64,000 bases of DNA from Alcanivorax sp. DSM 26293 (GTDB lineage: Bacteria; Pseudomonadota; Gammaproteobacteria; Pseudomonadales; Alcanivoracaceae). Where the stretch lies: contig NZ_FNUM01000006.1 in NCBI RefSeq assembly GCF_900107995.1, positions 1 through 64,000 of the forward strand, given 5' to 3'. Each line of letters opens with the position of its first letter. The first letter of the stretch is position 1. The notes beneath the pieces are model-generated. The model was not told the origin of the DNA. It saw only the letters and a program-made list of their open reading frames with translations, and made no database searches. Shown here piece by piece: positions 1 to 64,000 of the stretch. Both the position numbers and the translations under genes were made by a program.

Positions 1-278
1 CGAATCCCTGCGAAACGGCGCATGGACTCGATCTCATACAAGGCATCTTCCATCGCCGGATCACTCAGGTTGTAGATGATCTGCATGACATGAATGCGAA
101 GCATGCTCGATAGCGCATACGGCGGCCGGCCAGTGCTGCCAGAGGCGTAATAAACAGCAATCGTAGACTCCAGCGCCTTCCAGGGTAGAAGCTGATCCAA
201 CTTCTCAAGGAACACTTCCCGCCGGGTCTTGCGCTTCTTGTGTTCGTATTCGGCTTCGGCAAAGGTCAGCTGGCTCAT
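1..278 (-). CDS. IS5-family transposase, N-terminal fragment (window edge)
   Basis: Reading the minus strand from ATG at 278 gives a protein starting MSQLTFAEAEYEHKKRKTRR and continuing through a VFLEKLDQLLPW segment, then YNLSDPAMEDALYEIESMRR. This is the conserved N-terminal region of IS5-family DDE transposases. About 92 codons are visible. The DDE catalytic core lies beyond the left edge. The start sits about 50 bp inside the terminal repeat, the normal arrangement. Whether the full gene is intact cannot be judged. Confidence 0.85.
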   Translation of the reverse strand, partial: MSQLTFAEAEYEHKKRKTRREVFLEKLDQLLPWKALESTIAVYYASGSTGRPPYALSSMLRIHVMQIIYNLSDPAMEDALYEIESMRRFAGI

Positions 279-347
279 GGCATTCCCGGCAAGTGGCTGA
301 TAGAAAGTCCTGATTATGGCAAAGTCGGGGAGTTTTTCAGAGGTTCC
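1..347 (-). mobile_element. IS5-family insertion sequence, right part only
   Basis: The 5' end of a transposase gene lies next to a terminal inverted repeat at about 327-347 (GGGGAGTTTTTCAGAGGTTC on the plus strand), the typical end of IS5-group elements. CTAG at 348-351 fits the YTAR target duplication of that group. The element runs off the left edge of the window, so its other end and second target copy cannot be seen. It interrupts an integron-cassette gene on its right. Confidence 0.8.
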
Positions 348-669
348 CTAGAGCTGACGCATAGCCCCCATATGGCTGTGGCAACTCCATTGCGAACGCG
401 GTGATGACCGCTAACAAAAATGGAAACCCAAGACCAACAATTAAGGTGGACACTAAGTTAGCTAAAAACACATGCTTAAATGTTGTCTTCGTGCTAAGTC
501 CTGACGCTTTTTTTAGCAGTACAGTCTCGATAAATAGAATCCAGACCTGCCCGAAGATAAATGCGCTACCGCTGATAAATAGTAGTAAAGGACCACCACC
601 ATTGGCATAAGCAATAGCAGGAAAACAAGCTAACAACAATGCAATGAACTTTTTATTCTTTGATATCAC
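337..669 (-). pseudogene. integron-cassette membrane protein truncated by the IS
   Basis: A small membrane protein begins just after attC 687-735, probably at GTG 669 (VISKNKKFIALLL...). It has an N-terminal hydrophobic signal-like stretch and two further hydrophobic segments. The frame crosses the IS boundary near 348 and stops inside the terminal repeat at 337-339, so the last few residues are IS-encoded and the native C-terminus and attC are missing. The family is not recognised. The low GC content, unlike the core genes, fits a captured cassette. An ATG further upstream (705) is in frame but lies inside attC. Confidence 0.6.
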
Positions 670-686
670 TAGATACTTCCATGGGC

Positions 687-735
687 ATGTAACGCCGGCC
701 ATCATGCGCTTGTCGCATGCATGGCATTGTTATAT
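687..735 (-). repeat. attC recombination site
   Basis: On the minus strand the site starts with an RYYYAAC-like core (ATATAAC, 735-729) and ends with a GTTRRRY-like core (GTTACAT, 693-687). Between them is an imperfect palindrome (GCCATGCATGCG / CGCATGATGGC). It separates two minus-strand cassette genes and is 49 bp long, at the short end for attC. The stop codon of the upstream gene lies inside it. Confidence 0.75.
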
Positions 736-1085
736 GTGAGCATGAGATCGCCATAGCCCCAGATAATTGTTCCCACCGCTGTGAGAATGAGGATTGAGAC
801 TGAGAGCGCCTTATAGAAAGGCAAGTATTTCTCTTTAAATTCATCAAACCCCACACTGACGTAGCCAGACGGAAAGAGCACCCCATGAATAGAGAAAAGC
901 TTCAACTCCAGAACCAAACAGAGCACCGTCATTATTGAACCGCTTCGCTGAAACCAAACCCCTATCTCTTCACCCACAGGCCTAACCGGAACTGATAGTG
1001 CTAAAACCGGAATGGTGATGACAGCAATAGCTCCCAAGAAACATATCCAAAGGTTCTTTTTCGTATTAGCTTCCTCGACGTACAA
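702..1085 (-). CDS. cassette-encoded small membrane protein
   Basis: Hypothetical protein of 127 residues with hydrophobic segments at about residues 12-32, 47-67 and 95-118, so probably an inner-membrane protein. The start is TTG at 1085, preceded by a GGGGGTG purine run; no ATG is better placed. The C-terminus (NNAMHATSA) is encoded by the attC site, as is common when a cassette ORF reads into its recombination site. It lies between attC 1101-1152 and attC 687-735, so it forms a complete cassette. No family is recognised and function is unknown. Confidence 0.6.
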   Translation of the reverse strand: MYVEEANTKKNLWICFLGAIAVITIPVLALSVPVRPVGEEIGVWFQRSGSIMTVLCLVLELKLFSIHGVLFPSGYVSVGFDEFKEKYLPFYKALSVSILILTAVGTIIWGYGDLMLTYNNAMHATSA

Positions 1086-1100
1086 CCTTTCACCCCCTAC

Positions 1101-1152
1101 ATATAACGCCTGCCTCAGCCGCCGAAGGTCGGCTTGCAGGCCCTTGTTATAT
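1101..1152 (-). repeat. attC recombination site
   Basis: This 52-bp imperfect palindrome runs on the minus strand from ATATAAC (1152-1146) to GTTATAT (1107-1101). The arms GCCTGC and GCAGGC pair, and a second pair (CAGCCG/CGGCTT) continues the stem with unpaired bases between. Position and polarity match the two flanking sites: gene stop, then RYYYAAC, hairpin, GTTRRRY and the next gene. Confidence 0.85.
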
Positions 1153-1154
1153 GC

Positions 1155-1472
1155 TTACCACATCAATGCAATCCATATGAGCACTCCCATCGGAGCGAAC
1201 GCCCAACGCACCCATTGAGCCCCAGGGCGGTAAATCACAAACCCTAGAACAGCCAGCAGTGCCGGAGAGACAACGAAAACTAGTAAGACCCCAAACTCCC
1301 AGTCGCTAACAACAAAGGGCACAACAAAATCCAGCCACCACTTTGGGCTCAAGAAATCAATTTCACGAACGAGAGCCCTAGCAAGAAACCAGTATCCAAT
1401 GAGAACCGACAACGCTTTCAGCGCCTCTTCGACTTTATCCCCACCGACTTCATTAATCTTACGCAGGGTCAT
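1155..1472 (-). CDS. cassette-encoded membrane protein, hypothetical
   Basis: A 105-residue protein starting MTLRKINEVGGDKVEEALKA, followed by three hydrophobic segments (about 19-35, 50-75, 85-103). The ATG at 1472 is chosen because a longer frame to 1532 would start inside attC. The TAA stop directly abuts the next attC, the usual compact cassette layout. No family is recognised. It resembles many small membrane proteins of unknown function carried by chromosomal integrons. Confidence 0.6.
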   Translation of the reverse strand: MTLRKINEVGGDKVEEALKALSVLIGYWFLARALVREIDFLSPKWWLDFVVPFVVSDWEFGVLLVFVVSPALLAVLGFVIYRPGAQWVRWAFAPMGVLIWIALMW

Positions 1473-1484
1473 AACCACCCATTC

Positions 1485-1574
1485 ATATAACGCTAAGGTA
1501 ACCGGCGCCGGAGCGCCAGCGGAGGGCACCAAAAGCGCAACGCTTTTGGCGTCCGGTTGACCGCCTTGTTAGGC
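1485..1574 (-). repeat. attC recombination site with consensus core
   Basis: This is the clearest site of the array, 90 bp. The minus strand begins with GCCTAAC (1574-1568), an exact RYYYAAC, and ends with GTTATAT (1491-1485). Long paired arms (GGCGGTCAACCGGACGCC against GGCGCCGGTTACC) surround a central stem (CCAAAAGCG/CGCTTTTGG). The TAA of the upstream cassette gene overlaps the first core, a hallmark of integron cassettes. Confidence 0.92.
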
Positions 1575-1835
1575 ATTTTCGTCGTGCTCCTCGGCATCTA
1601 GCTCCTCAGCCAGGCTCTGGTAGCTCTTTGGATGAAGACGAACGCTGACTATTTCTCTGATCTCAGATTCGTCCTTGGGAACAGAACGCTCAAGACTCTG
1701 GAGAATGCCATTGTGAAGCACAACGTTGGTTTTCCGAGGCTGTTTTTCCCGCTTGTGACGAACCTCAGCTAGACAATACTCATCGGACATATAAGGCATT
1801 TCAGGAACACTCGAAGATTTTCTGTAATAGGCCAT
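1569..1835 (-). CDS. cassette protein, hypothetical (possible C-terminal half of a frameshifted gene)
   Basis: An 88-residue soluble, charged protein (MAYYRKSSSVPEMPYMSDEY...) ending in an acidic tail, with its stop inside the attC core. Its ATG overlaps the stop of the upstream ORF (TAATG). Reading this frame upstream of the ATG gives K-L-V before M-A-Y-Y-R-K, which would continue naturally from the upstream ORF's QRQHPG if one base were added. So the two ORFs may be one broken gene of about 148 residues rather than a translationally coupled pair. No family or function is assigned. Confidence 0.55.
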   Translation of the reverse strand: MAYYRKSSSVPEMPYMSDEYCLAEVRHKREKQPRKTNVVLHNGILQSLERSVPKDESEIREIVSVRLHPKSYQSLAEELDAEEHDENA

Positions 1836-2017
1836 TACGAGCTTCCTGGATGCTGCCTTTGCACCAGATTCACAGCGCCACGCTGCTTAGAAAAAATCTC
1901 GCGCTCCGACTCTGGCAGCTCAGCTTCTACGGCATCTAGAATGGCATTTTCCCCCGCGTTGAAGCTTCGAGAGCCACCATAAAAAACAGCATTAAAAAGG
2001 TCCGCGATTTTGCCCAC
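1835..2017 (-). CDS. cassette protein, hypothetical (first ORF of a two-ORF cassette)
   Basis: A 60-residue protein starting at GTG 2017, just after a GTTAGGC core (2042-2036), with AGGAAG as the likely ribosome site. The sequence is MGKIADLFNAVFYGG..., ending VNLVQRQHPGSS. No membrane segment is present. It shares a cassette with the 1569-1835 ORF: no attC separates them and they overlap by one base. Either the two are coupled, or a frameshift near 1840 split one protein. The longer open frame upstream to 2233 would run through the recombination core and is not believed. Confidence 0.5.
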   Translation of the reverse strand: MGKIADLFNAVFYGGSRSFNAGENAILDAVEAELPESEREIFSKQRGAVNLVQRQHPGSS

Positions 2018-2035
2018 AGCTCTGCACTTCCTTAT

Positions 2036-2042
2036 GCCTAAC
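2036..2042 (-). other. integron-type core site at the head of the array
   Basis: On the minus strand GTTAGGC lies 18 bp ahead of the first cassette gene. It marks the leading edge of the array and could belong to attI or to the attC of a lost upstream cassette. I could not pair it with a convincing RYYYAAC partner within 150 bp, and no integrase gene lies between it and the peroxidase gene. Confidence 0.6.
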
Positions 2043-2461
2043 AGCGTATTCAGTCGAACGATTCGACATATCTTTTTTCGACATAATTCGAACCGGAGTA
2101 CAACATATAGTGCCGAAGAATCCACTATCTTCAGTACCTTACCGAAAAAATGGCAGCCATTCCCATTTGACAAAACTCGAACGAGCGGCCTATTTCCTGG
2201 ATTTTCCCGATATCGACCCTTTCTGAAAAACACCTTATATCAACCGTTTAGCTTTTTCTGTAAGCCATATCCTACAAATTTATTGCTCGTTCTGTTGAGC
2301 ATGGGTGGTGCTGGACGCATTGGAAGTTCGCCATGCAAGCATAGCTCCCACAGGGAGGGATATTCAGGGGTGGAGTTTTCCTGGGACGCGATAAGGGCAC
2401 AGCCAAGCGGATTTCGCGGTCGGACGACCGCTCCCACGGGGTGTGGTGATGTGGCAGGCAT
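2043..2461. other. gene-free stretch upstream of the cassette array, with a REP-like half site
   Basis: I see no convincing gene here; the open frames lack ribosome sites and family features. Positions 2043-2280 are AT-rich, with repeated TTCGA strings, and may hold the cassette promoter or attI. Positions 2326-2352 match the right arm of the perfect palindrome at 43886-43912 in 26 of 27 bases. A further REP-like hairpin (GCGGTCG-GA-CGACCGC, then CTCCCAC) lies near 2408-2431. Confidence 0.6.
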
Positions 2462-2494
2462 AAAAAAGCCCGGGCAGCTTGTGGCTGCCCGGGC
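2462..2494 (-). terminator. rho-independent terminator of the peroxidase gene
   Basis: A perfect 10-bp stem, GCCCGGGCAG at 2468-2477 with CTGCCCGGGC at 2485-2494, is followed on the minus strand by six T residues (2467-2462). It lies about 30 bp past the stop codon of the haem peroxidase gene. Confidence 0.9.
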
Positions 2495-2525
2495 CTGGTG
2501 GTGGCGGGGTTAGCGCCGCTCTCCC

Positions 2526-5273
2526 TTAACGGTCCTCGTAGCGTTGGTGCTTGAAGAAGATGCCTGTGTCACCGAATTGGGACAGGGTGAACTCGGACTG
2601 GGTGACCAGTTCGCCGATTTTGACGGCGCTGTTGCGGCGCTCGCGGGCGTAGCGGGCGGTGACCCAGGGCCAGATGGATTTACGGATCTGCATGTCGGTG
2701 CCGTAGACGTCATACAGCTTGGTGCCCGCCGGGATGGCCGTGAGGTCGTCGCGGAAATCGTGGGGGGCGGTGCTGATGGTATTTCTCAGCGTCGGGTTGG
2801 GTACGAAGTAGATCTGCGTCGGGGTTTTGACGCTGCCTGCGGCGCTGCCGTCCTGGTTTACTTTGGCCATGTCGCTCATCACCAGCAGGGTGGGCTTGGT
2901 GGAAACCAGGGAGAACAATGCGGTGGTGCCCAGCGTTTCATTCACTTCCGCCTGCACGTAGTTGGACAGTTCGTTGGCGAAGATGTTGTGGTTGTCGCCC
3001 TGGCCGCTGAGGGTATAGAGCGCCGACACGTTTTCGGAGCGTTTGCCATCCACCAGCAGTTTCAGTGCCAGGCCGGGGGCAAAACCGCGGTCGGAAGGAT
3101 CACCGGTAACGGACAGGCGCAACAGCCCATGATCGGCGCCCTGGAACAGGCCGCTGTAATCATGGCCGCCGGCGGACTGGAACTGTACCTTGGCCAAAGC
3201 ACCGCGCGGATGAATCGGCTTGCTGTAGCCCGGGGGCGCCACGTCGGTGACATCCTGCACTTTCTTCCACAGTACCGAGTTGATCAGGCCGCCGATGTCG
3301 ATGGGTTCGATAGCGGGCACCTCACCCTCTTCATAGCTGGTGCGCAGTGCGCCGTTGACCCACAGGTGATCCTGCTTGGCCTGGGCGGACCAGTCCTGAT
3401 AGTCGTCCGGCATGTTCAGGCCCCAGGGTTTGAAGGCGTTGTCCATGCCCACCAGGCTGGTGGCCAGGGTGGGAAAATGACGACGGATCACATCCACCAT
3501 GGTGTTATCTTCCACCCAGTCGATACCGGCGGCGGTGTAGACCTCGTCGGTATAGTCGGTGGTGAAGAAGCGGTCGGTCATCAGACGACGGGAGGCATTG
3601 AGAATGAAGATCTGGAAAGAGGTTTCGCCGAAACCAAAGCCTTCCGGACGGGTTTCTTCCGCCAGCTGCCCCACCAGGGTGTCGATCATTTCGATGTCGT
3701 TGTTGTAGAGCGACTTCAGGTCCGCCAGCAGTTCCGGGTCGCTGGTGAGGTCCTCGAAACGGGTGATGGGCTTGAGGCCGATCTGGCGGCGGAATTCGTT
3801 GTAGCGCGGCACCCCGCGTTCGCGATCACGCAGTACATCGATGGCGGCCATGTCGATGTCGCCGATCAGCGGCATGGACAGGTTGCGCAGGAAATCCGGG
3901 TAATTGTTCAGGGTCAGCGCCCCCGGATGGGTGATGCCGAAGGAATACCATAGACGGTCTTGCCCCACGTCGCCGAGCAAATCTTCTGCGTCGCCGTTGC
4001 GGGTGTCCTGAATAGGAATTTCCTGATCAACGATGTTGGAGCCGATGTCGTAGACCTTGATCTCGTCACGCAACAGCGGATGCATGCGGTATACGGAAAC
4101 AAACTCTTCGGTCAGGGTGTAAGGCACACCGTAATTGTTGGGCGTGCGCGAACCCACCAGGCCGGCCAGGGCATGCTCGATGGAACTGGTAGGGCTGTCG
4201 CCCAGGCCCGTATCGATGCCGACCAGATCAAACAGACTGCCCAGCTGCCCCAGGTTGTTGTTGAGCATATCCAGGTCTTCCTGGAATTTGTCGCGGGTGT
4301 CGCGATCGCCGCCCAGGCCCCACCAGTTGGCGTACATGGCCCGCTCCAATACCGGATTGGCCAGGATCGCCGGGGTCCATTCCACGGTGTGAATCTTGGC
4401 CATCAAGGCGGAATTAATCAGGCGAGCCTTGTCGAACAGCCACTGGTCGGACTTGCCCGGGTTGTTGGCCTTGAGCATGTCGGCGATGGCGTTGTGCTCC
4501 AGGGTGAACAGGTGATGCATCATGCTCAGCCCCACCCACCAGTTCTCGTTGAAACCGGTGACCGGTTTGCCGCTGAGAAATTCCGTGGGCAGACGGCCGT
4601 TGCCGTCCACTTCCAGCTTGCCGTCCACGAAGGAACGAACCTCGTCGTTGGTGTCCTTGTCGCTACCGTAGAGCTGGGAGCCATCCCACCAGTGGGTGTT
4701 GATGTTCTCGTAGGTGACCACGGACTCGTCACCACTCACATCCGGGTCCGGACGGGTGCGCTGGACGGACATGGTGCCGGAGCCCAGCACATCACCCGGT
4801 GGCAACGGGAACTCAATGGGGTTGGCATCGGTACGCGGGCCATGGTCAAACCAGTCGTGCACCATGAACTGAATCCAGGAAGTGGCGATAAAGTTCAGGG
4901 TGGTGGCGGGTTTGAAATCGCCGCCCCGGGACATGATCAGGTTACTGACTTCCCGGGGGTTGGGGGTCAGCAGATTGCCACTGGCGTTCTCCGCATACAC
5001 CGACGCCGGGTCCACATTTCGGCCGAAGTTGGTATGGACGGAGCCCTCCGCCGGGTTCTCCAGAATATTGCAGGTGCCGTCTTCGGTGCGGGCGGTCAGG
5101 CTGCGTTCGTCACAGACAATGCTGGCGTTCTTTTCGTCCCAGCTTTCCATATCGAACATGTTGTTCTCGAGCAGGTCTTCCCGCTGCCCGGCCAGTACCA
5201 GCAACGCACCCATCACGCCCAGGGTGCCGAATTTGGTCAGGGCCGGCCAGGTAACCCAGGGGGTCATAGCCAT
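2526..5273 (-). CDS. animal-type haem peroxidase / fatty-acid alpha-dioxygenase homologue
   Basis: This 915-residue protein belongs to the animal haem peroxidase superfamily. An N-terminal hydrophobic segment (about 8-28) suggests export or a membrane anchor. Visible landmarks are a distal-haem motif FMVHDWFDHG (H139), THWWDGSQLYG near 193-203, and SVYRMHPLLRDEI with Tyr395 and His398. The Tyr-x-x-His spacing matches the catalytic Tyr and proximal His of cyclooxygenases and plant alpha-dioxygenases, so oxidation of a fatty acid or other lipid is a reasonable guess. The C-terminal 300 residues are not recognised. The start is preceded by a GGAGG ribosome site. It is monocistronic, with its own terminator, and the large LuxR-type regulator just upstream may control it. 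Confidence 0.85.
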   Translation of the reverse strand: MAMTPWVTWPALTKFGTLGVMGALLVLAGQREDLLENNMFDMESWDEKNASIVCDERSLTARTEDGTCNILENPAEGSVHTNFGRNVDPASVYAENASGNLLTPNPREVSNLIMSRGGDFKPATTLNFIATSWIQFMVHDWFDHGPRTDANPIEFPLPPGDVLGSGTMSVQRTRPDPDVSGDESVVTYENINTHWWDGSQLYGSDKDTNDEVRSFVDGKLEVDGNGRLPTEFLSGKPVTGFNENWWVGLSMMHHLFTLEHNAIADMLKANNPGKSDQWLFDKARLINSALMAKIHTVEWTPAILANPVLERAMYANWWGLGGDRDTRDKFQEDLDMLNNNLGQLGSLFDLVGIDTGLGDSPTSSIEHALAGLVGSRTPNNYGVPYTLTEEFVSVYRMHPLLRDEIKVYDIGSNIVDQEIPIQDTRNGDAEDLLGDVGQDRLWYSFGITHPGALTLNNYPDFLRNLSMPLIGDIDMAAIDVLRDRERGVPRYNEFRRQIGLKPITRFEDLTSDPELLADLKSLYNNDIEMIDTLVGQLAEETRPEGFGFGETSFQIFILNASRRLMTDRFFTTDYTDEVYTAAGIDWVEDNTMVDVIRRHFPTLATSLVGMDNAFKPWGLNMPDDYQDWSAQAKQDHLWVNGALRTSYEEGEVPAIEPIDIGGLINSVLWKKVQDVTDVAPPGYSKPIHPRGALAKVQFQSAGGHDYSGLFQGADHGLLRLSVTGDPSDRGFAPGLALKLLVDGKRSENVSALYTLSGQGDNHNIFANELSNYVQAEVNETLGTTALFSLVSTKPTLLVMSDMAKVNQDGSAAGSVKTPTQIYFVPNPTLRNTISTAPHDFRDDLTAIPAGTKLYDVYGTDMQIRKSIWPWVTARYARERRNSAVKIGELVTQSEFTLSQFGDTGIFFKHQRYEDR

Positions 5274-5410
5274 GATAAGCCTCCGTCTTGTTGTTCTCGG
5301 GGTATGTCGGATGACAACGCCCGGACTCTAGCAACGGGGCCAGCCCCTCCACCCCCTCCTGCGGTAGGGGGTGGGCGGAAATCGCGAACCGGATCATGGT
5401 TTGGCTTTCG

Positions 5411-5580
5411 GTAGGAGCGTCGCTGGCGGCGCGATAGGCGAGTTGCGAGTAGCGAGTAGCGAGTAGCGAGTTACGAGAAGCGAAAACCTGGCTTTCCCTG
5501 GTTCTCGGTTTCGATTTTCGAATCTCGCTTCTCGCGACTCGTCACTGTTTGATTTATCGCGACGCCAGCGACGCTGCTAC
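5411..5580. repeat. heptamer-bounded intergenic element, GAGTAGC type
   Basis: The outer arms 5411-5436 and 5555-5580 are inverted repeats matching in about 24 of 26 bases, and begin with a REP-like GTAGGAGC. Inside the left arm are seven consecutive 7-bp units: GAGTTGC, GAGTAGC three times, GAGTTAC, GAGAAGC and GAAAACC (5440-5488). Inverted units follow at about 5512-5541. The element fills the gap between the peroxidase gene and the end of the LuxR-type regulator gene. A related element lies at 61857-61979. Confidence 0.75.
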
Positions 5581-5588
5581 GGCAAGCG

Positions 5589-8219
5589 CTAACGCGATGC
5601 CGCGCGCAGGACCGCTTCGGTGCGGCTGGAAACGCCGAGTTTGCTGTAGATGTTTTTCAGGTGCCATTTGGTGGTGGTGATGGAGGTGCCCGCTTTTTCG
5701 CTGATGCCGGCGTTGCTCAAGCCACCTTGCAACAGCTCGAAGATTTCCAGTTCCTTTGGCGTGAGCACCGCATCCGGGTCCACATCCAGCGGAGCAGTAG
5801 CCGGGGCCGCGTCGAAGACGGCGGGGAACAGGTCGGTATAAAACTCCGGCAGCATCAGCACGCCACGGCTCCACAGCTTTTTCATCAGCGCGGCCAGGCC
5901 CGGCGCTTCGTCGAATACCGAGCGGTTGATATTGAGCAGCCCGTAGCGGGTGATCAGTTCATCCACCCGTTTTGCCTGCTCACCGGCACTACTGCCACGG
6001 GCGGTGATTACCAACAGGTTGGCCTCCACGATGGAAGCCCGGGTCATGATCCCTGCCGCCTTCACAACTGAAAGCAACCGCTGCAACACGGCGTCTGCCT
6101 CGGCAAGGCGGCCATTGGCGATCAACCAGTAGGCCGCAGCCAGCCCTTTCCGTTCCCAGCTCTGGCTGTAAGTGGCCGGGGTGTGGGTGCCGTTGTTCGC
6201 CACCCAACCGGCCAGGTCGAATCGTTCCGCCACCGCATCCAGTCGGCTCCAGCAACCGGCGGTGAAGGCCTGGCGCACCATTTCCAGCACCGTCATGTTG
6301 ACGAAGCGCTGGTAGTTGCCCAGCTGCAGAATGCCCAGCAGTTTTTCCAGCATGCGCTCGGAGGGTTTCTGTTTGCCTTGTAGATGCTGAAGCCGCGACA
6401 GGGTCAGGTAGACCGTGGAAATCACTTCCGTGGCCGAGGCGGACGACACCATGGGCAGCAGGTCTTCGCACAGCTGTTGGGCTTCCTCCAGACGGTTCTG
6501 GTCGTACAGCACCACCACCATGCCGGTTGCCCACAGGGACCAGGTCGGGCTGTCCCGGGAGGTACCATGGAAATGCTCGTTGATAAACGCAACCGCTTCA
6601 CCGATATGGCCCAGCTGGTGGTTGGCCAGGGCGGTAATCAACCCGGCGTAGCCGGCGGTAAAATGATGCCCCAGGCGAAGCAAGACTTCCCGGGCCTGAC
6701 TGGAAAACGCCAACGCGGATTCCAGTCGTCCATGCTGCAGGTGGTAGTAGGCCACCATGGCCAGGGAGAAGGCCCGGATGTCCCGGTGACCACTGCTTTC
6801 CATCAGCAGGGACAGATTGGCACCCTCCATGAAGTCGGTATCGTGCTGGAACAATTGCAGGTGCATTTCCAGAAAGTCGATCACCCGGGCGTGATTGTCG
6901 CGGGCTTGCTGATCGTTACGCGGCGCCTCTTTCAATGCATCCAGATAATAACGGGCCCGAAAGAACCGGCGAGACAGAGTCAGGGTGCTGATCAAGGGGG
7001 CGGACAACTCATCACGGCTGAGAAGGGTGCTGTCCGACAGCGTTTCCGCCCAGTCGAGAATGTGGGCGGTATAACCTTCCCGTAGCCAGTAGTCGAAGGC
7101 CTGCTCCAGGCAGTGAATGAACAGGCTGTCGTCCCCGGCCCGTTTGGCATGCCATACGGCCTGCCGAAAATTCTGCTGGCGCACAAAGAAGCGGGTGGCA
7201 CGGCGGTGAATCGGCGCGATGCATTCGGGCATTTCAATGGCGACTCGGGCGCGCAAAAAATCTTTCAGTAACCCGTGATAGCGATACCAGCCGGGCCTGC
7301 CCGATATCGGGATCAGGAACAGTTCCCGGGAGGTCAGCTCCTCGATCAGACGGGCGGCGTGATCGCTCTGCAGCACCTGGTTGCACAGTTCCGCATTGAA
7401 GCTGTCCAGCAACGCGCTCTGCATGAACAGGGTGCGGGCGGTATCGGGCAGACCTTTCAACACCGCATGGCAGAAGTAGTCCATCAGCTCCGGCTGGCTG
7501 GCATCAAAGTCTTTCAGGGTCTGCATGCCCGAGCGCATGGCCGCCAGCAGGGCAATCTTGACCCCGGCCATCCAGCCTTCGGTAATGCTAAGCAGGTGGA
7601 CCATCTCCTCCTCATCCAGCGCCCCGCCGCCCAGACCTTCATTGAGGGCAGTGACTTCCTCACGGCGGATTTTCAGTTCGCTGGCGCCGATTTCCAGTAA
7701 CGCGTCCTCCAGCCGCAGGCGGCTGATATCCAGGGCCGGCTGGGTGCGGCTGGCGATGATCAGGTGCACGTCCGCCGGCGGCTGGTCCAACAGGGTGCTG
7801 ATGACACTGAGCGTTTCCGGGCTACGGATATGCTGGAAGTCATCAAAGACGATAAACAGGGGCCCGGCCACCTGCTCCAGGGCCTCGAAGAGCGCATCGG
7901 CAATGGACGATGGCGGCAGCTCAGCCACATCGAAGGGCATGAACCAGGAGGTATCGAACGCCGGCACGGCGGCCCGGGTCTGCTCGGCAAAACGGCGCAG
8001 GAAGCGCACCGGGTCATCATCCGCCGGGCGCAGGCTCAGAGAGACCACCACGCCGGGGCCGGGCCGGGATTGCCACTGGCTGAGCAGGGTGGATTTCCCC
8101 GCTCCGGCGGGAGCCAGCAACAGGGTGAGAGGCACGCGGGCGCAATGATCCAGCAATGCCACCAGTTCCTTCCGGTAGAACCGACCTGCCACGGGCCGGG
8201 ACGCATCAGTCGTACTCAT
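5589..8219 (-). CDS. MalT-like LuxR-family transcriptional regulator (LAL type)
   Basis: An 876-residue large ATP-binding LuxR-type regulator. An N-terminal STAND-type NTPase carries Walker A APAGAGKSTLL (residues 36-46) and a Walker B-like LFIVFDDFQHI. A long helical TPR-like middle follows, and a C-terminal LuxR helix-turn-helix (LTPKELEIFELL...TTTKWHLKNIYSKLGV, last 65 residues). Such proteins activate transcription after binding an inducer and ATP. The ligand cannot be read from sequence. It is encoded alone between the peroxidase and folE2, on the same strand as both; the peroxidase immediately downstream is a plausible target. Confidence 0.88.
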   Translation of the reverse strand: MSTTDASRPVAGRFYRKELVALLDHCARVPLTLLLAPAGAGKSTLLSQWQSRPGPGVVVSLSLRPADDDPVRFLRRFAEQTRAAVPAFDTSWFMPFDVAELPPSSIADALFEALEQVAGPLFIVFDDFQHIRSPETLSVISTLLDQPPADVHLIIASRTQPALDISRLRLEDALLEIGASELKIRREEVTALNEGLGGGALDEEEMVHLLSITEGWMAGVKIALLAAMRSGMQTLKDFDASQPELMDYFCHAVLKGLPDTARTLFMQSALLDSFNAELCNQVLQSDHAARLIEELTSRELFLIPISGRPGWYRYHGLLKDFLRARVAIEMPECIAPIHRRATRFFVRQQNFRQAVWHAKRAGDDSLFIHCLEQAFDYWLREGYTAHILDWAETLSDSTLLSRDELSAPLISTLTLSRRFFRARYYLDALKEAPRNDQQARDNHARVIDFLEMHLQLFQHDTDFMEGANLSLLMESSGHRDIRAFSLAMVAYYHLQHGRLESALAFSSQAREVLLRLGHHFTAGYAGLITALANHQLGHIGEAVAFINEHFHGTSRDSPTWSLWATGMVVVLYDQNRLEEAQQLCEDLLPMVSSASATEVISTVYLTLSRLQHLQGKQKPSERMLEKLLGILQLGNYQRFVNMTVLEMVRQAFTAGCWSRLDAVAERFDLAGWVANNGTHTPATYSQSWERKGLAAAYWLIANGRLAEADAVLQRLLSVVKAAGIMTRASIVEANLLVITARGSSAGEQAKRVDELITRYGLLNINRSVFDEAPGLAALMKKLWSRGVLMLPEFYTDLFPAVFDAAPATAPLDVDPDAVLTPKELEIFELLQGGLSNAGISEKAGTSITTTKWHLKNIYSKLGVSSRTEAVLRAASR

Positions 8220-8442
8220 TTCTGATCTGCCTAGCGTTTTTTATTGTTGTACTGCCATCGGCTGGCTGGGACGTCAGTGCCGATATGCAAACTAACGGAT
8301 ATTGGCTCACCCGAACCGGCATTTGATCACAAACCGAACAACAGGTAGCGGCATGGCCGCAAATCACAAAAGGCGTGATTGAGAGGACGCGGGGCTGAGG
8401 TCGGATCTCCGACCGGGGGCTGAGAGCTGGGGCGCGACCCAC

Positions 8443-8480
8443 AAAAAAGCCCCCTTTCCGTCAGGAAAGAGGGCTTCTTG
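8443..8480 (-). terminator. rho-independent terminator of folE2
   Basis: On the minus strand a stem made of AGCCCTCTTTCC and GGAAAGGGGGCT is followed by a TTTTTT tract (8449-8443). It lies within 20 bp of the folE2 stop codon. Confidence 0.85.
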
Positions 8481-8495
8481 TGGTGCGCTGACTGA

Positions 8496-9467
8496 TCAGG
8501 GAATCGGCAGGTAACCGCCGTCCACTTCCTTGGTGACAATGGCCACCGCGTTGTGGGCGTGCAGGCTTTCCAGGTGATTGACCCGCAGCCAGAAATCCTT
8601 GTAGCAACCCTGGGGATTCAGGGCCTGCTTGAGGCGACGGGCCGCATCTTCACAGAACATCAGGTTCTGGCCGTTGAGCAGGGCGAATTCCTGTTCGTCC
8701 ACCCGCTTCACGGCGGTCTGCACCGGGGTTTTCAGAGCCCCTTCGATGGAATCGATCAGCGCAGTGATGGGGAACGCATCGCCTTCGGTGTGATCCAGCA
8801 GGACCCGCACCTGGGCCACGGAGCGCTGACTGTGCGGGGTGGCCAGAATACCCTCTTCGGTCCCCAGCCACTCAAACACCGCATCCGCATCGACCTTGCC
8901 TTCCGCAAAGTCACGGCGGAACTGTTCCTGAATCAGCTGGCGGGACAAGGCCGCTGAACACGGGCAAGTGGAGGAGTACGGCACTTCCACGTACATCTCG
9001 ATCCGCATGCCTTCTTCACACAGGGTGCCCTTGATGCTGACCGGGTAGCTCTTCCAGCCGGAATAGCTGCTCTTCAGGGCAGGACGACGCATGGAGTATT
9101 CAAAGTCCAGCTGCACAAAGCCGCGGGTGCTGAGGCCTTCATGGGTCTGCAGGAAATTACGCAGCAGCTGCTCAATGGATGCAGCACTGACCGAATGATC
9201 GCCAAAGGTCTCTTCCAGCATCAGAAACAGCCGGGACATATGGATACCCTTGGAATCCGGGTTGGCCAGATTCACATAGGCCTGGATAGAGGTGCTCACC
9301 GGGCGCTCACCGGCCAGGGTGTCACTGACCCGGGCAGGCAGGTGGATTTCGCTCATGCCGACCCAATCCAGGGTGCTATGGATGTGATCCACCATGGAAT
9401 TGGACGCGACGTCCGGCATCTGTTTGGTGCCACCGGCACCAGTTTCACGTGTCATGGGATTCTCCAT
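8496..9467 (-). CDS. folE2: GTP cyclohydrolase I type B (FolE2)
   Basis: This 323-residue protein matches the FolE2/GCYH-IB family, which converts GTP to 7,8-dihydroneopterin triphosphate for folate and queuosine synthesis. Typical segments are [10 protein letters not shown], a central [17 protein letters not shown] with the conserved metal-ligand and nucleophile cysteines, and a C-terminal [13 protein letters not shown]. Length is normal for the family. Many bacteria use FolE2 when zinc is scarce, but I see no clear Zur operator upstream. The start ATG at 9467 is followed by an in-frame ATG five codons later, so the first few residues are uncertain. It is monocistronic with its own terminator. 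Confidence 0.92.
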
Positions 9468-9638
9468 AGGGGCGCACGAGAGACCATCTTATGGCCCGTC
9501 GGGTGAACAAAACGGTAACCCGACTGTCATCGCCCTGACTGACAAGGGGGGCAAGTCTAGCAGAAAGTCTCCCGCAAATTGACCATTTGCGGGCGCGGCT
9601 TTGGCTATGGGATTGACAGAATGGCCCTATCAGCCCGA

Positions 9639-10523
9639 TCAGATCGGTTCGTCTGCACTACCCACCAGTTCCTGGAAGCGAGCCAGCGCATGCAGGGGGC
9701 GGAACATCTCTTCACTGCGGGCATGACGGCGCAGGGTTTCGGAGGTCTGGATGGCCGCATCCAGGTCGGCGAGCGCATTATCGATCTCACCCAACCCGGC
9801 CCAGGCGCAGGCGCGCTGGTACAAGGCATGGGAGTTTTCTTCATCCACTTCCAGCACCCGGTCACACAGGCTCAAGGCCCAGCGTTGTTCGCCCAGCTCC
9901 AGGGCCGCATCGGCCTTCCAGGCCAGGGCTTCCGGATCATCCGGGCGTAATTCCAGAATCCGGTCATACAGCTCGATCTTGGCCTGGGCGCTGGGCTCCT
10001 TGGTGGCCTTGAGCCACAGGCTGTGGATCTCGTTGGTGCGCTCGATCTCTTCCTGGTTTTCGGCAATGGTCAGGGATTTCTTGCGCAGCTCCCGCTCCAG
10101 ATCCGCCAGGCGAGCCTCGTACTCGCTGGTCAGACGGGCCATTTCCTTTTCCGCGTAAACCCGCACGTTGTCCTTCAGGTCACGAATGGTGGACCAGCCC
10201 ACCAGCGCCAGAATGGAAGCGGCACCGGCAATCAGATAGAAGAAATAGGTCACCGTGTTGGTGGCATAGCCCATGGCCTTGTCTGCCACTTCCAGCTCCC
10301 GGTCAGTGACCAGCAGGTTCATCTGGTTACGGTATTCCATCATGTCCTGGCGGAGGTTACGCAACTCGCCAAGGATCCAGTTTTCCCGGAACTGGGAAAT
10401 GACCGGCCCCTTCTCGATTTCGCTTTCAGCCTCCTGGCGGGGAGCCTCATCGGTTTCCGCCATGACGGTGGGCGCCAGGCCCAGAAACAACACCCCCAGC
10501 AATGCCAGGCGCGCAAGTCGCAT
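9639..10523 (-). CDS. TPR-repeat membrane protein with coiled coil
   Basis: A protein of about 294 residues, starting at ATG 10523 so that it opens with a signal-like MRLARLALLGVLFLGL. The longer frame starts at TTG and lacks this logic. A transmembrane segment (YFFYLIAGAASILALVGW) lies near residue 100. A charged coiled coil follows (about 120-175), then TPR-like repeats near the C-terminus (YDRILELRPDDPEALAWKAD, CDRVLEVDEENSHALYQRA). It probably sits in the inner membrane with TPRs on one face as a protein-interaction scaffold. The function and partner are unknown. It is divergent from ectR. Confidence 0.7.
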   Translation of the reverse strand: MRLARLALLGVLFLGLAPTVMAETDEAPRQEAESEIEKGPVISQFRENWILGELRNLRQDMMEYRNQMNLLVTDRELEVADKAMGYATNTVTYFFYLIAGAASILALVGWSTIRDLKDNVRVYAEKEMARLTSEYEARLADLERELRKKSLTIAENQEEIERTNEIHSLWLKATKEPSAQAKIELYDRILELRPDDPEALAWKADAALELGEQRWALSLCDRVLEVDEENSHALYQRACAWAGLGEIDNALADLDAAIQTSETLRRHARSEEMFRPLHALARFQELVGSADEPI

Positions 10524-10826
10524 TCTCTGCAAGACTCTATCCTCAATCTGTCGACTTACGTTTAAACGGCGCAAGAAGCGGTCACTTCAGGCCCAGAGTA
10601 TGGTCGCATTAAGCCCTGCCATGTGCCACCACTGTGGCCACATTCGCCAGGCCGGCCGGACCCCAGCCCCACCCACACATCCACCGGGGAAGGCTCTGAC
10701 CGGGGCGCAATACTGATTCAACAAGGAGAGCAATTTCGGGTCATTGCCAGGCCTTTGGCAAATCCCGTGCAGGCCAGAAAAGACGCGGCATCGCGCCGTT
10801 TCGGCGGGCTTGCGTCAGCAGTTACT
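10524..10826. other. gene-free divergent intergenic region
   Basis: This stretch separates the TPR gene from ectR. I see no gene. It ends at the ectR promoter. The open frame reaching back from ectR to 10623 has no ribosome site and no MarR features before residue 109, so it is treated as noncoding. Confidence 0.6.
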
Positions 10827-10855
10827 TTGACTTCTAAATGTTTTACCTCTAAAAT
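10827..10855 (+). promoter_or_regulatory. sigma-70 promoter of the ectR-ectABC operon
   Basis: TTGACT (10827-10832) and TAAAAT (10850-10855) are separated by exactly 17 bp, a near-consensus sigma-70 promoter. The surrounding 50 bp is AT-rich in a GC-rich genome. It lies 92 bp ahead of the ectR start, and because ectA follows ectR by 4 bp it may drive the whole ectoine operon. Regulator binding here is inference. Confidence 0.75.
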
Positions 10856-10946
10856 AGCTTACCAATTTTCGCAAGGAATTACTTGGCGTTGCCCTGAATG
10901 GTGTGGGGTTGAATCCTTACATCTCAAAGGTGATTGCAGACTGATT

Positions 10947-11537
10947 ATGTCCAATAACGGTCACATTACTTTGTTATCAAGAGAACGGACGGCAATGGCC
11001 AGACACGAAGACGTGCTGATTGCATTAAGACAGATTATTCGCGCCACCGACCTTTACTCTCGCAAGTTGAGCAAGGTCTCGGGGCTCACTTCGCCGCAGC
11101 TACTCATCATGCAGGCGATTTCGGCTCACGGTGAAATCACCATGGGCGACCTGGCCAATGAGGTCTCTCTCAGCCAGGCCACCATCACCACCATTCTGGA
11201 CCGCCTGGAAAAGCGGGAGCTTGTCGAGCGCAAGCGCGGCGAGCAGGACAAACGTCGGGTCTACGCTCACCTGACCCCGGCCGGTGACGACATCATCGAC
11301 CAGGCCCCTACCCCGCTTCAGGACGAATTCATCGAGCGTTTTGACCGCCTGGAAGATTGGGAGCAATCGTTAATCCTCAGCTCCCTGCAACGGGTGGCCG
11401 CGATGATGAATGCCGGGGATATCGACGCGTCCCCGGTATTGGATCTGGGCGCCATCGACCGCGCCCAACCAGCGGTGGACATGAGTAGTCGCCGCGAACG
11501 CGAAGCCAACTCTTTCTCTAAAACGGACCAAAAGTGA
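10947..11537 (+). CDS. ectR: MarR-family regulator of ectoine synthesis (EctR)
   Basis: A 196-residue MarR-family winged-helix protein. The DNA-binding part is clear: MGDLANEVSLSQATITTILDRLEKRELVERKRGEQDKRRVYAHLTPAG written here in family order, with the recognition helix around SQATITTILDR. Homologues called EctR repress ectABC at low salt in methanotrophs and related bacteria. Start ATG 10947 (MSNNGHITLLSRERTAMARHE) is preferred over ATG 10995 because the extra residues resemble EctR proteins as I recall them. The stop is 4 bp before ectA, so regulator and enzymes are probably one transcript, giving autoregulation. The C-terminal tail after residue 150 is not conserved. Confidence 0.85.
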   Translation: MSNNGHITLLSRERTAMARHEDVLIALRQIIRATDLYSRKLSKVSGLTSPQLLIMQAISAHGEITMGDLANEVSLSQATITTILDRLEKRELVERKRGEQDKRRVYAHLTPAGDDIIDQAPTPLQDEFIERFDRLEDWEQSLILSSLQRVAAMMNAGDIDASPVLDLGAIDRAQPAVDMSSRREREANSFSKTDQK

Positions 11538-11541
11538 AACC

Positions 11542-13441
<1,900 letters not shown>

Positions 13442-13452
13442 ACAGACTGCCC

Positions 13453-13474
13453 GCTCCCCCGGTTCCGGGGGAGC
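13453..13474 (+). terminator. strong hairpin between ectB and ectC
   Basis: GCTCCCCCGG and CCGGGGGAGC form a perfect 10-bp stem with a two-base loop, followed 14 bp later by a run of Ts (TTTTTT). It lies in the 70-bp ectB-ectC gap. It could be a partial terminator or a 3'-end stabiliser that sets ectB and ectC levels apart. Confidence 0.6.
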
Positions 13475-13511
13475 CTTTCTCCCTCCCTTTTTTGCTCAGG
13501 AGTCATAATTC

Positions 13512-13907
13512 ATGATCGTTCGCACTCTGGCGGAAGCCGAGAAGTCAGACCGTTGTGTCAAAGCCGAAAACGGCAACTGGCAGTCTGTTCGCCTGTCCCT
13601 GAAAGACGACAAGATGGGGCATTCGTTCAACATCACCACCATCTTCAAGGGCACCAAGACTCACATCCACTACCAGAACCATCTGGAAACCGTGTATGTG
13701 ATGTCGGGTAACGGCAAGGTAGAAACCATTTCCGATGGCAAGGTCTACGACCTGAAGCCCGGCACTGTCTACCTGCTCAATGAGCACGACGAACATTATC
13801 TCTATGGCGGCGACGAAGACATGGTCGTGGCCTGCGTTTTCGATCCGCCGCTGAGCGGCAAGGAAGTGCACGATGAAAATGGCGTTTACCCGGCAGATGT
13901 TGATTAA
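13512..13907 (+). CDS. ectC: L-ectoine synthase
   Basis: EctC, 131 residues, a cupin metalloenzyme that cyclises N-gamma-acetyl-diaminobutyrate to ectoine. The opening [20 protein letters not shown] is typical. Putative iron ligands by family comparison are Glu59 (HYQNHLE), Tyr87 (GTVYLL) and His95 ([14 protein letters not shown]). CAGGAG upstream of the ATG is the ribosome site. It ends the operon and is followed by a terminator. Neither an ectD hydroxylase nor a dedicated aspartokinase lies beside it, so this locus encodes ectoine rather than hydroxyectoine. Confidence 0.96.
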
Positions 13908-13930
13908 GCGACCGGGCACTCGCTGACAAG

Positions 13931-13964
13931 AAAAAACGGGGCGCTTCAAGCGCCCCGTTTTTTT
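13931..13964. terminator. bidirectional rho-independent terminator after ectC
   Basis: CGGGGCGCT and AGCGCCCCG form a perfect stem (13937-13957), with AAAAAA before it and TTTTTTT after it, so it can work in both directions. It ends the ectoine operon and shields it from the convergent porin gene. Confidence 0.92.
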
Positions 13965-13981
13965 GCCCTTCAGACTTTACC

Positions 13982-14053
13982 GTTGGAGCCTTGTTCACAA
14001 GGCGAACCTTCCACGTTCCCCAGCAAGCTTCGCCATGCCGACATGGCTCCAAC
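13982..14053. repeat. REP-like inverted repeat
   Basis: The arms GTTGGAGCC (13982-13990) and GGCTCCAAC (14045-14053) are perfect inverted copies, with further imperfect pairing inward (GGCGAA/TTCGCC). The layout resembles the 43841-43912 palindrome and Pseudomonas-type REP pairs. It lies between two convergent genes. Confidence 0.6.
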
Positions 14054-14074
14054 ACCTCAACCGAAGCGCCATTC

Positions 14075-15268
14075 TCAAAACGCGTACTTGGCAGTGAACT
14101 GCACACGCTTCAGATCACCATTGTCACCGGCTTCGGTTTCCCGTTCGGCATAAATCAGCTCTCCCCCCAATGACAGGGGCTTTGCCACCTGCCAGATCAG
14201 GTTGGCATGGGCGCTCTGGACGGTTTCGTTGGTGGTGCCGGCCACAGTCTCCGGGTTATCCGCTTCGCTCATGGACACCGCAAAGTTCGACCTCCAACGA
14301 TCATTCCAGTTGTGGTGCAGGGCCAGTACCGCACTCCACTGATCAATCAGCTCGATATCGCCATCCGCTTCAATTTGCCCGGAGCGGAATGCATTCAGGG
14401 TGTGGTAACGGCCAATGGCATTGCCGTAATTGAGCTGGAAGCGTACATCATCCATCTCGCCCAGCATCATCTTGCCTGCCAGTGCCAGTCCGTAGCCATA
14501 TTCGCTCTCGTCCCGGTCCTGGCCACCGATGTTGTCCTGGTAGGCCAGCTCACGCCCCATGCCGGACAGGCTCACATTGCCCCAGTCTCCGGTCAGGTTG
14601 TAGCGCAGCACCACATCAGGCACACCATTATCGTCGTAGGGATTTTCCGTGCCGCCGTAGAGCGTCGTGGAGGGGTTCTCCAGGGCCAGCATGATCGGGC
14701 CACTGGTGTAACGAATCTGCGGTTGGCGCTCGAAGACGGTGCCGGCAGCACCCACAAAATCCAGGGTTTCCGGCAACGCACTGACATTGAAAAAGGTGGA
14801 CCAGGTCTGTCCGAACAACCACTTGTCCCAGCTCAGATAGGCATGGCGAATACGTGGCGCATAGCTATTGGTAATACGCTCGTCACCAAGGCCGGTGGTC
14901 TGAAAATCGATTTCGATATGGCCCTTCACATCCCCCACCGGAGTACGGGTAACACTCTTCAGCCAGAAGCGGCTCTGTTTGGCATGCATATGCAGCTTGC
15001 CGGAGCCCTCTTCCCCCGCCACAGGAATGGTGGAAGGCACCATAAAGTCCTCACCGATCGCCGCTGATGCTTCTTCACCATCGCTGTATTTGCTGTAGAT
15101 CGTGTCAGCTTTGATAAAACCACCAAAGGTGATCTGGCTGTTTCCGCCACTGTGTTCCAGTTTGTTTTCCAGCTCGGCTACCCGCTCCTCCAGGGTAGCG
15201 GCACCCGCCATACCCGCATGGGCAAATAGAACGGCGGCACACAGGTACTTGGGTTTTATTGCTGTCAT
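14075..15268 (-). CDS. DcaP-like outer-membrane porin
   Basis: A 397-residue protein with a signal peptide (cleavage near AGMAGA-A), a short coiled coil (LEERVAELENKLEH) that resembles the periplasmic trimerisation helix of DcaP porins, and a beta-barrel rich in alternating aromatic and polar strands ending in TAKYAF. GGFIKADTIYSKYS and DFQTTG are typical of the family. DcaP-type porins take up small carboxylates and similar anions. It is divergent from acs with a shared 200-bp control region, so a role in bringing acetate or another organic acid through the outer membrane is a fair inference. Confidence 0.8.
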   Translation of the reverse strand: MTAIKPKYLCAAVLFAHAGMAGAATLEERVAELENKLEHSGGNSQITFGGFIKADTIYSKYSDGEEASAAIGEDFMVPSTIPVAGEEGSGKLHMHAKQSRFWLKSVTRTPVGDVKGHIEIDFQTTGLGDERITNSYAPRIRHAYLSWDKWLFGQTWSTFFNVSALPETLDFVGAAGTVFERQPQIRYTSGPIMLALENPSTTLYGGTENPYDDNGVPDVVLRYNLTGDWGNVSLSGMGRELAYQDNIGGQDRDESEYGYGLALAGKMMLGEMDDVRFQLNYGNAIGRYHTLNAFRSGQIEADGDIELIDQWSAVLALHHNWNDRWRSNFAVSMSEADNPETVAGTTNETVQSAHANLIWQVAKPLSLGGELIYAERETEAGDNGDLKRVQFTAKYAF

Positions 15269-15378
15269 GGCCCTGCCCTCTTGTTTTCATCAACACGTAA
15301 GTCACTCCATCAACAGCTTGCTCGGCCCCTGAGCGCACAACTATTAGCCATAGGTCGAAAAGGGGCTGTCTTCCCTTA

Positions 15379-15390
15379 AGACCAAGGTCT
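15379..15390. promoter_or_regulatory. palindromic operator candidate between porin and acs
   Basis: AGACC-AA-GGTCT, flanked by TTA and AA, is an inverted repeat 78 bp ahead of the acs start and 110 bp ahead of the divergent porin. NarL/LuxR-type response regulators bind such short inverted half sites. CrbR/ErdR homologues control acs, and crbR is the next gene, which makes this a candidate binding site. It is untested. Confidence 0.45.
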
Positions 15391-15467
15391 AATTCAGGGC
15401 ACCGCCGTGCTTTCGCACACTGGAAGCATCCTTGATAACAACCGCATCACTTCAGTGAGGAAGTCCC

Positions 15468-17417
<1,950 letters not shown>

Positions 17418-17525
17418 GTGAGAGGTGCGCCGGGGCGCTGAAACGGACCTGCGCGCACTCAGCACCCATGCACCACGGCCAGAGATTTATGCTGAAGGGA
17501 ACCCGTTGTTTCCTGTTTTTCCCAC

Positions 17526-17562
17526 GCTGCCCTGCGGGTCTTCCAAAGGGCAGCATCTTTTT
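17526..17562 (+). terminator. rho-independent terminator of acs
   Basis: GCTGCCCT (17526-17533) and AGGGCAGC (17547-17554) pair, and ATCTTTTTTT follows. It ends the acs transcript before crbR, so crbR needs its own promoter in the last 30 bp or depends on read-through. Confidence 0.8.
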
Positions 17563-17586
17563 TTCTTTCATGCTTAAATCGGGGCC

Positions 17587-18243
17587 ATGACAACAATACT
17601 GATAGCCGATGACCATCCCCTTTTCCGCGCTGCCCTGAAACAGGCGGTAGCCGCCAGCTTTGTCGATGCCACCATCCATGAAGCCGACTCTCTGGCGACT
17701 CTGGAGACGCTGGGGCAACAGGCCATTCCCTTCGATGTGATTCTGCTCGATTTGCATATGCCGGGCACCCATGGCTTTTCCGGGCTGGTCTACCTGCGCG
17801 AACAGTATCGCAAGGTGCCGCTGGTGGTGATTTCCGCAACGGAAAGTGTTGATGTGATTCAACGGGCCATTCATTTTGGCGCCGACGGCTTTATCCCCAA
17901 ATCCGCTTCCATCGAAACCATGACCGACGCCATGGGCAAGATCATGGCTGGCGAACGCTGGCTTCCCGAACACGCCCGCCGGGCCATGCCCCCTACCCTG
18001 CCCGATCACTCTGGCATGAGCGAGCGCATCGCCAGCCTGACACCACAACAATTCCGGGTCATGGGCATGTTGATGGAAGGCATGCAGAACAAGGTGATTG
18101 CCTACGAACTGGATATCTCGGAAGCCACCATCAAGGCCCACATGACCGCCATCTTCCGCAAACTGGGAGTGCGCAACCGCACCCAGGCGGTGCTGGCATT
18201 GAAGGACCTGGCGATTGAACCGCAGGGGGTGGATGGCAATTAA
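17587..18243 (+). CDS. crbR: NarL/LuxR-type response regulator of acetate metabolism (CrbR/ErdR)
   Basis: A 218-residue response regulator. The receiver domain carries the acidic pair in IADDHPLF, the phospho-acceptor aspartate in ILLDLHMPG, and K in FIPKSAS. The C-terminal LuxR helix-turn-helix is LTPQQFRVMGMLMEGMQNKVIAYELDISEATIKAHM as read in two parts. In Pseudomonas and Vibrio the orthologues ErdR/CrbR activate acs when signalled by the SSS-domain kinase MxtR/CrbS, encoded here convergently next door. Its last codon and stop lie in the repeat element at 18238-18397. The Shine-Dalgarno is weak. Confidence 0.85.
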   Translation: MTTILIADDHPLFRAALKQAVAASFVDATIHEADSLATLETLGQQAIPFDVILLDLHMPGTHGFSGLVYLREQYRKVPLVVISATESVDVIQRAIHFGADGFIPKSASIETMTDAMGKIMAGERWLPEHARRAMPPTLPDHSGMSERIASLTPQQFRVMGMLMEGMQNKVIAYELDISEATIKAHMTAIFRKLGVRNRTQAVLALKDLAIEPQGVDGN

Positions 18244-18397
18244 TAGTTAATAATGAATAATTAATAGTTGCGCGCGAAAGGTAGTCACAGCCGGACCGCA
18301 TGAGGCCGCGCTCAAAGACTGGGCGCGGCCTCATGCATTTTAGAAAGCGAGAATTTCTGATCGCGCGTTATTAATTATTCATTATTAACTATTAATT
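18238..18397. repeat. 160-bp heptamer-bounded element, TTAATAG type, copy 1
   Basis: The ends are AT-rich inverted repeats of about 30 bp built from 7-bp units TTAATAG, TTAATAA, TGAATAA and TTAATAG, each leading into GCGCG. The centre holds a GC-rich hairpin (GAGGCCGCG/CGCGGCCTC, 18298-18336). Copy 2 at 60216-60375 is also 160 bp with the same ends. The left end supplies the stop codon of crbR and the right end the last residues and stop of crbS, so the element probably also ends transcription from both sides. Confidence 0.85.
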
Positions 18398-21300
18398 TGC
18401 TCCAACGCTCTTCTGAGCATCCCCTCCGTCAACGGCTTCTGCAGGAAACCAACCCCCTGCTCTTCCGCGCGCTCTCGGACGTGGGGGTTGCGGTCGGCGG
18501 TCATGAGGATGGCGGGGACCACGTCTTCCCAGCAGCTGTCCAGCCCTTCGATCACCGCAAAGCCGTCTTCATTATCCAGCTGATAGTCCACCAGCAGCAC
18601 ATCCGGGGCCGGGTTGTTGACTGCTTTTTGCAGAGCGTCATCCAGACCGCTGGCCGCTACCACGTCGCAATCGAGCATCTCCAGGGCCGCCACCAGACTG
18701 GCCAGCAATGCCGGGTCGTTATCCACGCAGAACACCCGCAAACCCTCAATGCCCTTGCTGGCCGTTTCCGCTTCTTGCAGTAACGGCGGCAATTCGCCGC
18801 TGGCCAGCGGCACAGTGACACTGAACACCGTACCTTTACCGGGCCAGGAACGGACCGTTAACCGGTGCCCCAGCAATCGACAGATCCGGTCCGCGATAGC
18901 CAGCCCCAAGCCCAGCCCTTTAACCGGCTTTCGACTTTGTTGCGGCAGGCGCTGGAACTCCCGAAAAATCTGTTCGTGCTGATCATCGGGAATCCCCGGG
19001 CCGGTGTCCCACACCTCAATGCGTATGGCATTGTGCTGGCGCCGGCAGCCAAACAGGATGCGGCCGTGTTCAGTATAACGAATGGCATTGGACAGCAGGT
19101 TCTGCAGGACTCGCCGCAACAGACCCTCATCCGTCTCCACCACCGCCTCGCAGATCACCGATCGCAGACGTAACCCATTGGCGGCGGCCAGGGCAGAAAA
19201 CTCCTGGTTGAGCGGGGCCATCAAACTGCCCAGACGCAACGGATGCACATGCGTGGGCATGGTGCCGGTATCCAGCTTGCTGATTTCCATCAGTGCCGAA
19301 ATGATCTGCTCGGCGGCCTGCAAGGAGGTATCGATATGACCAAGCACATCCACTTCACGGGAAAAACTTTCACCGTCACGTTTCACCAGCTGCTGGCGTA
19401 ACGACGAGGTAAACAGCTGGGCGGCATTGAGGGGCTGCATCAGGTCATGGCCGGCGGCGGCCAGAAACCGGGTCTTGCCATCATTGGCCCGGGCCAGTTT
19501 CTCATTCACTTCGGTAAGTTTTCGGGTACGTTCGGCAACCCGGTTTTCCAGACTTTCGTTGATCTGGCGAAGCGCCTGCTCGTCACGCTTGCGCTCGGTA
19601 ATATCCATGTAGGTACTGACAAAACCGCCCCCCATCATGGGCGTACCGCGCACCTCCACAACAATGCCGTTGGGCAACTCACGTTCGAACTGGTGAGAGT
19701 GACCCTCGCGCAACAGCTGTACCCGCTTGCTCACATCGTCTTCCAGATTCCCGCCCTCGTAATAGCCACGCTCCGCGTTATAGCGATACACGTCCTCGAT
19801 GGGGCGACCCAGCCGGATCAGCCCGTCCGGATAATCGAACAGTTTCACGTAGGCCTGGTTCCAGGCCACCACCTGCATCTGCCGATCCACCACGCAGATA
19901 CCCTGGCTGATGGTTTCGATGGTGGTGCGCAACAGCTGGTGATTGAACTGGATCAGCTCGGAAGCCTCATCCATCATTCTCACCACATCGTCATGGCGGC
20001 TGTTCTGCTTGCGTAGCAGGGTGCTCATCACGATTCGCGCCGTGGACGCGCCCATGGTGCCGGCGAGTAGCCGCTCCACATAGCGAACCAGGTGCAACGG
20101 CGCCGGCAACGCCAGCTGCTCGGACACGTTGCGACGGCGCATATAGTCGAAGAACAAAGGCTCGGCCCGGGGATGGCCCAGCCCACGCTTGCACACTTCC
20201 AGCAGTTCCGCGGTTGTGATGGACGGGTGACCAATACCTTCGCGCCACCAGTCCATGGGCATGTCCACAAACCGGGCTGCCTGGGCCTCATCCAGGGCGT
20301 CATGATGGGCGCGGCGGGAGAAGTAAATAAACGCCGCCAGATTCACCGACAGGGACCAGAACACCCCATGGGTCAACGGTTCCAGCCCCTCAATGCCGAA
20401 CATGGCATGGGGACGCAGCAGTCCCAGCCCCAACAGGCCCCGCTCGTTCAGGGTCTGCACCCACTCCACCGGCAGAATGACCGGCATCAGCAGGCAGTAG
20501 AACCACAGCAGAAACCCGAAACCCAACCCGGCAAAGGCCCCCTGCTTGTGCCCGGTGCGCCAGTACAAGGCCCCCACCAGCGACGGCGCGAATTGCGCCA
20601 CAGCGGCAAAGGACAACAGGCCAATACTGGCCAGGCCATCGAAGCGATCAATCAGGGTATGAAAGGCAAATGCCAGGCCCAGCAAGACCAGAATACTGGC
20701 GCGACGCAGAAACCGGAGCTGACGGCTCAGCCCGGCCAGCTGGTCCCGCTCATGAAGCCGCGACTGCAACCACAGCGGCAGCAACACTTCGTTGGTCAGC
20801 ATGATAGCCAGCGACACCGTGGACACGATCACCATACCGGTTGCCGCCGCGATGCCGCCGATAAACGACACCATCAGCATGGTCGAATTGTCCTGGGCCA
20901 TGGGCAGCGACAGCATGTAGGTGTCCGCCTGACCTATCAGGTAAGGCTGGGTGATGACGCCGGCCACCACGATGGGCAGCACAAAGACCGCAAACATCAG
21001 CAGATACAGCGGAAAAAGCCAGCGGGTGGTGCGTAAATGCCGAAGATCGTTGTTTTCCACGACCCCGGCATGAAACTGACGCGGCAAACACAGGATCGCC
21101 ACCATGGACAACAGCAAGGCGGTGACAAAACTCTGGGAAAACAGGGTGGGCTCGAAAATCTGGAAAACGTCATCCTGCAGCGCCACTTGCTGCCACATAT
21201 CCAGGGGGCCGTCGAAAATAAAGTACAGGCAGTAAAGCCCCAGCAACACGAAGGCCACCACCTTGATAAAGGACTCGAAGCTGACCGCCAGCATCAAACC

Positions 21301-21852
21301 GGACTGGTGCTCCGTGGTATCGATATGGCGGGTTCCGAACAACAGGGTAAACACCGCCATCAGTACCGCCACCAGCAGCGCGGTATCCATATCGTATTGC
21401 GCGGAGTCCTTGAGCACGTAATCGAATGACAGGGTGACTGCTTTCAGCTGCAGGGCGATATACGGGAGCACACCAATGATTGCCACCAGGGTAACCAGAA
21501 CGGCCAGGCGGCGGGACTTGCCGTAACGGGCCGCCAGGAAATCCGCGATGGAGGTAATGTGATGCTGCTGGGCCACCGTGACCATCTTGTAGATCAGGGC
21601 ACCACCGAGCAGCACGGTAAGGATGGGACCGAGATAGATAGGCAGGTAATTCCAGCCATTCTGGGCGGCTTCACCCACCGCACCATAGAAGGTCCAGGAG
21701 GTACAATATACGCCCAGTCCCAGGCTGTAGACCCAGGCATTCTGAAAGGTTTTACGCCCCTGTCGAGCCGCCCGGTCACCCCACCAGGCGATCACGAACA
21801 GCACCAGCACATACCCCAGTGCCAGGCCGCTCAACTGCCACAATGAAAACAC
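18385..21852 (-). CDS. crbS: SSS-domain hybrid sensor histidine kinase (CrbS/MxtR)
   Basis: 1155 residues. The N-terminal half is a sodium/solute-symporter-like membrane domain of about 12-13 helices (from MFSLWQLSGLALGYVLVLF to about residue 520). A PAS-type sensor follows (QGICVVDRQMQVVAWNQAYVKLF), then a coiled coil, a phospho-acceptor histidine in AAGHDLMQPLNAAQLF, an ATPase domain (LLSNAIRYTEHG, DTGPGI, GLGLGLAIADRI), and a C-terminal receiver with aspartate in VLLVDYQLDNEDG. This is the CrbS/MxtR architecture that senses acetate-related flux and controls acs through CrbR/ErdR. The final residues (INS) and stop come from the repeat element. Confidence 0.9.
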   Translation of the reverse strand: MFSLWQLSGLALGYVLVLFVIAWWGDRAARQGRKTFQNAWVYSLGLGVYCTSWTFYGAVGEAAQNGWNYLPIYLGPILTVLLGGALIYKMVTVAQQHHITSIADFLAARYGKSRRLAVLVTLVAIIGVLPYIALQLKAVTLSFDYVLKDSAQYDMDTALLVAVLMAVFTLLFGTRHIDTTEHQSGLMLAVSFESFIKVVAFVLLGLYCLYFIFDGPLDMWQQVALQDDVFQIFEPTLFSQSFVTALLLSMVAILCLPRQFHAGVVENNDLRHLRTTRWLFPLYLLMFAVFVLPIVVAGVITQPYLIGQADTYMLSLPMAQDNSTMLMVSFIGGIAAATGMVIVSTVSLAIMLTNEVLLPLWLQSRLHERDQLAGLSRQLRFLRRASILVLLGLAFAFHTLIDRFDGLASIGLLSFAAVAQFAPSLVGALYWRTGHKQGAFAGLGFGFLLWFYCLLMPVILPVEWVQTLNERGLLGLGLLRPHAMFGIEGLEPLTHGVFWSLSVNLAAFIYFSRRAHHDALDEAQAARFVDMPMDWWREGIGHPSITTAELLEVCKRGLGHPRAEPLFFDYMRRRNVSEQLALPAPLHLVRYVERLLAGTMGASTARIVMSTLLRKQNSRHDDVVRMMDEASELIQFNHQLLRTTIETISQGICVVDRQMQVVAWNQAYVKLFDYPDGLIRLGRPIEDVYRYNAERGYYEGGNLEDDVSKRVQLLREGHSHQFERELPNGIVVEVRGTPMMGGGFVSTYMDITERKRDEQALRQINESLENRVAERTRKLTEVNEKLARANDGKTRFLAAAGHDLMQPLNAAQLFTSSLRQQLVKRDGESFSREVDVLGHIDTSLQAAEQIISALMEISKLDTGTMPTHVHPLRLGSLMAPLNQEFSALAAANGLRLRSVICEAVVETDEGLLRRVLQNLLSNAIRYTEHGRILFGCRRQHNAIRIEVWDTGPGIPDDQHEQIFREFQRLPQQSRKPVKGLGLGLAIADRICRLLGHRLTVRSWPGKGTVFSVTVPLASGELPPLLQEAETASKGIEGLRVFCVDNDPALLASLVAALEMLDCDVVAASGLDDALQKAVNNPAPDVLLVDYQLDNEDGFAVIEGLDSCWEDVVPAILMTADRNPHVRERAEEQGVGFLQKPLTEGMLRRALEQINS

Positions 21853-21886
21853 CGCCGCTCCCGGTTAAACGGATACAGATTTCAGC

Positions 21887-22114
21887 TTATAGCAACGCCT
21901 GGACGAAGCGTAGCACCACCGCGACCAGCAACAGGGCGACGCCGGCCCGTTGCCACTTGAATTCACTCGCAGTGAGTGTCATTTCCCGCCGCCAGAACAT
22001 CAGCAGCCCGCGGGTGTCCCGGGTCCGTAGCCAGTAACGCAGGTAGGCATACAGCACGATGCAGAGACCGGCGATCAAGGCCACTTTTTCGGCGTAGAGC
22101 ATATTCCTCTCCAT
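21887..22114 (-). CDS. small membrane protein upstream of crbS
   Basis: About 75 residues with two transmembrane helices (VALIAGLCIVLYAYLRYWL and VALLLVAVVLRFVQALL) joined by a basic loop (MFWRREMTLTASEFKWQRAG). The start is either ATG 22114 or ATG 22102; both have purine-rich ribosome sites. It lies 34 bp before crbS in the same direction, so is probably co-expressed and may aid the kinase or symporter. No family is recognised. Confidence 0.65.
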   Translation of the reverse strand: MERNMLYAEKVALIAGLCIVLYAYLRYWLRTRDTRGLLMFWRREMTLTASEFKWQRAGVALLLVAVVLRFVQALL

Positions 22115-22159
22115 TATCTCTTCCGCAACCCGTTGGCGCCTTCCTGGCAAAGCGCCAAC

Positions 22160-22771
22160 TTAATTCATCACGGGTCTCTGCAGCTGCAGGTACATCAACG
22201 CCGCCGTCACCGCATCGCCGCGGGCGGTGTGCCGCTCCATGACCGGTACCTGCAAGGCGTCGGCCATGGCATCGAAGTGCAGGTCCGGCTCCAGTTCCGG
22301 TTTCCAGTGACGCATTTTTTTCTGATACAGGCTGGACAGCTCGATAGTGGCATTGGGCAGATCGAAGCCCAACAGAGGGCGCAGGTAACGGTTGATCATG
22401 GCCACGTCGAAATCCACGCACCAGCCCACCAGGGGGCGATTGCCAATCACGTCCAGCAGCTGCTCCAGCGCCGCGACCACGGATTCGCCCTCCTCCAGAT
22501 CGACCGGCCGCAAACGATGAATACGAATGGAACTGCCTTCCAGACTGTCCGGCGCTTGCAGTTTGATATCCAGCGCCTGGCTGCTCAGCACCCGCCCCTG
22601 CTTCACCGGCACCGCCGCGATGGAAACCAGCTCCGCATGGCGGCTGTCCAGCCCGGTGGTTTCACAGTCGATGGCCATCACCTCATCGCCCTGATAGGGC
22701 ATAAAAAGATGGGCAAAGGGCCCCTGCCCGTGACGATGTCGATCGGTATAACGTCGCCAGTGCCTCAGCAT
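22160..22771 (-). CDS. DnaQ-like 3'-5' exonuclease
   Basis: A 203-residue DEDD-family exonuclease. The motifs are ExoI MAIDCETTGLD (D-x-E), ExoII GWCVDFDVAMINRYL, and ExoIII HTARGDAVTAALMY (His and Asp), giving a DEDDh set. ATG 22771 is chosen for the GGAGG 9 bp upstream. Homologues sit in the same order beside the DUF294/CBS protein and the Na+/solute symporter in Pseudomonas, so the linkage is conserved although the reason is unclear. The substrate is unknown; it may be a proofreading-like or RNA-trimming enzyme. Confidence 0.85.
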   Translation of the reverse strand: MLRHWRRYTDRHRHGQGPFAHLFMPYQGDEVMAIDCETTGLDSRHAELVSIAAVPVKQGRVLSSQALDIKLQAPDSLEGSSIRIHRLRPVDLEEGESVVAALEQLLDVIGNRPLVGWCVDFDVAMINRYLRPLLGFDLPNATIELSSLYQKKMRHWKPELEPDLHFDAMADALQVPVMERHTARGDAVTAALMYLQLQRPVMN

Positions 22772-22806
22772 GCCTTTTATCCTCCTGCCTGCACCCATGG
22801 CTATTC

Positions 22807-24618
22807 TCAGTACTCCAGATGGAAACGACGGGACAGGCGCTGTTTAAAATCACTGACCAGATGCAGGGCATCCCGGAGCAGGTCTCGCTCCAGGGATGAC
22901 AGCCGCTGCACCACGATATGGTTGTCGGGTATGTTCATGGCATCACCATGCAGATGTTCGAGCTGATGATTCAGGCGCAGCTCACTGAACAGCTCCATGG
23001 CTTCCCCCAGGTCCTCGGCAAAGCCAGGCTCCAACACTTTCATCGCCACCAGCTTTTCCAGCCGGGCCAGGGTGGAGGTTTCTGCGATGCGGTGCTGCAA
23101 GGCCAGGGCACGCACACCATGAACCACCGGAAACAATGCCCCTTTCTTGATATCGATACCGTGCTGGGGCTTTTTCAGGGAACCGAACAGGTTCAATGGC
23201 GTGGCGAATTGCAGGATCGGCCGGGCAAAGTGGGCCATGAAAAGATCATCATCGCTGCAACGGTCGAACAGTGCCGTGCGCACGCTATCCAGCAAGCGGT
23301 TATCCCCGGCCACGCAATGGGCGTCCACCAGGGTGGTAATGCGGATCAGTCCCTCGCCACCCACATCCGCCGCCCAGCCATGGATGCGTCGCTGCCACTG
23401 ACTCAGGCTACCCACCCACTCCGGGTTGGACACCATCACCTTGCCTGGACAGGGGGGATAGCCCAGGGTCAGCAGGGTTTCAGAAAAACGCCGGGCATCG
23501 GTTTCGCAGCGGAGCCAGTGTTGATCATCCGCCAGGATCAGACCATTGTCCTGGTCGGTTTTCAGGATCTGCTCCCCGCGCCCTTCACTGCCCATGATGA
23601 TCAGGCAGGCCTGGTGCTGTTCAGGCGGCACCACCATGGCAAACGCCTTGGCCATGATGCGCCCGTTAAGGGCAGCCAGAAGCTCCATGGCAAAGCGCAT
23701 TTTCACGCCCTGGGCCATCAGCGCTTCCACCAGTTCCGGCAACCGTTCACTGGCAAGCCGTAACTCGTCCAGGGATTCGGCCTTCTCGATTTCCAGACCC
23801 ACCACATAGGAGCGGCTGGAAAAGAAACTGAGCACATCGGTGAGCTCCACCACCCCCACCGCCTGCTCGCCCGCCATCACTACCACCCGTGCCACCTTGT
23901 GGCGGGTCATGCTTGTCAGCGCGGTGAACAGATAATCGTCCGGGCGAACGGTGACAAGTTGCCGCTCTGCCGCCGCGTCCAGCGGGGTATCGGCACTTTG
24001 CTCGTTGAGCACCAGGGCGGTCAGCAGATCGGTTTTGGTGACAATGGCAAAGCCGTCATCACTGTGGATCAGCACGCTGTCCACACCATGTTGCTTGAGC
24101 GCCGTCACCGCATCCCGCAGGGTACCGTCGGCGGCCATGACCAGCGGCTCGCGCATGCACTGATCCACCCGCGCCAGCATGAACCCGGCCAGGGTGACAC
24201 CCCCTTCCCGTCGCTCCGCCAGGCGCTGGCTTTTTTCCGCCAGGCTCTGGCGAAAGAAGCGGCCGAACTCCGGCTCACTGTCGCATAACTCCAGAAACAG
24301 GGCTGCGGGAATCAGATGGCAGAGGGTCTGTTGCTCTGCGCGAAAACGGTAACGGCTTTTGCCATTGAGCACACTGATGGCACCGAACAGATCCCCGGCA
24401 GCATACACCCCCACCTGGCTGCGCCCATCCGGAGCCTTCACATCCAGCTCTGCCACGCTGCCCTTGTGAACCACATAGACATAGTCGCTGGGACTGGCCG
24501 CCTCGAGAATAATGTCACCGGGCTCGTAATAGGACAGATCCGTGCCCTGATGCAGGCGATGTCGGCCTGCTGTTCCCAGCAGGCTGAACGGATACTGGTC
24601 GAGTTCCTGTTCAATCAT
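22807..24618 (-). CDS. cNMP-binding/CBS/DUF294 nucleotidyltransferase-like signalling protein
   Basis: 603 residues: an N-terminal cyclic-nucleotide-binding-like domain (YYEPGDIILEAASPSDYVYVVHKGSV, about 35-130), two CBS motifs (about 150-280, with DSVLIHSDDGFAIVTKTDLLTA), and a DUF294 nucleotidyltransferase-like domain (IIMGSEGRGEQILKTDQDNGLIL, near 365-390) with a C-terminal helical domain. This layout is common next to acetate/solute symporters and is thought to sense nucleotides. ATG 24618 is chosen because the longer frame runs into the upstream repeat. Its enzymatic activity, if any, is unknown. Confidence 0.85.
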   Translation of the reverse strand: MIEQELDQYPFSLLGTAGRHRLHQGTDLSYYEPGDIILEAASPSDYVYVVHKGSVAELDVKAPDGRSQVGVYAAGDLFGAISVLNGKSRYRFRAEQQTLCHLIPAALFLELCDSEPEFGRFFRQSLAEKSQRLAERREGGVTLAGFMLARVDQCMREPLVMAADGTLRDAVTALKQHGVDSVLIHSDDGFAIVTKTDLLTALVLNEQSADTPLDAAAERQLVTVRPDDYLFTALTSMTRHKVARVVVMAGEQAVGVVELTDVLSFFSSRSYVVGLEIEKAESLDELRLASERLPELVEALMAQGVKMRFAMELLAALNGRIMAKAFAMVVPPEQHQACLIIMGSEGRGEQILKTDQDNGLILADDQHWLRCETDARRFSETLLTLGYPPCPGKVMVSNPEWVGSLSQWQRRIHGWAADVGGEGLIRITTLVDAHCVAGDNRLLDSVRTALFDRCSDDDLFMAHFARPILQFATPLNLFGSLKKPQHGIDIKKGALFPVVHGVRALALQHRIAETSTLARLEKLVAMKVLEPGFAEDLGEAMELFSELRLNHQLEHLHGDAMNIPDNHIVVQRLSSLERDLLRDALHLVSDFKQRLSRRFHLEY

Positions 24619-24633
24619 GGCGGCGGACCGGTT

Positions 24634-24734
24634 AGTGAAAAGGTGAAAGTTCAAAGCGTAAAAGCGCGGAGATGGCGCAGCAGGAACAGAAATGCTCTGC
24701 CCGCTTTTCAACTTTAAACTTTCAACTTTTCACT
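24634..24734. repeat. heptamer-bounded element, GTTGAAA type, short copy
   Basis: The arms 24634-24666 and 24702-24734 are inverted repeats with about 28 of 33 bases matching, built from 7-bp units such as GTGAAAA, GTTCAAA and GTTTAAA and leading into AGCGCGG. It fills the gap between the symporter and DUF294 genes. The element at 43004-43157 has the same unit type. Confidence 0.8.
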
Positions 24735-24758
24735 CTCCTCTCTTCTTTCAGAAAGCGC

Positions 24759-24793
24759 AAAACCGGTGCGGACTGACTGTTTCCACACCGGCT
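24759..24793 (-). terminator. rho-independent terminator of the symporter operon
   Basis: On the minus strand GCCGGTGTGG pairs with CCGCACCGGT and TTTTGCGC follows. It lies about 20 bp past the symporter stop codon. Confidence 0.75.
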
Positions 24794-24810
24794 TGGCTCA
24801 ACGTCTTTCT

Positions 24811-26607
24811 TTAGTGCGCCACAGCTTCACCGGCACCACGCGGAACACGGATGTCCTCCACGATATGCTGGATATGCTCCGGCGGCGGTGCCGTCACCCG
24901 GGAAACAGCAAAGGCCACGGCAAAGTTCAGCAGCATGCCGACGGTACCAATACCCTCCGGAGAGACACCCAGCAGCCAGTGCTCGGCGCTGTTCAGCTCC
25001 GGGGACACGAACTTGAAATAGACGATATAGGAGAAGGTAAAGGCAAGCCCGGTAAGCATGCCGGCAATGGCCCCTTCCTTGTTCATGCGCTTGTAGAAGA
25101 TACCCATCAGGATGACCGGGAAGAAGCTCGCCGCTGCCAACCCGAAGGCGAAGGCCACCACCTGGGCCACAAAGCCCGGCGGATTGATGCCGAAGTAGCC
25201 GGCGATACAAATCGCCACCACCGCTGCGCCACGGGCCGCCAACAATTCCTGCTTCTCGGTAATATCCGGCTTCAGGGTTTTCTTCAGCAAGTCATGGGAA
25301 ATGGCACTGGAAATTACCAGCAACAGACCTGCTGCAGTGGATAGCGCCGCAGCCACCCCACCGGCCGCCACCAGGGCGATGACCCAGGCTGGCAAATTGC
25401 CGATTTCCGGGTTTGCCAACACGATAATATCGCGATCGATATACACTTCCGCATCGTTATCGCTGGGTGCATTGGTGAGTACACGCTCGCCATAGGCACC
25501 GGTTACTTCTGCACGGCTGCCGGCGAAAGTGGGCTTGCCTTCAAAGGCTGCGCCGGCACTCATCTGCACTGCGCCATCACCGTTCTTGTCCATCCAGCCG
25601 ATCAGCCCGGAGTTTTCCCAGTTATAGAACCATTCCGGCAGTTCCTCATACTGGGTCTGGTGAACCGTATCAATCAGGTTAAGCCGGGCAAAGGCACCCA
25701 CCGCCGGAGCCGAGGTGTACAGCAGGGCGATGAAGAACAGCGCCCAACCGGCACTGATACGGGCATCCTTTACCCGAGGCACGGTAAAGAAGCGCACGAT
25801 CACGTGGGGCAAACCGGCGGTACCACACATCAGTGCAGCCGCGATAAAGAACACGTCAACCGTGGATTTGGAACCATCGGTGTAGGCCGTAAAGCCCAGA
25901 TCGGTGACCACCTGATCCAGCTTGTGAAGAAGATAGACACCGGAATCGTTACCGGCCGCGTCCAGCACGGTGGCACCGAAACCGGTCTGCGGCAGCACAT
26001 GGCCAGTCATCATGATGGACAGGAAGACCGCCGGCACCAGGAAAGCAAAGATCAACACGCAATACTGGGCCACCTGGGTGTAGGTAATCCCTTTCATCCC
26101 GCCCAGCACCGCGTAGAAGAAAACGATGGCCATACCGATCACCACACCGGTATTGACATTCACTTCCAGGAAACGGGCAAACACGATACCGGTACCACGC
26201 ATCTGCCCGGCCACGTAGGTGAAAGAAACGAAGATCACGCAGATCACTGCCACGGTCCGTGCCACATTGGAGTAGTAGCGGTCACCGATAAAATCCGGCA
26301 CCGTAAATTTGCCGAATTTTCGCAGATAGGGCGCCAGCAACATGGCCAGCAATACGTAACCGCCAGTCCACCCCATCAGGTAGACCGATGCATCGTAACC
26401 GGCGTAGGCAATGATCCCCGCCATGGAAATAAACGAAGCGGCGGACATCCAGTCCGCTGCCGTTGCTGCGCCGTTGGCAATGGGAGACACCCCACCACCG
26501 GCCACATAAAAGTCTTTGGTTGATCCGGCTCGCGACCAGATCGCAATCCCGATGTAAAGCGCAAAGGAACCGCCCACAAAGAGATAGGTGAGTGTTTGAA
26601 CATCCAT
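24811..26607 (-). CDS. sodium:solute symporter large subunit, probable acetate/carboxylate uptake
   Basis: A 598-residue SSS-family transporter with about 13 membrane helices, starting MDVQTLTYLFVGGSFALYIG. Family signatures are FYVAGGGVSPIANGAATAADWMSAASF and GMKGITYTQVAQYCVLIFAF. An insert of about 80 polar residues (about 320-400) lies between helices, as in the VC_2705-type subfamily, whose members pair with a small DUF4212 subunit. Related proteins include ActP acetate permease. The context with acs, crbR and crbS points to acetate or a similar short acid, but the substrate is not readable from sequence. Confidence 0.85.
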   Translation of the reverse strand: MDVQTLTYLFVGGSFALYIGIAIWSRAGSTKDFYVAGGGVSPIANGAATAADWMSAASFISMAGIIAYAGYDASVYLMGWTGGYVLLAMLLAPYLRKFGKFTVPDFIGDRYYSNVARTVAVICVIFVSFTYVAGQMRGTGIVFARFLEVNVNTGVVIGMAIVFFYAVLGGMKGITYTQVAQYCVLIFAFLVPAVFLSIMMTGHVLPQTGFGATVLDAAGNDSGVYLLHKLDQVVTDLGFTAYTDGSKSTVDVFFIAAALMCGTAGLPHVIVRFFTVPRVKDARISAGWALFFIALLYTSAPAVGAFARLNLIDTVHQTQYEELPEWFYNWENSGLIGWMDKNGDGAVQMSAGAAFEGKPTFAGSRAEVTGAYGERVLTNAPSDNDAEVYIDRDIIVLANPEIGNLPAWVIALVAAGGVAAALSTAAGLLLVISSAISHDLLKKTLKPDITEKQELLAARGAAVVAICIAGYFGINPPGFVAQVVAFAFGLAAASFFPVILMGIFYKRMNKEGAIAGMLTGLAFTFSYIVYFKFVSPELNSAEHWLLGVSPEGIGTVGMLLNFAVAFAVSRVTAPPPEHIQHIVEDIRVPRGAGEAVAH

Positions 26608-26620
26608 AATCTTACCCCTC

Positions 26621-26878
26621 TCAGTCTTCGTGGACGTCGAATTTACGATCCAGCTTGTTCATGGATCGCGCATACATGATGATCAGCACCAGGAACACAT
26701 AGATGGCTCCCTGCTGCGCAAACCAGAAACCCAGCTTGAATCCGAAAAACTGTATCTGATTGAGTTCATCCACCAGCAGGATTCCGCAGCCATAGGAGAC
26801 GGCGAACCAGACAGCCAGGTAGGTCAAAATCAATCGCAGGTTGGCAGCCCAATAGGCGCGGGCATTTTCTTCTTTCAT
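26621..26878 (-). CDS. DUF4212 small subunit of the sodium:solute symporter
   Basis: 85 residues with two membrane helices (LRLILTYLAVWFAVSYGCGILL and FWFAQQGAIYVFLVLIIMYARSM), the typical DUF4212/Na_symport_sm pattern. It lies 13 bp before the large subunit and is surely co-transcribed. ATG 26878 follows a GAGGGACGAG ribosome site; the upstream frame to 27073 is not conserved-looking. It probably assists assembly or transport. Confidence 0.88.
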   Translation of the reverse strand: MKEENARAYWAANLRLILTYLAVWFAVSYGCGILLVDELNQIQFFGFKLGFWFAQQGAIYVFLVLIIMYARSMNKLDRKFDVHED

Positions 26879-27168
26879 TACTCGTCCCTCTGCGTCCTCG
26901 TTGTAGCGGGCTATCCGCAATATCGGGATAGGCTCGCTATCAAGACTAGCCAAAGGGCATCGGCGGCACAGTATGACTTTAGTCGAAGCCCGGAAAGACA
27001 GAGGGGATGGGGAGGAGACAAGGCTGACGGGAAAATCCGTGGGCACGACCGGGACTTTGCGACAGACCGCCATCTATCGCGGCGGTTTCCCTGTCAGAAT
27101 GGTACTTATGCGTTAAAATGCGCCCCTGGTCCGGAACGGCCTTTCAACAGAACAACAGTGGATGTCCC

Positions 27169-28170
27169 ATGAAAATTGCGCGATGGATGATCGGCGCCCT
27201 TCTGGTAGCAGCGATAGCTATCATTGTGTCTTTCCAGCTATCCCCCTCCCGGGATCACTGGCCTGTTGCCGAGCCGCATCCCCCGGCCCAACCCGGTGAC
27301 GTGACCCTGACCTTCCTTGGTACCAGCACCGTACTGATCAGCGACGGCACCACCCACCTGCTCACCGATGGCTACTTTTCCCGGGTCAGCATCCCCCAGC
27401 TTTTTGGTCTGATCGAGCCGAACCCGGAACGTATCGACAACGCACTCAAACAGGCAGGTATCCGTAAACTGGATGCCATCCCGGTACTGCACACCCATTT
27501 CGACCATGCCATGGATTCCCCCCTGGTGGCGCAACGGACCGGCGCCCAGCTGTTGGGATCCGCGTCCACCGCCATGGTGGGGCGCGGTGGCGGCTTACCG
27601 GAAGCGCGCATCACCACGGTGCAGACTCACCACCCCTATCGATTCGGGGACTTCACACTCTACTTCGTTCCTGCCGGCCACGTGCCCTTGCCACAAGCCA
27701 TTGAAAACTGGACCGGCAAGGGAGAGGTCACCGAACCGGTGATCCCGCCAGCCCCCCTGGGCGCCTGGGAAGAAGGCACCAGCTACGGACTGGTCGTCAG
27801 CCATCCGGCGGGAACCCTGCTGATTCAGGGAAGTGCAGGCATGCAGCCCGGGGAACTGGATCGCTACCAGGCCGACTATGCGCTATTGGCCAGCGCCAGC
27901 CTGGGCAAACAGAGTGAGGCCTATCAACAGGCATTTATGGAAGAAACCGCTCAGGCGGTGGGAGCGCACACGGTGATCCCCGTGCACTGGGATGATTTTT
28001 TCGCGGAACTGCGTGACGATGTGGCACCACTGCCCTGGGCCATGGACAACCTGGATGCATCGTTCCGTGCCATGGCGGATCGTCACGACGGTGATTTTTT
28101 CGTGCTGCCGCCGTTCCAGCCGTTTACGCTGACACCGCCTGCTGCGCCGCCGACAGAAACGGGGCCATAG
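27169..28170 (+). CDS. membrane-anchored MBL-fold metallo-hydrolase
   Basis: 333 residues. An N-terminal helix (MKIARWMIGALLVAAIAIIVSF) anchors or exports it. The metallo-beta-lactamase motif HTHFDHAMDSP (HxHxDH) and later GHVPLP and PVHWDDFF histidines complete a metal site. TLTFLGTSTVLISDGTTHLLTDG is the usual opening strand of UlaG/RomA-like hydrolases. The substrate is unknown. Its 3' end overlaps the convergent dusC gene by 47 bp. Confidence 0.8.
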   Translation: MKIARWMIGALLVAAIAIIVSFQLSPSRDHWPVAEPHPPAQPGDVTLTFLGTSTVLISDGTTHLLTDGYFSRVSIPQLFGLIEPNPERIDNALKQAGIRKLDAIPVLHTHFDHAMDSPLVAQRTGAQLLGSASTAMVGRGGGLPEARITTVQTHHPYRFGDFTLYFVPAGHVPLPQAIENWTGKGEVTEPVIPPAPLGAWEEGTSYGLVVSHPAGTLLIQGSAGMQPGELDRYQADYALLASASLGKQSEAYQQAFMEETAQAVGAHTVIPVHWDDFFAELRDDVAPLPWAMDNLDASFRAMADRHDGDFFVLPPFQPFTLTPPAAPPTETGP

Positions 28171-29068
28171 CCAGGGGGTCGGATTCCCGCTTGATCTGCT
28201 CCAGCAACGCCCCGGCCTGGGGCCACTGCCGACGCAGGTAGCTCAGCCACTGCTTGACCCGCCCCGCCACCTGGGCATCGGTCCCGGTGCCGATCACATC
28301 GGCCAGGAACCGGCTCAGCACCGGCGGGATATCCTCCCAACGCGTGGCGCGACCATCCCGCAAGGCACTGACCAGCCACGGGTCTGCCACCGCTCCACGG
28401 CCTATCATCAAATCGACACAACCGCTTTCCTGCTGGCAGCGCCGGGCATCCTCCGGCGTCCAGATTTCCCCATTGGCGATAACCGGTATCGATACCACCT
28501 GGCGGATGTGCCCAATGCGATCCCAGTAGGCCGGCGGGCGGTAACCCTGACGCTTGGTCCGGCCGTGCACCGTCAACCAGGCCGCGCCCGCGGCTTCCAC
28601 CCCTCGCGCATTGTCCAACGCCAGCGCATCTTCTTCATTACCCAGCCGCATCTTCACAGAGACGGTAATGGAGGGAGGTACTGCGCGACGCACGGCGGCG
28701 GTCACTGCGTGCACCAGCTCCGGGTCGTCCAACAACACTGCCCCACCGCGATGGCGGTTCACCGTTTTCGCCGGGCAACCGAAATTCAGATCGATGGCCG
28801 GCGCCCCCAGCTCCACCGCCCGGGCCGCATTCTCTGCCACACAAGCAGGGTCAGAGCCCAGCAATTGCAAATGCACAGGGGTTCCCGCCCGGGTGCGCGA
28901 GCCATTCTTCAGCTCCGGGCACCAGCGATAGAACACCTTGGGTGGCAGTAACAGCCCGCTGACGCGGACAAATTCGCTGACACACCAATCGTAATGACCC
29001 ACATCGGTGAGGGCCTGGCGAACCCAGAAGTCCGCCAGGCCCTCCATGGGCGCAAGTATGAGTTTCAT
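28124..29068 (-). CDS. dusC: tRNA-dihydrouridine(16) synthase
   Basis: A 314-residue flavoprotein that reduces U16 in tRNA. The start MKLILAPMEGLADFWVRQAL is diagnostic and fixes ATG 29068. Other motifs are DLNFGCPAKTVNRHRGGAVLL with the catalytic cysteine, TVSVKMRLG, WLTVHGRTKRQGY and VIANGEIWTPEDA with GRGAVADPWL. DusC rather than DusA/B is indicated by the length and the WCVSEFVRV segment. It ends inside the convergent MBL gene. Confidence 0.88.
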   Translation of the reverse strand: MKLILAPMEGLADFWVRQALTDVGHYDWCVSEFVRVSGLLLPPKVFYRWCPELKNGSRTRAGTPVHLQLLGSDPACVAENAARAVELGAPAIDLNFGCPAKTVNRHRGGAVLLDDPELVHAVTAAVRRAVPPSITVSVKMRLGNEEDALALDNARGVEAAGAAWLTVHGRTKRQGYRPPAYWDRIGHIRQVVSIPVIANGEIWTPEDARRCQQESGCVDLMIGRGAVADPWLVSALRDGRATRWEDIPPVLSRFLADVIGTGTDAQVAGRVKQWLSYLRRQWPQAGALLEQIKRESDPLAMAPFLSAAQQAVSA

Positions 29069-29361
29069 GGCGGCGATTCTAGCAGAAAGGCACCCCGACA
29101 CGCCGTGATGATTTCTTGCCAACCCCCCGCGCGGCCCCGCGTTGCGCGCTGCACCAGCGGCTTCCATACCGCGAAAACCGCTTTACGGAACCCACCACAT
29201 GGCTCCGCCACAGGCATTATCCGGAAATCACAAACGCGACCCGGTTTCTTGCACTTCGGTTTCTCCTTTGCCAAGGTAAACCACGATGTCCGTAAAAAAT
29301 GGAAGAGTTTGCGAACATTGTTTGCGGGAAATTTCCGTCAACCAGATAGTGAGGGTACACC

Positions 29362-30414
29362 ATGACCATTCGATCACTCGCAGGCGCCGTCGCGGCCACG
29401 GTGATGATGGCGACACTGGCAGCATGCAGCGATAACGCTGATGAACCCGCCGCCAGCGCCGAGCCACAGGGACAGAACTGGCGCTATGCCCACGAAGAAT
29501 ACGAAGGTGATGTGCAGGATGTGTTCGCCTACAAATTCAAGGAATATATCGAGGAAAACTCGGCGCATACTGTCCAGATTCACCGTTTTGGCGAGCTCGG
29601 TGAATCCGATGACATCATGGAACTGACCCAGGCGGGCGTACTGCAATTCGTCAACCAGTCACCGGGCTTTACCGGTTCCCTGATCCCGGAAGCACAAATT
29701 TTCTTTATCCCCTACCTGCTGCCGGTGGAGTCTGAAAAGGTGGTTACTTTCTTTGAAGAAAGCAAGGCCATCAACGAGATGTTTCCCAAACTCTACGCCG
29801 AACAGGGTCTGGAACTGCTGACCATGTATCCCGAGGGGGAAGTGGTCATCACCGCCGACGAACCGATCACCTCGCCGGAAGATTTGCAGGGCAAGAACAT
29901 CCGCACCATGACCAACCCCTTGCTTTCCGAGACCTATCAGGCCTTCGGAGCCACACCGACGCCCCTGCCCTGGGGGGAAGTGTATGGCGCCCTGCAGACC
30001 AATATTATCCAGGGGCAGGAAAACCCTATTTTCTGGATCCAGTCCGGCGGGCTTTATGAAGTCTCCCCGAATCTTATCTTCACCGGTCATAACCAGTTCA
30101 CCACCGCCATGATGGCAAACCAGGAATTCTTCAATGGCCTGTCGGAAGAGGACAAGGCACTGGTACATGACGCCACTGAGCATGCTTTTGATCATATCGC
30201 CAATTACGTACCCGGCCTTGGCGAAAAAATGCTCGACAAGATTCTTGAAGACAGCGACGAGGTCACCGTTACCCGCCTCACCAAGGAACAGCGCCAGGCA
30301 TTCCGGGAGCGTGCGCCACAGGTGGAGGAGCGCTTCGTGGAGATGACCGGCGAGAGCGGCGCCAAGCTGCTTGAGCAGTTCAAGGCCGATCTTCAAGCCA
30401 TAGAAAGCGAATAG
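29362..30414 (+). CDS. teaA: ectoine TRAP transporter, substrate-binding subunit (TeaA-like)
   Basis: 350 residues, a DctP-family periplasmic solute receptor. From WRYAHEEYEGDVQDVF through FGELGESDDIME, FVNQSPGFTGSLIPEAQIFF and IRTMTNPLLSETYQAFGATP it matches my memory of Halomonas elongata TeaA very closely, so ectoine/hydroxyectoine is the likely ligand. Unlike TeaA, which I recall as a soluble periplasmic protein, this one has a lipobox (TLAAC, Cys22), so it is probably a membrane-anchored lipoprotein. A GTGAGGG ribosome site precedes it. It heads teaABCD, and complements ectABC 16 kb away by recovering leaked ectoine. Confidence 0.88.
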   Translation: MTIRSLAGAVAATVMMATLAACSDNADEPAASAEPQGQNWRYAHEEYEGDVQDVFAYKFKEYIEENSAHTVQIHRFGELGESDDIMELTQAGVLQFVNQSPGFTGSLIPEAQIFFIPYLLPVESEKVVTFFEESKAINEMFPKLYAEQGLELLTMYPEGEVVITADEPITSPEDLQGKNIRTMTNPLLSETYQAFGATPTPLPWGEVYGALQTNIIQGQENPIFWIQSGGLYEVSPNLIFTGHNQFTTAMMANQEFFNGLSEEDKALVHDATEHAFDHIANYVPGLGEKMLDKILEDSDEVTVTRLTKEQRQAFRERAPQVEERFVEMTGESGAKLLEQFKADLQAIESE

Positions 30415-30428
30415 ACAGGGAATGACTC

Positions 30429-30461
30429 GCCGGGGCCTGCACCTGTATGGGCGGCCCCGGC
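30429..30461 (+). promoter_or_regulatory. hairpin between teaA and teaB
   Basis: GCCGGGGCC (30429-30437) and GGCCCCGGC (30453-30461) form a perfect 9-bp stem in the 179-bp teaA-teaB gap, with no T tract. It probably stabilises the teaA message or limits read-through, giving more binding protein than permease, as in many transporter operons. Confidence 0.55.
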
Positions 30462-30593
30462 AACATCTCTCTCCGGAGCCCTGAATAACGCAAAAATGAT
30501 TTCACGGGTTTCCCCGGCCAAACCCGCACCACGACCAGCCGGGGTACGGATCAGGATGATCCGTTAAACCGGCCATTGCAGAAGGATGCAATC

Positions 30594-31169
30594 ATGAACG
30601 ATGAGGCTCCCTCTCCACAGAAATCCTCCCTGCCCGGGTTTCTCGGCACCCTCGACAACGGCATCGCCAAAGTCGAAGCCATCATCCTTGCCACCGGGGT
30701 CCTGCTCATGGCCATCAATACGGTGGCAAACGTGGTCGGCCGTTTTCTGCTCGGTGAAAGCCTGCATTTTTCCGAAGAGGTCAACCGCATCCTGATCGTC
30801 ATGATCACGTTCGCCGGACTGGGCTATGCAGCCCGCCATGGCCGGCATATCCGCATGTCTGCCATCTACGACATCTTCCCCACAAACATCCGTCGGCTGA
30901 TGATGATTCTGATCAGTTTCGTCACCTCAGCAATCATGTTTTTCCTGTGCTGGTACTCGGTCAGCTACATCCATTCCGTGTACAGCACCGGTCGGGTACT
31001 ACCGACCCTGGGTTTCCCCATTTACCTGATTTATCTCTGGGTGCCGGTCGGCCTCACGGTCACCGGTATTCAGTACTTCATGGCCGGGATAAAGAATATC
31101 TTCTCTCGAGACGTTTATCTGTCCACCACCGTGCTGGATGGTTATGACGAGCAGGAAACGGAGATCTGA
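30594..31169 (+). CDS. teaB: ectoine TRAP transporter, small permease subunit (TeaB-like)
   Basis: 191 residues with four membrane helices (AIILATGVLLMAINTVANVV, ILIVMITFAGLGYAARHG, LMMILISFVTSAIMFFLCWY, IYLIYLWVPVGLTVTGIQYF), the DctQ fold. ATG 30594 follows AGAAGGA; the earlier TTG at 30576 is less likely. Its stop is 3 bp before teaC, so the two permease subunits are coupled. It bridges the receptor and the large subunit at the inner membrane. Confidence 0.9.
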   Translation: MNDEAPSPQKSSLPGFLGTLDNGIAKVEAIILATGVLLMAINTVANVVGRFLLGESLHFSEEVNRILIVMITFAGLGYAARHGRHIRMSAIYDIFPTNIRRLMMILISFVTSAIMFFLCWYSVSYIHSVYSTGRVLPTLGFPIYLIYLWVPVGLTVTGIQYFMAGIKNIFSRDVYLSTTVLDGYDEQETEI

Positions 31170-31172
31170 CGA

Positions 31173-32459
31173 ATGATGGCCTGGATCATGTTTCTCGTCA
31201 TGCTGGCGCTGTTGCTGTTCGGGTTTCCGATGATGGTGCCGCTGATTGTCGGCGCCGTTGTTGGCTTCGTGATGATGTTCGACGGCTTCGACAGAATGGA
31301 CTTCTTTATTCAGCAAATGCTGGCCGGCATTCGTCCCACCGCCCTGATAGCGGTTCCCATGTTCATTCTCGCCGCCGACATCATGACACGCGGTCAGTCG
31401 GCCAATCGTCTGGTCAACATGGTGATGGCCTTTATCGGCCATATCAAAGGCGGCCTGGCGGTCAGCACCGCGGCCTCCTGCACGCTGTTTGGCGCGGTTT
31501 CCGGTTCCACTCAGGCCACGGTTGTGGCTGTGGGCTCACCGCTCCGACCGCGGATGCTGGAATCGGGTTACAAGGATTCCTTTACCCTGGCGTTGATTAT
31601 CAATGCCAGCGACATTGCCTTTCTGATCCCGCCCAGCATCGGCATGATTATTTACGGTGTCATTACCGGCACCTCCATTGCCGAATTGTTCATCGCCGGG
31701 ATCGGTCCGGGCCTGCTGATTCTGCTGCTTTTTTCCATCTATTGTGTGATCTACGCCCACACCCAGAACGTGCCCACAGAAGCGAAAGCCGGCTGGGGGG
31801 AACGCCTTTCTTCAGTACGCATGGCGCTCTGGCCTCTGGGTTTTCCGGTCATCATTGTCGGAGGGATTTATGGCGGCATTTTCAGTCCCACGGAAGCCGC
31901 TGCGGCCTGCGTCCTGTATGCGGTGATACTGGAGTTCGTTATTTTTCGCTCTCTCAAGGCCATGGATATCTATGCCATCGCCAAATCCACGGGCCTGATC
32001 ACCGCAGTGGTATTTATCCTGGTAGCGGTGGGCAACGGTTTTTCCTGGATTATTTCCTTTGCCCAGATTCCGCAAACCATTCTCGGCACGTTGGGTATCA
32101 ATGAAGCCGGTCCGATCGGTGTCCTCACTGCTATCGCGGTGGCTTTCTTTATCGCCTGCATGTTCGTGGACCCCATCGTGGTCATTCTGGTTCTTACCCC
32201 GATCTTTGCGCCCGCCGTGGCATCTGCGGGACTGGACCCGGTACATGTGGGAATCCTGATCACCATGATGGTGGCCGTCGGCTCGGCCACGCCACCTTTC
32301 GGTTGCGACATTTTCACCGCCATCGCCATTTTCAAGCGGCCTTACTGGGAAGTCATCAAGGGAACGCCACCCTTTGTGGCAATGCTGCTGGGTGCCACTG
32401 TGCTGGTCATCTTTTTCCCGCAAATTGCCCTGTTTCTACGTGACCTTTTCTTCCTCTGA
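31173..32459 (+). CDS. teaC: ectoine TRAP transporter, large permease subunit (TeaC-like)
   Basis: 428 residues, DctM family, about 12 helices. Typical segments are [76 protein letters not shown] and the C-terminal [14 protein letters not shown]. It carries out Na+-driven transport of the solute handed over by the receptor. It starts 3 bp after teaB and precedes the UspA gene by 35 bp. Confidence 0.92.
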
Positions 32460-32494
32460 TCAGGCACCGGACAACGACCCGCAAGGAGGCAGGT

Positions 32495-32935
32495 ATGTAT
32501 CAACGAATTCTCGTCCCCGTCGATGGCTCACAGGGCGCACTCAACGCCCTTGAACATGCCGCCAGGTTGCAGCAGGACAATGATGCGCAGCTGCTTCTGC
32601 TTTGCGTTTTCAAACACCACAGCCTCTTCGAGGCATCCCTTTCCATGGTTCGCCCCAATGATGTGCAGCTGCCGGATGATGCGCTAAAGGAGTACGCGTC
32701 TTCGGTGGCAGATCAGGCCAAACAGCTGGCCACGAAGGCCGGCGCCCGAAATGTACGGGCCTTCGTCAAGGGAGGCAGACCATCCCGGGCCATTATCCGT
32801 TTTGCCAAAGACAACAATGTGGATCTGATTGTGATGGGCTCACGGGGCACCAGCGGCGATGTGGACGGTTACTTTCTGGGCAGTGTCTCCCAGCGAGTGG
32901 CCAGCCTGGCCTCCTGCCCGGTACTGATTGTCTGA
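32495..32935 (+). CDS. teaD: universal stress protein linked to the TRAP transporter (TeaD-like)
   Basis: A 146-residue UspA-fold protein opening [22 protein letters not shown] and ending [32 protein letters not shown]. The ATP loop G-x2-G-x(n)-GS is present, but with ten rather than the usual nine residues between the second glycine and GS. In Halomonas TeaD binds ATP and lowers TeaABC uptake, and gene order and spacing here are the same. AAGGAGG gives a strong ribosome site. Confidence 0.88.
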
Positions 32936-32960
32936 ATCTGAAATAAAAGGGAGATCAAGG

Positions 32961-34028
32961 ATGAAACACCCACATACCCTGCCGCTGAGCGCGGCCTTGC
33001 TCGCGGCCATGGCAGCCATGCCGGCCCATGCAGAGTTGACTGTCACCCCCTATGGTTCGTTACGCATTCAGGCCGAAGCGGTCTCGGTGGATGAGGCGCA
33101 ACCGGGCGAAGACGATTCCTACACGGGACTGCGTGATGCCTATTCCCGGCTTGGCGTTAACGCCAGCTACAATGACTTCGACAACGTGGATATCACCGCC
33201 ACACTGGAGTTCCCGATCAACTCCGCCCGCCTGCGTGCCGAGGATCCCACTTTCTTCCAGGAGCTTTACAAGGAAGACAACAACAGCATGCCCCGCGTCG
33301 CCACGATTTCTGCGGCCCATGATCAATACGGCAGCGTCACCGTGGGCACCCAGTGGCTGGCCTACTACAACAATGTGGCTTACCCGGTGGATTTCTTCAG
33401 TTCGTTCTACTCCGGCTACGCGACCCAGTCCGCCTTTCGCCGTGACGCCCTGACCTATACCTCGCCAAGCCTGGCCGGCATCACCGCCACCGTATCCGGG
33501 GTGGATATGACCGACGAAGCCGGCACCCGCTACCTGGACACCATGCAATACGCGCTGTCCTGGTCGCTGGACAAGCTGACACTGGCAGCGGCCTTTCAGG
33601 ACACCGAACAGGACTCCGGCGACCGCGCGGATCAGGTGGGCGCTTCAGCCACCTACACCACCGGTCCCTGGCGTTTCGCGGCCAAGGTGGAACAGCTGTT
33701 GTCCCACAGCAGTGTCAGTGAGGATCCGGATCCGGTCACCTACAACCTGTATGGTTCCTACAGCTGGAACAAGTACACCTTCAAGGCCATGTATGCCCAG
33801 GGAGAGGAAAGCGATGGTGAAGGCGAAGCCTTTTTCCAGGGGGATTCCGTCCATGTGGGGGTGGACTACCAGCACACCGAGGCACTCAAGTTGTTTGCCG
33901 AATATTTCTATGAAGAGCTGGGCTACGCGATCTACACCCCTAACTCGGACAGCTTTAACCCCCTGGCCGGTTATCAGGTGCAAAGCGACGGACAGGTCTT
34001 TACGGTGGGGCTGCGCTACGATTTCTGA
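32961..34028 (+). CDS. outer-membrane porin of the ectoine uptake locus
   Basis: 355 residues with a signal peptide (MKHPHTLPLSAALLAAMAAMPAHA) and a Gram-negative porin barrel (ELTVTPYGSLRIQAEAV..., DAYSRLGVNASY..., FTVGLRYDF with C-terminal Phe). ATG 32961 follows GATCAAGG; the longer frame from 32928 begins in teaD. It lies 25 bp after teaD on the same strand, so may be in the same operon and provide the outer-membrane entry for ectoine. That role is inference. Confidence 0.8.
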   Translation: MKHPHTLPLSAALLAAMAAMPAHAELTVTPYGSLRIQAEAVSVDEAQPGEDDSYTGLRDAYSRLGVNASYNDFDNVDITATLEFPINSARLRAEDPTFFQELYKEDNNSMPRVATISAAHDQYGSVTVGTQWLAYYNNVAYPVDFFSSFYSGYATQSAFRRDALTYTSPSLAGITATVSGVDMTDEAGTRYLDTMQYALSWSLDKLTLAAAFQDTEQDSGDRADQVGASATYTTGPWRFAAKVEQLLSHSSVSEDPDPVTYNLYGSYSWNKYTFKAMYAQGEESDGEGEAFFQGDSVHVGVDYQHTEALKLFAEYFYEELGYAIYTPNSDSFNPLAGYQVQSDGQVFTVGLRYDF

Positions 34029-34539
34029 ATGGCGTCCCGCCGCGTTGTACCGTGCGGCCGCAAACACCACGGGCCCGGGCCGATCGGTCGGGCCTGTGAG
34101 GTGCTGAATTTCAGGAAATCACTCGCTTCGTTGGCGCGGAAAAGGATCCCGCCGGTGACGCGCAGACGAGACGCCATAGCTTAGGAGATCAGAGGAAGAA
34201 GCGGTCTACGGCCTCCGGCGGGTCTTTCACTATAAGCAGCCTCCCGCCGGCACCGGAACCCCCTGGTTAGAACCATTTGGAATCAATCTCTCACGGCTTC
34301 TGAAAATCCCGATTTCTTCCTTCGTTATCAGATACTTGCAAATGATCAAAAAAATAGAACAGTGCTCCCCCTGCTCCCCGCAGATCGGTAGATAGCAATT
34401 GATTCACCACCGCCTGTGCATTACTGTTCCCGCCGGATGCACTGACCCGGACCCCCCAAATCGCTTGTCCAACTGCTATCATCGCACCGATGAATAGCTC
34501 AGCGCGTATTTGGTGACATACTCAGGCTAGGAGAGACCC
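34029..34539. other. gene-free region between the porin and xseB
   Basis: I see no supported gene. Two GC-rich stems are present: GGCCCG/CGGGCC around 34073-34096, a possible end of the tea/porin transcript, and CCGGCGGG/CCCGCCGG (34215-34222 with 34243-34250). A 63-codon minus-strand frame (34291-34482) lacks a ribosome site and family features. The last 40 bp hold the xseB ribosome site (GGAGAG). Confidence 0.55.
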
Positions 34540-34782
34540 ATGGCAAAGCAGGCAGCCCCCGCGCTGGAAACCTCACTGGACAATCTGGAATCCCTGGTGG
34601 AACGGATGGAATCCGGTGACCTGACGCTGGAAGAGTCCCTGAAAGCCTTTGAAGAAGGGGTTCGCCTTTCCCGTGAGTGCCAGCAGGCCCTGCAGCAGGC
34701 CGAGCAAAAGGTGCGCATTCTGCTGGAACAGAACACTGACGCCGAACCGGCTCCCTTTGCCGGTGAAGACAATGGCCAGTAA
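34540..34782 (+). CDS. xseB: exodeoxyribonuclease VII small subunit
   Basis: 80 residues, the XseB family: LETSLDNLESLVERMESGDLTLEESLKAFEEGVRLSRECQQALQQAEQKV in outline, a two-helix hairpin that binds XseA. ExoVII degrades single-stranded DNA. The acidic tail is variable. It overlaps ispA by 11 bp, the conserved xseB-ispA-dxs order of gammaproteobacteria. Confidence 0.95.
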   Translation: MAKQAAPALETSLDNLESLVERMESGDLTLEESLKAFEEGVRLSRECQQALQQAEQKVRILLEQNTDAEPAPFAGEDNGQ

Positions 34783-35668
34783 CTTCCCCGCCCTGGACCA
34801 GCTGGGAGAAACCAGCCGGGCCCGCCTGGAGCAGGCACTGGATACCTTCGTGCCCGCCATCAGCGCCGCCCCGCGGCTGAGCCAGGCCATGCGCTATGCG
34901 GCTCTCAGCGGCGGCAAGCGCATTCGCCCCCTACTGGTCTATGGCGCTGCCCAGCTGGCCGGCGCCGAACCCGGCAAAGCTGACGTGCCCGCCGCCGCGG
35001 TGGAGCTGATCCATGCCTATTCGCTGGTCCACGATGACCTGCCGGCCATGGACGACGATGACCTGCGCCGGGGCCAGCCCACGTGCCATAAGGCCTTTGA
35101 CGAGGCCACTGCCATTCTGGCCGGCGATACCCTGCATACCCGCGCCTTCGAATTGCTCGCCAGCGGGGGGCATTATCGTGCCGAAACCCGCATCGCCATG
35201 ATCCGCCACCTGTGCTTGGCAGCAGGCGTGGACGGCATGGCCGCCGGCCAGATGCAGGACATGCTCGCCCAGGGCCAACAGCAGACGGTGGCAGAACTGG
35301 AAGAAATGCACTACCTCAAGACCGGCCGGCTGATCACTGCCAGCCTGCAGCTGGGCTACTTCGCCGCCGAAGCGGATGATGCCGCACTGTTCGACGACCT
35401 GAACCGGTTTGGCGACGCCATCGGTCTGGCCTTCCAGATCCAGGACGATATTCTCGATATCACGGCCGGCACCGAACAGCTGGGTAAACCCTCCGGGTCC
35501 GATCAAAAGCTGCAGAAAAGCACCTTCCCCTCCCTGCTTGGCCTGGCACAGAGCCAGCAACGGGCCCGGGAGCTTTGCCAGCAGGCGCAACAAACCCTGG
35601 CCGGCTATGGAGAAAGCGCCCAACCTTTGCAACAATTGGCACAATACATCATCTCCCGCGATCACTGA
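34772..35668 (+). CDS. ispA: farnesyl diphosphate synthase
   Basis: 298 residues, short-chain prenyl transferase. It condenses IPP with DMAPP and GPP to make FPP for quinones and undecaprenyl phosphate. First aspartate-rich motif LVHDDLPAMDDDDLRRG with the two-residue insertion typical of bacterial FPP synthases; second IQDDILD; SGGKRIRPLL near the start. ATG 34772 lies inside xseB, giving translational coupling. The longer open frame is an xseB shadow. Confidence 0.95.
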   Translation: MASNFPALDQLGETSRARLEQALDTFVPAISAAPRLSQAMRYAALSGGKRIRPLLVYGAAQLAGAEPGKADVPAAAVELIHAYSLVHDDLPAMDDDDLRRGQPTCHKAFDEATAILAGDTLHTRAFELLASGGHYRAETRIAMIRHLCLAAGVDGMAAGQMQDMLAQGQQQTVAELEEMHYLKTGRLITASLQLGYFAAEADDAALFDDLNRFGDAIGLAFQIQDDILDITAGTEQLGKPSGSDQKLQKSTFPSLLGLAQSQQRARELCQQAQQTLAGYGESAQPLQQLAQYIISRDH

Positions 35669-35694
35669 CGCCTGACGCCCGGTGAAGGTATACT
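35665..35694 (+). promoter_or_regulatory. possible sigma-70 promoter for dxs
   Basis: CTGACG (35665-35670), an 18-bp gap and TATACT (35689-35694) give a plausible promoter 41 bp before dxs, overlapping the end of ispA. The -10 is strong and the -35 weak. Confidence 0.45.
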
Positions 35695-35734
35695 AGGCAC
35701 TCATTTCGCCGTGCATTTCAGGCTGCATATCTCT

Positions 35735-37651
35735 ATGCCCAAGACATTTACGCAAATTCCGTTGACTCGCCCGGCCACGCCGCTGCTGGACACCCTGACC
35801 AGCCCCGCCGAGCTACGACGGCTACCTGCCACCCGGCTGGAGCAGGTAGTCGACGAACTGCGTGAATACCTGCTTTACGCTGTGGGCCAGTGTGGCGGTC
35901 ACTTCGGTGCCGGCCTGGGCGTGGTGGAACTGACCGTGGCGCTCCACTATCTGTACAACACCCCGGATGACCGGCTGGTATGGGATGTGGGCCACCAGTG
36001 CTATCCGCACAAGATCCTTACCGGGCGCCGCGAAGGCATCACCAGCATCCGTCAGCAGGACGGCCTGTCCGGTTTTCCCAAGCGCAGCGAATCCGAGTAC
36101 GACACCTTTGGCGTGGGCCACTCCTCCACCTCCATCAGTGCCGCCCTGGGCATGGCACTGGGGGCAGAAATGGCAGGCAGTGACCGCCGTGCCGTGGCCA
36201 TTATCGGTGACGGCGCCATGACCGCCGGCCAGGCTTTCGAAGCCATGAGCCATGCGGCCCATACCCGCTCCAACCTGCTGGTGATCCTCAACGACAACAA
36301 CATGTCGATTTCCCACAATGTGGGCGGCCTGTCCAACTACTTCGCGCGCATCTGGGCCAGCAAGAGCTACATCGCCCTGCGCGAAGGGGGCAAAAAAGTG
36401 CTCTCCACCATGCCGGCGGCCTGGGATTTTATTCGCCGCACCGAAGAGAGCATGAAAAACATGGTCAGCCCGGACATGCTGTTCGAGGCCATCGGCTTCA
36501 ATTACATCGGCCCCATCGACGGCCACAATGTGGACGAGCTGGTCCGTACCCTGGGTAACATGCGCGCCCTGGAGGGCCCCCAGTTACTCCATATCTACAC
36601 CACCAAGGGCAAGGGCTTCGCCCCGGCGGAAGCGGACCCGGTGGGCTACCACGCCATCAACAAGATCGAACCCAAACCCAAGGTCCAGGTGGCCGTCCCC
36701 AGTCAGCCCAAAAAACCCAAGTACCAGGATATCTTTGGCCAGTGGCTGTGCGACATGGCCGCGCAGGACAAGCGACTGGTGGGCATTACCCCGGCCATGT
36801 GCGAAGGCTCCGGCATGGTGGAATTCAGCCGGCGTTTCCCGGATCGCTTTCATGATGTGGCCATCTGCGAACAACACGCAGTGACCCTGGCCGGCGGCCT
36901 GGCCTGCGAAAACCAGAAACCGGTGGTGGCGATCTACTCCACCTTCCTGCAGCGCGGCTATGACCAACTGATCCACGACGTGGCCCTGCAGGACCTGGAT
37001 GTGACCTTTGCTCTGGATCGGGCCGGACTGGTCGGTGAGGACGGCGCCACCCATGGCGGCGTGTTTGACCTGGCCTACCTGCGCACGGTCCCCAACATGA
37101 TCATCGCCGCACCCTCCGACGAGAATGAGTGCCGGCAGTTACTGAGTAGCGCCTACCAGCACGAAGGCCCGGCGGCGGTGCGCTACCCCCGCGGTACCGG
37201 CCCCGGTGTCGCGATTGAAAAACCGCTGGACAACCTGCCCATTGGCCAGGCACGTACCCTGCGCGACGGCCAGCAGGTAGCCATCCTGGCCTTTGGCGCC
37301 CTCACCCCCGCAGCACTGGACGCCGGGAAAGCCCTGAATGCCACCGTGCTGGACATGCGCTGGGTAAAACCGCTTGATCGTGACGCCATCCTCAAGGCCA
37401 CCGCCAGTCATACCCTGCTGGTGACCGTGGAAGACCATCAGCGTATGGGCGGTGCCGGCTCGGCAGTGAATGAATTGCTCCACGAGGAGGGGCTGCTGGT
37501 CGATGTGCTCAATCTGGCGCTGCCCGATCACTTCATCCACCACGGCAAACGGGATGCATTGCTGGCCCAGGCCGGCCTGGATGCCGAAGGGATCGAGACG
37601 CAAATCCGCGCGCGCCTGAGCGAACAGCAACGGCTGCGCGAAGCGCGCTGA
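35735..37651 (+). CDS. dxs: 1-deoxy-D-xylulose-5-phosphate synthase
   Basis: 638 residues, the first enzyme of the MEP isoprenoid pathway, joining pyruvate and glyceraldehyde 3-phosphate with thiamine diphosphate. The ThDP motif is [20 protein letters not shown]...[22 protein letters not shown] and the transketolase domain [14 protein letters not shown] and [15 protein letters not shown] are clear. ATG 35735 ([10 protein letters not shown]) is chosen over an earlier ATG at 35711. It is downstream of ispA, which uses its products. Confidence 0.96.
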
Positions 37652-37798
37652 TTCCCGCAGCAAGCCGTCTTACCGTGTGTGTGCCCCGAGGAAAATCTTC
37701 CCGGAATTTTCTCTGATAGCGCTGCGAACGAGGGGCGGAATGAAAGGCGGTGCCGGGATCCTGTACGGTACACCGAGAAGGCACCCTGCTTCTGGGTC

Positions 37799-39025
37799 TT
37801 ACAACCCTTTGTCATCCTTGACCAACCGCACTTTGGGCGGCGGCTCATACAGTCGCCAGGTATCGCGGCCACTTTGTTTGGCTTGATAAAGAGCCCGGTC
37901 CGCCGCATCCAGCAACGCCCGGGGAGTCTGGTTGGGCGTCGGCACCAGCACGGCCACGCCAATACTGACCGTCACCTCATCGGTGCCGGGATTTTGGCTA
38001 TGGGGCAGTGCCAAAGCCCTTACCGACCGGCATACCCTCGCGGCCAGCTGTTGTGCCTCGGTGTCGCCGATGCCCGGATACAGCATGACAAATTCTTCCC
38101 CGCCGAAACGCGCCACCACGTCACCGCCACGCCGGCCGTGACGGCGCAATTCATTGGACAGCTGCTGCAGACACCGGTCGCCCTGCAAATGCCCGTAGTG
38201 GTCGTTGTAGGCTTTGAAACAGTCCACATCCACCAGCATGAGAGTCAAGGTCTGCTTGTCACGCTGGCAGCGTCGCCATTCACGATCCAGGGCCTCGTCA
38301 AAGGAGCGCCGATTGGCCAGCCCGGTCAGGCTGTCCTCCCGGCTCAGACGGTGCAGACGTTCCGCCAGGGCCTGGGTGCGCTGTTGTTGGCGCAGCAGTT
38401 GCCGCTGGTTGAAAAACAGCAGCCGATCCCGCACCTCGCTGGTATAGCACAGAAACATGCCCAACAGATTCACCCCGGTATAGGTACGGTGTGTCATCTG
38501 CCAATCGACGCCCTGACCGAAGCGTTCCGACAACCACCAGCCCAATAGCCCGCCCCCCCAGCAAGCTGCCACCGCCACCGGGAAACGCAACCCCACCATG
38601 GCGTAGACAATCACCAGGGCATAGATCACCGACACATGGGCAAGCTGAACGGCAACGGGTCCGTTGATAAAGCCGGGAATGGCCATGGACACCGCCACGG
38701 CAAGAAAACTGCCCAGCCCCGCATACCAGGGAAAATAACGATTCAGCGCCGACACCTGGGCCAGACCACCCGCCACCAGCACAATGACGCCCACCCAGGT
38801 ATACGTGGCCAGCCAGCGGCCACGCACGGCTTCCGGCGCCAGCGCGTAGATACCGGTGATCAACAGGACGTAAAGCAGAAGGATATAGAAGGCATTGACC
38901 CGGAAACCTTCCACGGCTTCCCGGCACTGATAGTCACGGTATTCGGTTTCCAGGCGCCGGGGAAAGCGTAACCAGCGCACCCCCGGCACCACCACCCGCC
39001 TGGAACGGGGATCGGTATCCGACAT
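37799..39025 (-). CDS. membrane-bound diguanylate cyclase (GGDEF)
   Basis: 408 residues. An N-terminal membrane region of about six helices (FYILLLYVLLITGIYAL to about residue 200) precedes a short coiled coil and a GGDEF domain (DSLTGLANRRSFDEAL, LMLVDVDCFKAYNDHYGH, RFGGEEFVML). The active-site signature is GGEEF, so cyclic-di-GMP synthesis is expected. No EAL domain or I-site RxxD five residues before the motif is obvious. The signal is unknown. It is convergent with dxs. Confidence 0.88.
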   Translation of the reverse strand: MSDTDPRSRRVVVPGVRWLRFPRRLETEYRDYQCREAVEGFRVNAFYILLLYVLLITGIYALAPEAVRGRWLATYTWVGVIVLVAGGLAQVSALNRYFPWYAGLGSFLAVAVSMAIPGFINGPVAVQLAHVSVIYALVIVYAMVGLRFPVAVAACWGGGLLGWWLSERFGQGVDWQMTHRTYTGVNLLGMFLCYTSEVRDRLLFFNQRQLLRQQQRTQALAERLHRLSREDSLTGLANRRSFDEALDREWRRCQRDKQTLTLMLVDVDCFKAYNDHYGHLQGDRCLQQLSNELRRHGRRGGDVVARFGGEEFVMLYPGIGDTEAQQLAARVCRSVRALALPHSQNPGTDEVTVSIGVAVLVPTPNQTPRALLDAADRALYQAKQSGRDTWRLYEPPPKVRLVKDDKGL

Positions 39026-39203
39026 GGCAAATCCCTGCCTGCGGTTGGTCAGTTATTATTCGTTCAGGCTAAAAGTTAACACTGCGCGGCGCCATCCTTT
39101 TCGCGCCAGCGGTAGTGACAAAACGATATTAGGGAGGAATCCGGACAATGCAACAGCACGTGGATGCCGGGCGATCTGTGGTCTGCGATGGTCAGCCCTC
39201 GAC

Positions 39204-39695
39204 TCAGGTAAACCACTGCGGCAAATAGGCAATCAGTAATTGCACCACCACCGCCGCATACACCCCGGCCAACAGGTCATCCACCATGATCCCCAAGCCG
39301 CCGTCCACGCGACGGTCCAGCCAGCCAATGGGCCAGGGCTTGATGATGTCGAACACCCGGAAAGCGACAAACCCTGCCAGCGCCCCCCACCAGGTTACCG
39401 GTACCGCAATCATGGTGATCAGCAAGCCGGCAATTTCATCCCAGACAATGCCCGGGTGATCATGCACATGCATGTCGTGGGAGGTTTTGCCGCACAGGAA
39501 TGGCCCCACCGCGATCACCAGCGCTGTCACCAGCAAATAACCCCACAGAGGCAATTGGGCACACAGCCACCAGATAGGCATGGCCGCCAGGGTGCCAAAG
39601 GTACCCGGCGCAATGGGCGCCAACCCGGAACCAAAGCCGAAGGCAAGAAAGTGAACCGGGTTTGTCATCTTCGGGCGTTTCAGTTCCATCGACAA
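39204..39695 (-). CDS. pgpA: phosphatidylglycerophosphatase A
   Basis: 163 residues. PgpA removes phosphate from phosphatidylglycerol phosphate. Motifs: FGSGLAPIAPGTFGTLAAMP, the acidic DHPGIVWDEIAGLLI, and FRVFDIIKPWPI-GWLDRR-GGLGIMVDDLLAG. Three to four membrane helices. It ends the nusB-thiL-pgpA run, but a long palindrome separates it from thiL. The first ATG (MSMELKRPKM) has alternatives two and nine codons in. Confidence 0.93.
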   Translation of the reverse strand: MSMELKRPKMTNPVHFLAFGFGSGLAPIAPGTFGTLAAMPIWWLCAQLPLWGYLLVTALVIAVGPFLCGKTSHDMHVHDHPGIVWDEIAGLLITMIAVPVTWWGALAGFVAFRVFDIIKPWPIGWLDRRVDGGLGIMVDDLLAGVYAAVVVQLLIAYLPQWFT

Positions 39696-39712
39696 TTCTC
39701 TTTCATTATGAC

Positions 39713-39792
39713 GTAGCGTGCACTGAGCCGAAGGCGAACTGCACCATCAGACGTTGGGCCGGTGCAGTTCGCTTAGGCTCAGTGCACCCTAC
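39713..39792. repeat. long intergenic palindrome between thiL and pgpA
   Basis: The arms 39713-39745 and 39761-39792 are near-perfect inverted repeats of about 32 bp (GTAGCGTGCACTGAGCC... against ...GGCTCAGTGCACCCTAC). The RNA would form a very strong hairpin, placed between two co-directional genes. It looks like a dispersed palindromic repeat rather than a normal terminator, as no T tract follows. Confidence 0.75.
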
Positions 39793-39807
39793 TCCAACTC
39801 TACGTTA

Positions 39808-40761
39808 TCAAAAGTGCTGCCAGCCGCTGGCTTGCAACGTGGTTATTGTTCCATCCGGGGCTGCCAGTCGCAGGCCCTGCTGCTGCTCCACCGTCCCCAG
39901 ACAATAGCAGCCCGGCGGCAGGCTTTCCTGTTCCGGCAAGGTAAAGAGCAGCAGATAATCATCACCACCCTGGAGCTGCAAGCGGCGCTGCTCCTGCTCG
40001 CTGCAACCGGCCAGCAACGCTGAATGCAACGGCAAGGCGTCTTCCTGCAAGCAGGCCCCCAGATCACCGGATGCGGCCAGGATGTGCCCCAGATCCGCCA
40101 GCACCCCGTCAGAAATATCAATGCACGCGGTGGCGCGGCCACGCAGGGCCAATCCCAGACTGAGCTGCGGAGAGGGGCGCCGGAAGTGATCAATGGCAGC
40201 ACCGCTGCGCTTGCCCTGCTGCCATTGCTGCAGCCCCAGCAGCCCGGCGCCGGTCACCCCACCCACACAGATGCGATCGCCAACCTGCGCGCCATCACGG
40301 CGCAGGGCCTGCCCCGGTGGCACCGCGCCAGTGGCCTGAATGGAAACGGACAGCGGCCCCCGGGTCACATCCCCGCCCACCAGGGAAATACCGGCACGGT
40401 CCGCCAGCGCAAACAGGCCATCGGCAAACCCGGCCAGCCAGGCATCATCCACATCGGGCAGGGTCAGCGAGAGCAGGAACCAGAGAGGATCCGCGCCCAT
40501 GGCCGCCAGGTCCGACAGGTTCACTGCCAGGCAGCGGTAGCCCACATCCGCGGCATCCATGTCGGCGGGAAAATGGCGACCTTCCAGGCTGGTGTCCTGG
40601 GTCATCACCAATTGCTGGCCAGCGGGAGGAATCAGAATCGCGGCATCATCACCGGGGCCGAGCACCACGCCGGCATCCTGCCCGTGGTGGCCATGGCGAT
40701 GAAAATAGCGCCGGATCAGGGAAAACTCATCCAGCGTGTGCGACGTGGGAGAAGCTGTCAT
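39808..40761 (-). CDS. thiL: thiamine-monophosphate kinase
   Basis: 317 residues. ThiL phosphorylates thiamine monophosphate to the active diphosphate. Motifs: LDEFSLIRRYF, VLGPGDDAAIL, MTQDTSLEGRHFPADM, AVNLSDLAAMGADP, LVGGDVTRGPLSVSI and CIDISDGVLADLGHIL. ATG 40761 is chosen to place DEFSLI near the N-terminus, as in the family; the longer frame reads into the nusB-thiL gap. It lies 40 bp after nusB. Confidence 0.94.
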   Translation of the reverse strand: MTASPTSHTLDEFSLIRRYFHRHGHHGQDAGVVLGPGDDAAILIPPAGQQLVMTQDTSLEGRHFPADMDAADVGYRCLAVNLSDLAAMGADPLWFLLSLTLPDVDDAWLAGFADGLFALADRAGISLVGGDVTRGPLSVSIQATGAVPPGQALRRDGAQVGDRICVGGVTGAGLLGLQQWQQGKRSGAAIDHFRRPSPQLSLGLALRGRATACIDISDGVLADLGHILAASGDLGACLQEDALPLHSALLAGCSEQEQRRLQLQGGDDYLLLFTLPEQESLPPGCYCLGTVEQQQGLRLAAPDGTITTLQASGWQHF

Positions 40762-40801
40762 GGGAGAAGCATAGCGCGCAGGCGGCCCTGCGCGCACCCG
40801 C

Positions 40802-41254
40802 TCAATCGCGGAAAGGACGTTCGGATGCTTCCTGGTAGCGCAGCTTGCGCGCCAGCTTGTCGAGTACGCCGTTGACGTACTTGAAGGAATCGTCGGCACC
40901 GAACACCTTGGCCAGTTCGATACCTTCGTTGATCACCACGCGGTAGGGCACATCCAGCCGCTCTTTGAGCTCGAAGGCGCCCAGCCGCAGGATCGCTTTC
41001 TCGATCTGGGAGAGCTCTTCCACCCGACGATCGAGAAAAGGCGTCAGCAGCTCGTCCAGCTCTTTCACCTGGGCCGGTACCCCGTGCAGCAGGTCATGGA
41101 AGTACTCACGATCTGCCTTGGCAAAATCCTGGTTGGCCAGGAACTGGGCTTCGATGTCGCTCACGGCGGCACCGGCCAGCTGCCACTGATACAGGGCCTG
41201 CATGGTGAATCGGCGCGCCTTGCGGCGGGCACTGGGTGTAGAAGGATTGTTCAT
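40802..41254 (-). CDS. nusB: transcription antitermination factor NusB
   Basis: 150 residues, all helical. It binds boxA RNA with NusE in rRNA antitermination. Typical elements: ARRKARRFTMQALYQWQLAG, REYFHDLLHGV, LSQIEKAILRLGAFEL and VPYRVVINEGIELAKVFGADDSFKYVNGVLDKL. It lies between ribH and thiL in the conserved order. Confidence 0.96.
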   Translation of the reverse strand: MNNPSTPSARRKARRFTMQALYQWQLAGAAVSDIEAQFLANQDFAKADREYFHDLLHGVPAQVKELDELLTPFLDRRVEELSQIEKAILRLGAFELKERLDVPYRVVINEGIELAKVFGADDSFKYVNGVLDKLARKLRYQEASERPFRD

Positions 41255-41314
41255 GCTGCCTCAACGTCAGGAAGTGGTGCGGGACGCCTGCGCCCCGCGC
41301 CGCGTCCCGAATAA

Positions 41315-41785
41315 TTACAGTGCCTTAAACAGGGAAACCATTTCCAGCGCGCTCATGGCCGCTTCGGCCCCCTTGTTTCCGGCCTTGGTACCGGAACGTT
41401 CGATGGCCTGTTCGATGGTATCCACGGTCAGCACACCGAAGACCACCGGCACACCAGTGGCATTCTGCACACCGGCAATGCCCTTGGCGGCTTCGCCGGC
41501 CACATATTCAAAGTGGGCGGTGCCGCCACGAATCACCGCACCCAGGGTAATCACCGCGTCGTAGTCACGCTTTTCGATGATCTTCTTCACCGCCACCGGC
41601 AATTCCCAGGCACCGGGGACCCGGATGATCTCGATGTCATCCGCGCTTACGCCGTGACGCACCAGTGCATCCACCGCGCCTTCCAGCAGGGCTTCCACCA
41701 CAAAACTGTTGAAACGGGCCACGACGATGCCGTAACGACCGCCCACATTGTTCAGAGTGCCTTCCAGGGTTTTGATGTTTTGCAT
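41315..41785 (-). CDS. ribH: 6,7-dimethyl-8-ribityllumazine synthase
   Basis: 156 residues, the penultimate enzyme of riboflavin synthesis. Motifs: [58 protein letters not shown] (with the catalytic histidine) and [32 protein letters not shown]. It lies between ribBX and nusB. A perfect 10-bp stem-loop (41844-41871) sits just upstream. Confidence 0.97.
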
Positions 41786-41843
41786 GCTTGCCTTCCTGTC
41801 AGTGCCGGTGGCGCAAGGCGACCGACGCAGTATTTAACGTGCC

Positions 41844-41871
41844 GTCGAACGTCCGATCTCAGACGTTCGAC
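41844..41871 (-). promoter_or_regulatory. perfect stem-loop between ribBX and ribH
   Basis: GTCGAACGTC and GACGTTCGAC form a perfect 10-bp stem with an 8-base loop, 4 bp past the ribBX stop. No T tract follows, so it is more likely a processing or stabilising element than a full terminator. Confidence 0.5.
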
Positions 41872-41875
41872 TCGC

Positions 41876-42985
41876 TTAACTATCCGCTTCCACGTACTCG
41901 GTGATTTCCAGATCGAAGCCACTGAGCGCGTTGAACTTCATCGGCGAGCTGAGCAGGCGCATCTTGCGCACGCCCAGGGCCTTGAGGATTTGGGAGCCGG
42001 TGCCGATATTCCGGTAGGCACGGGATTCACCCTTGGGCTTGGCGGCGGTGCCGCCAAAGAAACTCTCCAGGCGCTCCACGGTATCCTGGGATTCATAATC
42101 CTGGCCGAGAATAATCACCACACCGGCATCGGCCTCGGAAACGGCTTCCAGCACCCGATGCATGTTCCAGCCGGTACGACCATTCATCTTGGCGCTCATC
42201 AGATCCCGCAACGGGTCCACCTGGTGCACCCGAACCGTCACTTCCCTGTCTTCGCTGATCTCGCCTTTTACCAGTGCCACATGGGTGAGCCCGTCCACGG
42301 TGTCGCGGAAAGCCACCAGACGAAAGTCGCCATACCAGGTATCCAGGGCATTATCAGATACCTGCTCAATGGTCTTCTCGTTCAGGGCGCGGTACTGAAT
42401 CAGGTCCGCAATGGTGCCGATTTTCAGGTCATGTTCCTTGGCGAACACTTCCAGATCTTCCCGGCGAGCCATGGAGCCGTCTTCGTTCATCACCTCGCAG
42501 ATCACCCCGGCAGGCTCGCAACCGGCCAGCATGGCCAGGTCACAGGACGCTTCGGTATGACCGGCGCGACGCAGCACGCCACCGGGCTCGGCCATCAACG
42601 GGAAGATGTGGCCAGGCTGAACAATGTCATAGGCGCGGGCATTGCGTGCCACGGCGGCCTGCACGGTGCGGGCGCGATCCGCGGCGGAAATACCGGTGGT
42701 GACGCCTTCACGGGCCTCGATGGACACGGTGAACTTGGTACCGAAACCACTGCCGTTGCTCTGCACCATCAACGGCAGCTCCAGCAGCTCGCAGCGCTCC
42801 CGGGACATGGGCATGCAGATCAGTCCACGGCCATACTTGGCCATGAAATTGATGGCCTCGGCGGTCACATGCTCGGCGGCCATGACCAGATCACCCTCGT
42901 TTTCCCGGTCTTCATCATCCATCAGGACAACCATCTTGCCCTGGCGAATGTCTTCGATCAGTTCTTCAATACTGTTGAGCTGCAT
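41876..42985 (-). CDS. ribBX: 3,4-dihydroxy-2-butanone-4-phosphate synthase with degenerate GTP cyclohydrolase II domain (RibBX)
   Basis: 369 residues. The N-terminal RibB domain is complete ([55 protein letters not shown]). The C-terminal part has the RibA fold ([22 protein letters not shown]) but lacks the ECLTGD and Cys-x-Cys zinc motif, so GTP cyclohydrolase II activity is unlikely. Such RibBX proteins are described in several gammaproteobacteria, with a separate ribA elsewhere. ATG 42985 is fixed by [20 protein letters not shown]; the longer frame translates the upstream repeat. Confidence 0.92.
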
Positions 42986-43003
42986 AACTTCACTCGCTGT
43001 TGG

Positions 43004-43157
43004 AGTTGAAAGTTCAAAGTTTAAAGTTGAAAAGCGCGGGGTAGCTTGGCTGTTCAGCACTGCCGTGCCCGCGTTCACCTCGAATCGCGGCTGAGATGGT
43101 GGCAACCAACTCCCAGCACTGATCCGCGTTTTAACTTTCAACTTTTAACTTTCAACT
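43004..43157. repeat. heptamer-bounded element, GTTGAAA type, long copy
   Basis: Left arm 43004-43039 consists of GTTGAAA, GTTCAAA, GTTTAAA, GTTGAAA and AGCGCGG; the right arm 43124-43157 is its inverted counterpart. The 84-bp centre has no gene. The right arm supplies the TGA stop of ribE. It lies between ribE and ribBX inside the riboflavin operon, so co-transcription must pass through it. Confidence 0.85.
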
Positions 43158-43817
43158 GCCTTTCAAAAACCCGTTTTCGGCCAGAAATGCCATGGAGATA
43201 CCGTCCGCATTCGGCTCGGCGGCCTTGTCGCCCAGCAACAGGCGCTCCAGATAGCGGGCTATGATATCAACTTCCAGGTTCACTGGCGTCCCCACCTGCC
43301 ACTGACCAATGGTGGTCACATCCTGGGTATGGGGAATAATGTTCAGAGAGAACACCGCGCCCGCCACGCTGTTCACCGTCAGGCTGATGCCATCCACGGT
43401 AATGGAGCCCTTGTGGGCGATGTAGCGGGCCAGCTCCGCCGGAGCCTCGATATCAATGCGCACCGAGCGGGCATCCTGCTTCATCTGCACGATCTTGCCC
43501 AGGCCATCCACGTGGCCACTGACCAGGTGTCCGCCCAGCCGGGTGGTCGGTGTCAGTGCCTTTTCCAGGTTCACCCGGCTTCCCACAGCAATCTGCTTGA
43601 GAGAGGTCAACGACAGGGTTTCACCGGACACATCTGCCTCGAAAGCACCGCCGGGCAGGGCTGTGGCGGTCAGGCAGACGCCGTTGACGGCAATGGAGTC
43701 ACCCAGCTGCACATCGGAAAAGTCCAGTGCGTCGCTCTTGATCAACAACGTCACGTCGCCCCCCTTGGGGGTCATGGCCGCGACCTGGCCCATGGCTTCA
43801 ATAATGCCGGTAAACAT
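43152..43817 (-). CDS. ribE: riboflavin synthase, alpha subunit
   Basis: 221 residues in two similar lumazine-binding domains. Start MFTGIIEAMGQVAAM is diagnostic. Domain 1 has GDSIAVNGVCLTATAL and NLEKALTPTTRLGGHLVSGHVDG; domain 2 has KGSITVDGISLTVNSV and LNIIPHTQ. It makes riboflavin from two lumazines supplied by RibH. The stop codon comes from the repeat element, and the last residues (LKGS) are not conserved, suggesting the element reshaped the C-terminus. Confidence 0.95.
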   Translation of the reverse strand: MFTGIIEAMGQVAAMTPKGGDVTLLIKSDALDFSDVQLGDSIAVNGVCLTATALPGGAFEADVSGETLSLTSLKQIAVGSRVNLEKALTPTTRLGGHLVSGHVDGLGKIVQMKQDARSVRIDIEAPAELARYIAHKGSITVDGISLTVNSVAGAVFSLNIIPHTQDVTTIGQWQVGTPVNLEVDIIARYLERLLLGDKAAEPNADGISMAFLAENGFLKGS

Positions 43818-43840
43818 GGAAATGCCTCTCGATTTCACAC

Positions 43841-43912
43841 TGTAGGAGCTATGCTTGCATGGCGAACCAGCCGCTTCGCAAGCAAGTTCGCCATGCAAGC
43901 ATAGCTCCTACA
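43841..43912. repeat. perfect 27-bp inverted repeat (REP-like) between ribD and ribE
   Basis: TGTAGGAGCTATGCTTGCAT begins the left arm (43841-43867); the right arm (43886-43912) is its exact reverse complement, with an 18-base centre. TGTAGGAGC is the classic start of Pseudomonas REP elements. A single arm differing by one base lies at 2326-2352. It sits in an operon, so may form a strong RNA hairpin. Confidence 0.88.
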
Positions 43913-43924
43913 GCGGTGTCTGAA

Positions 43925-45052
43925 TCACGCCGGAACCAGCGTCAGCCGCAGGTCATCACCGATCTGCCGCACATCCTGCCATTTCAGGGCCACCTTCTCG
44001 CTCATGCTGGCCAGCTGCGGCAACCCCAGCAGCGGGCGCGCCGATGAGCCCAGCAGGGCCGGCGCCATAAAGACGATCAGCTCGTCGAACAGCCCCTCGC
44101 GGACGAAGGCCCCGGCCAGCGTGGCGCCACATTCTACCAGTACTTCGTTGCATTCGCGCCGGTTCAGTTCGATCAGCAACTGTTTCAGGTCAATCCCGGA
44201 CCCGGAGGCCGGCAGAAGCATCACCTCGGCCCCGGCGGATTCCAGGGCATTCTGCCGCCCCGGATGCTGCTCGCCGGCCACCAGCAGGCAATGGCCCGGG
44301 GCACTGACCACCGGCACATCCGGGGGCGTCTGCAGGGTGCGATCCAGAATCACCCGCAGGGGCTGGCGCACCCACTGGCCACCGGCCTGGCGATGATAAT
44401 CGGCCCGCGTCCACTGGGCCGGGCGTACGGTATAAGAGGGACGATCAGCCAGCACCGTTCCCACCCCGGTAATCACCGCTGAACTGCGGGCGCGCAACCG
44501 CTGCACATCCTCTCGGGCCGCCGGGCCGGTAATCCACTGGGATTCGCCGCTGGCCATGGCCGTGCGGCCATCCACACTGGCGGCAATCTTGATACGGATA
44601 AAGGGTCGCTGGCGTGTCATGCGTGAAATAAAGCCCGGATTCAACGCCCGTGCGTCGCTCTCCAGCAACCCCGTTGCGGTGTCGATTCCCGCCGTGGCCA
44701 GTCTCGCCATGCCATTGCCCGCCACCTGGGGGTTGGGGTCTTCCATGGCGGCGATCACCCTGGCGACCCCGGCGTCCACCAGGGCATCCGCGCAAGGCCC
44801 GGTGCGCCCCATATGAGAACAGGGCTCCAGGGTCACATAGGCCGTGGCCCCGCGGGCCCGATCTCCCGCTGCGGCCAGGGCATGACGCTCCGCATGGGGC
44901 TCGCCGGCACGGGCATGAAAGCCTTCACCGACAATCTCTCCGTCGCGCACCAGCACACAGCCTACCCGGGGGTTGGGGTCAGTGGTGTACAACCCCTGCT
45001 CTGCCAACTGCAGGGCACGGGCCATATATTGATGATCCAGACGTGTAAACAT
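43925..45052 (-). CDS. ribD: bifunctional riboflavin deaminase/reductase
   Basis: 375 residues. N-terminal deaminase: DPNPRVGCVLVRDGEIVGEGFH, PHAERHAL (zinc His and catalytic Glu) and TLEPCSHMGRTGPCADAL (two zinc cysteines). C-terminal NADPH reductase: RPFIRIKIAASVDGRTAM, SQWITGPAAREDVQRLRA, VITGVGTVLADRPSYTVR and VECGATLAGAFV. Catalyses the second and third steps of riboflavin synthesis. ATG 45052 gives the normal MARALQLAEQG opening. Confidence 0.95.
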   Translation of the reverse strand: MFTRLDHQYMARALQLAEQGLYTTDPNPRVGCVLVRDGEIVGEGFHARAGEPHAERHALAAAGDRARGATAYVTLEPCSHMGRTGPCADALVDAGVARVIAAMEDPNPQVAGNGMARLATAGIDTATGLLESDARALNPGFISRMTRQRPFIRIKIAASVDGRTAMASGESQWITGPAAREDVQRLRARSSAVITGVGTVLADRPSYTVRPAQWTRADYHRQAGGQWVRQPLRVILDRTLQTPPDVPVVSAPGHCLLVAGEQHPGRQNALESAGAEVMLLPASGSGIDLKQLLIELNRRECNEVLVECGATLAGAFVREGLFDELIVFMAPALLGSSARPLLGLPQLASMSEKVALKWQDVRQIGDDLRLTLVPA

Positions 45053-45246
45053 GGCGAGCATTCTACTGGATGCCGGACTCCGGTGCCGCAACAAAGCGAT
45101 CTGACTCTCCCACAAACTACCCCGCGCGGTGCCTGCACAGGCGAGCCGAAGCGGCGATAGCGTCAGCGAGAGGACGGAAACCCCGGGATATCCGCTGTTT
45201 GCATCATGGCGGCGAGGCAGCCGAATACTTCATTGGCAACAGAACC

Positions 45247-45283
45247 AAAAAGCCACCGCTCACCTCTTTGTGAACGATGGCTT
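45247..45283 (-). terminator. terminator after nrdR
   Basis: On the minus strand AGCCATCGTTCAC pairs imperfectly with GTGAGCGGTGGCT, followed by TTTTTGG. It lies 25 bp past the nrdR stop and separates nrdR from ribD. Confidence 0.65.
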
Positions 45284-45306
45284 CAGGGGCCCGGGAGCCG
45301 GAATGG

Positions 45307-45777
45307 CTAATCGTCTTTCTTGTCGCTTTTTCCGCGCAGGCGATCCACCTCTGCAGAAAACTCGGAAATATCCTGGAAGCTGCGGTACACGGACGCGAAG
45401 CGCACATAGGCCACATCGTCCAGTTGTTGCAACTCTTCCATCACGAACTCTCCCAGCTCCCGGGCCGGCAGCTCGCGCTCACCGGTGGCGCGCAAGCGGT
45501 GGCAAACACGACTGATCGCCGCCTCCAGATCCTCCATGCTCACCGGACGCTTCTCCAGCGCCCGCAACATCCCGGCCCGCAACTTGGCTTCGTCGAAAGG
45601 CTGACGGGTCCCATCAGACTTCACCAACCGCGGCATTACCAGCTCTGCCGTTTCAAAGGTGGTAAACCGCTCGTTGCAGCTGAGACACTCCCGCCGCCGA
45701 CGCACCTGCCCGCCATCCGCGACCAGACGCGAATCGATCACTTTGGTGTCCTGGGCCGAACAAAACGGGCAATACAT
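45307..45777 (-). CDS. nrdR: transcriptional repressor NrdR
   Basis: 156 residues. A zinc ribbon (MYCPFC...[12 protein letters not shown]) precedes an ATP-cone ([29 protein letters not shown] in outline). NrdR represses ribonucleotide reductase genes in response to ATP/dATP. Usually it lies directly between glyA and ribD; here a heptamer-bounded element carrying a four-helix-bundle gene separates it from glyA by 480 bp. Confidence 0.96.
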
Positions 45778-45786
45778 GGAAACCCC

Positions 45787-46251
45787 AGTTGACAGTTGAT
45801 AGTTGACAATTGACAGCTAAAACCTTGAAACCCGATTATCTGCGAGTTTTGGTGGTTTTGATAATTGCCGTCAATATCTTCAGTAACTCTTTGGCGTCAG
45901 CCATAACCGACTGACCAGACGAAGGTTCCAAATAGCCGGACTCCGTCAACAACTCCAGCCAATATTCCGTTTCATTAGCCTCTTTCAGAGCGATAGACAA
46001 CTTATGCACGAAGTCTGCACGACTCTCGGCCTGCTCAGCTTCCCTGACCAAGGCTCCAATTGCTGTTCCGCTGCGCAGCAATTGCTTACTTAATATGTAT
46101 TCTCGTTTCTGCTCTTGCAGATACTGATAAACCTTTATCATCCGCAAAGCAAAAGCGCGGGATTTCTCCCGCGCTGCATACTTTCTCGTCATCCGTAACT
46201 CTACGTATTGTTTGCTTTTCGCTGTCAACTATCCACTGTCAACTGTCAACT
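45787..46251 (-). mobile_element. heptamer-bounded element carrying a four-helix-bundle gene
   Basis: Left arm 45787-45818 (GTTGACA, GTTGATA, GTTGACA, ATTGACA) and right arm 46220-46251 are inverted arrays of 7-bp units, about 32 bp each, enclosing one gene. The element fits exactly between nrdR (10 bp away) and glyA (7 bp away), two genes that are normally adjacent, so it looks inserted. No transposase is present. The same bracket design without a gene occurs at six other sites in this window. Confidence 0.7.
45836..46192 (-). CDS. four-helix-bundle protein (23S rRNA IVP/Avd-like family)
   Basis: 118 residues matching the four-helix-bundle family TIGR02436 as I recall it: REKSRAFALRMIKVYQYLQ, LLRSGTAIGALVREAEQAESRADFVHKLSIALKEANETEYWLELLTESGYL (in parts). 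These proteins occur in 23S rRNA intervening sequences and resemble Avd of diversity-generating retroelements; molecular function is unknown. ATG 46192 is chosen because the longer TTG start lies in the heptamer array. The gene is alone inside the heptamer element. The basic, pentameric-bundle-like character suggests nucleic-acid binding. Confidence 0.88.
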   Translation of the reverse strand: MTRKYAAREKSRAFALRMIKVYQYLQEQKREYILSKQLLRSGTAIGALVREAEQAESRADFVHKLSIALKEANETEYWLELLTESGYLEPSSGQSVMADAKELLKILTAIIKTTKTRR

Positions 46252-46257
46252 CATCTT

Positions 46258-47514
46258 CTACCGCTCGTACACCGGCAACCGTGCACAAATCTCCTTCACC
46301 TTGCCCTTCACGGTCTCGATCACAGACTCATCGCCCATATTGTAGAGGATGTCGCAGATCCAGCCGGCCAGTTCTTTGGCGTCGGCTTCGCTGAAGCCGC
46401 GGCGGGTGATGGACGGGGAGCCGATGCGCAGGCCGGAGGTGACGAACGGGGAACGCGGGTCGTTGGGGACGGCGTTCTTGTTCACGGTGATGTTGGCGCG
46501 GCCCAGGGCGGCGTCCGCATCCTTACCGGTGATGTCCTGCTTGATCAGGCTGAGCAGGAACAGGTGGTTTTCGGTGCCATTGGAAACCACGTCGAAACCA
46601 CGCTCGATGAAGACGCTGGCCATGGCCTGGGCGTTCTTCACTACCTGCTGCTGGTAGCCCTTGAAGTCCGCCTGCATGGCTTCCTTGAAGCAGATCGCCT
46701 TGGCGGCGATCACGTGCTCCAGCGGGCCACCCTGGCCACCGGGGAATACCGCAGAGTTGATCTTCTTCTGAATTTCTTCGTTGGCCTTGCCCATGATCAG
46801 GCCGCCACGGGGACCGCCCAGGGTCTTGTGGGTGGTGGTGGTGGTGATGTCGGCAATGCCCACCGGGCTCGGGTACACGCCCGCCGCTACCAGACCGGCC
46901 ACGTGGGCCATGTCCACCAGCAGGATGGCGCCCACTTCGTCGGCGATATCCCGGAAACGCTGCCAGTCCACGACCTGGGAGTAGGCGGAGAAGCCGGCCA
47001 CGATCATCTTCGGCTTGTGCTCACGGGCCAGGGCTTCCACCTGCTCGTAGTCGATCAGGCCGGTGTCATTGTCCAGGCCGTACTGCACCGCCTTGTAGGT
47101 CTTGCCGGAGAAGTTCGGCTTGGCGCCGTGGGTCAGGTGGCCACCGGCGTCCAGGCTCATACCCAGCACGGTGTCGCCCGGCTGCAGCATGGCCATGTAG
47201 ACGGCGCCATTGGCCTGGGAACCGGAATGCGGCTGCACGTTGGCCCAATCGGCACCAAACAGCTCGCAGGCCCGGTCGATGGCCAATTGCTCGACCACGT
47301 CCACATTCTCACAACCGCCGTAGTAGCGCTTGCCCGGATAGCCTTCCGCGTATTTGTTGGTCAGCACGGACCCCTGGGCTTCCATGACCCGTGGAGACGC
47401 GTAGTTTTCAGAGGCAATCAGCTCGATATGCTCTTCCTGGCGGATTTCCTCGGCCTTGATGGCCGCCTGGATTTCCGGGTCAAACTCGGCGATGGACATG
47501 GATTTCGGGAACAT
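46258..47514 (-). CDS. glyA: serine hydroxymethyltransferase
   Basis: 418 residues, PLP enzyme converting serine and tetrahydrofolate to glycine and methylene-THF. Motifs: [52 protein letters not shown], and the PLP lysine in [16 protein letters not shown]. First ATG gives [14 protein letters not shown]; a start five codons later is possible. It is divergent from ettA. Confidence 0.97.
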
Positions 47515-47767
47515 GGGCTACCCTACGGAGTCATTGATGGATTCAGGGGCGCGTATTCTAACCAAAACCGACCGCAAAGACACATGAAGTCGACTCATGA
47601 GAACCTGCCAGTCATCTCATGCCCCAAGCGGGGGCATCGGCTCCCCGGGAGAACCCGCGGTCTTTCACTCAGAGGCGCTTTCCGTTAGCTTAGGCGCCAT
47701 TCCGCCGGGGTCCCGGGATGACTGTTCCCCCTGCCCCGCACACTCAATGACACTGCGGTCGGAGTTT

Positions 47768-49435
47768 ATGAGCCAGTACATCTTCACCATGGACAAGGTG
47801 GGCAAGGTCGTCCCGCCGAAAAAGCACATCCTCAAAGACATCTCCCTGTCGTTCTTCCCCGGCGCCAAGATCGGCGTGCTGGGCCTCAACGGGTCGGGTA
47901 AATCCACCCTGCTGCGCATCATGGCCGGGGTGGACAAGGATTATCTGGGTGAAGCACGGCCGCAGCCGGGCATCAATATCGGCTACCTGCCCCAGGAGCC
48001 GGAACTGGACCCCAGCAAGAATGTCCGCGAGATCGTCGAAGAAGCCCTCACCGAAATTCTCAGCGCCCAGCAGCGCCTGGACGAGGTGTACGCCGCCTAC
48101 GCGGAAGAGGATGCGGATTTCGACAAGCTGGCCGCCGAGCAGGCCAAGCTGGAAGCCATCATCGAAACCAGCGATGCCCATAACCTGGAGCGCAAGCTGG
48201 AAATCGCCGCCGACGCCCTGCGCCTGCCCCCCTGGGATGCCAGCGTCGAGCATCTGTCCGGGGGTGAACGCCGCCGGGTGGCCCTGTGCCGCCTGATCAT
48301 GAGCGCCCCGGACATGCTGCTGCTGGATGAGCCCACCAACCACCTGGACGCGGAGTCCGTGGCCTGGCTGGAGCGTTTCCTGCACGAGTTCCCCGGCACC
48401 GTGGTGGCGGTCACCCACGACCGCTACTTCCTGGACAACTCCTGCGAATGGATCCTGGAACTGGACCGCGGCGAGGGCATTCCCTGGAAAGGCAACTACT
48501 CTTCCTGGTTGGAACAGAAGGAGAAGCGTCTGGAACAGGAAGCCAAATCCGAGTCCGCCCACCGCAAGACCGTGGAGAAGGAACTGGAGTGGGTACGCCA
48601 GAATCCCAAAGGCCGCCGCAGCAAGAACAAGGCCCGGGTGGCCGCCTTCGAGGAACTGGCCAGCCAGGAATTCCAGAAGCGCAACGAGACCCAGGAGCTC
48701 TATATTCCGCCGGGTGAGCGCCTGGGCGAACAGGTCTTCGAACTGCATGACGTGGCCAAGGAGTTCGACCACAAGTTGCTCTACGAAGATCTGAGCTTCC
48801 AGATTCCCCGGGGCGCCATCGTCGGCATCATTGGCCCCAACGGTGCCGGTAAGACCACACTGTTCCGCATGCTGGCCGGCCAGGAAACCCCGGACAAGGG
48901 CGAAATCGTCATCGGCGACACCGTACAAATGGCCTACGTGGATCAGAGCCGCGAAGACCTGGACAGCAAGAAGACGGTCTGGGAAGAAGTGTCCGACGGC
49001 AACGACATTCTCAAGATCGGCAACTACGAAGTTCCCAGCCGCGCCTACCTGGGCCGCTTCAACTTCAAGGGAGGCGATCAGCAGAAACGGGTGGGTGATC
49101 TGTCCGGCGGGGAACGAAATCGACTGCACCTTGCCAAACTCCTCAAGCAGGGCGCCAATGTGTTGCTGCTCGATGAGCCGACCAACGACCTGGATGTGGA
49201 AACCCTGCGGGCCCTGGAAGAAGCCCTGCTGGCCTTCCCGGGCTGTGCCATCGTGATTTCCCACGATCGCTGGTTCCTGGATCGTGTGGCCACTCACATC
49301 CTCTCCTTCGAGGGGGATGCGCGGGTGGAATGGTTTGAGGGTTCCTATACCGAGTACGAGGAATTCAAGCGCAAACAATTGGGCGATGACGCGCTGCAGC
49401 CCAAGCGCATGAAGTACAAGCGTATCGAGGTATAA
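47768..49435 (+). CDS. ettA: energy-dependent translational throttle protein EttA
   Basis: 555 residues, ABC-F family. Two ABC domains: [18 protein letters not shown] with [15 protein letters not shown] and [14 protein letters not shown]; then [18 protein letters not shown] with [15 protein letters not shown] and [15 protein letters not shown] charged linker ([21 protein letters not shown]) lies between. EttA binds the ribosomal E site and gates elongation by ADP/ATP ratio. [19 protein letters not shown] fixes the start, with GGAG upstream. Confidence 0.96.
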
Positions 49436-49504
49436 AACCGTTGAAGGGTCACCCCGGCAGCAGGAACGCCGCCGGGGTATGGGGATCGACAAGGACAAGA
49501 CACC

Positions 49505-49858
49505 ATGAACGAACGGCGCCGGGCCAACCGCGTTGCCTTTGATGGCGAAGCCACACTGATCTTTCAGCATGACACCCTGTCCGTGGAACTGGTGGACTTG
49601 TCCGTGATGGGCGCCCAGGTGCACAGCAGCCAGCCACTGGCTCTGCCCGACGCCTCCCCGGTTACCCTGGCCATTACTCTGGAAGACTCGGACATTCATC
49701 TGACCCTGCCTGGCACCGTAAAACGCCAGCAGGGCCGGGAAATCGGCATCATGTTCAGCCGCCCCTCCGTGGATGACATGCAGCACCTGCGCCGTCTGGT
49801 CGTGCTGCACCAGGGAGACGATGGGGAAGACGAACCCGGCAACCTGCTGCCACGCTAA
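49505..49858 (+). CDS. PilZ-domain protein
   Basis: 117 residues. The cyclic-di-GMP binding signature is present: RRRANR near the N-terminus (RxxxR) and VDLSVMGAQV (DxSxxG). A single PilZ domain fills the protein, so it is likely a c-di-GMP receptor that works on a partner. It lies 16 bp before the ECF sigma gene and 70 bp after ettA, perhaps co-transcribed with the sigma gene. Confidence 0.82.
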   Translation: MNERRRANRVAFDGEATLIFQHDTLSVELVDLSVMGAQVHSSQPLALPDASPVTLAITLEDSDIHLTLPGTVKRQQGREIGIMFSRPSVDDMQHLRRLVVLHQGDDGEDEPGNLLPR

Positions 49859-49874
49859 CCAACCGGAACTGCCA

Positions 49875-50486
49875 ATGGCCGATGCCCAGCTGGAAGATCC
49901 CCGATTTATTGAAAAACTCCGTCAGGGGGATCGGGCCGCCTTCGGACAACTGGTCAGAGGCCATCACAACATGCTGCTGGCTACCGCCCGCACACTACTG
50001 AACCCGGCAGATGCCGAGGAAGCGGTGCAGGATGCATGGATAGCCGCGCACAGATCCATCGCAAAATTCGAGGGGCGCAGCCTGCTGCGCACCTGGCTGA
50101 CACGCATCGTCATCAACCAGGCCAAAATGATGCTCAGAAAGCGTGGCCGGGAAATCCAGTTTGATCCCACCAATGACCCTGATGCGCTGGCACACCGCTT
50201 CCACGATGACGGCCACTGGCAACACCCACCGCAACACTGGGAACTGTCCGGCCCGGACAATCTTCTTACCCGTGAAGAGCTGCGCCGCTGCATGGAGAAA
50301 CACCTTCACTTCATGCCAGACACCCAGCGTCTGGTGCTGGAGCTGCGCGACCTGCAAGGCCTGCCCGCGGAAGATGTCTGTAACATGCTGGAAATCAGTG
50401 CATCCAATGTGCGGGTATTACTCCACCGGGCAAGGGCCCGTCTGTTCGAAATGGTGGATCATTTTCAGGAAACCGGGGAATGCTAG
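49875..50486 (+). CDS. ECF-type RNA polymerase sigma factor
   Basis: 203 residues. Region 2 is visible as DRAAFGQLVRGHHNMLLATARTLLNPADAEEAVQDAWIAAHRSIAKFEGRSLLRTWLTRIVINQ (in segments) and region 4 as LPAEDVCNMLEISASNVRVLLHRARARLFEMV. A polar linker of about 60 residues is longer than usual. It lies 9 bp before a zinc-finger anti-sigma gene, the standard pair. The motif GTAAC-N15-GCATC found ahead of doxX, arsM and the small ORF is a candidate for its promoter. No such motif precedes its own gene. Confidence 0.92.
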   Translation: MADAQLEDPRFIEKLRQGDRAAFGQLVRGHHNMLLATARTLLNPADAEEAVQDAWIAAHRSIAKFEGRSLLRTWLTRIVINQAKMMLRKRGREIQFDPTNDPDALAHRFHDDGHWQHPPQHWELSGPDNLLTREELRRCMEKHLHFMPDTQRLVLELRDLQGLPAEDVCNMLEISASNVRVLLHRARARLFEMVDHFQETGEC

Positions 50487-50495
50487 GAGTCAACA

Positions 50496-50729
50496 ATGCT
50501 TAAGTGCAAGCATGTTACCGAAAAGGCCGACGCCCTGGTCGACGGCAGCACGCTCAGCTGGCGGGAGCGCCTTGCCCTGCGTCTGCACCTGCTGATGTGC
50601 GGTCATTGCCGCCGCTACGTCCGGCAGATGGGCGCCCTGCTGGGCTTTCTCCCGCGCCAGGAAACCCCGCTGGAGGATGCCCACACCGAGGTCATCCTGA
50701 AAAAGCTGGACTCGTTGCAGGACTCGTAA
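50496..50729 (+). CDS. zinc-finger (ZAS-type) anti-sigma factor
   Basis: 77 residues with the zinc anti-sigma motif: CKHVTEKADALVDG near the N-terminus and LRLHLLMCGHCRRYVRQM (HxxxCxxC). No membrane helix, so it is cytoplasmic like ChrR/RsrA-type sensors. The cysteines could sense oxidants or thiol-binding metalloids and release the sigma factor. It is probably translated with the sigma gene, 9 bp away. Confidence 0.85.
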   Translation: MLKCKHVTEKADALVDGSTLSWRERLALRLHLLMCGHCRRYVRQMGALLGFLPRQETPLEDAHTEVILKKLDSLQDS

Positions 50730-50800
50730 TCCTGCCCTGCCTCTCCACGCCCTGCCCCGCGGTCTGTTCGCATATTCGTACTGCCGATCACTCCTCAGCC

Positions 50801-50825
50801 GTAACATCCTTCCGCCAACCGCATC
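50801..50825 (+). promoter_or_regulatory. candidate ECF promoter of doxX
   Basis: GTAAC (50801-50805) and GCATC (50821-50825) are 15 bp apart, the same pattern as ahead of arsM and the small ORF. It lies 109 bp before the DoxX start, in the only intergenic space between the anti-sigma gene and doxX. Confidence 0.65.
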
Positions 50826-50933
50826 CATAACACACAACCGGAGCGCGCCTCGCAGAGCCCCCTTCCCGGCGTTAACGCCGGCTGTGATCCGGAGCGCGAC
50901 AGCCCACGACAACGACCACAACGAGGCAGACGC

Positions 50934-51605
50934 ATGCAGAGCATTGGTACCTGGGCGATGAGAATTCATTCCTGGCTGAATCAGACCCGCAGGCTGGATT
51001 TCCTTGCCCCCCTGTTGCTACGTCTTTTCCTGGCTAGCGTGTTTATTTCGGCGGGCTGGAACAAGGCAGCCAGCTTCGACTCCACCGTGGCATGGTTTGG
51101 CAACCCGGACTGGGGGCTGGGATTACCCTTGCCCACCCTGATGGCATTTCTGGCCACCGCCACAGAACTGGTCGGCGGCATTTTGCTGCTGCTGGGTCTT
51201 GCCACCCGTTATCTGGCCATCCCCCTGATGATTACCATGCTGGTGGCAATGTTTGCCGTGCATGGAGAAAATGGCTGGTTCGCCATTGCTCCTTCCAATC
51301 CGGAGACCAGCATGGCCCAGCCCCTTGCGGCCATCGGCATTCCTGCGGCAACGCGCAGCCTGGAAAATAGCGAAGAGGTGGGCAAACGTCTGCGTGCGGC
51401 GAAAGGCCTGCTCCGTGAGCACGGCCAGTACCGCTGGCTGACGGAGAAAGGGCATTTTGTCATTCTTAACAACGGCATCGAATTCGCCGCCACTTACTTC
51501 ATCATGCTACTGGTGCTGTTCTTCCACGGAGCGGGACGTTATCTGAGTCTGGATTACTGGCTTGCCAGACATGTCGCCCCGCAAGGGGAAGGCGGCGGGA
51601 AATAA
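50934..51605 (+). CDS. DoxX-family membrane protein
   Basis: 223 residues with four to five helices and the DoxX pattern (FLAPLLLRLFLASVFISAGWNKA, LGLPLPTLMAFLATATELVGGILLLLGLATR, FIMLLVLFFHGAGRYLSLDYWL). DoxX-like proteins often accompany ECF sigma factors and oxidative or thiol stress. A 60-residue loop between helices 3 and 4 is longer than in short DoxX proteins. The start may also be ATG 50949 or 50958. Preceded by the GTAAC-N15-GCATC motif. Confidence 0.85.
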   Translation: MQSIGTWAMRIHSWLNQTRRLDFLAPLLLRLFLASVFISAGWNKAASFDSTVAWFGNPDWGLGLPLPTLMAFLATATELVGGILLLLGLATRYLAIPLMITMLVAMFAVHGENGWFAIAPSNPETSMAQPLAAIGIPAATRSLENSEEVGKRLRAAKGLLREHGQYRWLTEKGHFVILNNGIEFAATYFIMLLVLFFHGAGRYLSLDYWLARHVAPQGEGGGK

Positions 51606-51694
51606 ACTCCTTGAGAACCCTCGCCTGCTGCTGACAACGGTGTGTCCTGACGAACGAGAACCAAGAGATAGACGCCGGAACCGCGGCAGGCCCT

Positions 51695-52123
51695 CTACGG
51701 GCTGCCCGGAATGCCCGGGGTGGCACGGTCTCCGGCCAGCCATTTTGCGCTGTCCACCACGTCGAACATCAGGCTGATGCCATTGATAGCCAGCAACAGA
51801 GCGGCCAGGCCAAGCTCCATCATGGAGGCATCGGCACGGAAGCCACTCTCCGATAACAGCATCAACAGATAGATTACCAGCGGCCCCCAGGCAATCAGGT
51901 GCGGGATCGACAGGACCTTGTTCATGCCCCGATACACCCACATCAGGGGCCCGTTAGTCACCAGTACCAGTAAGGCGGCCAGCGCCCCGGCCTGCCCCAC
52001 AGTGCTTTCCAGCAGGAAAAAGGGCAGCACATTCACTGGTATCAATATGCCGGCCACCCAGATCTGTACCCACAGTGGCAAGCTCCGCCAGGAGCGCCAG
52101 ATATCTGCCATCCGATCCATCAT
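51695..52123 (-). CDS. small four-helix membrane protein, paralogue of 59781-60221
   Basis: 142 residues with about four helices. It aligns end to end with the protein at 59781-60221: both have a LPxWxQxWV start, then GQAxALAxLLVL, GMNKxxSxxHLxAWxPL, and NxISLxFDxVDAxxWxxGDR. The start at ATG 52123 is close after pstB with GGAGG 9 bp upstream, so it is probably the last gene of the pst operon. No named family is recognised. Confidence 0.75.
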   Translation of the reverse strand: MMDRMADIWRSWRSLPLWVQIWVAGILIPVNVLPFFLLESTVGQAGALAALLVLVTNGPLMWVYRGMNKVLSIPHLIAWGPLVIYLLMLLSESGFRADASMMELGLAALLLAINGISLMFDVVDSAKWLAGDRATPGIPGSP

Positions 52124-52124
52124 G

Positions 52125-52889
52125 CTAGCCGGCCTCCCCGGCACAATAGGCCGCGGTGATGGGGTGGCTGGGGTGTTCGAACACCTGTCGGCAGCCACTG
52201 GATTCCACCACACAGCCACAGCCTTCCTGTACCCAGCAGACCGTCACGCTGTCAGCAATACGTCGGGCCTGGGCCAGGTTGTGAGTCACCATCAACAGGG
52301 TATAACGCCCCTTGAGCGACACAATCAGTTCTTCCACCACTTTTGAGGACACCGGGTCCAGCGCCGAGCAGGGCTCGTCCAGCAGCAGCACCTGCGGTTC
52401 CAGCACCAGCGCCCGGGCAATGCACAGCCGCTGCTGTTGCCCGCCGGACAATCCCAACGCCGACTGCAACAGCCGGTCTTTGACTTCCTCCCACAGCCCC
52501 ACCGCCCGCAGCGCTTGTTCGGCACGGGGGTCGCGCTCACGGCGCGGCACACCGTGCTCCGCCAGGGGAAAACGCAGGTTGTCGATAATGGAGAGCGGAA
52601 AAGGATTGGGCTGCTGGAACACCATGCCAATCCGGCGGCGCAGGGCCGTGGCATCCTGGCTGGCAGACAGCGCCTCTCCGCCGAGCATAATGGTGCCACT
52701 GACCCGGCACCCGGGGAGGCTGTCCGTCATGCGATTGATGCTGGCCAGCAGACTGCTCTTGCCACAGCCACTGGGGCCCACCAGAGCCATCAGCTCGCCA
52801 GCCTGCACCGTCAGGCTGGCCTGCTCTATGGCAGCCTGATTGCCGTAATAGACGGAGACCTGTTGCAGTTCCAGGGTCGGGGACGTCAT
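52125..52889 (-). CDS. pstB: phosphate ABC transporter ATP-binding protein
   Basis: 254 residues. Walker A GPSGCGKSSLLASINRM, signature LSGGQQQRLCIARALVL, Walker B VLLLDEPCSALDPVS. GRYTLLMVTHNLAQARRIAD is the PstB-type H-loop region. Overlaps pstA by 4 bp. No phoU follows, unlike the usual pst operon; the small membrane protein occupies that position. Phosphate is the default substrate; given the arsM context arsenate exposure or a related oxyanion is worth considering. Confidence 0.9.
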   Translation of the reverse strand: MTSPTLELQQVSVYYGNQAAIEQASLTVQAGELMALVGPSGCGKSSLLASINRMTDSLPGCRVSGTIMLGGEALSASQDATALRRRIGMVFQQPNPFPLSIIDNLRFPLAEHGVPRRERDPRAEQALRAVGLWEEVKDRLLQSALGLSGGQQQRLCIARALVLEPQVLLLDEPCSALDPVSSKVVEELIVSLKGRYTLLMVTHNLAQARRIADSVTVCWVQEGCGCVVESSGCRQVFEHPSHPITAAYCAGEAG

Positions 52890-53716
52890 TGCCAGGCTCC
52901 TTGTGCCGGGCGCAGCCAGCGCCGCACCAGCAGATTCAGTATCACCAGTATGGCCACCAGCACCAGGCCGGTGGCCGCCGCCCGGGGCATGCCGCCGGGT
53001 ACGTTCATGGCCAGATCATAGATGTGCACGCTCAATGCCCGGCCGGAATCCAGCAACGAATCCGGCTGACGGAGCACATAACCGGCAGTGAAAAGCAGCA
53101 CGGCGGTTTCCGCCAATGCCCGACCAATGCTGAGAATAATGCCCACCGCAATGCCCGGTGCCGCCTGGGGCACCAGAATGCGCCTGACCCAGCCCCAGCG
53201 GCTGATCGACAGAGCTTCACTGGCCTGCCGGTAGGACATCGGCACCCCACGCAGGGCCTGCTCGGCACTGCGTATCATCAGCGGCAAGACCATCAGCGCC
53301 AGCGCCAGACCGCCACTGAGAATGGAGAAACCCAGTCCCAGGCTGATGGCGAAAAACTGGTAACCGAACAGCCCGTAAACGATGGATGGCACCGCCGCCA
53401 GCATATCCAGCACCCCGCCCAGCCACTGGGCACGGCGGGTGCCCGCCGGTACCTGCTCGCTCAGATAGAGCGCACAACCCAGCCCCACCGGCACCGCCAC
53501 CAGCAGACACACCGCCAGGATCCAGCCGGTGCTGACCAGCAGCGCAGCAATGCCGCCAGTGCGGCCCGCCTGGCGCGGGTCTTCCAGCAGGAAGTCCATG
53601 GAAAGCACGCCAGCACCCTGCTCCAGCAGGGACCACAACATCAGGCCCATGGGCACCAGCACCGCCAGCAACAGCAGCCCGCCGATCATGCCGGCAAGGC
53701 GATCAGGCCATCTCAT
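52886..53716 (-). CDS. pstA: phosphate ABC transporter permease PstA
   Basis: 276 residues with six helices. PstA-type features: GGIAALLVSTGWILAVCLLVAVPVGLGCALYLSE, VPSIVYGLFGYQFFAISLGLG, LPLMIRSAEQALRGVPMSYRQASEALSISRWGWVRRILVPQAAPGIAVGIILSIGRALAETA (the EAA-like loop). Overlaps both pstB and pstC, so tightly coupled. Confidence 0.9.
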   Translation of the reverse strand: MRWPDRLAGMIGGLLLLAVLVPMGLMLWSLLEQGAGVLSMDFLLEDPRQAGRTGGIAALLVSTGWILAVCLLVAVPVGLGCALYLSEQVPAGTRRAQWLGGVLDMLAAVPSIVYGLFGYQFFAISLGLGFSILSGGLALALMVLPLMIRSAEQALRGVPMSYRQASEALSISRWGWVRRILVPQAAPGIAVGIILSIGRALAETAVLLFTAGYVLRQPDSLLDSGRALSVHIYDLAMNVPGGMPRAAATGLVLVAILVILNLLVRRWLRPAQGAWQ

Positions 53717-54563
53717 GCCGCTCTCCCCGCAGACGCCAGCTCAACATCAACAGCACCGCCGTCACCAGCAGCAGCAACAACCCGCTGACAAACAGGGCCA
53801 CCCGGTGGTCCCCGGTCGCATAGGCCATTTCCAGAGCGATATTGGCGGTCAGGGTGCGCACCGGGTCGAACAGGGACGTGGGCCACTGCACCACATTCCC
53901 GGCCACCATCAACACCGCCATGGTCTCCCCCAGGGCGCGGCCAAATTGCAGTACCAGACCACTGACAATGGCCGGCCCGGCCTGGGGCAACAGCACCCGG
54001 CGCAGCATACCCACCCGGGACAGGGACAGTGCCTGCCCCGCCTGCAGATAACGGGCGGGCAACTGGCCCAGCGCCGTGTCGGTGACCAGCAACGCCAGCG
54101 GCAGAATCATCAGTGCCAGCACCAGCGAGGCGGCCAGCCAGGACGCCCCCGGCGGCGCCCACTGATTGATCCAGGGGACCAGCACCAACATGCCCCACAA
54201 CCCATACACCACCGACGGAATCCCGGCCATCAGCTCCACCAACGCCAATACCGGCCGACGAATCAGCGGCGCGAAATAGCGTAGCCAGGCCGCCAGCAGC
54301 ACCGCCAGCGGGCCGGCAATCACCAGCGCCAGCACGCTCACCAGCACGGAGCCGGCAATCATGGCCGCCATGCCATAACGGGTCTGGCCAGGCTGCCAGT
54401 CGTTGCGCCACAGGGCACTGCCATGCTCGACCAGAAACGGCGCGGACTGTATCAACAGCACGGCCACGATGCCGCCCAGCACCAGCACCGCCGCCGCGCC
54501 AGTGAGGCGCAGCAGCCAGCTCAGCAGCGAATCAGCGTGAAACCGGGAGGAAGTAGTAATCAT
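53703..54563 (-). CDS. pstC: phosphate ABC transporter permease PstC
   Basis: 286 residues, six helices. PstC features: GMAAMIAGSVLVSVLALVIAGPLAVLLAAWLRYF, MAGIPSVVYGLWGMLVLVPWI, LPLALLVTDTALGQLPARYLQAGQALSLSRVGMLRRVLLPQAGPAIVSGLVLQFGRALGET. The start at ATG 54563 overlaps the end of pstS by 32 bp; another ATG at 54578 is possible. Confidence 0.88.
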   Translation of the reverse strand: MITTSSRFHADSLLSWLLRLTGAAAVLVLGGIVAVLLIQSAPFLVEHGSALWRNDWQPGQTRYGMAAMIAGSVLVSVLALVIAGPLAVLLAAWLRYFAPLIRRPVLALVELMAGIPSVVYGLWGMLVLVPWINQWAPPGASWLAASLVLALMILPLALLVTDTALGQLPARYLQAGQALSLSRVGMLRRVLLPQAGPAIVSGLVLQFGRALGETMAVLMVAGNVVQWPTSLFDPVRTLTANIALEMAYATGDHRVALFVSGLLLLLVTAVLLMLSWRLRGERHEMA

Positions 54564-55335
54564 GGTAGGTCGCGGCACGGTCCGGGTCAGTCATGAAGTC
54601 CAGCAGCTGGCTGGCCGTCTCGGACAGCTCGCCCTGGCTGACCAGATTCAGCTCCCGACTCAGGGGATAGCGCCCCTGATCAACGCTTTCCAGTGTGGCA
54701 GGCACACCGGACAGGGGCAGCAAGCGCAGGGGGGCGCCGGCATCCGCTTCGTAGATGGCAGTGCCAATGGACACGTAACCAATGGCATTCACATCATTGG
54801 CCACCGCCTTGATGCCCTGCTGGTTTTCACCAATGACCATATCCGGTTGCACCTGGTCATTGTTCAGGCCGAAATGGGCCAGAAAGAGCTCCTGGGTAGA
54901 ACGACCATCCGCCTTGTGCACCACGGTGATGGCAGCGTCATCGCCGCCCAATGATGACCAGTTTTGCTGTTCCCCGGTGTAAATGGCGACAATTTCCGCA
55001 TTACTGAGAGCGGTCACCGGGTTCGCCGCGTTAACGATCATGGCGATGCCGTCGCGGCCGATCAGGTGAGCGGTGAGATCCTGCTCATCTGTCTTGAGCG
55101 CCCGGCTGACCATACCGAAATCCGCCAGCCCCTGGCGGGCATCGCTGATGCCGCGACCGGAACCCCCGCTTTGCACATCAACCTGAATACCGCTTTGTGT
55201 TTCAAATTGCTCAGCCAGATCCGCCATCAACGGTGAGATGGTACTGGAACCGGTAATGACCAGCTTGTCCTCTGCCGGCTGGCAGCCGCTCAACAGCCAC
55301 ACCAATAAAAAGCCTTTCAACGTCTTCCCGATCAT
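54532..55335 (-). CDS. pstS: PstS-like phosphate-binding lipoprotein
   Basis: 267 residues. Lipobox LSGC (Cys18) makes it a lipoprotein. ITGSSTISPLMADLAEQFE and QSGGSGRGISDARQGLADFGMVSRALK carry the PBP-like oxyanion-binding loops of the PstS family, and VVHKADGRSTQELF the third. It heads the pstSCAB operon and is divergent from arsM across 174 bp. No clear PHO box is visible upstream, so regulation may differ from the housekeeping pst system. Confidence 0.87.
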   Translation of the reverse strand: MIGKTLKGFLLVWLLSGCQPAEDKLVITGSSTISPLMADLAEQFETQSGIQVDVQSGGSGRGISDARQGLADFGMVSRALKTDEQDLTAHLIGRDGIAMIVNAANPVTALSNAEIVAIYTGEQQNWSSLGGDDAAITVVHKADGRSTQELFLAHFGLNNDQVQPDMVIGENQQGIKAVANDVNAIGYVSIGTAIYEADAGAPLRLLPLSGVPATLESVDQGRYPLSRELNLVSQGELSETASQLLDFMTDPDRAATYHDYYFLPVSR

Positions 55336-55410
55336 GTGTCGTCCTTATTCACCTTTTCCTGCCGCTTTGGATGCCATCTTGACGCAAAAATTACAGCCAG
55401 AGACGCTCGT

Positions 55411-55486
55411 CGGTGTAACCTGATCAGAGAGACGGCATCAATATGTCATCGGGCCCCATCATTGCCACTGATCATACGTTACACCG
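55411..55486. promoter_or_regulatory. inverted CGGTGTAAC pair in the pstS-arsM divergent region
   Basis: CGGTGTAAC followed by CTGATCA (55411-55426) is mirrored on the minus strand by CGGTGTAAC (55486-55478) followed by a TGATCA. One copy faces arsM and one pstS. A third, palindromic copy (CGGTGT-A-ACACCG, 56587-56599) lies ahead of the small ORF. The plus-strand copies double as -35 parts of the proposed ECF promoter; the pstS-facing copy lacks GCATC at the same spacing. Confidence 0.6.
55414..55439 (+). promoter_or_regulatory. candidate ECF promoter of arsM
   Basis: TGTAAC (55414-55419), then 15 bp, then GCATC (55435-55439). Identical elements and spacing occur ahead of the small ORF at 56590-56615, and with GTAAC ahead of doxX. 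The arsM start is 70 bp further on. Confidence 0.7.
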
Positions 55487-55509
55487 ATGCACCCACCAGA
55501 GGATCAACA

Positions 55510-56553
55510 ATGCGTGAAGAGGTACAGAACTACTACGGCCAACAGCTGCACTCCAGTGACGATCTGCAGACCAATGCTTGCTGTGACCAGGAGCCACCGG
55601 CCTATCTGAAACCCCTTCTTGCGCAGCTCCATGATGAAGTTGTCATGCGCTACTACGGCTGCGGTCTGGTGGCCCCCCAACAATTGAAGGGCATGCGTAT
55701 TCTCGACCTGGGCTCCGGCTCCGGGCGCGACGTCTATCTCCTTTCTGCCCTGGTGGGTGAAGACGGTGAAGTGGTGGGCGTGGACATGACCGACGAACAA
55801 CTGGAGGTCGCCCGCCGACATCAGGATTATCACCGTGACACCTTCGGCTACGCGAAGAGCAATGTGCGCTTTCTGAAGGGCTATATCGAAGAACTGGACA
55901 AACTGGATCTGGAAGACAGCTACTTCGATATCATCATTTCCAACTGCGTGATTAACCTCAGCACTGACAAGCCCAAGGTGCTGCGGGATGTGAAACGTCT
56001 GCTGAAGCCCGGGGGCGAATTCTATTTCTCCGATGTGTATGCAGATCGCCGTGTGCCGGATAACCTGCGCAACGATCCGGTCCTTTATGGAGAATGTCTG
56101 GCCGGCGCCCTGTACTGGAATGATTTCCTTAACCTGGCCAAGCAGAGTGGCTTTGCCGATCCGCGCCTGGTGGAATCCCGCCGCCTGACCATCGAGAACC
56201 CGGATATCGAAGCCCGCCTGGGTCGGCAGCGTTTCTATTCCGCCACCTACCGACTCTTCAACATTGATGGTCTGGAACCCGCCTGTGAAGACTACGGCCA
56301 AGCCGTGGTCTATAAAGGCACGGTGGATCAACATCCCCACGCTTTTTCGCTGGACGATCACCATGTGATCGAAACCGGCAAGGTATTTCCGGTGTGCGGC
56401 AACACCTGGCTGATGCTGGAAAAAAGCCGCTTCGCCGAGCACTTCACTTTTATCGGGAACTTCGACACCCATTACGGCATCTTTGAAGGGTGTGGATTAA
56501 ATGTTCCCTTTGAAGATAACGATGCCGGCAACGATGGAGCTCCATGCTGCTGA
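55510..56553 (+). CDS. arsM: arsenite S-adenosylmethionine methyltransferase
   Basis: 347 residues. The SAM-binding motif is RILDLGSGSGRDVYLLS (63-79) with VVGVDMTDEQL. Candidate arsenite-binding cysteines are Cys24/25 (NACC), Cys51 (YYGCGL), Cys146 (SNCVINLS) and Cys196 (YGECLAGALYW). The 50-residue gap between the last two equals that between Cys174 and Cys224 of the algal ArsM, and the surrounding residues match the family. It would methylate As(III) to MMA/DMA, for detoxification or as the first step to arsenosugars. The C-terminal GAPCC may bind metal. ATG 55510 follows AGAGGATC. Confidence 0.9.
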   Translation: MREEVQNYYGQQLHSSDDLQTNACCDQEPPAYLKPLLAQLHDEVVMRYYGCGLVAPQQLKGMRILDLGSGSGRDVYLLSALVGEDGEVVGVDMTDEQLEVARRHQDYHRDTFGYAKSNVRFLKGYIEELDKLDLEDSYFDIIISNCVINLSTDKPKVLRDVKRLLKPGGEFYFSDVYADRRVPDNLRNDPVLYGECLAGALYWNDFLNLAKQSGFADPRLVESRRLTIENPDIEARLGRQRFYSATYRLFNIDGLEPACEDYGQAVVYKGTVDQHPHAFSLDDHHVIETGKVFPVCGNTWLMLEKSRFAEHFTFIGNFDTHYGIFEGCGLNVPFEDNDAGNDGAPCC

Positions 56554-56589
56554 CAAGGCAATATCACGCCTGCTGTCATCGCCCCCCGG

Positions 56590-56615
56590 TGTAACACCGA
56601 TTCTCTCCACGCATC
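56590..56615 (+). promoter_or_regulatory. candidate ECF promoter of the small ORF / VTT-reductase operon
   Basis: TGTAAC (56590-56595), 15 bp, GCATC (56611-56615), identical in form to the arsM promoter candidate. The -35 part lies in a palindrome CGGTGTAACACCG. A start codon with a strong ribosome site follows 33 bp later. Confidence 0.7.
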
Positions 56616-56647
56616 TTATTGCTGTACCGGGCCAGCAGGAGAGAAAA

Positions 56648-56785
56648 ATGCAACGAGCCATCAACGTGCTGATGTTAATGGCTCCCGGTTGCTTCACCCC
56701 GGCGGGCACGGCCTATGCTCCCGCCGAGGAGGAGCGTCGCTCGCTCTGGACCCTGATTGACCAACCCTGGATTTACCAGGGTTAA
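56648..56785 (+). CDS. 45-residue hypothetical peptide of the arsM cluster
   Basis: MQRAINVLMLMAPGCFTPAG followed by a polar tail (APAEEERRSLWTLIDQPWIYQG). The start has an excellent CAGGAGAG ribosome site and lies just after the candidate ECF promoter, which argues that it is real despite its length. The N-terminus is hydrophobic, with a cysteine where a lipobox could be, though PGC is not a standard lipobox. It ends 18 bp before the VTT-reductase gene. Function unknown; it might be a leader peptide. Confidence 0.5.
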   Translation: MQRAINVLMLMAPGCFTPAGTAYAPAEEERRSLWTLIDQPWIYQG

Positions 56786-56803
56786 CCCGGCAAGGACTCA
56801 CCC

Positions 56804-58948
56804 ATGAATGTTCGCAAACTCATCTTGCTGGCGGTTTTTGCCATTCTGATCGCCGGCTACTTTTTTTTCGATCTTGGCCAGTACCTGAGCCTGGAGTACA
56901 TCAAGAATCAACAAGCCTCTTTTGATGCCCTCTACCAGGAAAACCCGGCACTGATTCTTGGCGGCTTTTTTATCATGTATGTGGTGGTTACCGCCCTGAG
57001 CCTGCCTGGCGCCGCCATCATGACACTGGCCGCCGGCGCCCTGTTCGGTTTCTGGGCCGCCTTGCTGCTGGTGTCTTTTGCGTCCTCCATGGGTGCCACC
57101 CTGGCTTTTCTCGCTTCCCGCTTTCTGTTTCACGATACGGTGCAGCAACGCTTCGGCGATCGCCTGAAAAAACTTAACGACGGTGTCAGAAAAGACGGGG
57201 CGTTCTATCTTTTTACCCTGCGTCTGGTTCCGGCTTTTCCGTTCTTTGTCATCAACCTGGTCATGGGCCTCACCCCTATCAAGGTGCGCACCTTCTACTG
57301 GGTCAGCCAGGTGGGCATGCTGGCCGGCACCGCTGTCTATGTGTTGGCGGGCACTCAACTGGGGCAAATAGAGAGCGCCAGCGGGTTGCTGTCACCGGAA
57401 CTGATCGGCGCCTTTGTATTGCTGGGCATCTTTCCCTGGATTGCCAAAGCCGTCATGGCGCAACTGCAGGCCCGCAAGGTCTATCGTGGCTGGCAGAAAC
57501 CGGACCATTTTGATCGCAACCTGATCGTCATCGGTGCCGGTTCTGCCGGACTGGTGAGCGCCTATATCGCCGCCACCGTCAAAGCCAAAGTCACCCTGAT
57601 CGAAAAACACAAAATGGGCGGCGACTGCCTGAATACCGGCTGTGTGCCCTCCAAGGCATTGATCAAAAGCGCACGACTGGCCTGGCACGACAAGGAAGCG
57701 GACAAGTACGGCTTCGATGCCATCCGCAGCGAGTTTCGTTTCAGCAAACTGATGGCCCGGGTGCACAAGGTCATCGAAAAGATCGAACCCCATGATTCCG
57801 TGGAGCGTTATACGGAACTGGGCGTGGATTGCCGCCAGGGTGAAGCGCGCATCGTCTCCCCCTGGGAAGTAGAAATTCGCAACGGAGACAGCACAGAAAC
57901 ACTCACCGCCCGCAGCATCATCATTGCCAGCGGCGCACGCCCCTTTGTGCCGCCCATTCCCGGCATCGAAGACATGGATATCCTGACCTCTGACAATCTC
58001 TGGGAGCTTCAGGAGCAACCCGGACGCCTGGTGGTGCTGGGTGGCGGTCCCATTGGCTGCGAGCTGGCACAGACCTTTGCCCGCCTGGGCAGCCAGGTCA
58101 TGCAGGTGGAGATGCTGCCGCGCATCATGCCCCGCGAGGATGACGATGCCGCCGCCCTGGTTACCGCCGCCCTGCACGAAAGCGGTGTCGATGTGATGAC
58201 CGAACACAAGGCCGTGCGCTTTGCCCGGGAAGGTGACGACAAGGTGCTGTATGTGGAACACAACGGCGAAGAAAAGCGGCTGACATTCGATGCGGTACTG
58301 GTGGCCGTGGGGCGGCGCGCCAACACCGATGGCCTGGGCCTGGACGCGCTGAACCTGCCCACCAACGGTAACGGCACCGTCACGGTCAACGAGCAACTGC
58401 AAAGCCGCTACCCGAACATCTACGCCTGCGGCGACGTGGCCGGGCCTTACCAGTTCACCCACACCGCGGCACACCAGGCCTGGTATGCCGCCGTCAATGC
58501 CCTGTTCGGTTCCTTGAAACGGTTCAAGGTTGATTACCGGGTTATTCCCTGGGCCACGTTCACCGACCCGGAAGTGGCCCGTGTAGGGCTCAACGAACAG
58601 GACGCCGAGGAGCAAGGCGTCGATTACGAAGTGACCCGCTACGGCATCGACGACCTGGACCGGGCCATTGCCGACAGCAATGACCACGGTTTCGTGAAAG
58701 TGATTACCGCCAGGGGCAGCGACAAGATTCTCGGCGTGACCATCGTCGGCAGCGGTGCCAGCGATCTGATTGCCGAATACGTGCTGGCCATGAAACACGG
58801 CCTGGGCCTGAACAAGATCCTAGGCACCATCCACATCTATCCCACCATGGCGGAAGCCAACAAGTTTGCTGCCGGCGAATGGAAGAAAGCCCACAAGCCC
58901 GAGGGGGTATTGCGCTGGGTAAAACGCTTCCATAACTGGCGACGTTAG
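56804..58948 (+). CDS. VTT (TVP38/TMEM64) membrane domain fused to FAD disulfide oxidoreductase
   Basis: 714 residues. Residues 1-230 are a DedA/VTT-type membrane domain (LPGAAIMTLAAGALFGFWAALL, FYLFTLRLVPAFPFFVINLVMGLT). From about 238 a pyridine nucleotide-disulfide reductase follows: FAD motif LIVIGAGSAGLVSAY, redox-active pair GGDCLNTGCVPSK, NAD motif LVVLGGGPIGCELAQ, YACGDVAGPYQFTHTA, and a C-terminal dimerisation domain with HIYPTMAEA. It resembles mercuric reductase without the C-terminal vicinal cysteines, so a different substrate is likely. The fusion suggests electron transfer at the membrane. It is encoded with DUF547 downstream. Confidence 0.9.
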   Translation: MNVRKLILLAVFAILIAGYFFFDLGQYLSLEYIKNQQASFDALYQENPALILGGFFIMYVVVTALSLPGAAIMTLAAGALFGFWAALLLVSFASSMGATLAFLASRFLFHDTVQQRFGDRLKKLNDGVRKDGAFYLFTLRLVPAFPFFVINLVMGLTPIKVRTFYWVSQVGMLAGTAVYVLAGTQLGQIESASGLLSPELIGAFVLLGIFPWIAKAVMAQLQARKVYRGWQKPDHFDRNLIVIGAGSAGLVSAYIAATVKAKVTLIEKHKMGGDCLNTGCVPSKALIKSARLAWHDKEADKYGFDAIRSEFRFSKLMARVHKVIEKIEPHDSVERYTELGVDCRQGEARIVSPWEVEIRNGDSTETLTARSIIIASGARPFVPPIPGIEDMDILTSDNLWELQEQPGRLVVLGGGPIGCELAQTFARLGSQVMQVEMLPRIMPREDDDAAALVTAALHESGVDVMTEHKAVRFAREGDDKVLYVEHNGEEKRLTFDAVLVAVGRRANTDGLGLDALNLPTNGNGTVTVNEQLQSRYPNIYACGDVAGPYQFTHTAAHQAWYAAVNALFGSLKRFKVDYRVIPWATFTDPEVARVGLNEQDAEEQGVDYEVTRYGIDDLDRAIADSNDHGFVKVITARGSDKILGVTIVGSGASDLIAEYVLAMKHGLGLNKILGTIHIYPTMAEANKFAAGEWKKAHKPEGVLRWVKRFHNWRR

Positions 58949-58979
58949 GCGTCTCGCCATCGGCAACGCCAGAGGAGAC

Positions 58980-59762
58980 ATGATGATTGCGCGTTTACTG
59001 CTACCGTTACTGTTATTGGTTGCCAGCCCACTCCTTGCCTTTGATCACCAGCGCTGGGACCGGTTGCTGGCTGAGCATGTTCAGTGGCAACGGAGCGGGG
59101 TTGCCACCGGTGTGGATTACCCCGGTTTCCGGGCTGATCGGGCCGCACTGGACCAGTACCTGCAAGCCCTGTCGCTGGTCTCCGGTGCCGACTTCCAGCG
59201 CTGGTCACAGGACGAACAACTGGCATTTCTGATCAACGCCTACAATGCCTTTACCATCGATCTGATCCTGCGCCAGGATTCCCTGCCCGACTCCATCCGT
59301 GATATCGGCTCTTTTTTCTCCGGCCCCTGGGATCAACGTTTCTTTACCCTGCTGGGTGAAACTCGCACCCTGGATGAAGTGGAGCATGAGATGATTCGGG
59401 GCAACCCGGCGCTGATGGACCCCCGCATTCACTTTTCAGTCAACTGCGCCTCGGTGGGCTGCCCGGCACTGCGACCGGAAGCCTATCGTGCAGAGACACT
59501 GGAACAACAACTGGCCGACAGTACCCGCCGCTTTCTTTCCGATCGCCAGCGCAATCGCTTCAACAAGACAGGGCCACGCCTGGAAGTGTCGAAGATTTTC
59601 GACTGGTACGAAGAGGATTTCGTGGATGCCGCCGGCAGCCTGCACCATTACCTTTTGCAGTATGCGGATACGCTGGAGATACCCACCGACCACCGAAAGT
59701 CACTGGACGATGAGACCCTGAAGATACAGTTTCTGGATTATGACTGGTCACTGAATCAATAA
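58980..59762 (+). CDS. secreted DUF547 protein
   Basis: 260 residues with a signal peptide (MMIARLLLPLLLLVASPLLA). DUF547 features: FLINAYNAFTIDLIL, IHFSVNCASVGCPALRPEAY with two conserved cysteines, and FDWYEEDF. Members are periplasmic or secreted and frequently sit next to VTT-oxidoreductase and arsenic or thiol genes; a papain-like fold has been suggested. It starts 32 bp after the reductase gene and is likely co-transcribed. Confidence 0.85.
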   Translation: MMIARLLLPLLLLVASPLLAFDHQRWDRLLAEHVQWQRSGVATGVDYPGFRADRAALDQYLQALSLVSGADFQRWSQDEQLAFLINAYNAFTIDLILRQDSLPDSIRDIGSFFSGPWDQRFFTLLGETRTLDEVEHEMIRGNPALMDPRIHFSVNCASVGCPALRPEAYRAETLEQQLADSTRRFLSDRQRNRFNKTGPRLEVSKIFDWYEEDFVDAAGSLHHYLLQYADTLEIPTDHRKSLDDETLKIQFLDYDWSLNQ

Positions 59763-59780
59763 GCCCGCAGGAGAAGAGTC

Positions 59781-60221
59781 ATGGAAGGCCACACCGCGTC
59801 GCACCGCCTACTGGGCATTTGGTACTCGTTCCGGAATTTACCGCCGTGGCTGCAGGGCTGGGTGCTACTGATCCTGATGCCACTGAACGGTGCCAGCCTG
59901 CTGTTTCTGGACAGCTTCAGTGGCCAGGCCACCGCTCTGGCCCTGCTACTGGTGCTGACGGTCAATTTTTCGCTCATGTGGCACCACGGAGGCATGAACA
60001 AGGACATGTCCCTGGTTCATCTGCTCGCCTGGATTCCGCTGGAAATGGGGTTGCTAGGCCAGCTAGCCGGCATCTGGGGAGACGACTTCCTCACTCCCAC
60101 GCAATGGGCCTTCACCGTGGCCGTCGTGATGGTCAACGCGATCAGTCTGTTCTTCGATATCGTCGACGCCTGGTGCTGGGCGCAGGGAGATCGGGTGACG
60201 CTGCATCCAAAACATAATTAA
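59781..60221 (+). CDS. small four-helix membrane protein, paralogue of 51695-52123
   Basis: 146 residues, four helices (WVLLILMPLNGASLLFL, ATALALLLVLTVNFSLMW, HLLAWIPLEMGLLGQLAG, WAFTVAVVMVNAISLFFDIV). It shares the GMNKxxSxxHLxAW and ISLxFDxVD motifs with its paralogue 8 kb away. It starts 19 bp after DUF547 and ends the plus-strand cluster. Its stop codon lies in the 60216-60375 repeat. No named family is recognised. Confidence 0.78.
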   Translation: MEGHTASHRLLGIWYSFRNLPPWLQGWVLLILMPLNGASLLFLDSFSGQATALALLLVLTVNFSLMWHHGGMNKDMSLVHLLAWIPLEMGLLGQLAGIWGDDFLTPTQWAFTVAVVMVNAISLFFDIVDAWCWAQGDRVTLHPKHN

Positions 60222-60375
60222 TAGTTAATAATGAATAATTAATAGTTGCGCGAGCAGCGGCTTTGGTTTTTCTCAACGCAAGAGGCCGCGCCCCAGGGAT
60301 GGTCGCGGCCTCTTGCATTACAAAACCCACAAAGCAGAATCGCGAGTTATTAATTATTCATTATTAACTATTAAT
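60216..60375. repeat. 160-bp heptamer-bounded element, TTAATAG type, copy 2
   Basis: Same ends and same length as 18238-18397: about 30 bp of TTAATAG/TTAATAA/TGAATAA units leading into GCGCG, inverted at the other side. The central hairpin (GAGGCCGCG/CGCGGCCTC, 60278-60316) is shared but the sequence between differs. It supplies the stop of the upstream membrane protein and ends 4 bp from the radA stop, again between convergent genes. Confidence 0.87.
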
Positions 60376-60379
60376 TGCC

Positions 60380-61747
60380 CTACAAGTATTCCAACGCCTG
60401 CGCCACCGTACTCACCCCAATCACCTCCACTCCTTCCGGTAGCTGACGGGGCAGATTGGCTTTGGGCACGATGGCTTTCTTGAAACCGTGTTTGACGGCT
60501 TCATAGAGCCGCTCCTGGCCCTGGGGCACCGGGCGGATTTCGCCGGACAGGCCCACCTCGCCAAACACCACCAATTCCCGACCCAGTGCCCGGTCCCGGA
60601 AGCTTGAAACAATGGCCAGCACCTGGGCCAGATCGGCGGCGGTTTCAGTGACCTTGACGCCACCCACCACATTCATGAACACATCCTGGTCACCCACCTG
60701 AATGCCACCATGGCGATGCAGCACCGCCAGCAACATGGCAAGCCGGTTGGCCTCCAGACCCACACAGACCCGTCGCGGATTACCGAAATGGGAGGCATCC
60801 ACCAGCGCCTGCAACTCCACCAGCAAGGGCCGAGTACCTTCCCAGACCACCGTCACCAGGGAACCGGAGGCGATCTCATCCGCCCGGTTGAGGAAGATGG
60901 CGGAGGGGTTCTTCACTTCCTTCAGGCCCTCGCCGGTCATGGCAAACACGCCCAGCTCGTTCACCGCCCCGAAACGGTTCTTCAAGCCGCGCAGGGTACG
61001 GAAACGGGAATCCGTGGAGCCTTCCAGCATCAGTGAGCAGTCGATCATATGCTCCAGCACCTTGGGCCCGGCCAGGGTGCCGTCCTTGGTGACATGCCCC
61101 ACCAGCAGCAGCACGGTACCGGTCTGTTTGGCAAAGCGGGTGAGCGCGGCGGCGCACTCACGCACCTGGGCCACACTGCCGGGAGCGGATTGCAGGGCGG
61201 CCAGGAACATGACCTGGATGGAATCCACCACCAGCACCCGTGGCTGTTCCTTGCGGGCCAGATCCAGGATCTGCTCCACATCCGTCTCTGCCGCCAGCCG
61301 CAGCTGTTCCTTGGGCAACTTGAGGCGGTCCGCCCGCATGGCCACCTGGGACAGGGATTCCTCACCGGTGATGTAGAGACACTTCTGGGAGGTCGCCAGC
61401 TTGCACAGGGTTTGCAGCAGAAGGGTCGACTTGCCGGCGCCGGGGTGACCGCCAATCAGAATGGCCGAGCCCGGCACCAGGCCGCCACCCAGCACCCGGT
61501 CCAGCTCCCCCATGCCGGAACTGATGCGCGGGGTTTCCGCCAGCACAATCTCGTCCAGGTTTTGCACCTCGGACAGCTGCCCGGAAAACCCGCCACGGCT
61601 GCCGGCCCCTTTTGACATGGGCGTCGCCGGATCATGAACGAATTCCTGCAGCGTATTCCAGGCGCCACAGGCCGGGCACTGCCCCTGCCACTTGGGGAAA
61701 TCAGCACCACAATCCGTACAGACAAAGGCGGTTTTTTTCTTGGCCAA
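60380..61747 (-). CDS. radA: DNA repair protein RadA
   Basis: 455 residues. Zinc finger CTDCGADFPKWQGQCPACGAWN (two CxxC), Walker A GGHPGAGKSTLLLQTL, Walker B VLVVDSIQVMF, the RadA motif KNRFGAVNELGVF, and a C-terminal Lon-like domain (GVKVTETAADLAQVLAIVSS, FGEVGLSGEIRPVPQGQERL). It drives branch migration in recombination. No family element is missing. Convergent with the arsM cluster end. Confidence 0.96.
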   Translation of the reverse strand: MAKKKTAFVCTDCGADFPKWQGQCPACGAWNTLQEFVHDPATPMSKGAGSRGGFSGQLSEVQNLDEIVLAETPRISSGMGELDRVLGGGLVPGSAILIGGHPGAGKSTLLLQTLCKLATSQKCLYITGEESLSQVAMRADRLKLPKEQLRLAAETDVEQILDLARKEQPRVLVVDSIQVMFLAALQSAPGSVAQVRECAAALTRFAKQTGTVLLLVGHVTKDGTLAGPKVLEHMIDCSLMLEGSTDSRFRTLRGLKNRFGAVNELGVFAMTGEGLKEVKNPSAIFLNRADEIASGSLVTVVWEGTRPLLVELQALVDASHFGNPRRVCVGLEANRLAMLLAVLHRHGGIQVGDQDVFMNVVGGVKVTETAADLAQVLAIVSSFRDRALGRELVVFGEVGLSGEIRPVPQGQERLYEAVKHGFKKAIVPKANLPRQLPEGVEVIGVSTVAQALEYL

Positions 61748-61856
61748 AACAATTCCTTCTTGTGTATTACTCTCTACGGTAGTCGCTGCAGGAACCTAGC
61801 GCAGCGGAGTAACGCACGGAGTGCGGCCCCAAAGGGGTGAGCGCAGCGAATAACAT

Positions 61857-61979
61857 CGCTTGAGGTACGAACACACCCGAGTTTCGAAAACCAAACCCAT
61901 CAGGGTTGATCGGTTTGGATTGTGCTTTTCGCAACTCGAAACTCGTTACTCGCTAACGCTCGGATTCGCACCTCAAGCG
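61857..61979. repeat. heptamer-bounded element, GAGTTTC type
   Basis: Outer inverted arms CGCTTGAGGTACGAA (61857-61871) and TTCGCACCTCAAGCG (61965-61979) enclose 7-bp units (GAGTTTC, GAAAACC to the left; on the minus strand GAGTAAC, GAGTTTC, GAGTTGC, GAAAAGC to the right). A REP-like GTGCTCCTACAG follows. Same unit type as 5411-5580. It lies between radA and alr. Confidence 0.7.
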
Positions 61980-62001
61980 GTGCTCCTACAGCGGCGTCGA
62001 A

Positions 62002-63063
62002 TCAAACGATGACGCATTCCGGCCGACCGGTGATCTGACAGAACAACTCATAGCTGATGGTGCCACAGGCGCGGGCGACCTTGTCCACGTCCACGGCATC
62101 GCCCCACAGCTCGACCTCATCACCAATGTCGGCCTGGATGCCGGTCAGGTCAATCGTCAGCATATCCATGGAGACACGGCCCACCAGCACGGTGGGCTGG
62201 CCATTGACGGCGACGGGAGTCCCGCTGGGAGCGTGGCGCGGATAGCCATCACCGTAACCGGCGGCTACCACGCCGATACGACCGGGGCGTTCGGCGGTCC
62301 AGGTGGCACCGTACCCCACCGTGTCACCGGGCTGAATCTGGTTGATGGCAATCAGACGGGCGGTGAAACGGTGACTCACCCTCAGCGCCAGTTGTGCGGC
62401 GCTTTGCCAGTCGAACGGCGACGATCCATACAACATGATGCCTGGCCGCACACGCTGGGCCCGGGCATGGGGGTAACGGATCAGCGCCGCGGAGTTGGCC
62501 GTAGACAGGGGCAACCCCAGGGCATCGGCAACCTGAACGGCCTGGCGCAGCTGACTCTCCGTACGACCATCTTCGGCGTCGTCCGCACAGGCAAAATGGG
62601 TCATCACGCCCACTGGCGTCATCCCGGCAGCGATCAGCTGCTGCGCCGCTTCCAGCGCCATGTCCGGACGCAGGCCCAGCCGGTTCATACCCGTATTCAG
62701 CTTCAACCAGATACGCGACGGACCGGGATGCTCGAGCAACAGAGCCACTTGCCAGGCAGAGTGCACCACCACTTCCAATGACAGCGCCCGGGCCTGCTCA
62801 AGCTCGTCCCGGTCGAAAAACCCTTCCGCCACCAGAATCGGGGCGCTGACGCCGTGTTCGCGCAGAACCAGGGCCTCTTCCAGCACCGCCACACCGAAGC
62901 CATCCACCTCCCCGGCCATGGCGTCTGCGGCCAACACCAGCCCATGGCCATAACCATTGGCCTTGACCATGGCAAACACCTGAGCGCCCTGCGCCAGGGC
63001 TGTCGCCCGACTGGCGTTATGCCGGAGCGCCCCGGGGCGGATTTCGATACGGGTTCCTCTCAC
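62002..63063 (-). CDS. alr: alanine racemase
   Basis: 353 residues. PLP lysine in AMVKANGYGHG (K34), WLKLNTGMNRLGLRP, MTHFACADD, and catalytic Tyr in AAGYGDGYPRHA; VGRVSMDMLTIDLT completes the C-terminal domain. It makes D-alanine for peptidoglycan. The dnaB-alr order is conserved in gammaproteobacteria. Length is normal. Confidence 0.96.
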   Translation of the reverse strand: MRGTRIEIRPGALRHNASRATALAQGAQVFAMVKANGYGHGLVLAADAMAGEVDGFGVAVLEEALVLREHGVSAPILVAEGFFDRDELEQARALSLEVVVHSAWQVALLLEHPGPSRIWLKLNTGMNRLGLRPDMALEAAQQLIAAGMTPVGVMTHFACADDAEDGRTESQLRQAVQVADALGLPLSTANSAALIRYPHARAQRVRPGIMLYGSSPFDWQSAAQLALRVSHRFTARLIAINQIQPGDTVGYGATWTAERPGRIGVVAAGYGDGYPRHAPSGTPVAVNGQPTVLVGRVSMDMLTIDLTGIQADIGDEVELWGDAVDVDKVARACGTISYELFCQITGRPECVIV

Positions 63064-63157
63064 AACGAGACGCTCCCAAACCGCCAGGCCTCAACCGGAT
63101 TGAGCAACCCGCAGCCGCGCTCTCCCTGGATTTTGCCTTGTGAAATTTGCAACTCGC

Positions 63158-64000
63158 TCACTCATCCATCGATGCCAGCTGGGCATAGTATTCCGGCGCC
63201 AGATCATCAAAACGCGAAAATTGCCCCTGGAAGGCCAGCCGGACCGTGCCGATAGGGCCGTTACGCTGCTTGCCGATGATCACCTCGGCAACACCTTTTT
63301 CGTTGGTGTCCTTGTTATACACCTCGTCCCGGTACAGGAACGTAATCAAGTCAGCATCCTGTTCGATCGCCCCGGATTCCCGCAAATCCGACATTACCGG
63401 CCGCTTGTTGGGGCGCTGTTCAAGGGAGCGGTTAAGCTGCGACAGCGCCAGTACCGGACAATTCAGCTCCTTGGCCAGGCCTTTCAGCGAGCGGGAGATC
63501 TCGGAGATTTCATTTACCCGGTTATCCACCCCCGGCACCTGCATCAGCTGCAGGTAATCCACCATGATCGCCCCCAGTTCGCCACCGCATTCGCGGGCAA
63601 CCCGGCGGGCCCGAGCGCGCATTTCCAGCGGGCTGAGCGCGGGCGTGTCATCGATAAAGAACTTTTGCTCACTGAGCATATGAATGGCAGAGGTAATCCG
63701 CGGCCAGTCATCCTTTTCCAGCTGACCGGAACGAATGGATGTCTGGTTAATGCGGCCCAGGGACGCCAGCATCCGCATGACGATGGAATCGGCGGGCATC
63801 TCCATGGAGAACACCAGCACCGGCTTCCCCGCCTTGATCGCCACGTTTTCACACAGGTTCATGGCAAAGGTGGTCTTACCCATGGAAGGACGACCGGCGA
63901 TCACGATCATGTCCGAGGGCTGCAAGCCACCGGTCATCTTGTCCAGTTCGTCAAACCCGGTCGTCACCCCGGTGATGGCACTCTTGTTCTTGTAGAGCTC
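63158..64000 (-). CDS. dnaB: replicative DNA helicase DnaB, C-terminal part (window edge)
   Basis: About 280 residues of the RecA-like helicase domain are visible. TTGFDELDKMTGGLQPSDMIVIAG leads into Walker A GRPSMGKTTFAMN; then EMRARARRVARE, IMVDYLQLMQVPG (Walker B), LALSQLNRSLEQRPNKRPVMSDLRESGAIEQDADLI in parts, and the final VRLAFQGQFSRFDDL. The reading frame stays open to base 64000, so the N-terminal domain lies outside. Next to alr, as usual. Confidence 0.95.
   Translation of the reverse strand, partial: ELYKNKSAITGVTTGFDELDKMTGGLQPSDMIVIAGRPSMGKTTFAMNLCENVAIKAGKPVLVFSMEMPADSIVMRMLASLGRINQTSIRSGQLEKDDWPRITSAIHMLSEQKFFIDDTPALSPLEMRARARRVARECGGELGAIMVDYLQLMQVPGVDNRVNEISEISRSLKGLAKELNCPVLALSQLNRSLEQRPNKRPVMSDLRESGAIEQDADLITFLYRDEVYNKDTNEKGVAEVIIGKQRNGPIGTVRLAFQGQFSRFDDLAPEYYAQLASMDE

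Follow-up and report, generated by a model that had tools for sequence, protein, structure and literature searches.

Gene organization of the locus

The window analysed here is a 64,000-nucleotide stretch of the genome of Alcanivorax sp. DSM 26293, and the features under discussion are collected in Table 1. A preliminary description of this DNA had placed an ECF sigma factor and its anti-sigma factor at positions 49875-50729, and this assignment was borne out by the domains Sigma70_r2, Sigma70_r4_2 and zf-HC2. The sigma factor has the sigma2 and sigma4 domains only and the small adjoining protein displays HxxxCxxC at residue 31, as in ECF factors that are paired with ZAS proteins. This neighbor is a predicted zinc-binding anti-sigma factor of the RsrA/MseR type. 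Further downstream, the VTT-reductase contains a cysteine pair (CLNTGC at residue 275), and the DUF547 gene possibly belongs to the same module. The short ORF p45 is interrupted by a stop codon in one relative (G012) and mostly deleted in another (G016); it is therefore probably dispensable and was dropped as a candidate functional peptide.

Table 1. Genes and motif copies at the Alcanivorax locus (motif: GTAAC-N15-GCATC)
Feature	Position	Strand	Evidence or remark
PilZ-domain protein gene	49505..49858	+	directly 5' of sigma gene; PF07238, 56.5 bits
ECF sigma factor, 203 aa	49875..50486	+	PF04542, PF08281
Exact motif within sigma gene	50380..50404	+	92 bp ahead of anti-sigma ATG
ZAS anti-sigma gene (zinc-finger), 77 aa	50496..50729	+	PF13490; NF052368, 63.6 over cut-off 50
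Exact motif ahead of hvfX (doxX)	50801..50825	+	exact match
hvfX (DoxX family), copper-RiPP maturation protein	50934..51605	+	NF050144, 237.5 versus cut-off 80
Exact motif ahead of arsM	55415..55439	+	exact match; 71 bp before start
arsM, arsenite SAM methyltransferase, 347 aa	55510..56553	+	solved-sequence match, best 5evj, E 3.6e-111
Exact motif ahead of p45 and VTT-reductase gene	56591..56615	+	exact match
p45, 45-codon ORF	56648..56785	+	no family match (Pfam, NCBIfam)
VTT membrane protein fused to FAD disulphide reductase	56804..58948	+	PF09335, PF07992, PF02852
DUF547 protein gene	58980..59762	+	3' of VTT-reductase gene; PF04784

Occurrence of the motif in the window and the genome

The motif had been noted three times, ahead of doxX, arsM and the p45/VTT-reductase genes. 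All three copies are present in intergenic DNA, oriented toward the named genes and located 109, 71 and 33 bp ahead of the respective start codons. The window holds four exact matches, however, as a further copy lies within the coding sequence of the sigma factor. The proposed rarity of the motif was confirmed by 100 dinucleotide shuffles of the window, which gave an expectation of 0.05 matches and never more than one. The spacer sequences of the window sites are unlike one another. The motif is non-palindromic, keeps a constant gap of 15 bp and is used in a single direction, as is expected of a promoter. A scan of positions 50300-51000 for sigma-70 promoters found none. Autoregulation of the sigma gene through the same motif is unsupported, as no copy with up to one mismatch was found in the 1.5 kb scanned upstream of it.

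The genome-wide scan that had been suggested yielded 8 exact matches in 3.7 Mb, compared to 2 for the reversed pattern. Four of these lie beyond the window: one precedes arsS, and three (L002-L004) are located within long ORFs of unrelated genes and were excluded as promoter candidates. Relaxing the pattern to GTAAC-N16-CATC raised the count to 21 (8 for the reversed control) and thereby added 13 loci, including a site ahead of hvfA. Ten of the 13 are overlapped by an ORF of at least 86 codons on one or other strand, and in one of these ten (L270) the end of the site also falls at the start codon of an ORF of 408 codons. The locus L278 is an intergenic candidate with the start of a DUF1223 gene 32 bp downstream, whose product had no match in an NCBIfam scan, while L280 was left unclassified in this sorting.

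Copper-RiPP and arsenic genes linked to the motif

The gene called doxX does encode a DoxX family protein, but its actual identity is hvfX of a copper-binding RiPP system. The motif ahead of it is exact in nine of the 10 genomes of the family in which hvfX directly follows the ZAS gene and is lacking in G027. In A. jadensis T9, which carries the system, neither hvfX nor a motif copy separates the ZAS gene from its next neighbor, and hvfX would there be read with the hvf operon. Beyond the window, a motif copy with one mismatch precedes hvfA, the gene for the copper-binding RiPP precursor. The components of an HvfA/oxazolin-type system were all found, namely a precursor with EGKCG repeats, the MNIO protein HvfB (NF003818, 431.5 over 360) and HvfX. 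HvfA itself scores above the cut-off of the domain model (NF050137, 39.0 over 19.5) and below that of the equivalog (NF050188, 58.9 under 95). The peptide is a putative copper-binding RiPP and hvfA a candidate target of the sigma factor.

The five closest solved sequences to ArsM are all arsenic methyltransferases, and the cysteines that align with those of 5evj and 4kw7, which we take to be the catalytic ones, are retained. ArsS, the arsenosugar radical-SAM enzyme, is encoded beyond the window with an exact motif 38 bp ahead of its gene and scores above the equivalog cut-off (TIGR04167, 459.6 over 300). Together, ArsM and ArsS would methylate arsenic and then convert it to a carbon-arsenic compound. 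A regulon for arsenic methylation or thiol-redox functions had been proposed. The arsenic part of this proposal is strengthened by the arsS motif, but since doxX is hvfX and hvfA is a candidate target, the set is better described as copper-RiPP plus ArsM/ArsS than as thiol-redox.

ArsM, ArsS and the VTT-reductase could also act in a non-arsenic pathway of the copper or redox stress response, for example on another thiol or a selenium compound. Such a role would fit the company that ArsM keeps, as it is grouped with copper-RiPP genes in the candidate regulon and no classic ars resistance gene is found among the six candidate targets. ArsM also stays below the cut-offs of the matched NCBIfam ArsM models (91.9 under 400 for the arsenosugar ArsM model NF038099; 178.9 under 263 for PRK11873). 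Both the ArsS score and the retained ArsM cysteines argue against a non-arsenic role, which we consider unlikely but worth bearing in mind, and a function in arsenic metabolism is the preferred reading.

The motif copy inside the sigma gene

The homologous site was compared in 37 sigma genes, where the motif is exact in 27 and has no more than one mismatch in any. It encodes CNMLEISASN of the sigma-4 region, and because these amino acids are largely conserved, the copy could reflect protein conservation without any promoter. However, codon choice is constrained beyond what the amino acids demand. None of the other columns, out of 128, is as codon-constrained as the three that spell the motif (GCA 31/32, TGT 37/37, TCC 30/37); GCA accounts for 22% in the next most GCA-rich alanine column, TGT for 21.7% elsewhere, and random synonymous codons produced the exact motif in 0.85% of draws, all figures in which kinship among the 37 genes is ignored. 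A purely protein-based origin thus appears distinctly improbable, and the copy probably acts as an intragenic promoter from which the anti-sigma gene is read. In eight species it may be read as serving arsM as well.

Conservation of the motif and its tie to the sigma gene

The survey covered 46 genomes of the family and allowed one mismatch in the motif. The sigma gene was matched at E<=1e-20 in 40 of them, and 36 genes were counted as intact close orthologues. Conservation ahead of orthologues had been set as a test of the motif, and the motif preceded arsS in 32 of 33 genomes (24 exact) and hvfA in 36 of 43 (31 exact), although these counts come from related genomes and hence are not independent. 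The site ahead of arsS is absent in G038. Shuffles that preserved base content (600 each for the arsS, arsM and hvfA regions) gave no exact match, and all 46 genomes together contain 354 exact matches versus 70 for the reversed pattern. The motif between arsM and the VTT-reductase gene is exact in the source genome and its four closest relatives and has one mismatch in G001; in G022, which lacks arsM, an exact copy still precedes the VTT gene. One-mismatch entries for G039 and G040 were dropped, as they belong to a distant reductase match upstream of arsM. For arsM itself, eight of 35 sigma-positive genomes have no separate motif but carry the gene behind the ECF-ZAS pair, and nine of 35 have neither arrangement.

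The hvfA site follows the sigma gene closely, being present in 35/35 sigma-positive but only 1/8 sigma-negative genomes. The latter represent two clades, in both of which the site is missing from complete genomes, and the 64%-complete G041, the lone sigma-negative genome that keeps it. A full rescan of the hvfA region in G032 found no motif with fewer than two mismatches. The mean number of exact matches per genome is 8.6 with and 4.3 without the sigma gene, the latter value still being above the reversed control (1.2).

Outside the family, the ECF-ZAS genes of G049 (family f5) diverge from arsS-VTT-DUF547, and an exact motif is found both before arsS and within the sigma gene. The order arsS-VTT-DUF547 recurs in G126, and a VTT match was found near arsS in 9/40 loci of other families. 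The link between motif and arsS is not universal, since 36 of 40 arsS loci examined across the order beyond the family have more than one mismatch; of 11 sigma-positive genomes from beyond the family, seven have no motif before arsS, and some relatives have GCGTC in place of GCATC. The idea that the sigma factor directs this regulon gains from the hvfA distribution, the codons of the sigma gene and the G049 locus, and sigma dependence is predicted on these grounds.

Nevertheless, the motif persists in some genomes that do not have this sigma gene, which loosens the tie. An exact arsS motif is retained in G019 and G020 (no sigma match at E<=1e-20), in G026 (truncated sigma gene) and in G126 (no sigma match at 1e-25), and the arsM motif is found without a sigma orthologue in G032 (exact) and G037 (one mismatch). 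Other, distant ECF genes of about 30% identity are present in G019, G020, G026 and G032. The motif might then be the site of another regulator, be it a further sigma factor or some DNA-binding protein, with the ECF gene merely sharing the regulon. This is hard to reconcile with a non-palindromic, one-directional motif of fixed gap, with the distribution of the hvfA site and with a -35 half equal to that of the SigF and EcfF promoters, and we give it little credence compared with recognition by the ECF sigma factor. Chance or a repeat element as the origin of the three window sites, for which one might cite the three of eight exact genome matches within long unrelated ORFs, is refuted by the shuffles, the differing spacers and conservation ahead of orthologues over genera, and carries practically no weight.

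Comparison with known ECF systems

A membrane anti-sigma factor of the NrsF type is a feature of the ECF16 (SigF/EcfF) group, and CC3252, the negative regulator of SigF in Caulobacter, belongs to the NrsF family, whereas the Alcanivorax neighbor is the 77-aa zf-HC2 protein. The GTAAC of the -35 region is shared with ECF16, but instead of CGAA or CG(t/a) at the published spacing, GCATC is found at N15. SigF of Caulobacter crescentus is described to recognize GTAACC-N16-CGAA and to control a DUF2282-DUF692-DUF2063-DoxX operon under metal stress (PMC3511200), and thus resembles the Alcanivorax system in its ECF sigma factor, -35 GTAAC and DoxX target while differing in the -10 half. EcfF of Bradyrhizobium japonicum (ECF16) uses GTAAC(g/a)-N14-15-(c/t)CG(t/a), again with the same -35 and a different -10 (PMC3420878). 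The main texts of both papers contain no hit for 'arsen' (PMC3511200, PMC3420878). The motif is therefore not of a new kind, its -35 half being the one known from these promoters.

In Neisseria meningitidis, the small anti-sigma factor MseR is encoded alongside sigma-E and resembles the ZAS family, and Haemophilus influenzae RpoE2 has a 67-residue anti-sigma factor encoded beside it (PMC2893595, PMC7907618). Both systems share the small adjoining anti-sigma factor and a doxX cluster among their targets with Alcanivorax, but msrAB is a main target there and the Neisseria promoter differs (-35 GTMAGBWTT, -10 CGTCTAAH); the accessible parts of these accounts do not mention arsM or arsS (PMC2893595, PMC7907618). 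In Cupriavidus metallidurans, the ECF-type gene rpoQ likewise adjoins a DoxX gene (gigT of gigPABT), but arsM is grouped with ars genes apart from gig (PMC11647585). Synechocystis shares the enzyme pair, in that ArsM and the radical-SAM enzyme ArsS together carry out the opening steps of its arsenosugar pathway, and the accessible text mentions neither sigma control nor a VTT-reductase (PMC8552651). A promoter inside a coding sequence of an ECF circuit is known from Caulobacter sigV, where it lies within the upstream gene cabp and drives the sigma gene (PMC13171946). This layout differs from that in Alcanivorax, where the motif is embedded in the sigma gene and directed toward the anti-sigma gene. 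The regulon had been called undescribed; this holds for the ArsM-ArsS-VTT-reductase part, for which no report was found, but the copper-RiPP module is a known ECF target.

Proposed circuit and its implications

The best explanation of the whole, which we hold with good confidence, is an ECF/zinc-anti-sigma switch that co-controls a copper-RiPP module and an ArsM-ArsS-VTT-reductase module. GTAAC (-35) and GCATC (-10 region) with their 15-bp spacer would be the promoter that the ECF sigma factor recognizes. The sigma factor would be held in check by its partner encoded alongside, a small cytoplasmic anti-sigma factor that binds zinc. A thiophilic or oxidizing insult, with copper, As(III) and hypochlorite as candidates, is presumed to free the sigma factor. 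The free sigma factor would then transcribe (i) the anti-sigma gene from the promoter embedded in its own coding sequence, as negative feedback, and in eight species also the arsM-VTT genes behind it, (ii) hvfABC and hvfX for production of the copper-binding RiPP, and (iii) arsM, the VTT-reductase gene and arsS, whose products by homology would methylate arsenic and form a carbon-arsenic compound.

On balance, we favor the broader view that this ECF/ZAS pair couples a copper peptide to carbon-arsenic synthesis, that arsenosugar-type synthesis is a metal and oxidant stress response and not ArsR-controlled, and that the circuit makes its own brake through a promoter written in sigma-4 codons that yields anti-sigma factor and, in some species, ArsM. 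In the openly accessible passages and abstracts consulted on arsenosugars, ArsS or arsM together with sigma factors or radical SAM, no such control of arsM and arsS was found. A codon-selected promoter inside sigma-4 aimed at the anti-sigma gene may be a feedback layout that has been overlooked in other ECF pairs. The proposal lends itself to direct testing, as the sigma and anti-sigma genes are defined, one genome offers six candidate promoters and some relatives lack the sigma gene. The regulon hints at one signal for copper-RiPP and organoarsenic synthesis and, if true, arsenosugar-type synthesis in these marine bacteria would belong to the metal and oxidant stress response.

The promoter-like motif and its candidate targets

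Four exact copies of GTAAC-N15-GCATC are present in the window, compared with a mean of 0.05 in shuffled sequence. The preliminary description had named three of them, all correctly, but overlooked the copy that lies within the ECF sigma gene; the motif observation is sound and larger than first reported. In the whole genome (3,706,254 bases on 22 contigs), 8 exact matches were found versus 2 for the reversed pattern. Three of the four matches outside the window were set aside, as they fall within long unrelated ORFs. The remaining one is located 38 bp upstream of the gene for a 319-residue radical-SAM protein, which was identified as ArsS (TIGR04167, 459.6 bits; cut-off 300). On contig 10, the hvfABC operon makes up a sixth candidate target, with 103 bases separating GTAAC-N15-TCATC from hvfA. 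A possible further target at L278 (G000:C15:64197-64221) has GTAAC-N15-ACATC 32 bp upstream of the gene for a DUF1223 protein (PF06764, 158.5 bits) that carries a CSSC motif.

Features of the region
Feature	Position	Strand	Remarks
ECF sigma factor gene	49875-50486	+	sigma2 and sigma4 domains (domain search)
Motif copy	50380	+	within the ECF sigma gene
Zinc-finger anti-sigma gene (ZAS)	50496-50729	+	77 residues; zf-HC2, HxxxCxxC
Motif copy	50801	+	named previously
hvfX	50934-51605	+	NF050144, 237.5 bits (cut-off 80)
Small protein	51695-52219		
Phosphate ABC transporter cluster	52125-55335	-	between hvfX and arsM
Motif copy	55415	+	named previously
arsM	55510-56553	+	
Motif copy	56591	+	named previously
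VTT-reductase gene	56804-58948	+	membrane domain fused to FAD disulphide reductase; CLNTGC Cys pair
Small protein	59781-60221		

The gene earlier called doxX is present, but its identity is hvfX, a family of maturation proteins of copper-binding RiPPs. HvfB scored above its model cut-off (431.5 over 360), and HvfA reached the cut-off of the repeat-domain model while missing the equivalog cut-off. The PDB sequence closest to ArsM is 5evj (E 3.6e-111), which we take to be CrArsM, and the cysteines aligned with 5evj and 4kw7 (presumably CmArsM) are retained; scores against the NCBIfam ArsM models were below their cut-offs. In the transporter cluster, a PstS-type protein was confirmed by family match and the remainder was judged from ORFs. 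Arsenate usually enters cells via phosphate uptake, and pstS is divergent from arsM in 8 of 30 annotated arsM loci. The two small proteins flanking the region are approximately 43% identical, and the first gave no Pfam or NCBIfam match.

Conservation in the family

Among the 46 genomes of the family, 40 contain a sigma match at E<=1e-20. Intact close orthologues were counted in 36 (sigma-positive), excluding the truncated gene of G026 and matches of about 30% identity in G031, G033 and G037. The best sigma matches among named records come from Alcanivorax and Alcanivoracaceae, and the window is taken to derive from this group. The motif had been expected to recur ahead of orthologues in relatives, and with at most one mismatch it was found upstream of arsS in 32/33 and of hvfA in 36/43 genomes. 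All upstream regions were inspected, both for the 33 genomes with arsS (motif exact in 24, one mismatch in 8, absent in G038) and for hvfA in the 43 with hvfB (exact in 31, one mismatch in 5, poorer in 7); shuffled upstream regions yielded 0/600 exact matches for each of arsS, arsM and hvfA. The arsM gene is present in 41 genomes. In the 35 that are sigma-positive, 18 arsM genes have their own motif, 8 lie behind the sigma/anti-sigma pair (ECF-ZAS) without one and 9 show neither arrangement, while the motif precedes 2 of the 6 sigma-negative arsM genes and is missing from 4. The gap between ECF-ZAS and arsM is 140-174 bp in seven of the eight genomes and 810 bp in G027, with hvfX intervening. 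The motif between arsM and the VTT gene is exact in G000 (the genome of the window) and its four closest relatives and has one mismatch in G001; G022, which is without arsM, has an exact motif upstream of the VTT gene. Where hvfX directly follows ZAS, an exact motif separates them in 9/10 genomes.

Exact motifs were also observed 23 and 29 bp upstream of a membrane protein gene at L039 (G001) and L046 (G008), a possible species-specific target; an AhpC-TSA/redoxin domain was detected in the L039 protein, the one tested, and G010 has a similar match. At L041 (G003) and L054 (G016), an exact motif lies 113 bp upstream of the gene for a 136-residue protein that resembles a CBS-domain protein by eye.

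Sigma factor presence and the hvfA motif

In the genomes that have hvfA, its motif (at most one mismatch) was detected in 35/35 sigma-positive versus 1/8 sigma-negative genomes (Fisher p = 2.5e-7, ignoring kinship). The sole exception, G041, is 64% complete and may lack the sigma gene merely through incompleteness. In the HvfB tree, sigma-negative rows require three changes, G041 being one; G019-G020-G026 (support 89/76) are placed among sigma-positive genomes, and G032-G033-G036-G037 form the second group. Two sigma losses are the simplest reading, with the direction of change not proven by this tree. In the first group the remainder of the hvfA promoter is recognisable and the core is altered (GTAAT/GCCTC in G020 and G026, GTGAT/GTCTC in G019); in the second, no motif was found in the hvfA upstream regions scanned. 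At L202 (G026) the sigma and anti-sigma genes are truncated and arsM is a fragment, and this genome seems to be in the course of losing the system.

Several observations count against sigma dependence. Exact motifs are retained upstream of arsS in G019, G020 and G026 and upstream of arsM in sigma-negative G032, and sigma-negative genomes hold 4.3 exact matches each versus 1.2 in the reversed control (sigma-positive: 8.6 versus 1.6). Either the losses are recent or some promoters are served by another sigma factor. The candidate sigma-directed regulon put forward in the preliminary description is well supported by genome comparison.

A conserved motif inside the sigma gene

Across 37 sigma genes, 36 from the family and one from Motiliproteus L257, the site homologous to the internal motif is exact in 27/37 and within one mismatch in 37/37. 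When codon use was compared with the background, ignoring kinship, in the 128 columns where 25 or more residues are identical, the three most deviant columns were those of the motif. Its Ala column uses GCA in 31/32 sequences (12.9% in the background and 22% in the Ala column that ranks next for GCA), its Cys column TGT in 37/37 (background 21.7%) and its Ser column TCC in 30/37. We read this bias as suggesting selection on DNA rather than protein. The internal motif is located 92 bp upstream of the anti-sigma start codon, and its codon constraint would be explained if it served as a feedback promoter for the anti-sigma gene. Such a promoter would also allow arsM genes behind ECF-ZAS to do without their own motif. 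This candidate intragenic promoter would be the most unusual feature of the regulon.

Distribution outside the family and known systems

In the order, arsS was found in 104/293 genomes, 94 of them outside the family, and 40 of these 94 loci were examined, with each sampled family represented by one or a few. In 4/40 the motif precedes arsS with no more than one mismatch, and all four belong to the 11/40 with a sigma match at 1e-25; the looser core GCRTC is present in 4/11 sigma-matched versus 2/29 other loci. In G049 (family f5), ECF-ZAS is divergent from arsS-VTT-DUF547, with exact motifs upstream of arsS and within the sigma gene. In G122 (f42), two exact motifs follow ZAS in ECF-ZAS-hvfA-hvfX and none lies upstream of arsS. 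Eight more f5/f29 genomes were chosen after those results and are excluded from the totals above. Of these, G126 matches the motif exactly upstream of arsS but gave no sigma match at 1e-25; G213 and G168 differ from the GCRTC core by one mismatch in that region, and no motif was detected there in G141, G192, G309, G252 and G290. Because VTT matches (9/40 loci) and ArsM matches (3/40) occur near arsS, we take the VTT-reductase as a probable part of the ArsM/ArsS module.

As far as the accessible text of the sources describes, the -35 half is the same as in the Caulobacter SigF promoter GTAACC-N16-CGAA (PMC3511200) and the Bradyrhizobium EcfF promoter (PMC3420878), and close to the Neisseria sigma-E -35 GTMAGBWTT (PMC2893595, PMC7907618). 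Likewise in the portions available, doxX clusters are under an ECF sigma factor in Caulobacter, Haemophilus and Neisseria (PMC3511200, PMC2893595, PMC7907618), rpoQ adjoins gig in Cupriavidus (PMC11647585), and sigma genes are named as part of Buf1 clusters in a survey of these RiPPs across genomes (PMC12452194). The string 'arsen' is absent from the main text of that survey. With subscription journals mostly outside the scope, neither sigma-factor control of ArsM/ArsS (accessible parts of the literature on arsenosugar, ArsS and arsM) nor literature on an Alcanivorax ECF sigma factor was found. The comparisons point to a variant of the ECF-controlled copper-RiPP regulon that apparently extends to ArsM/ArsS.
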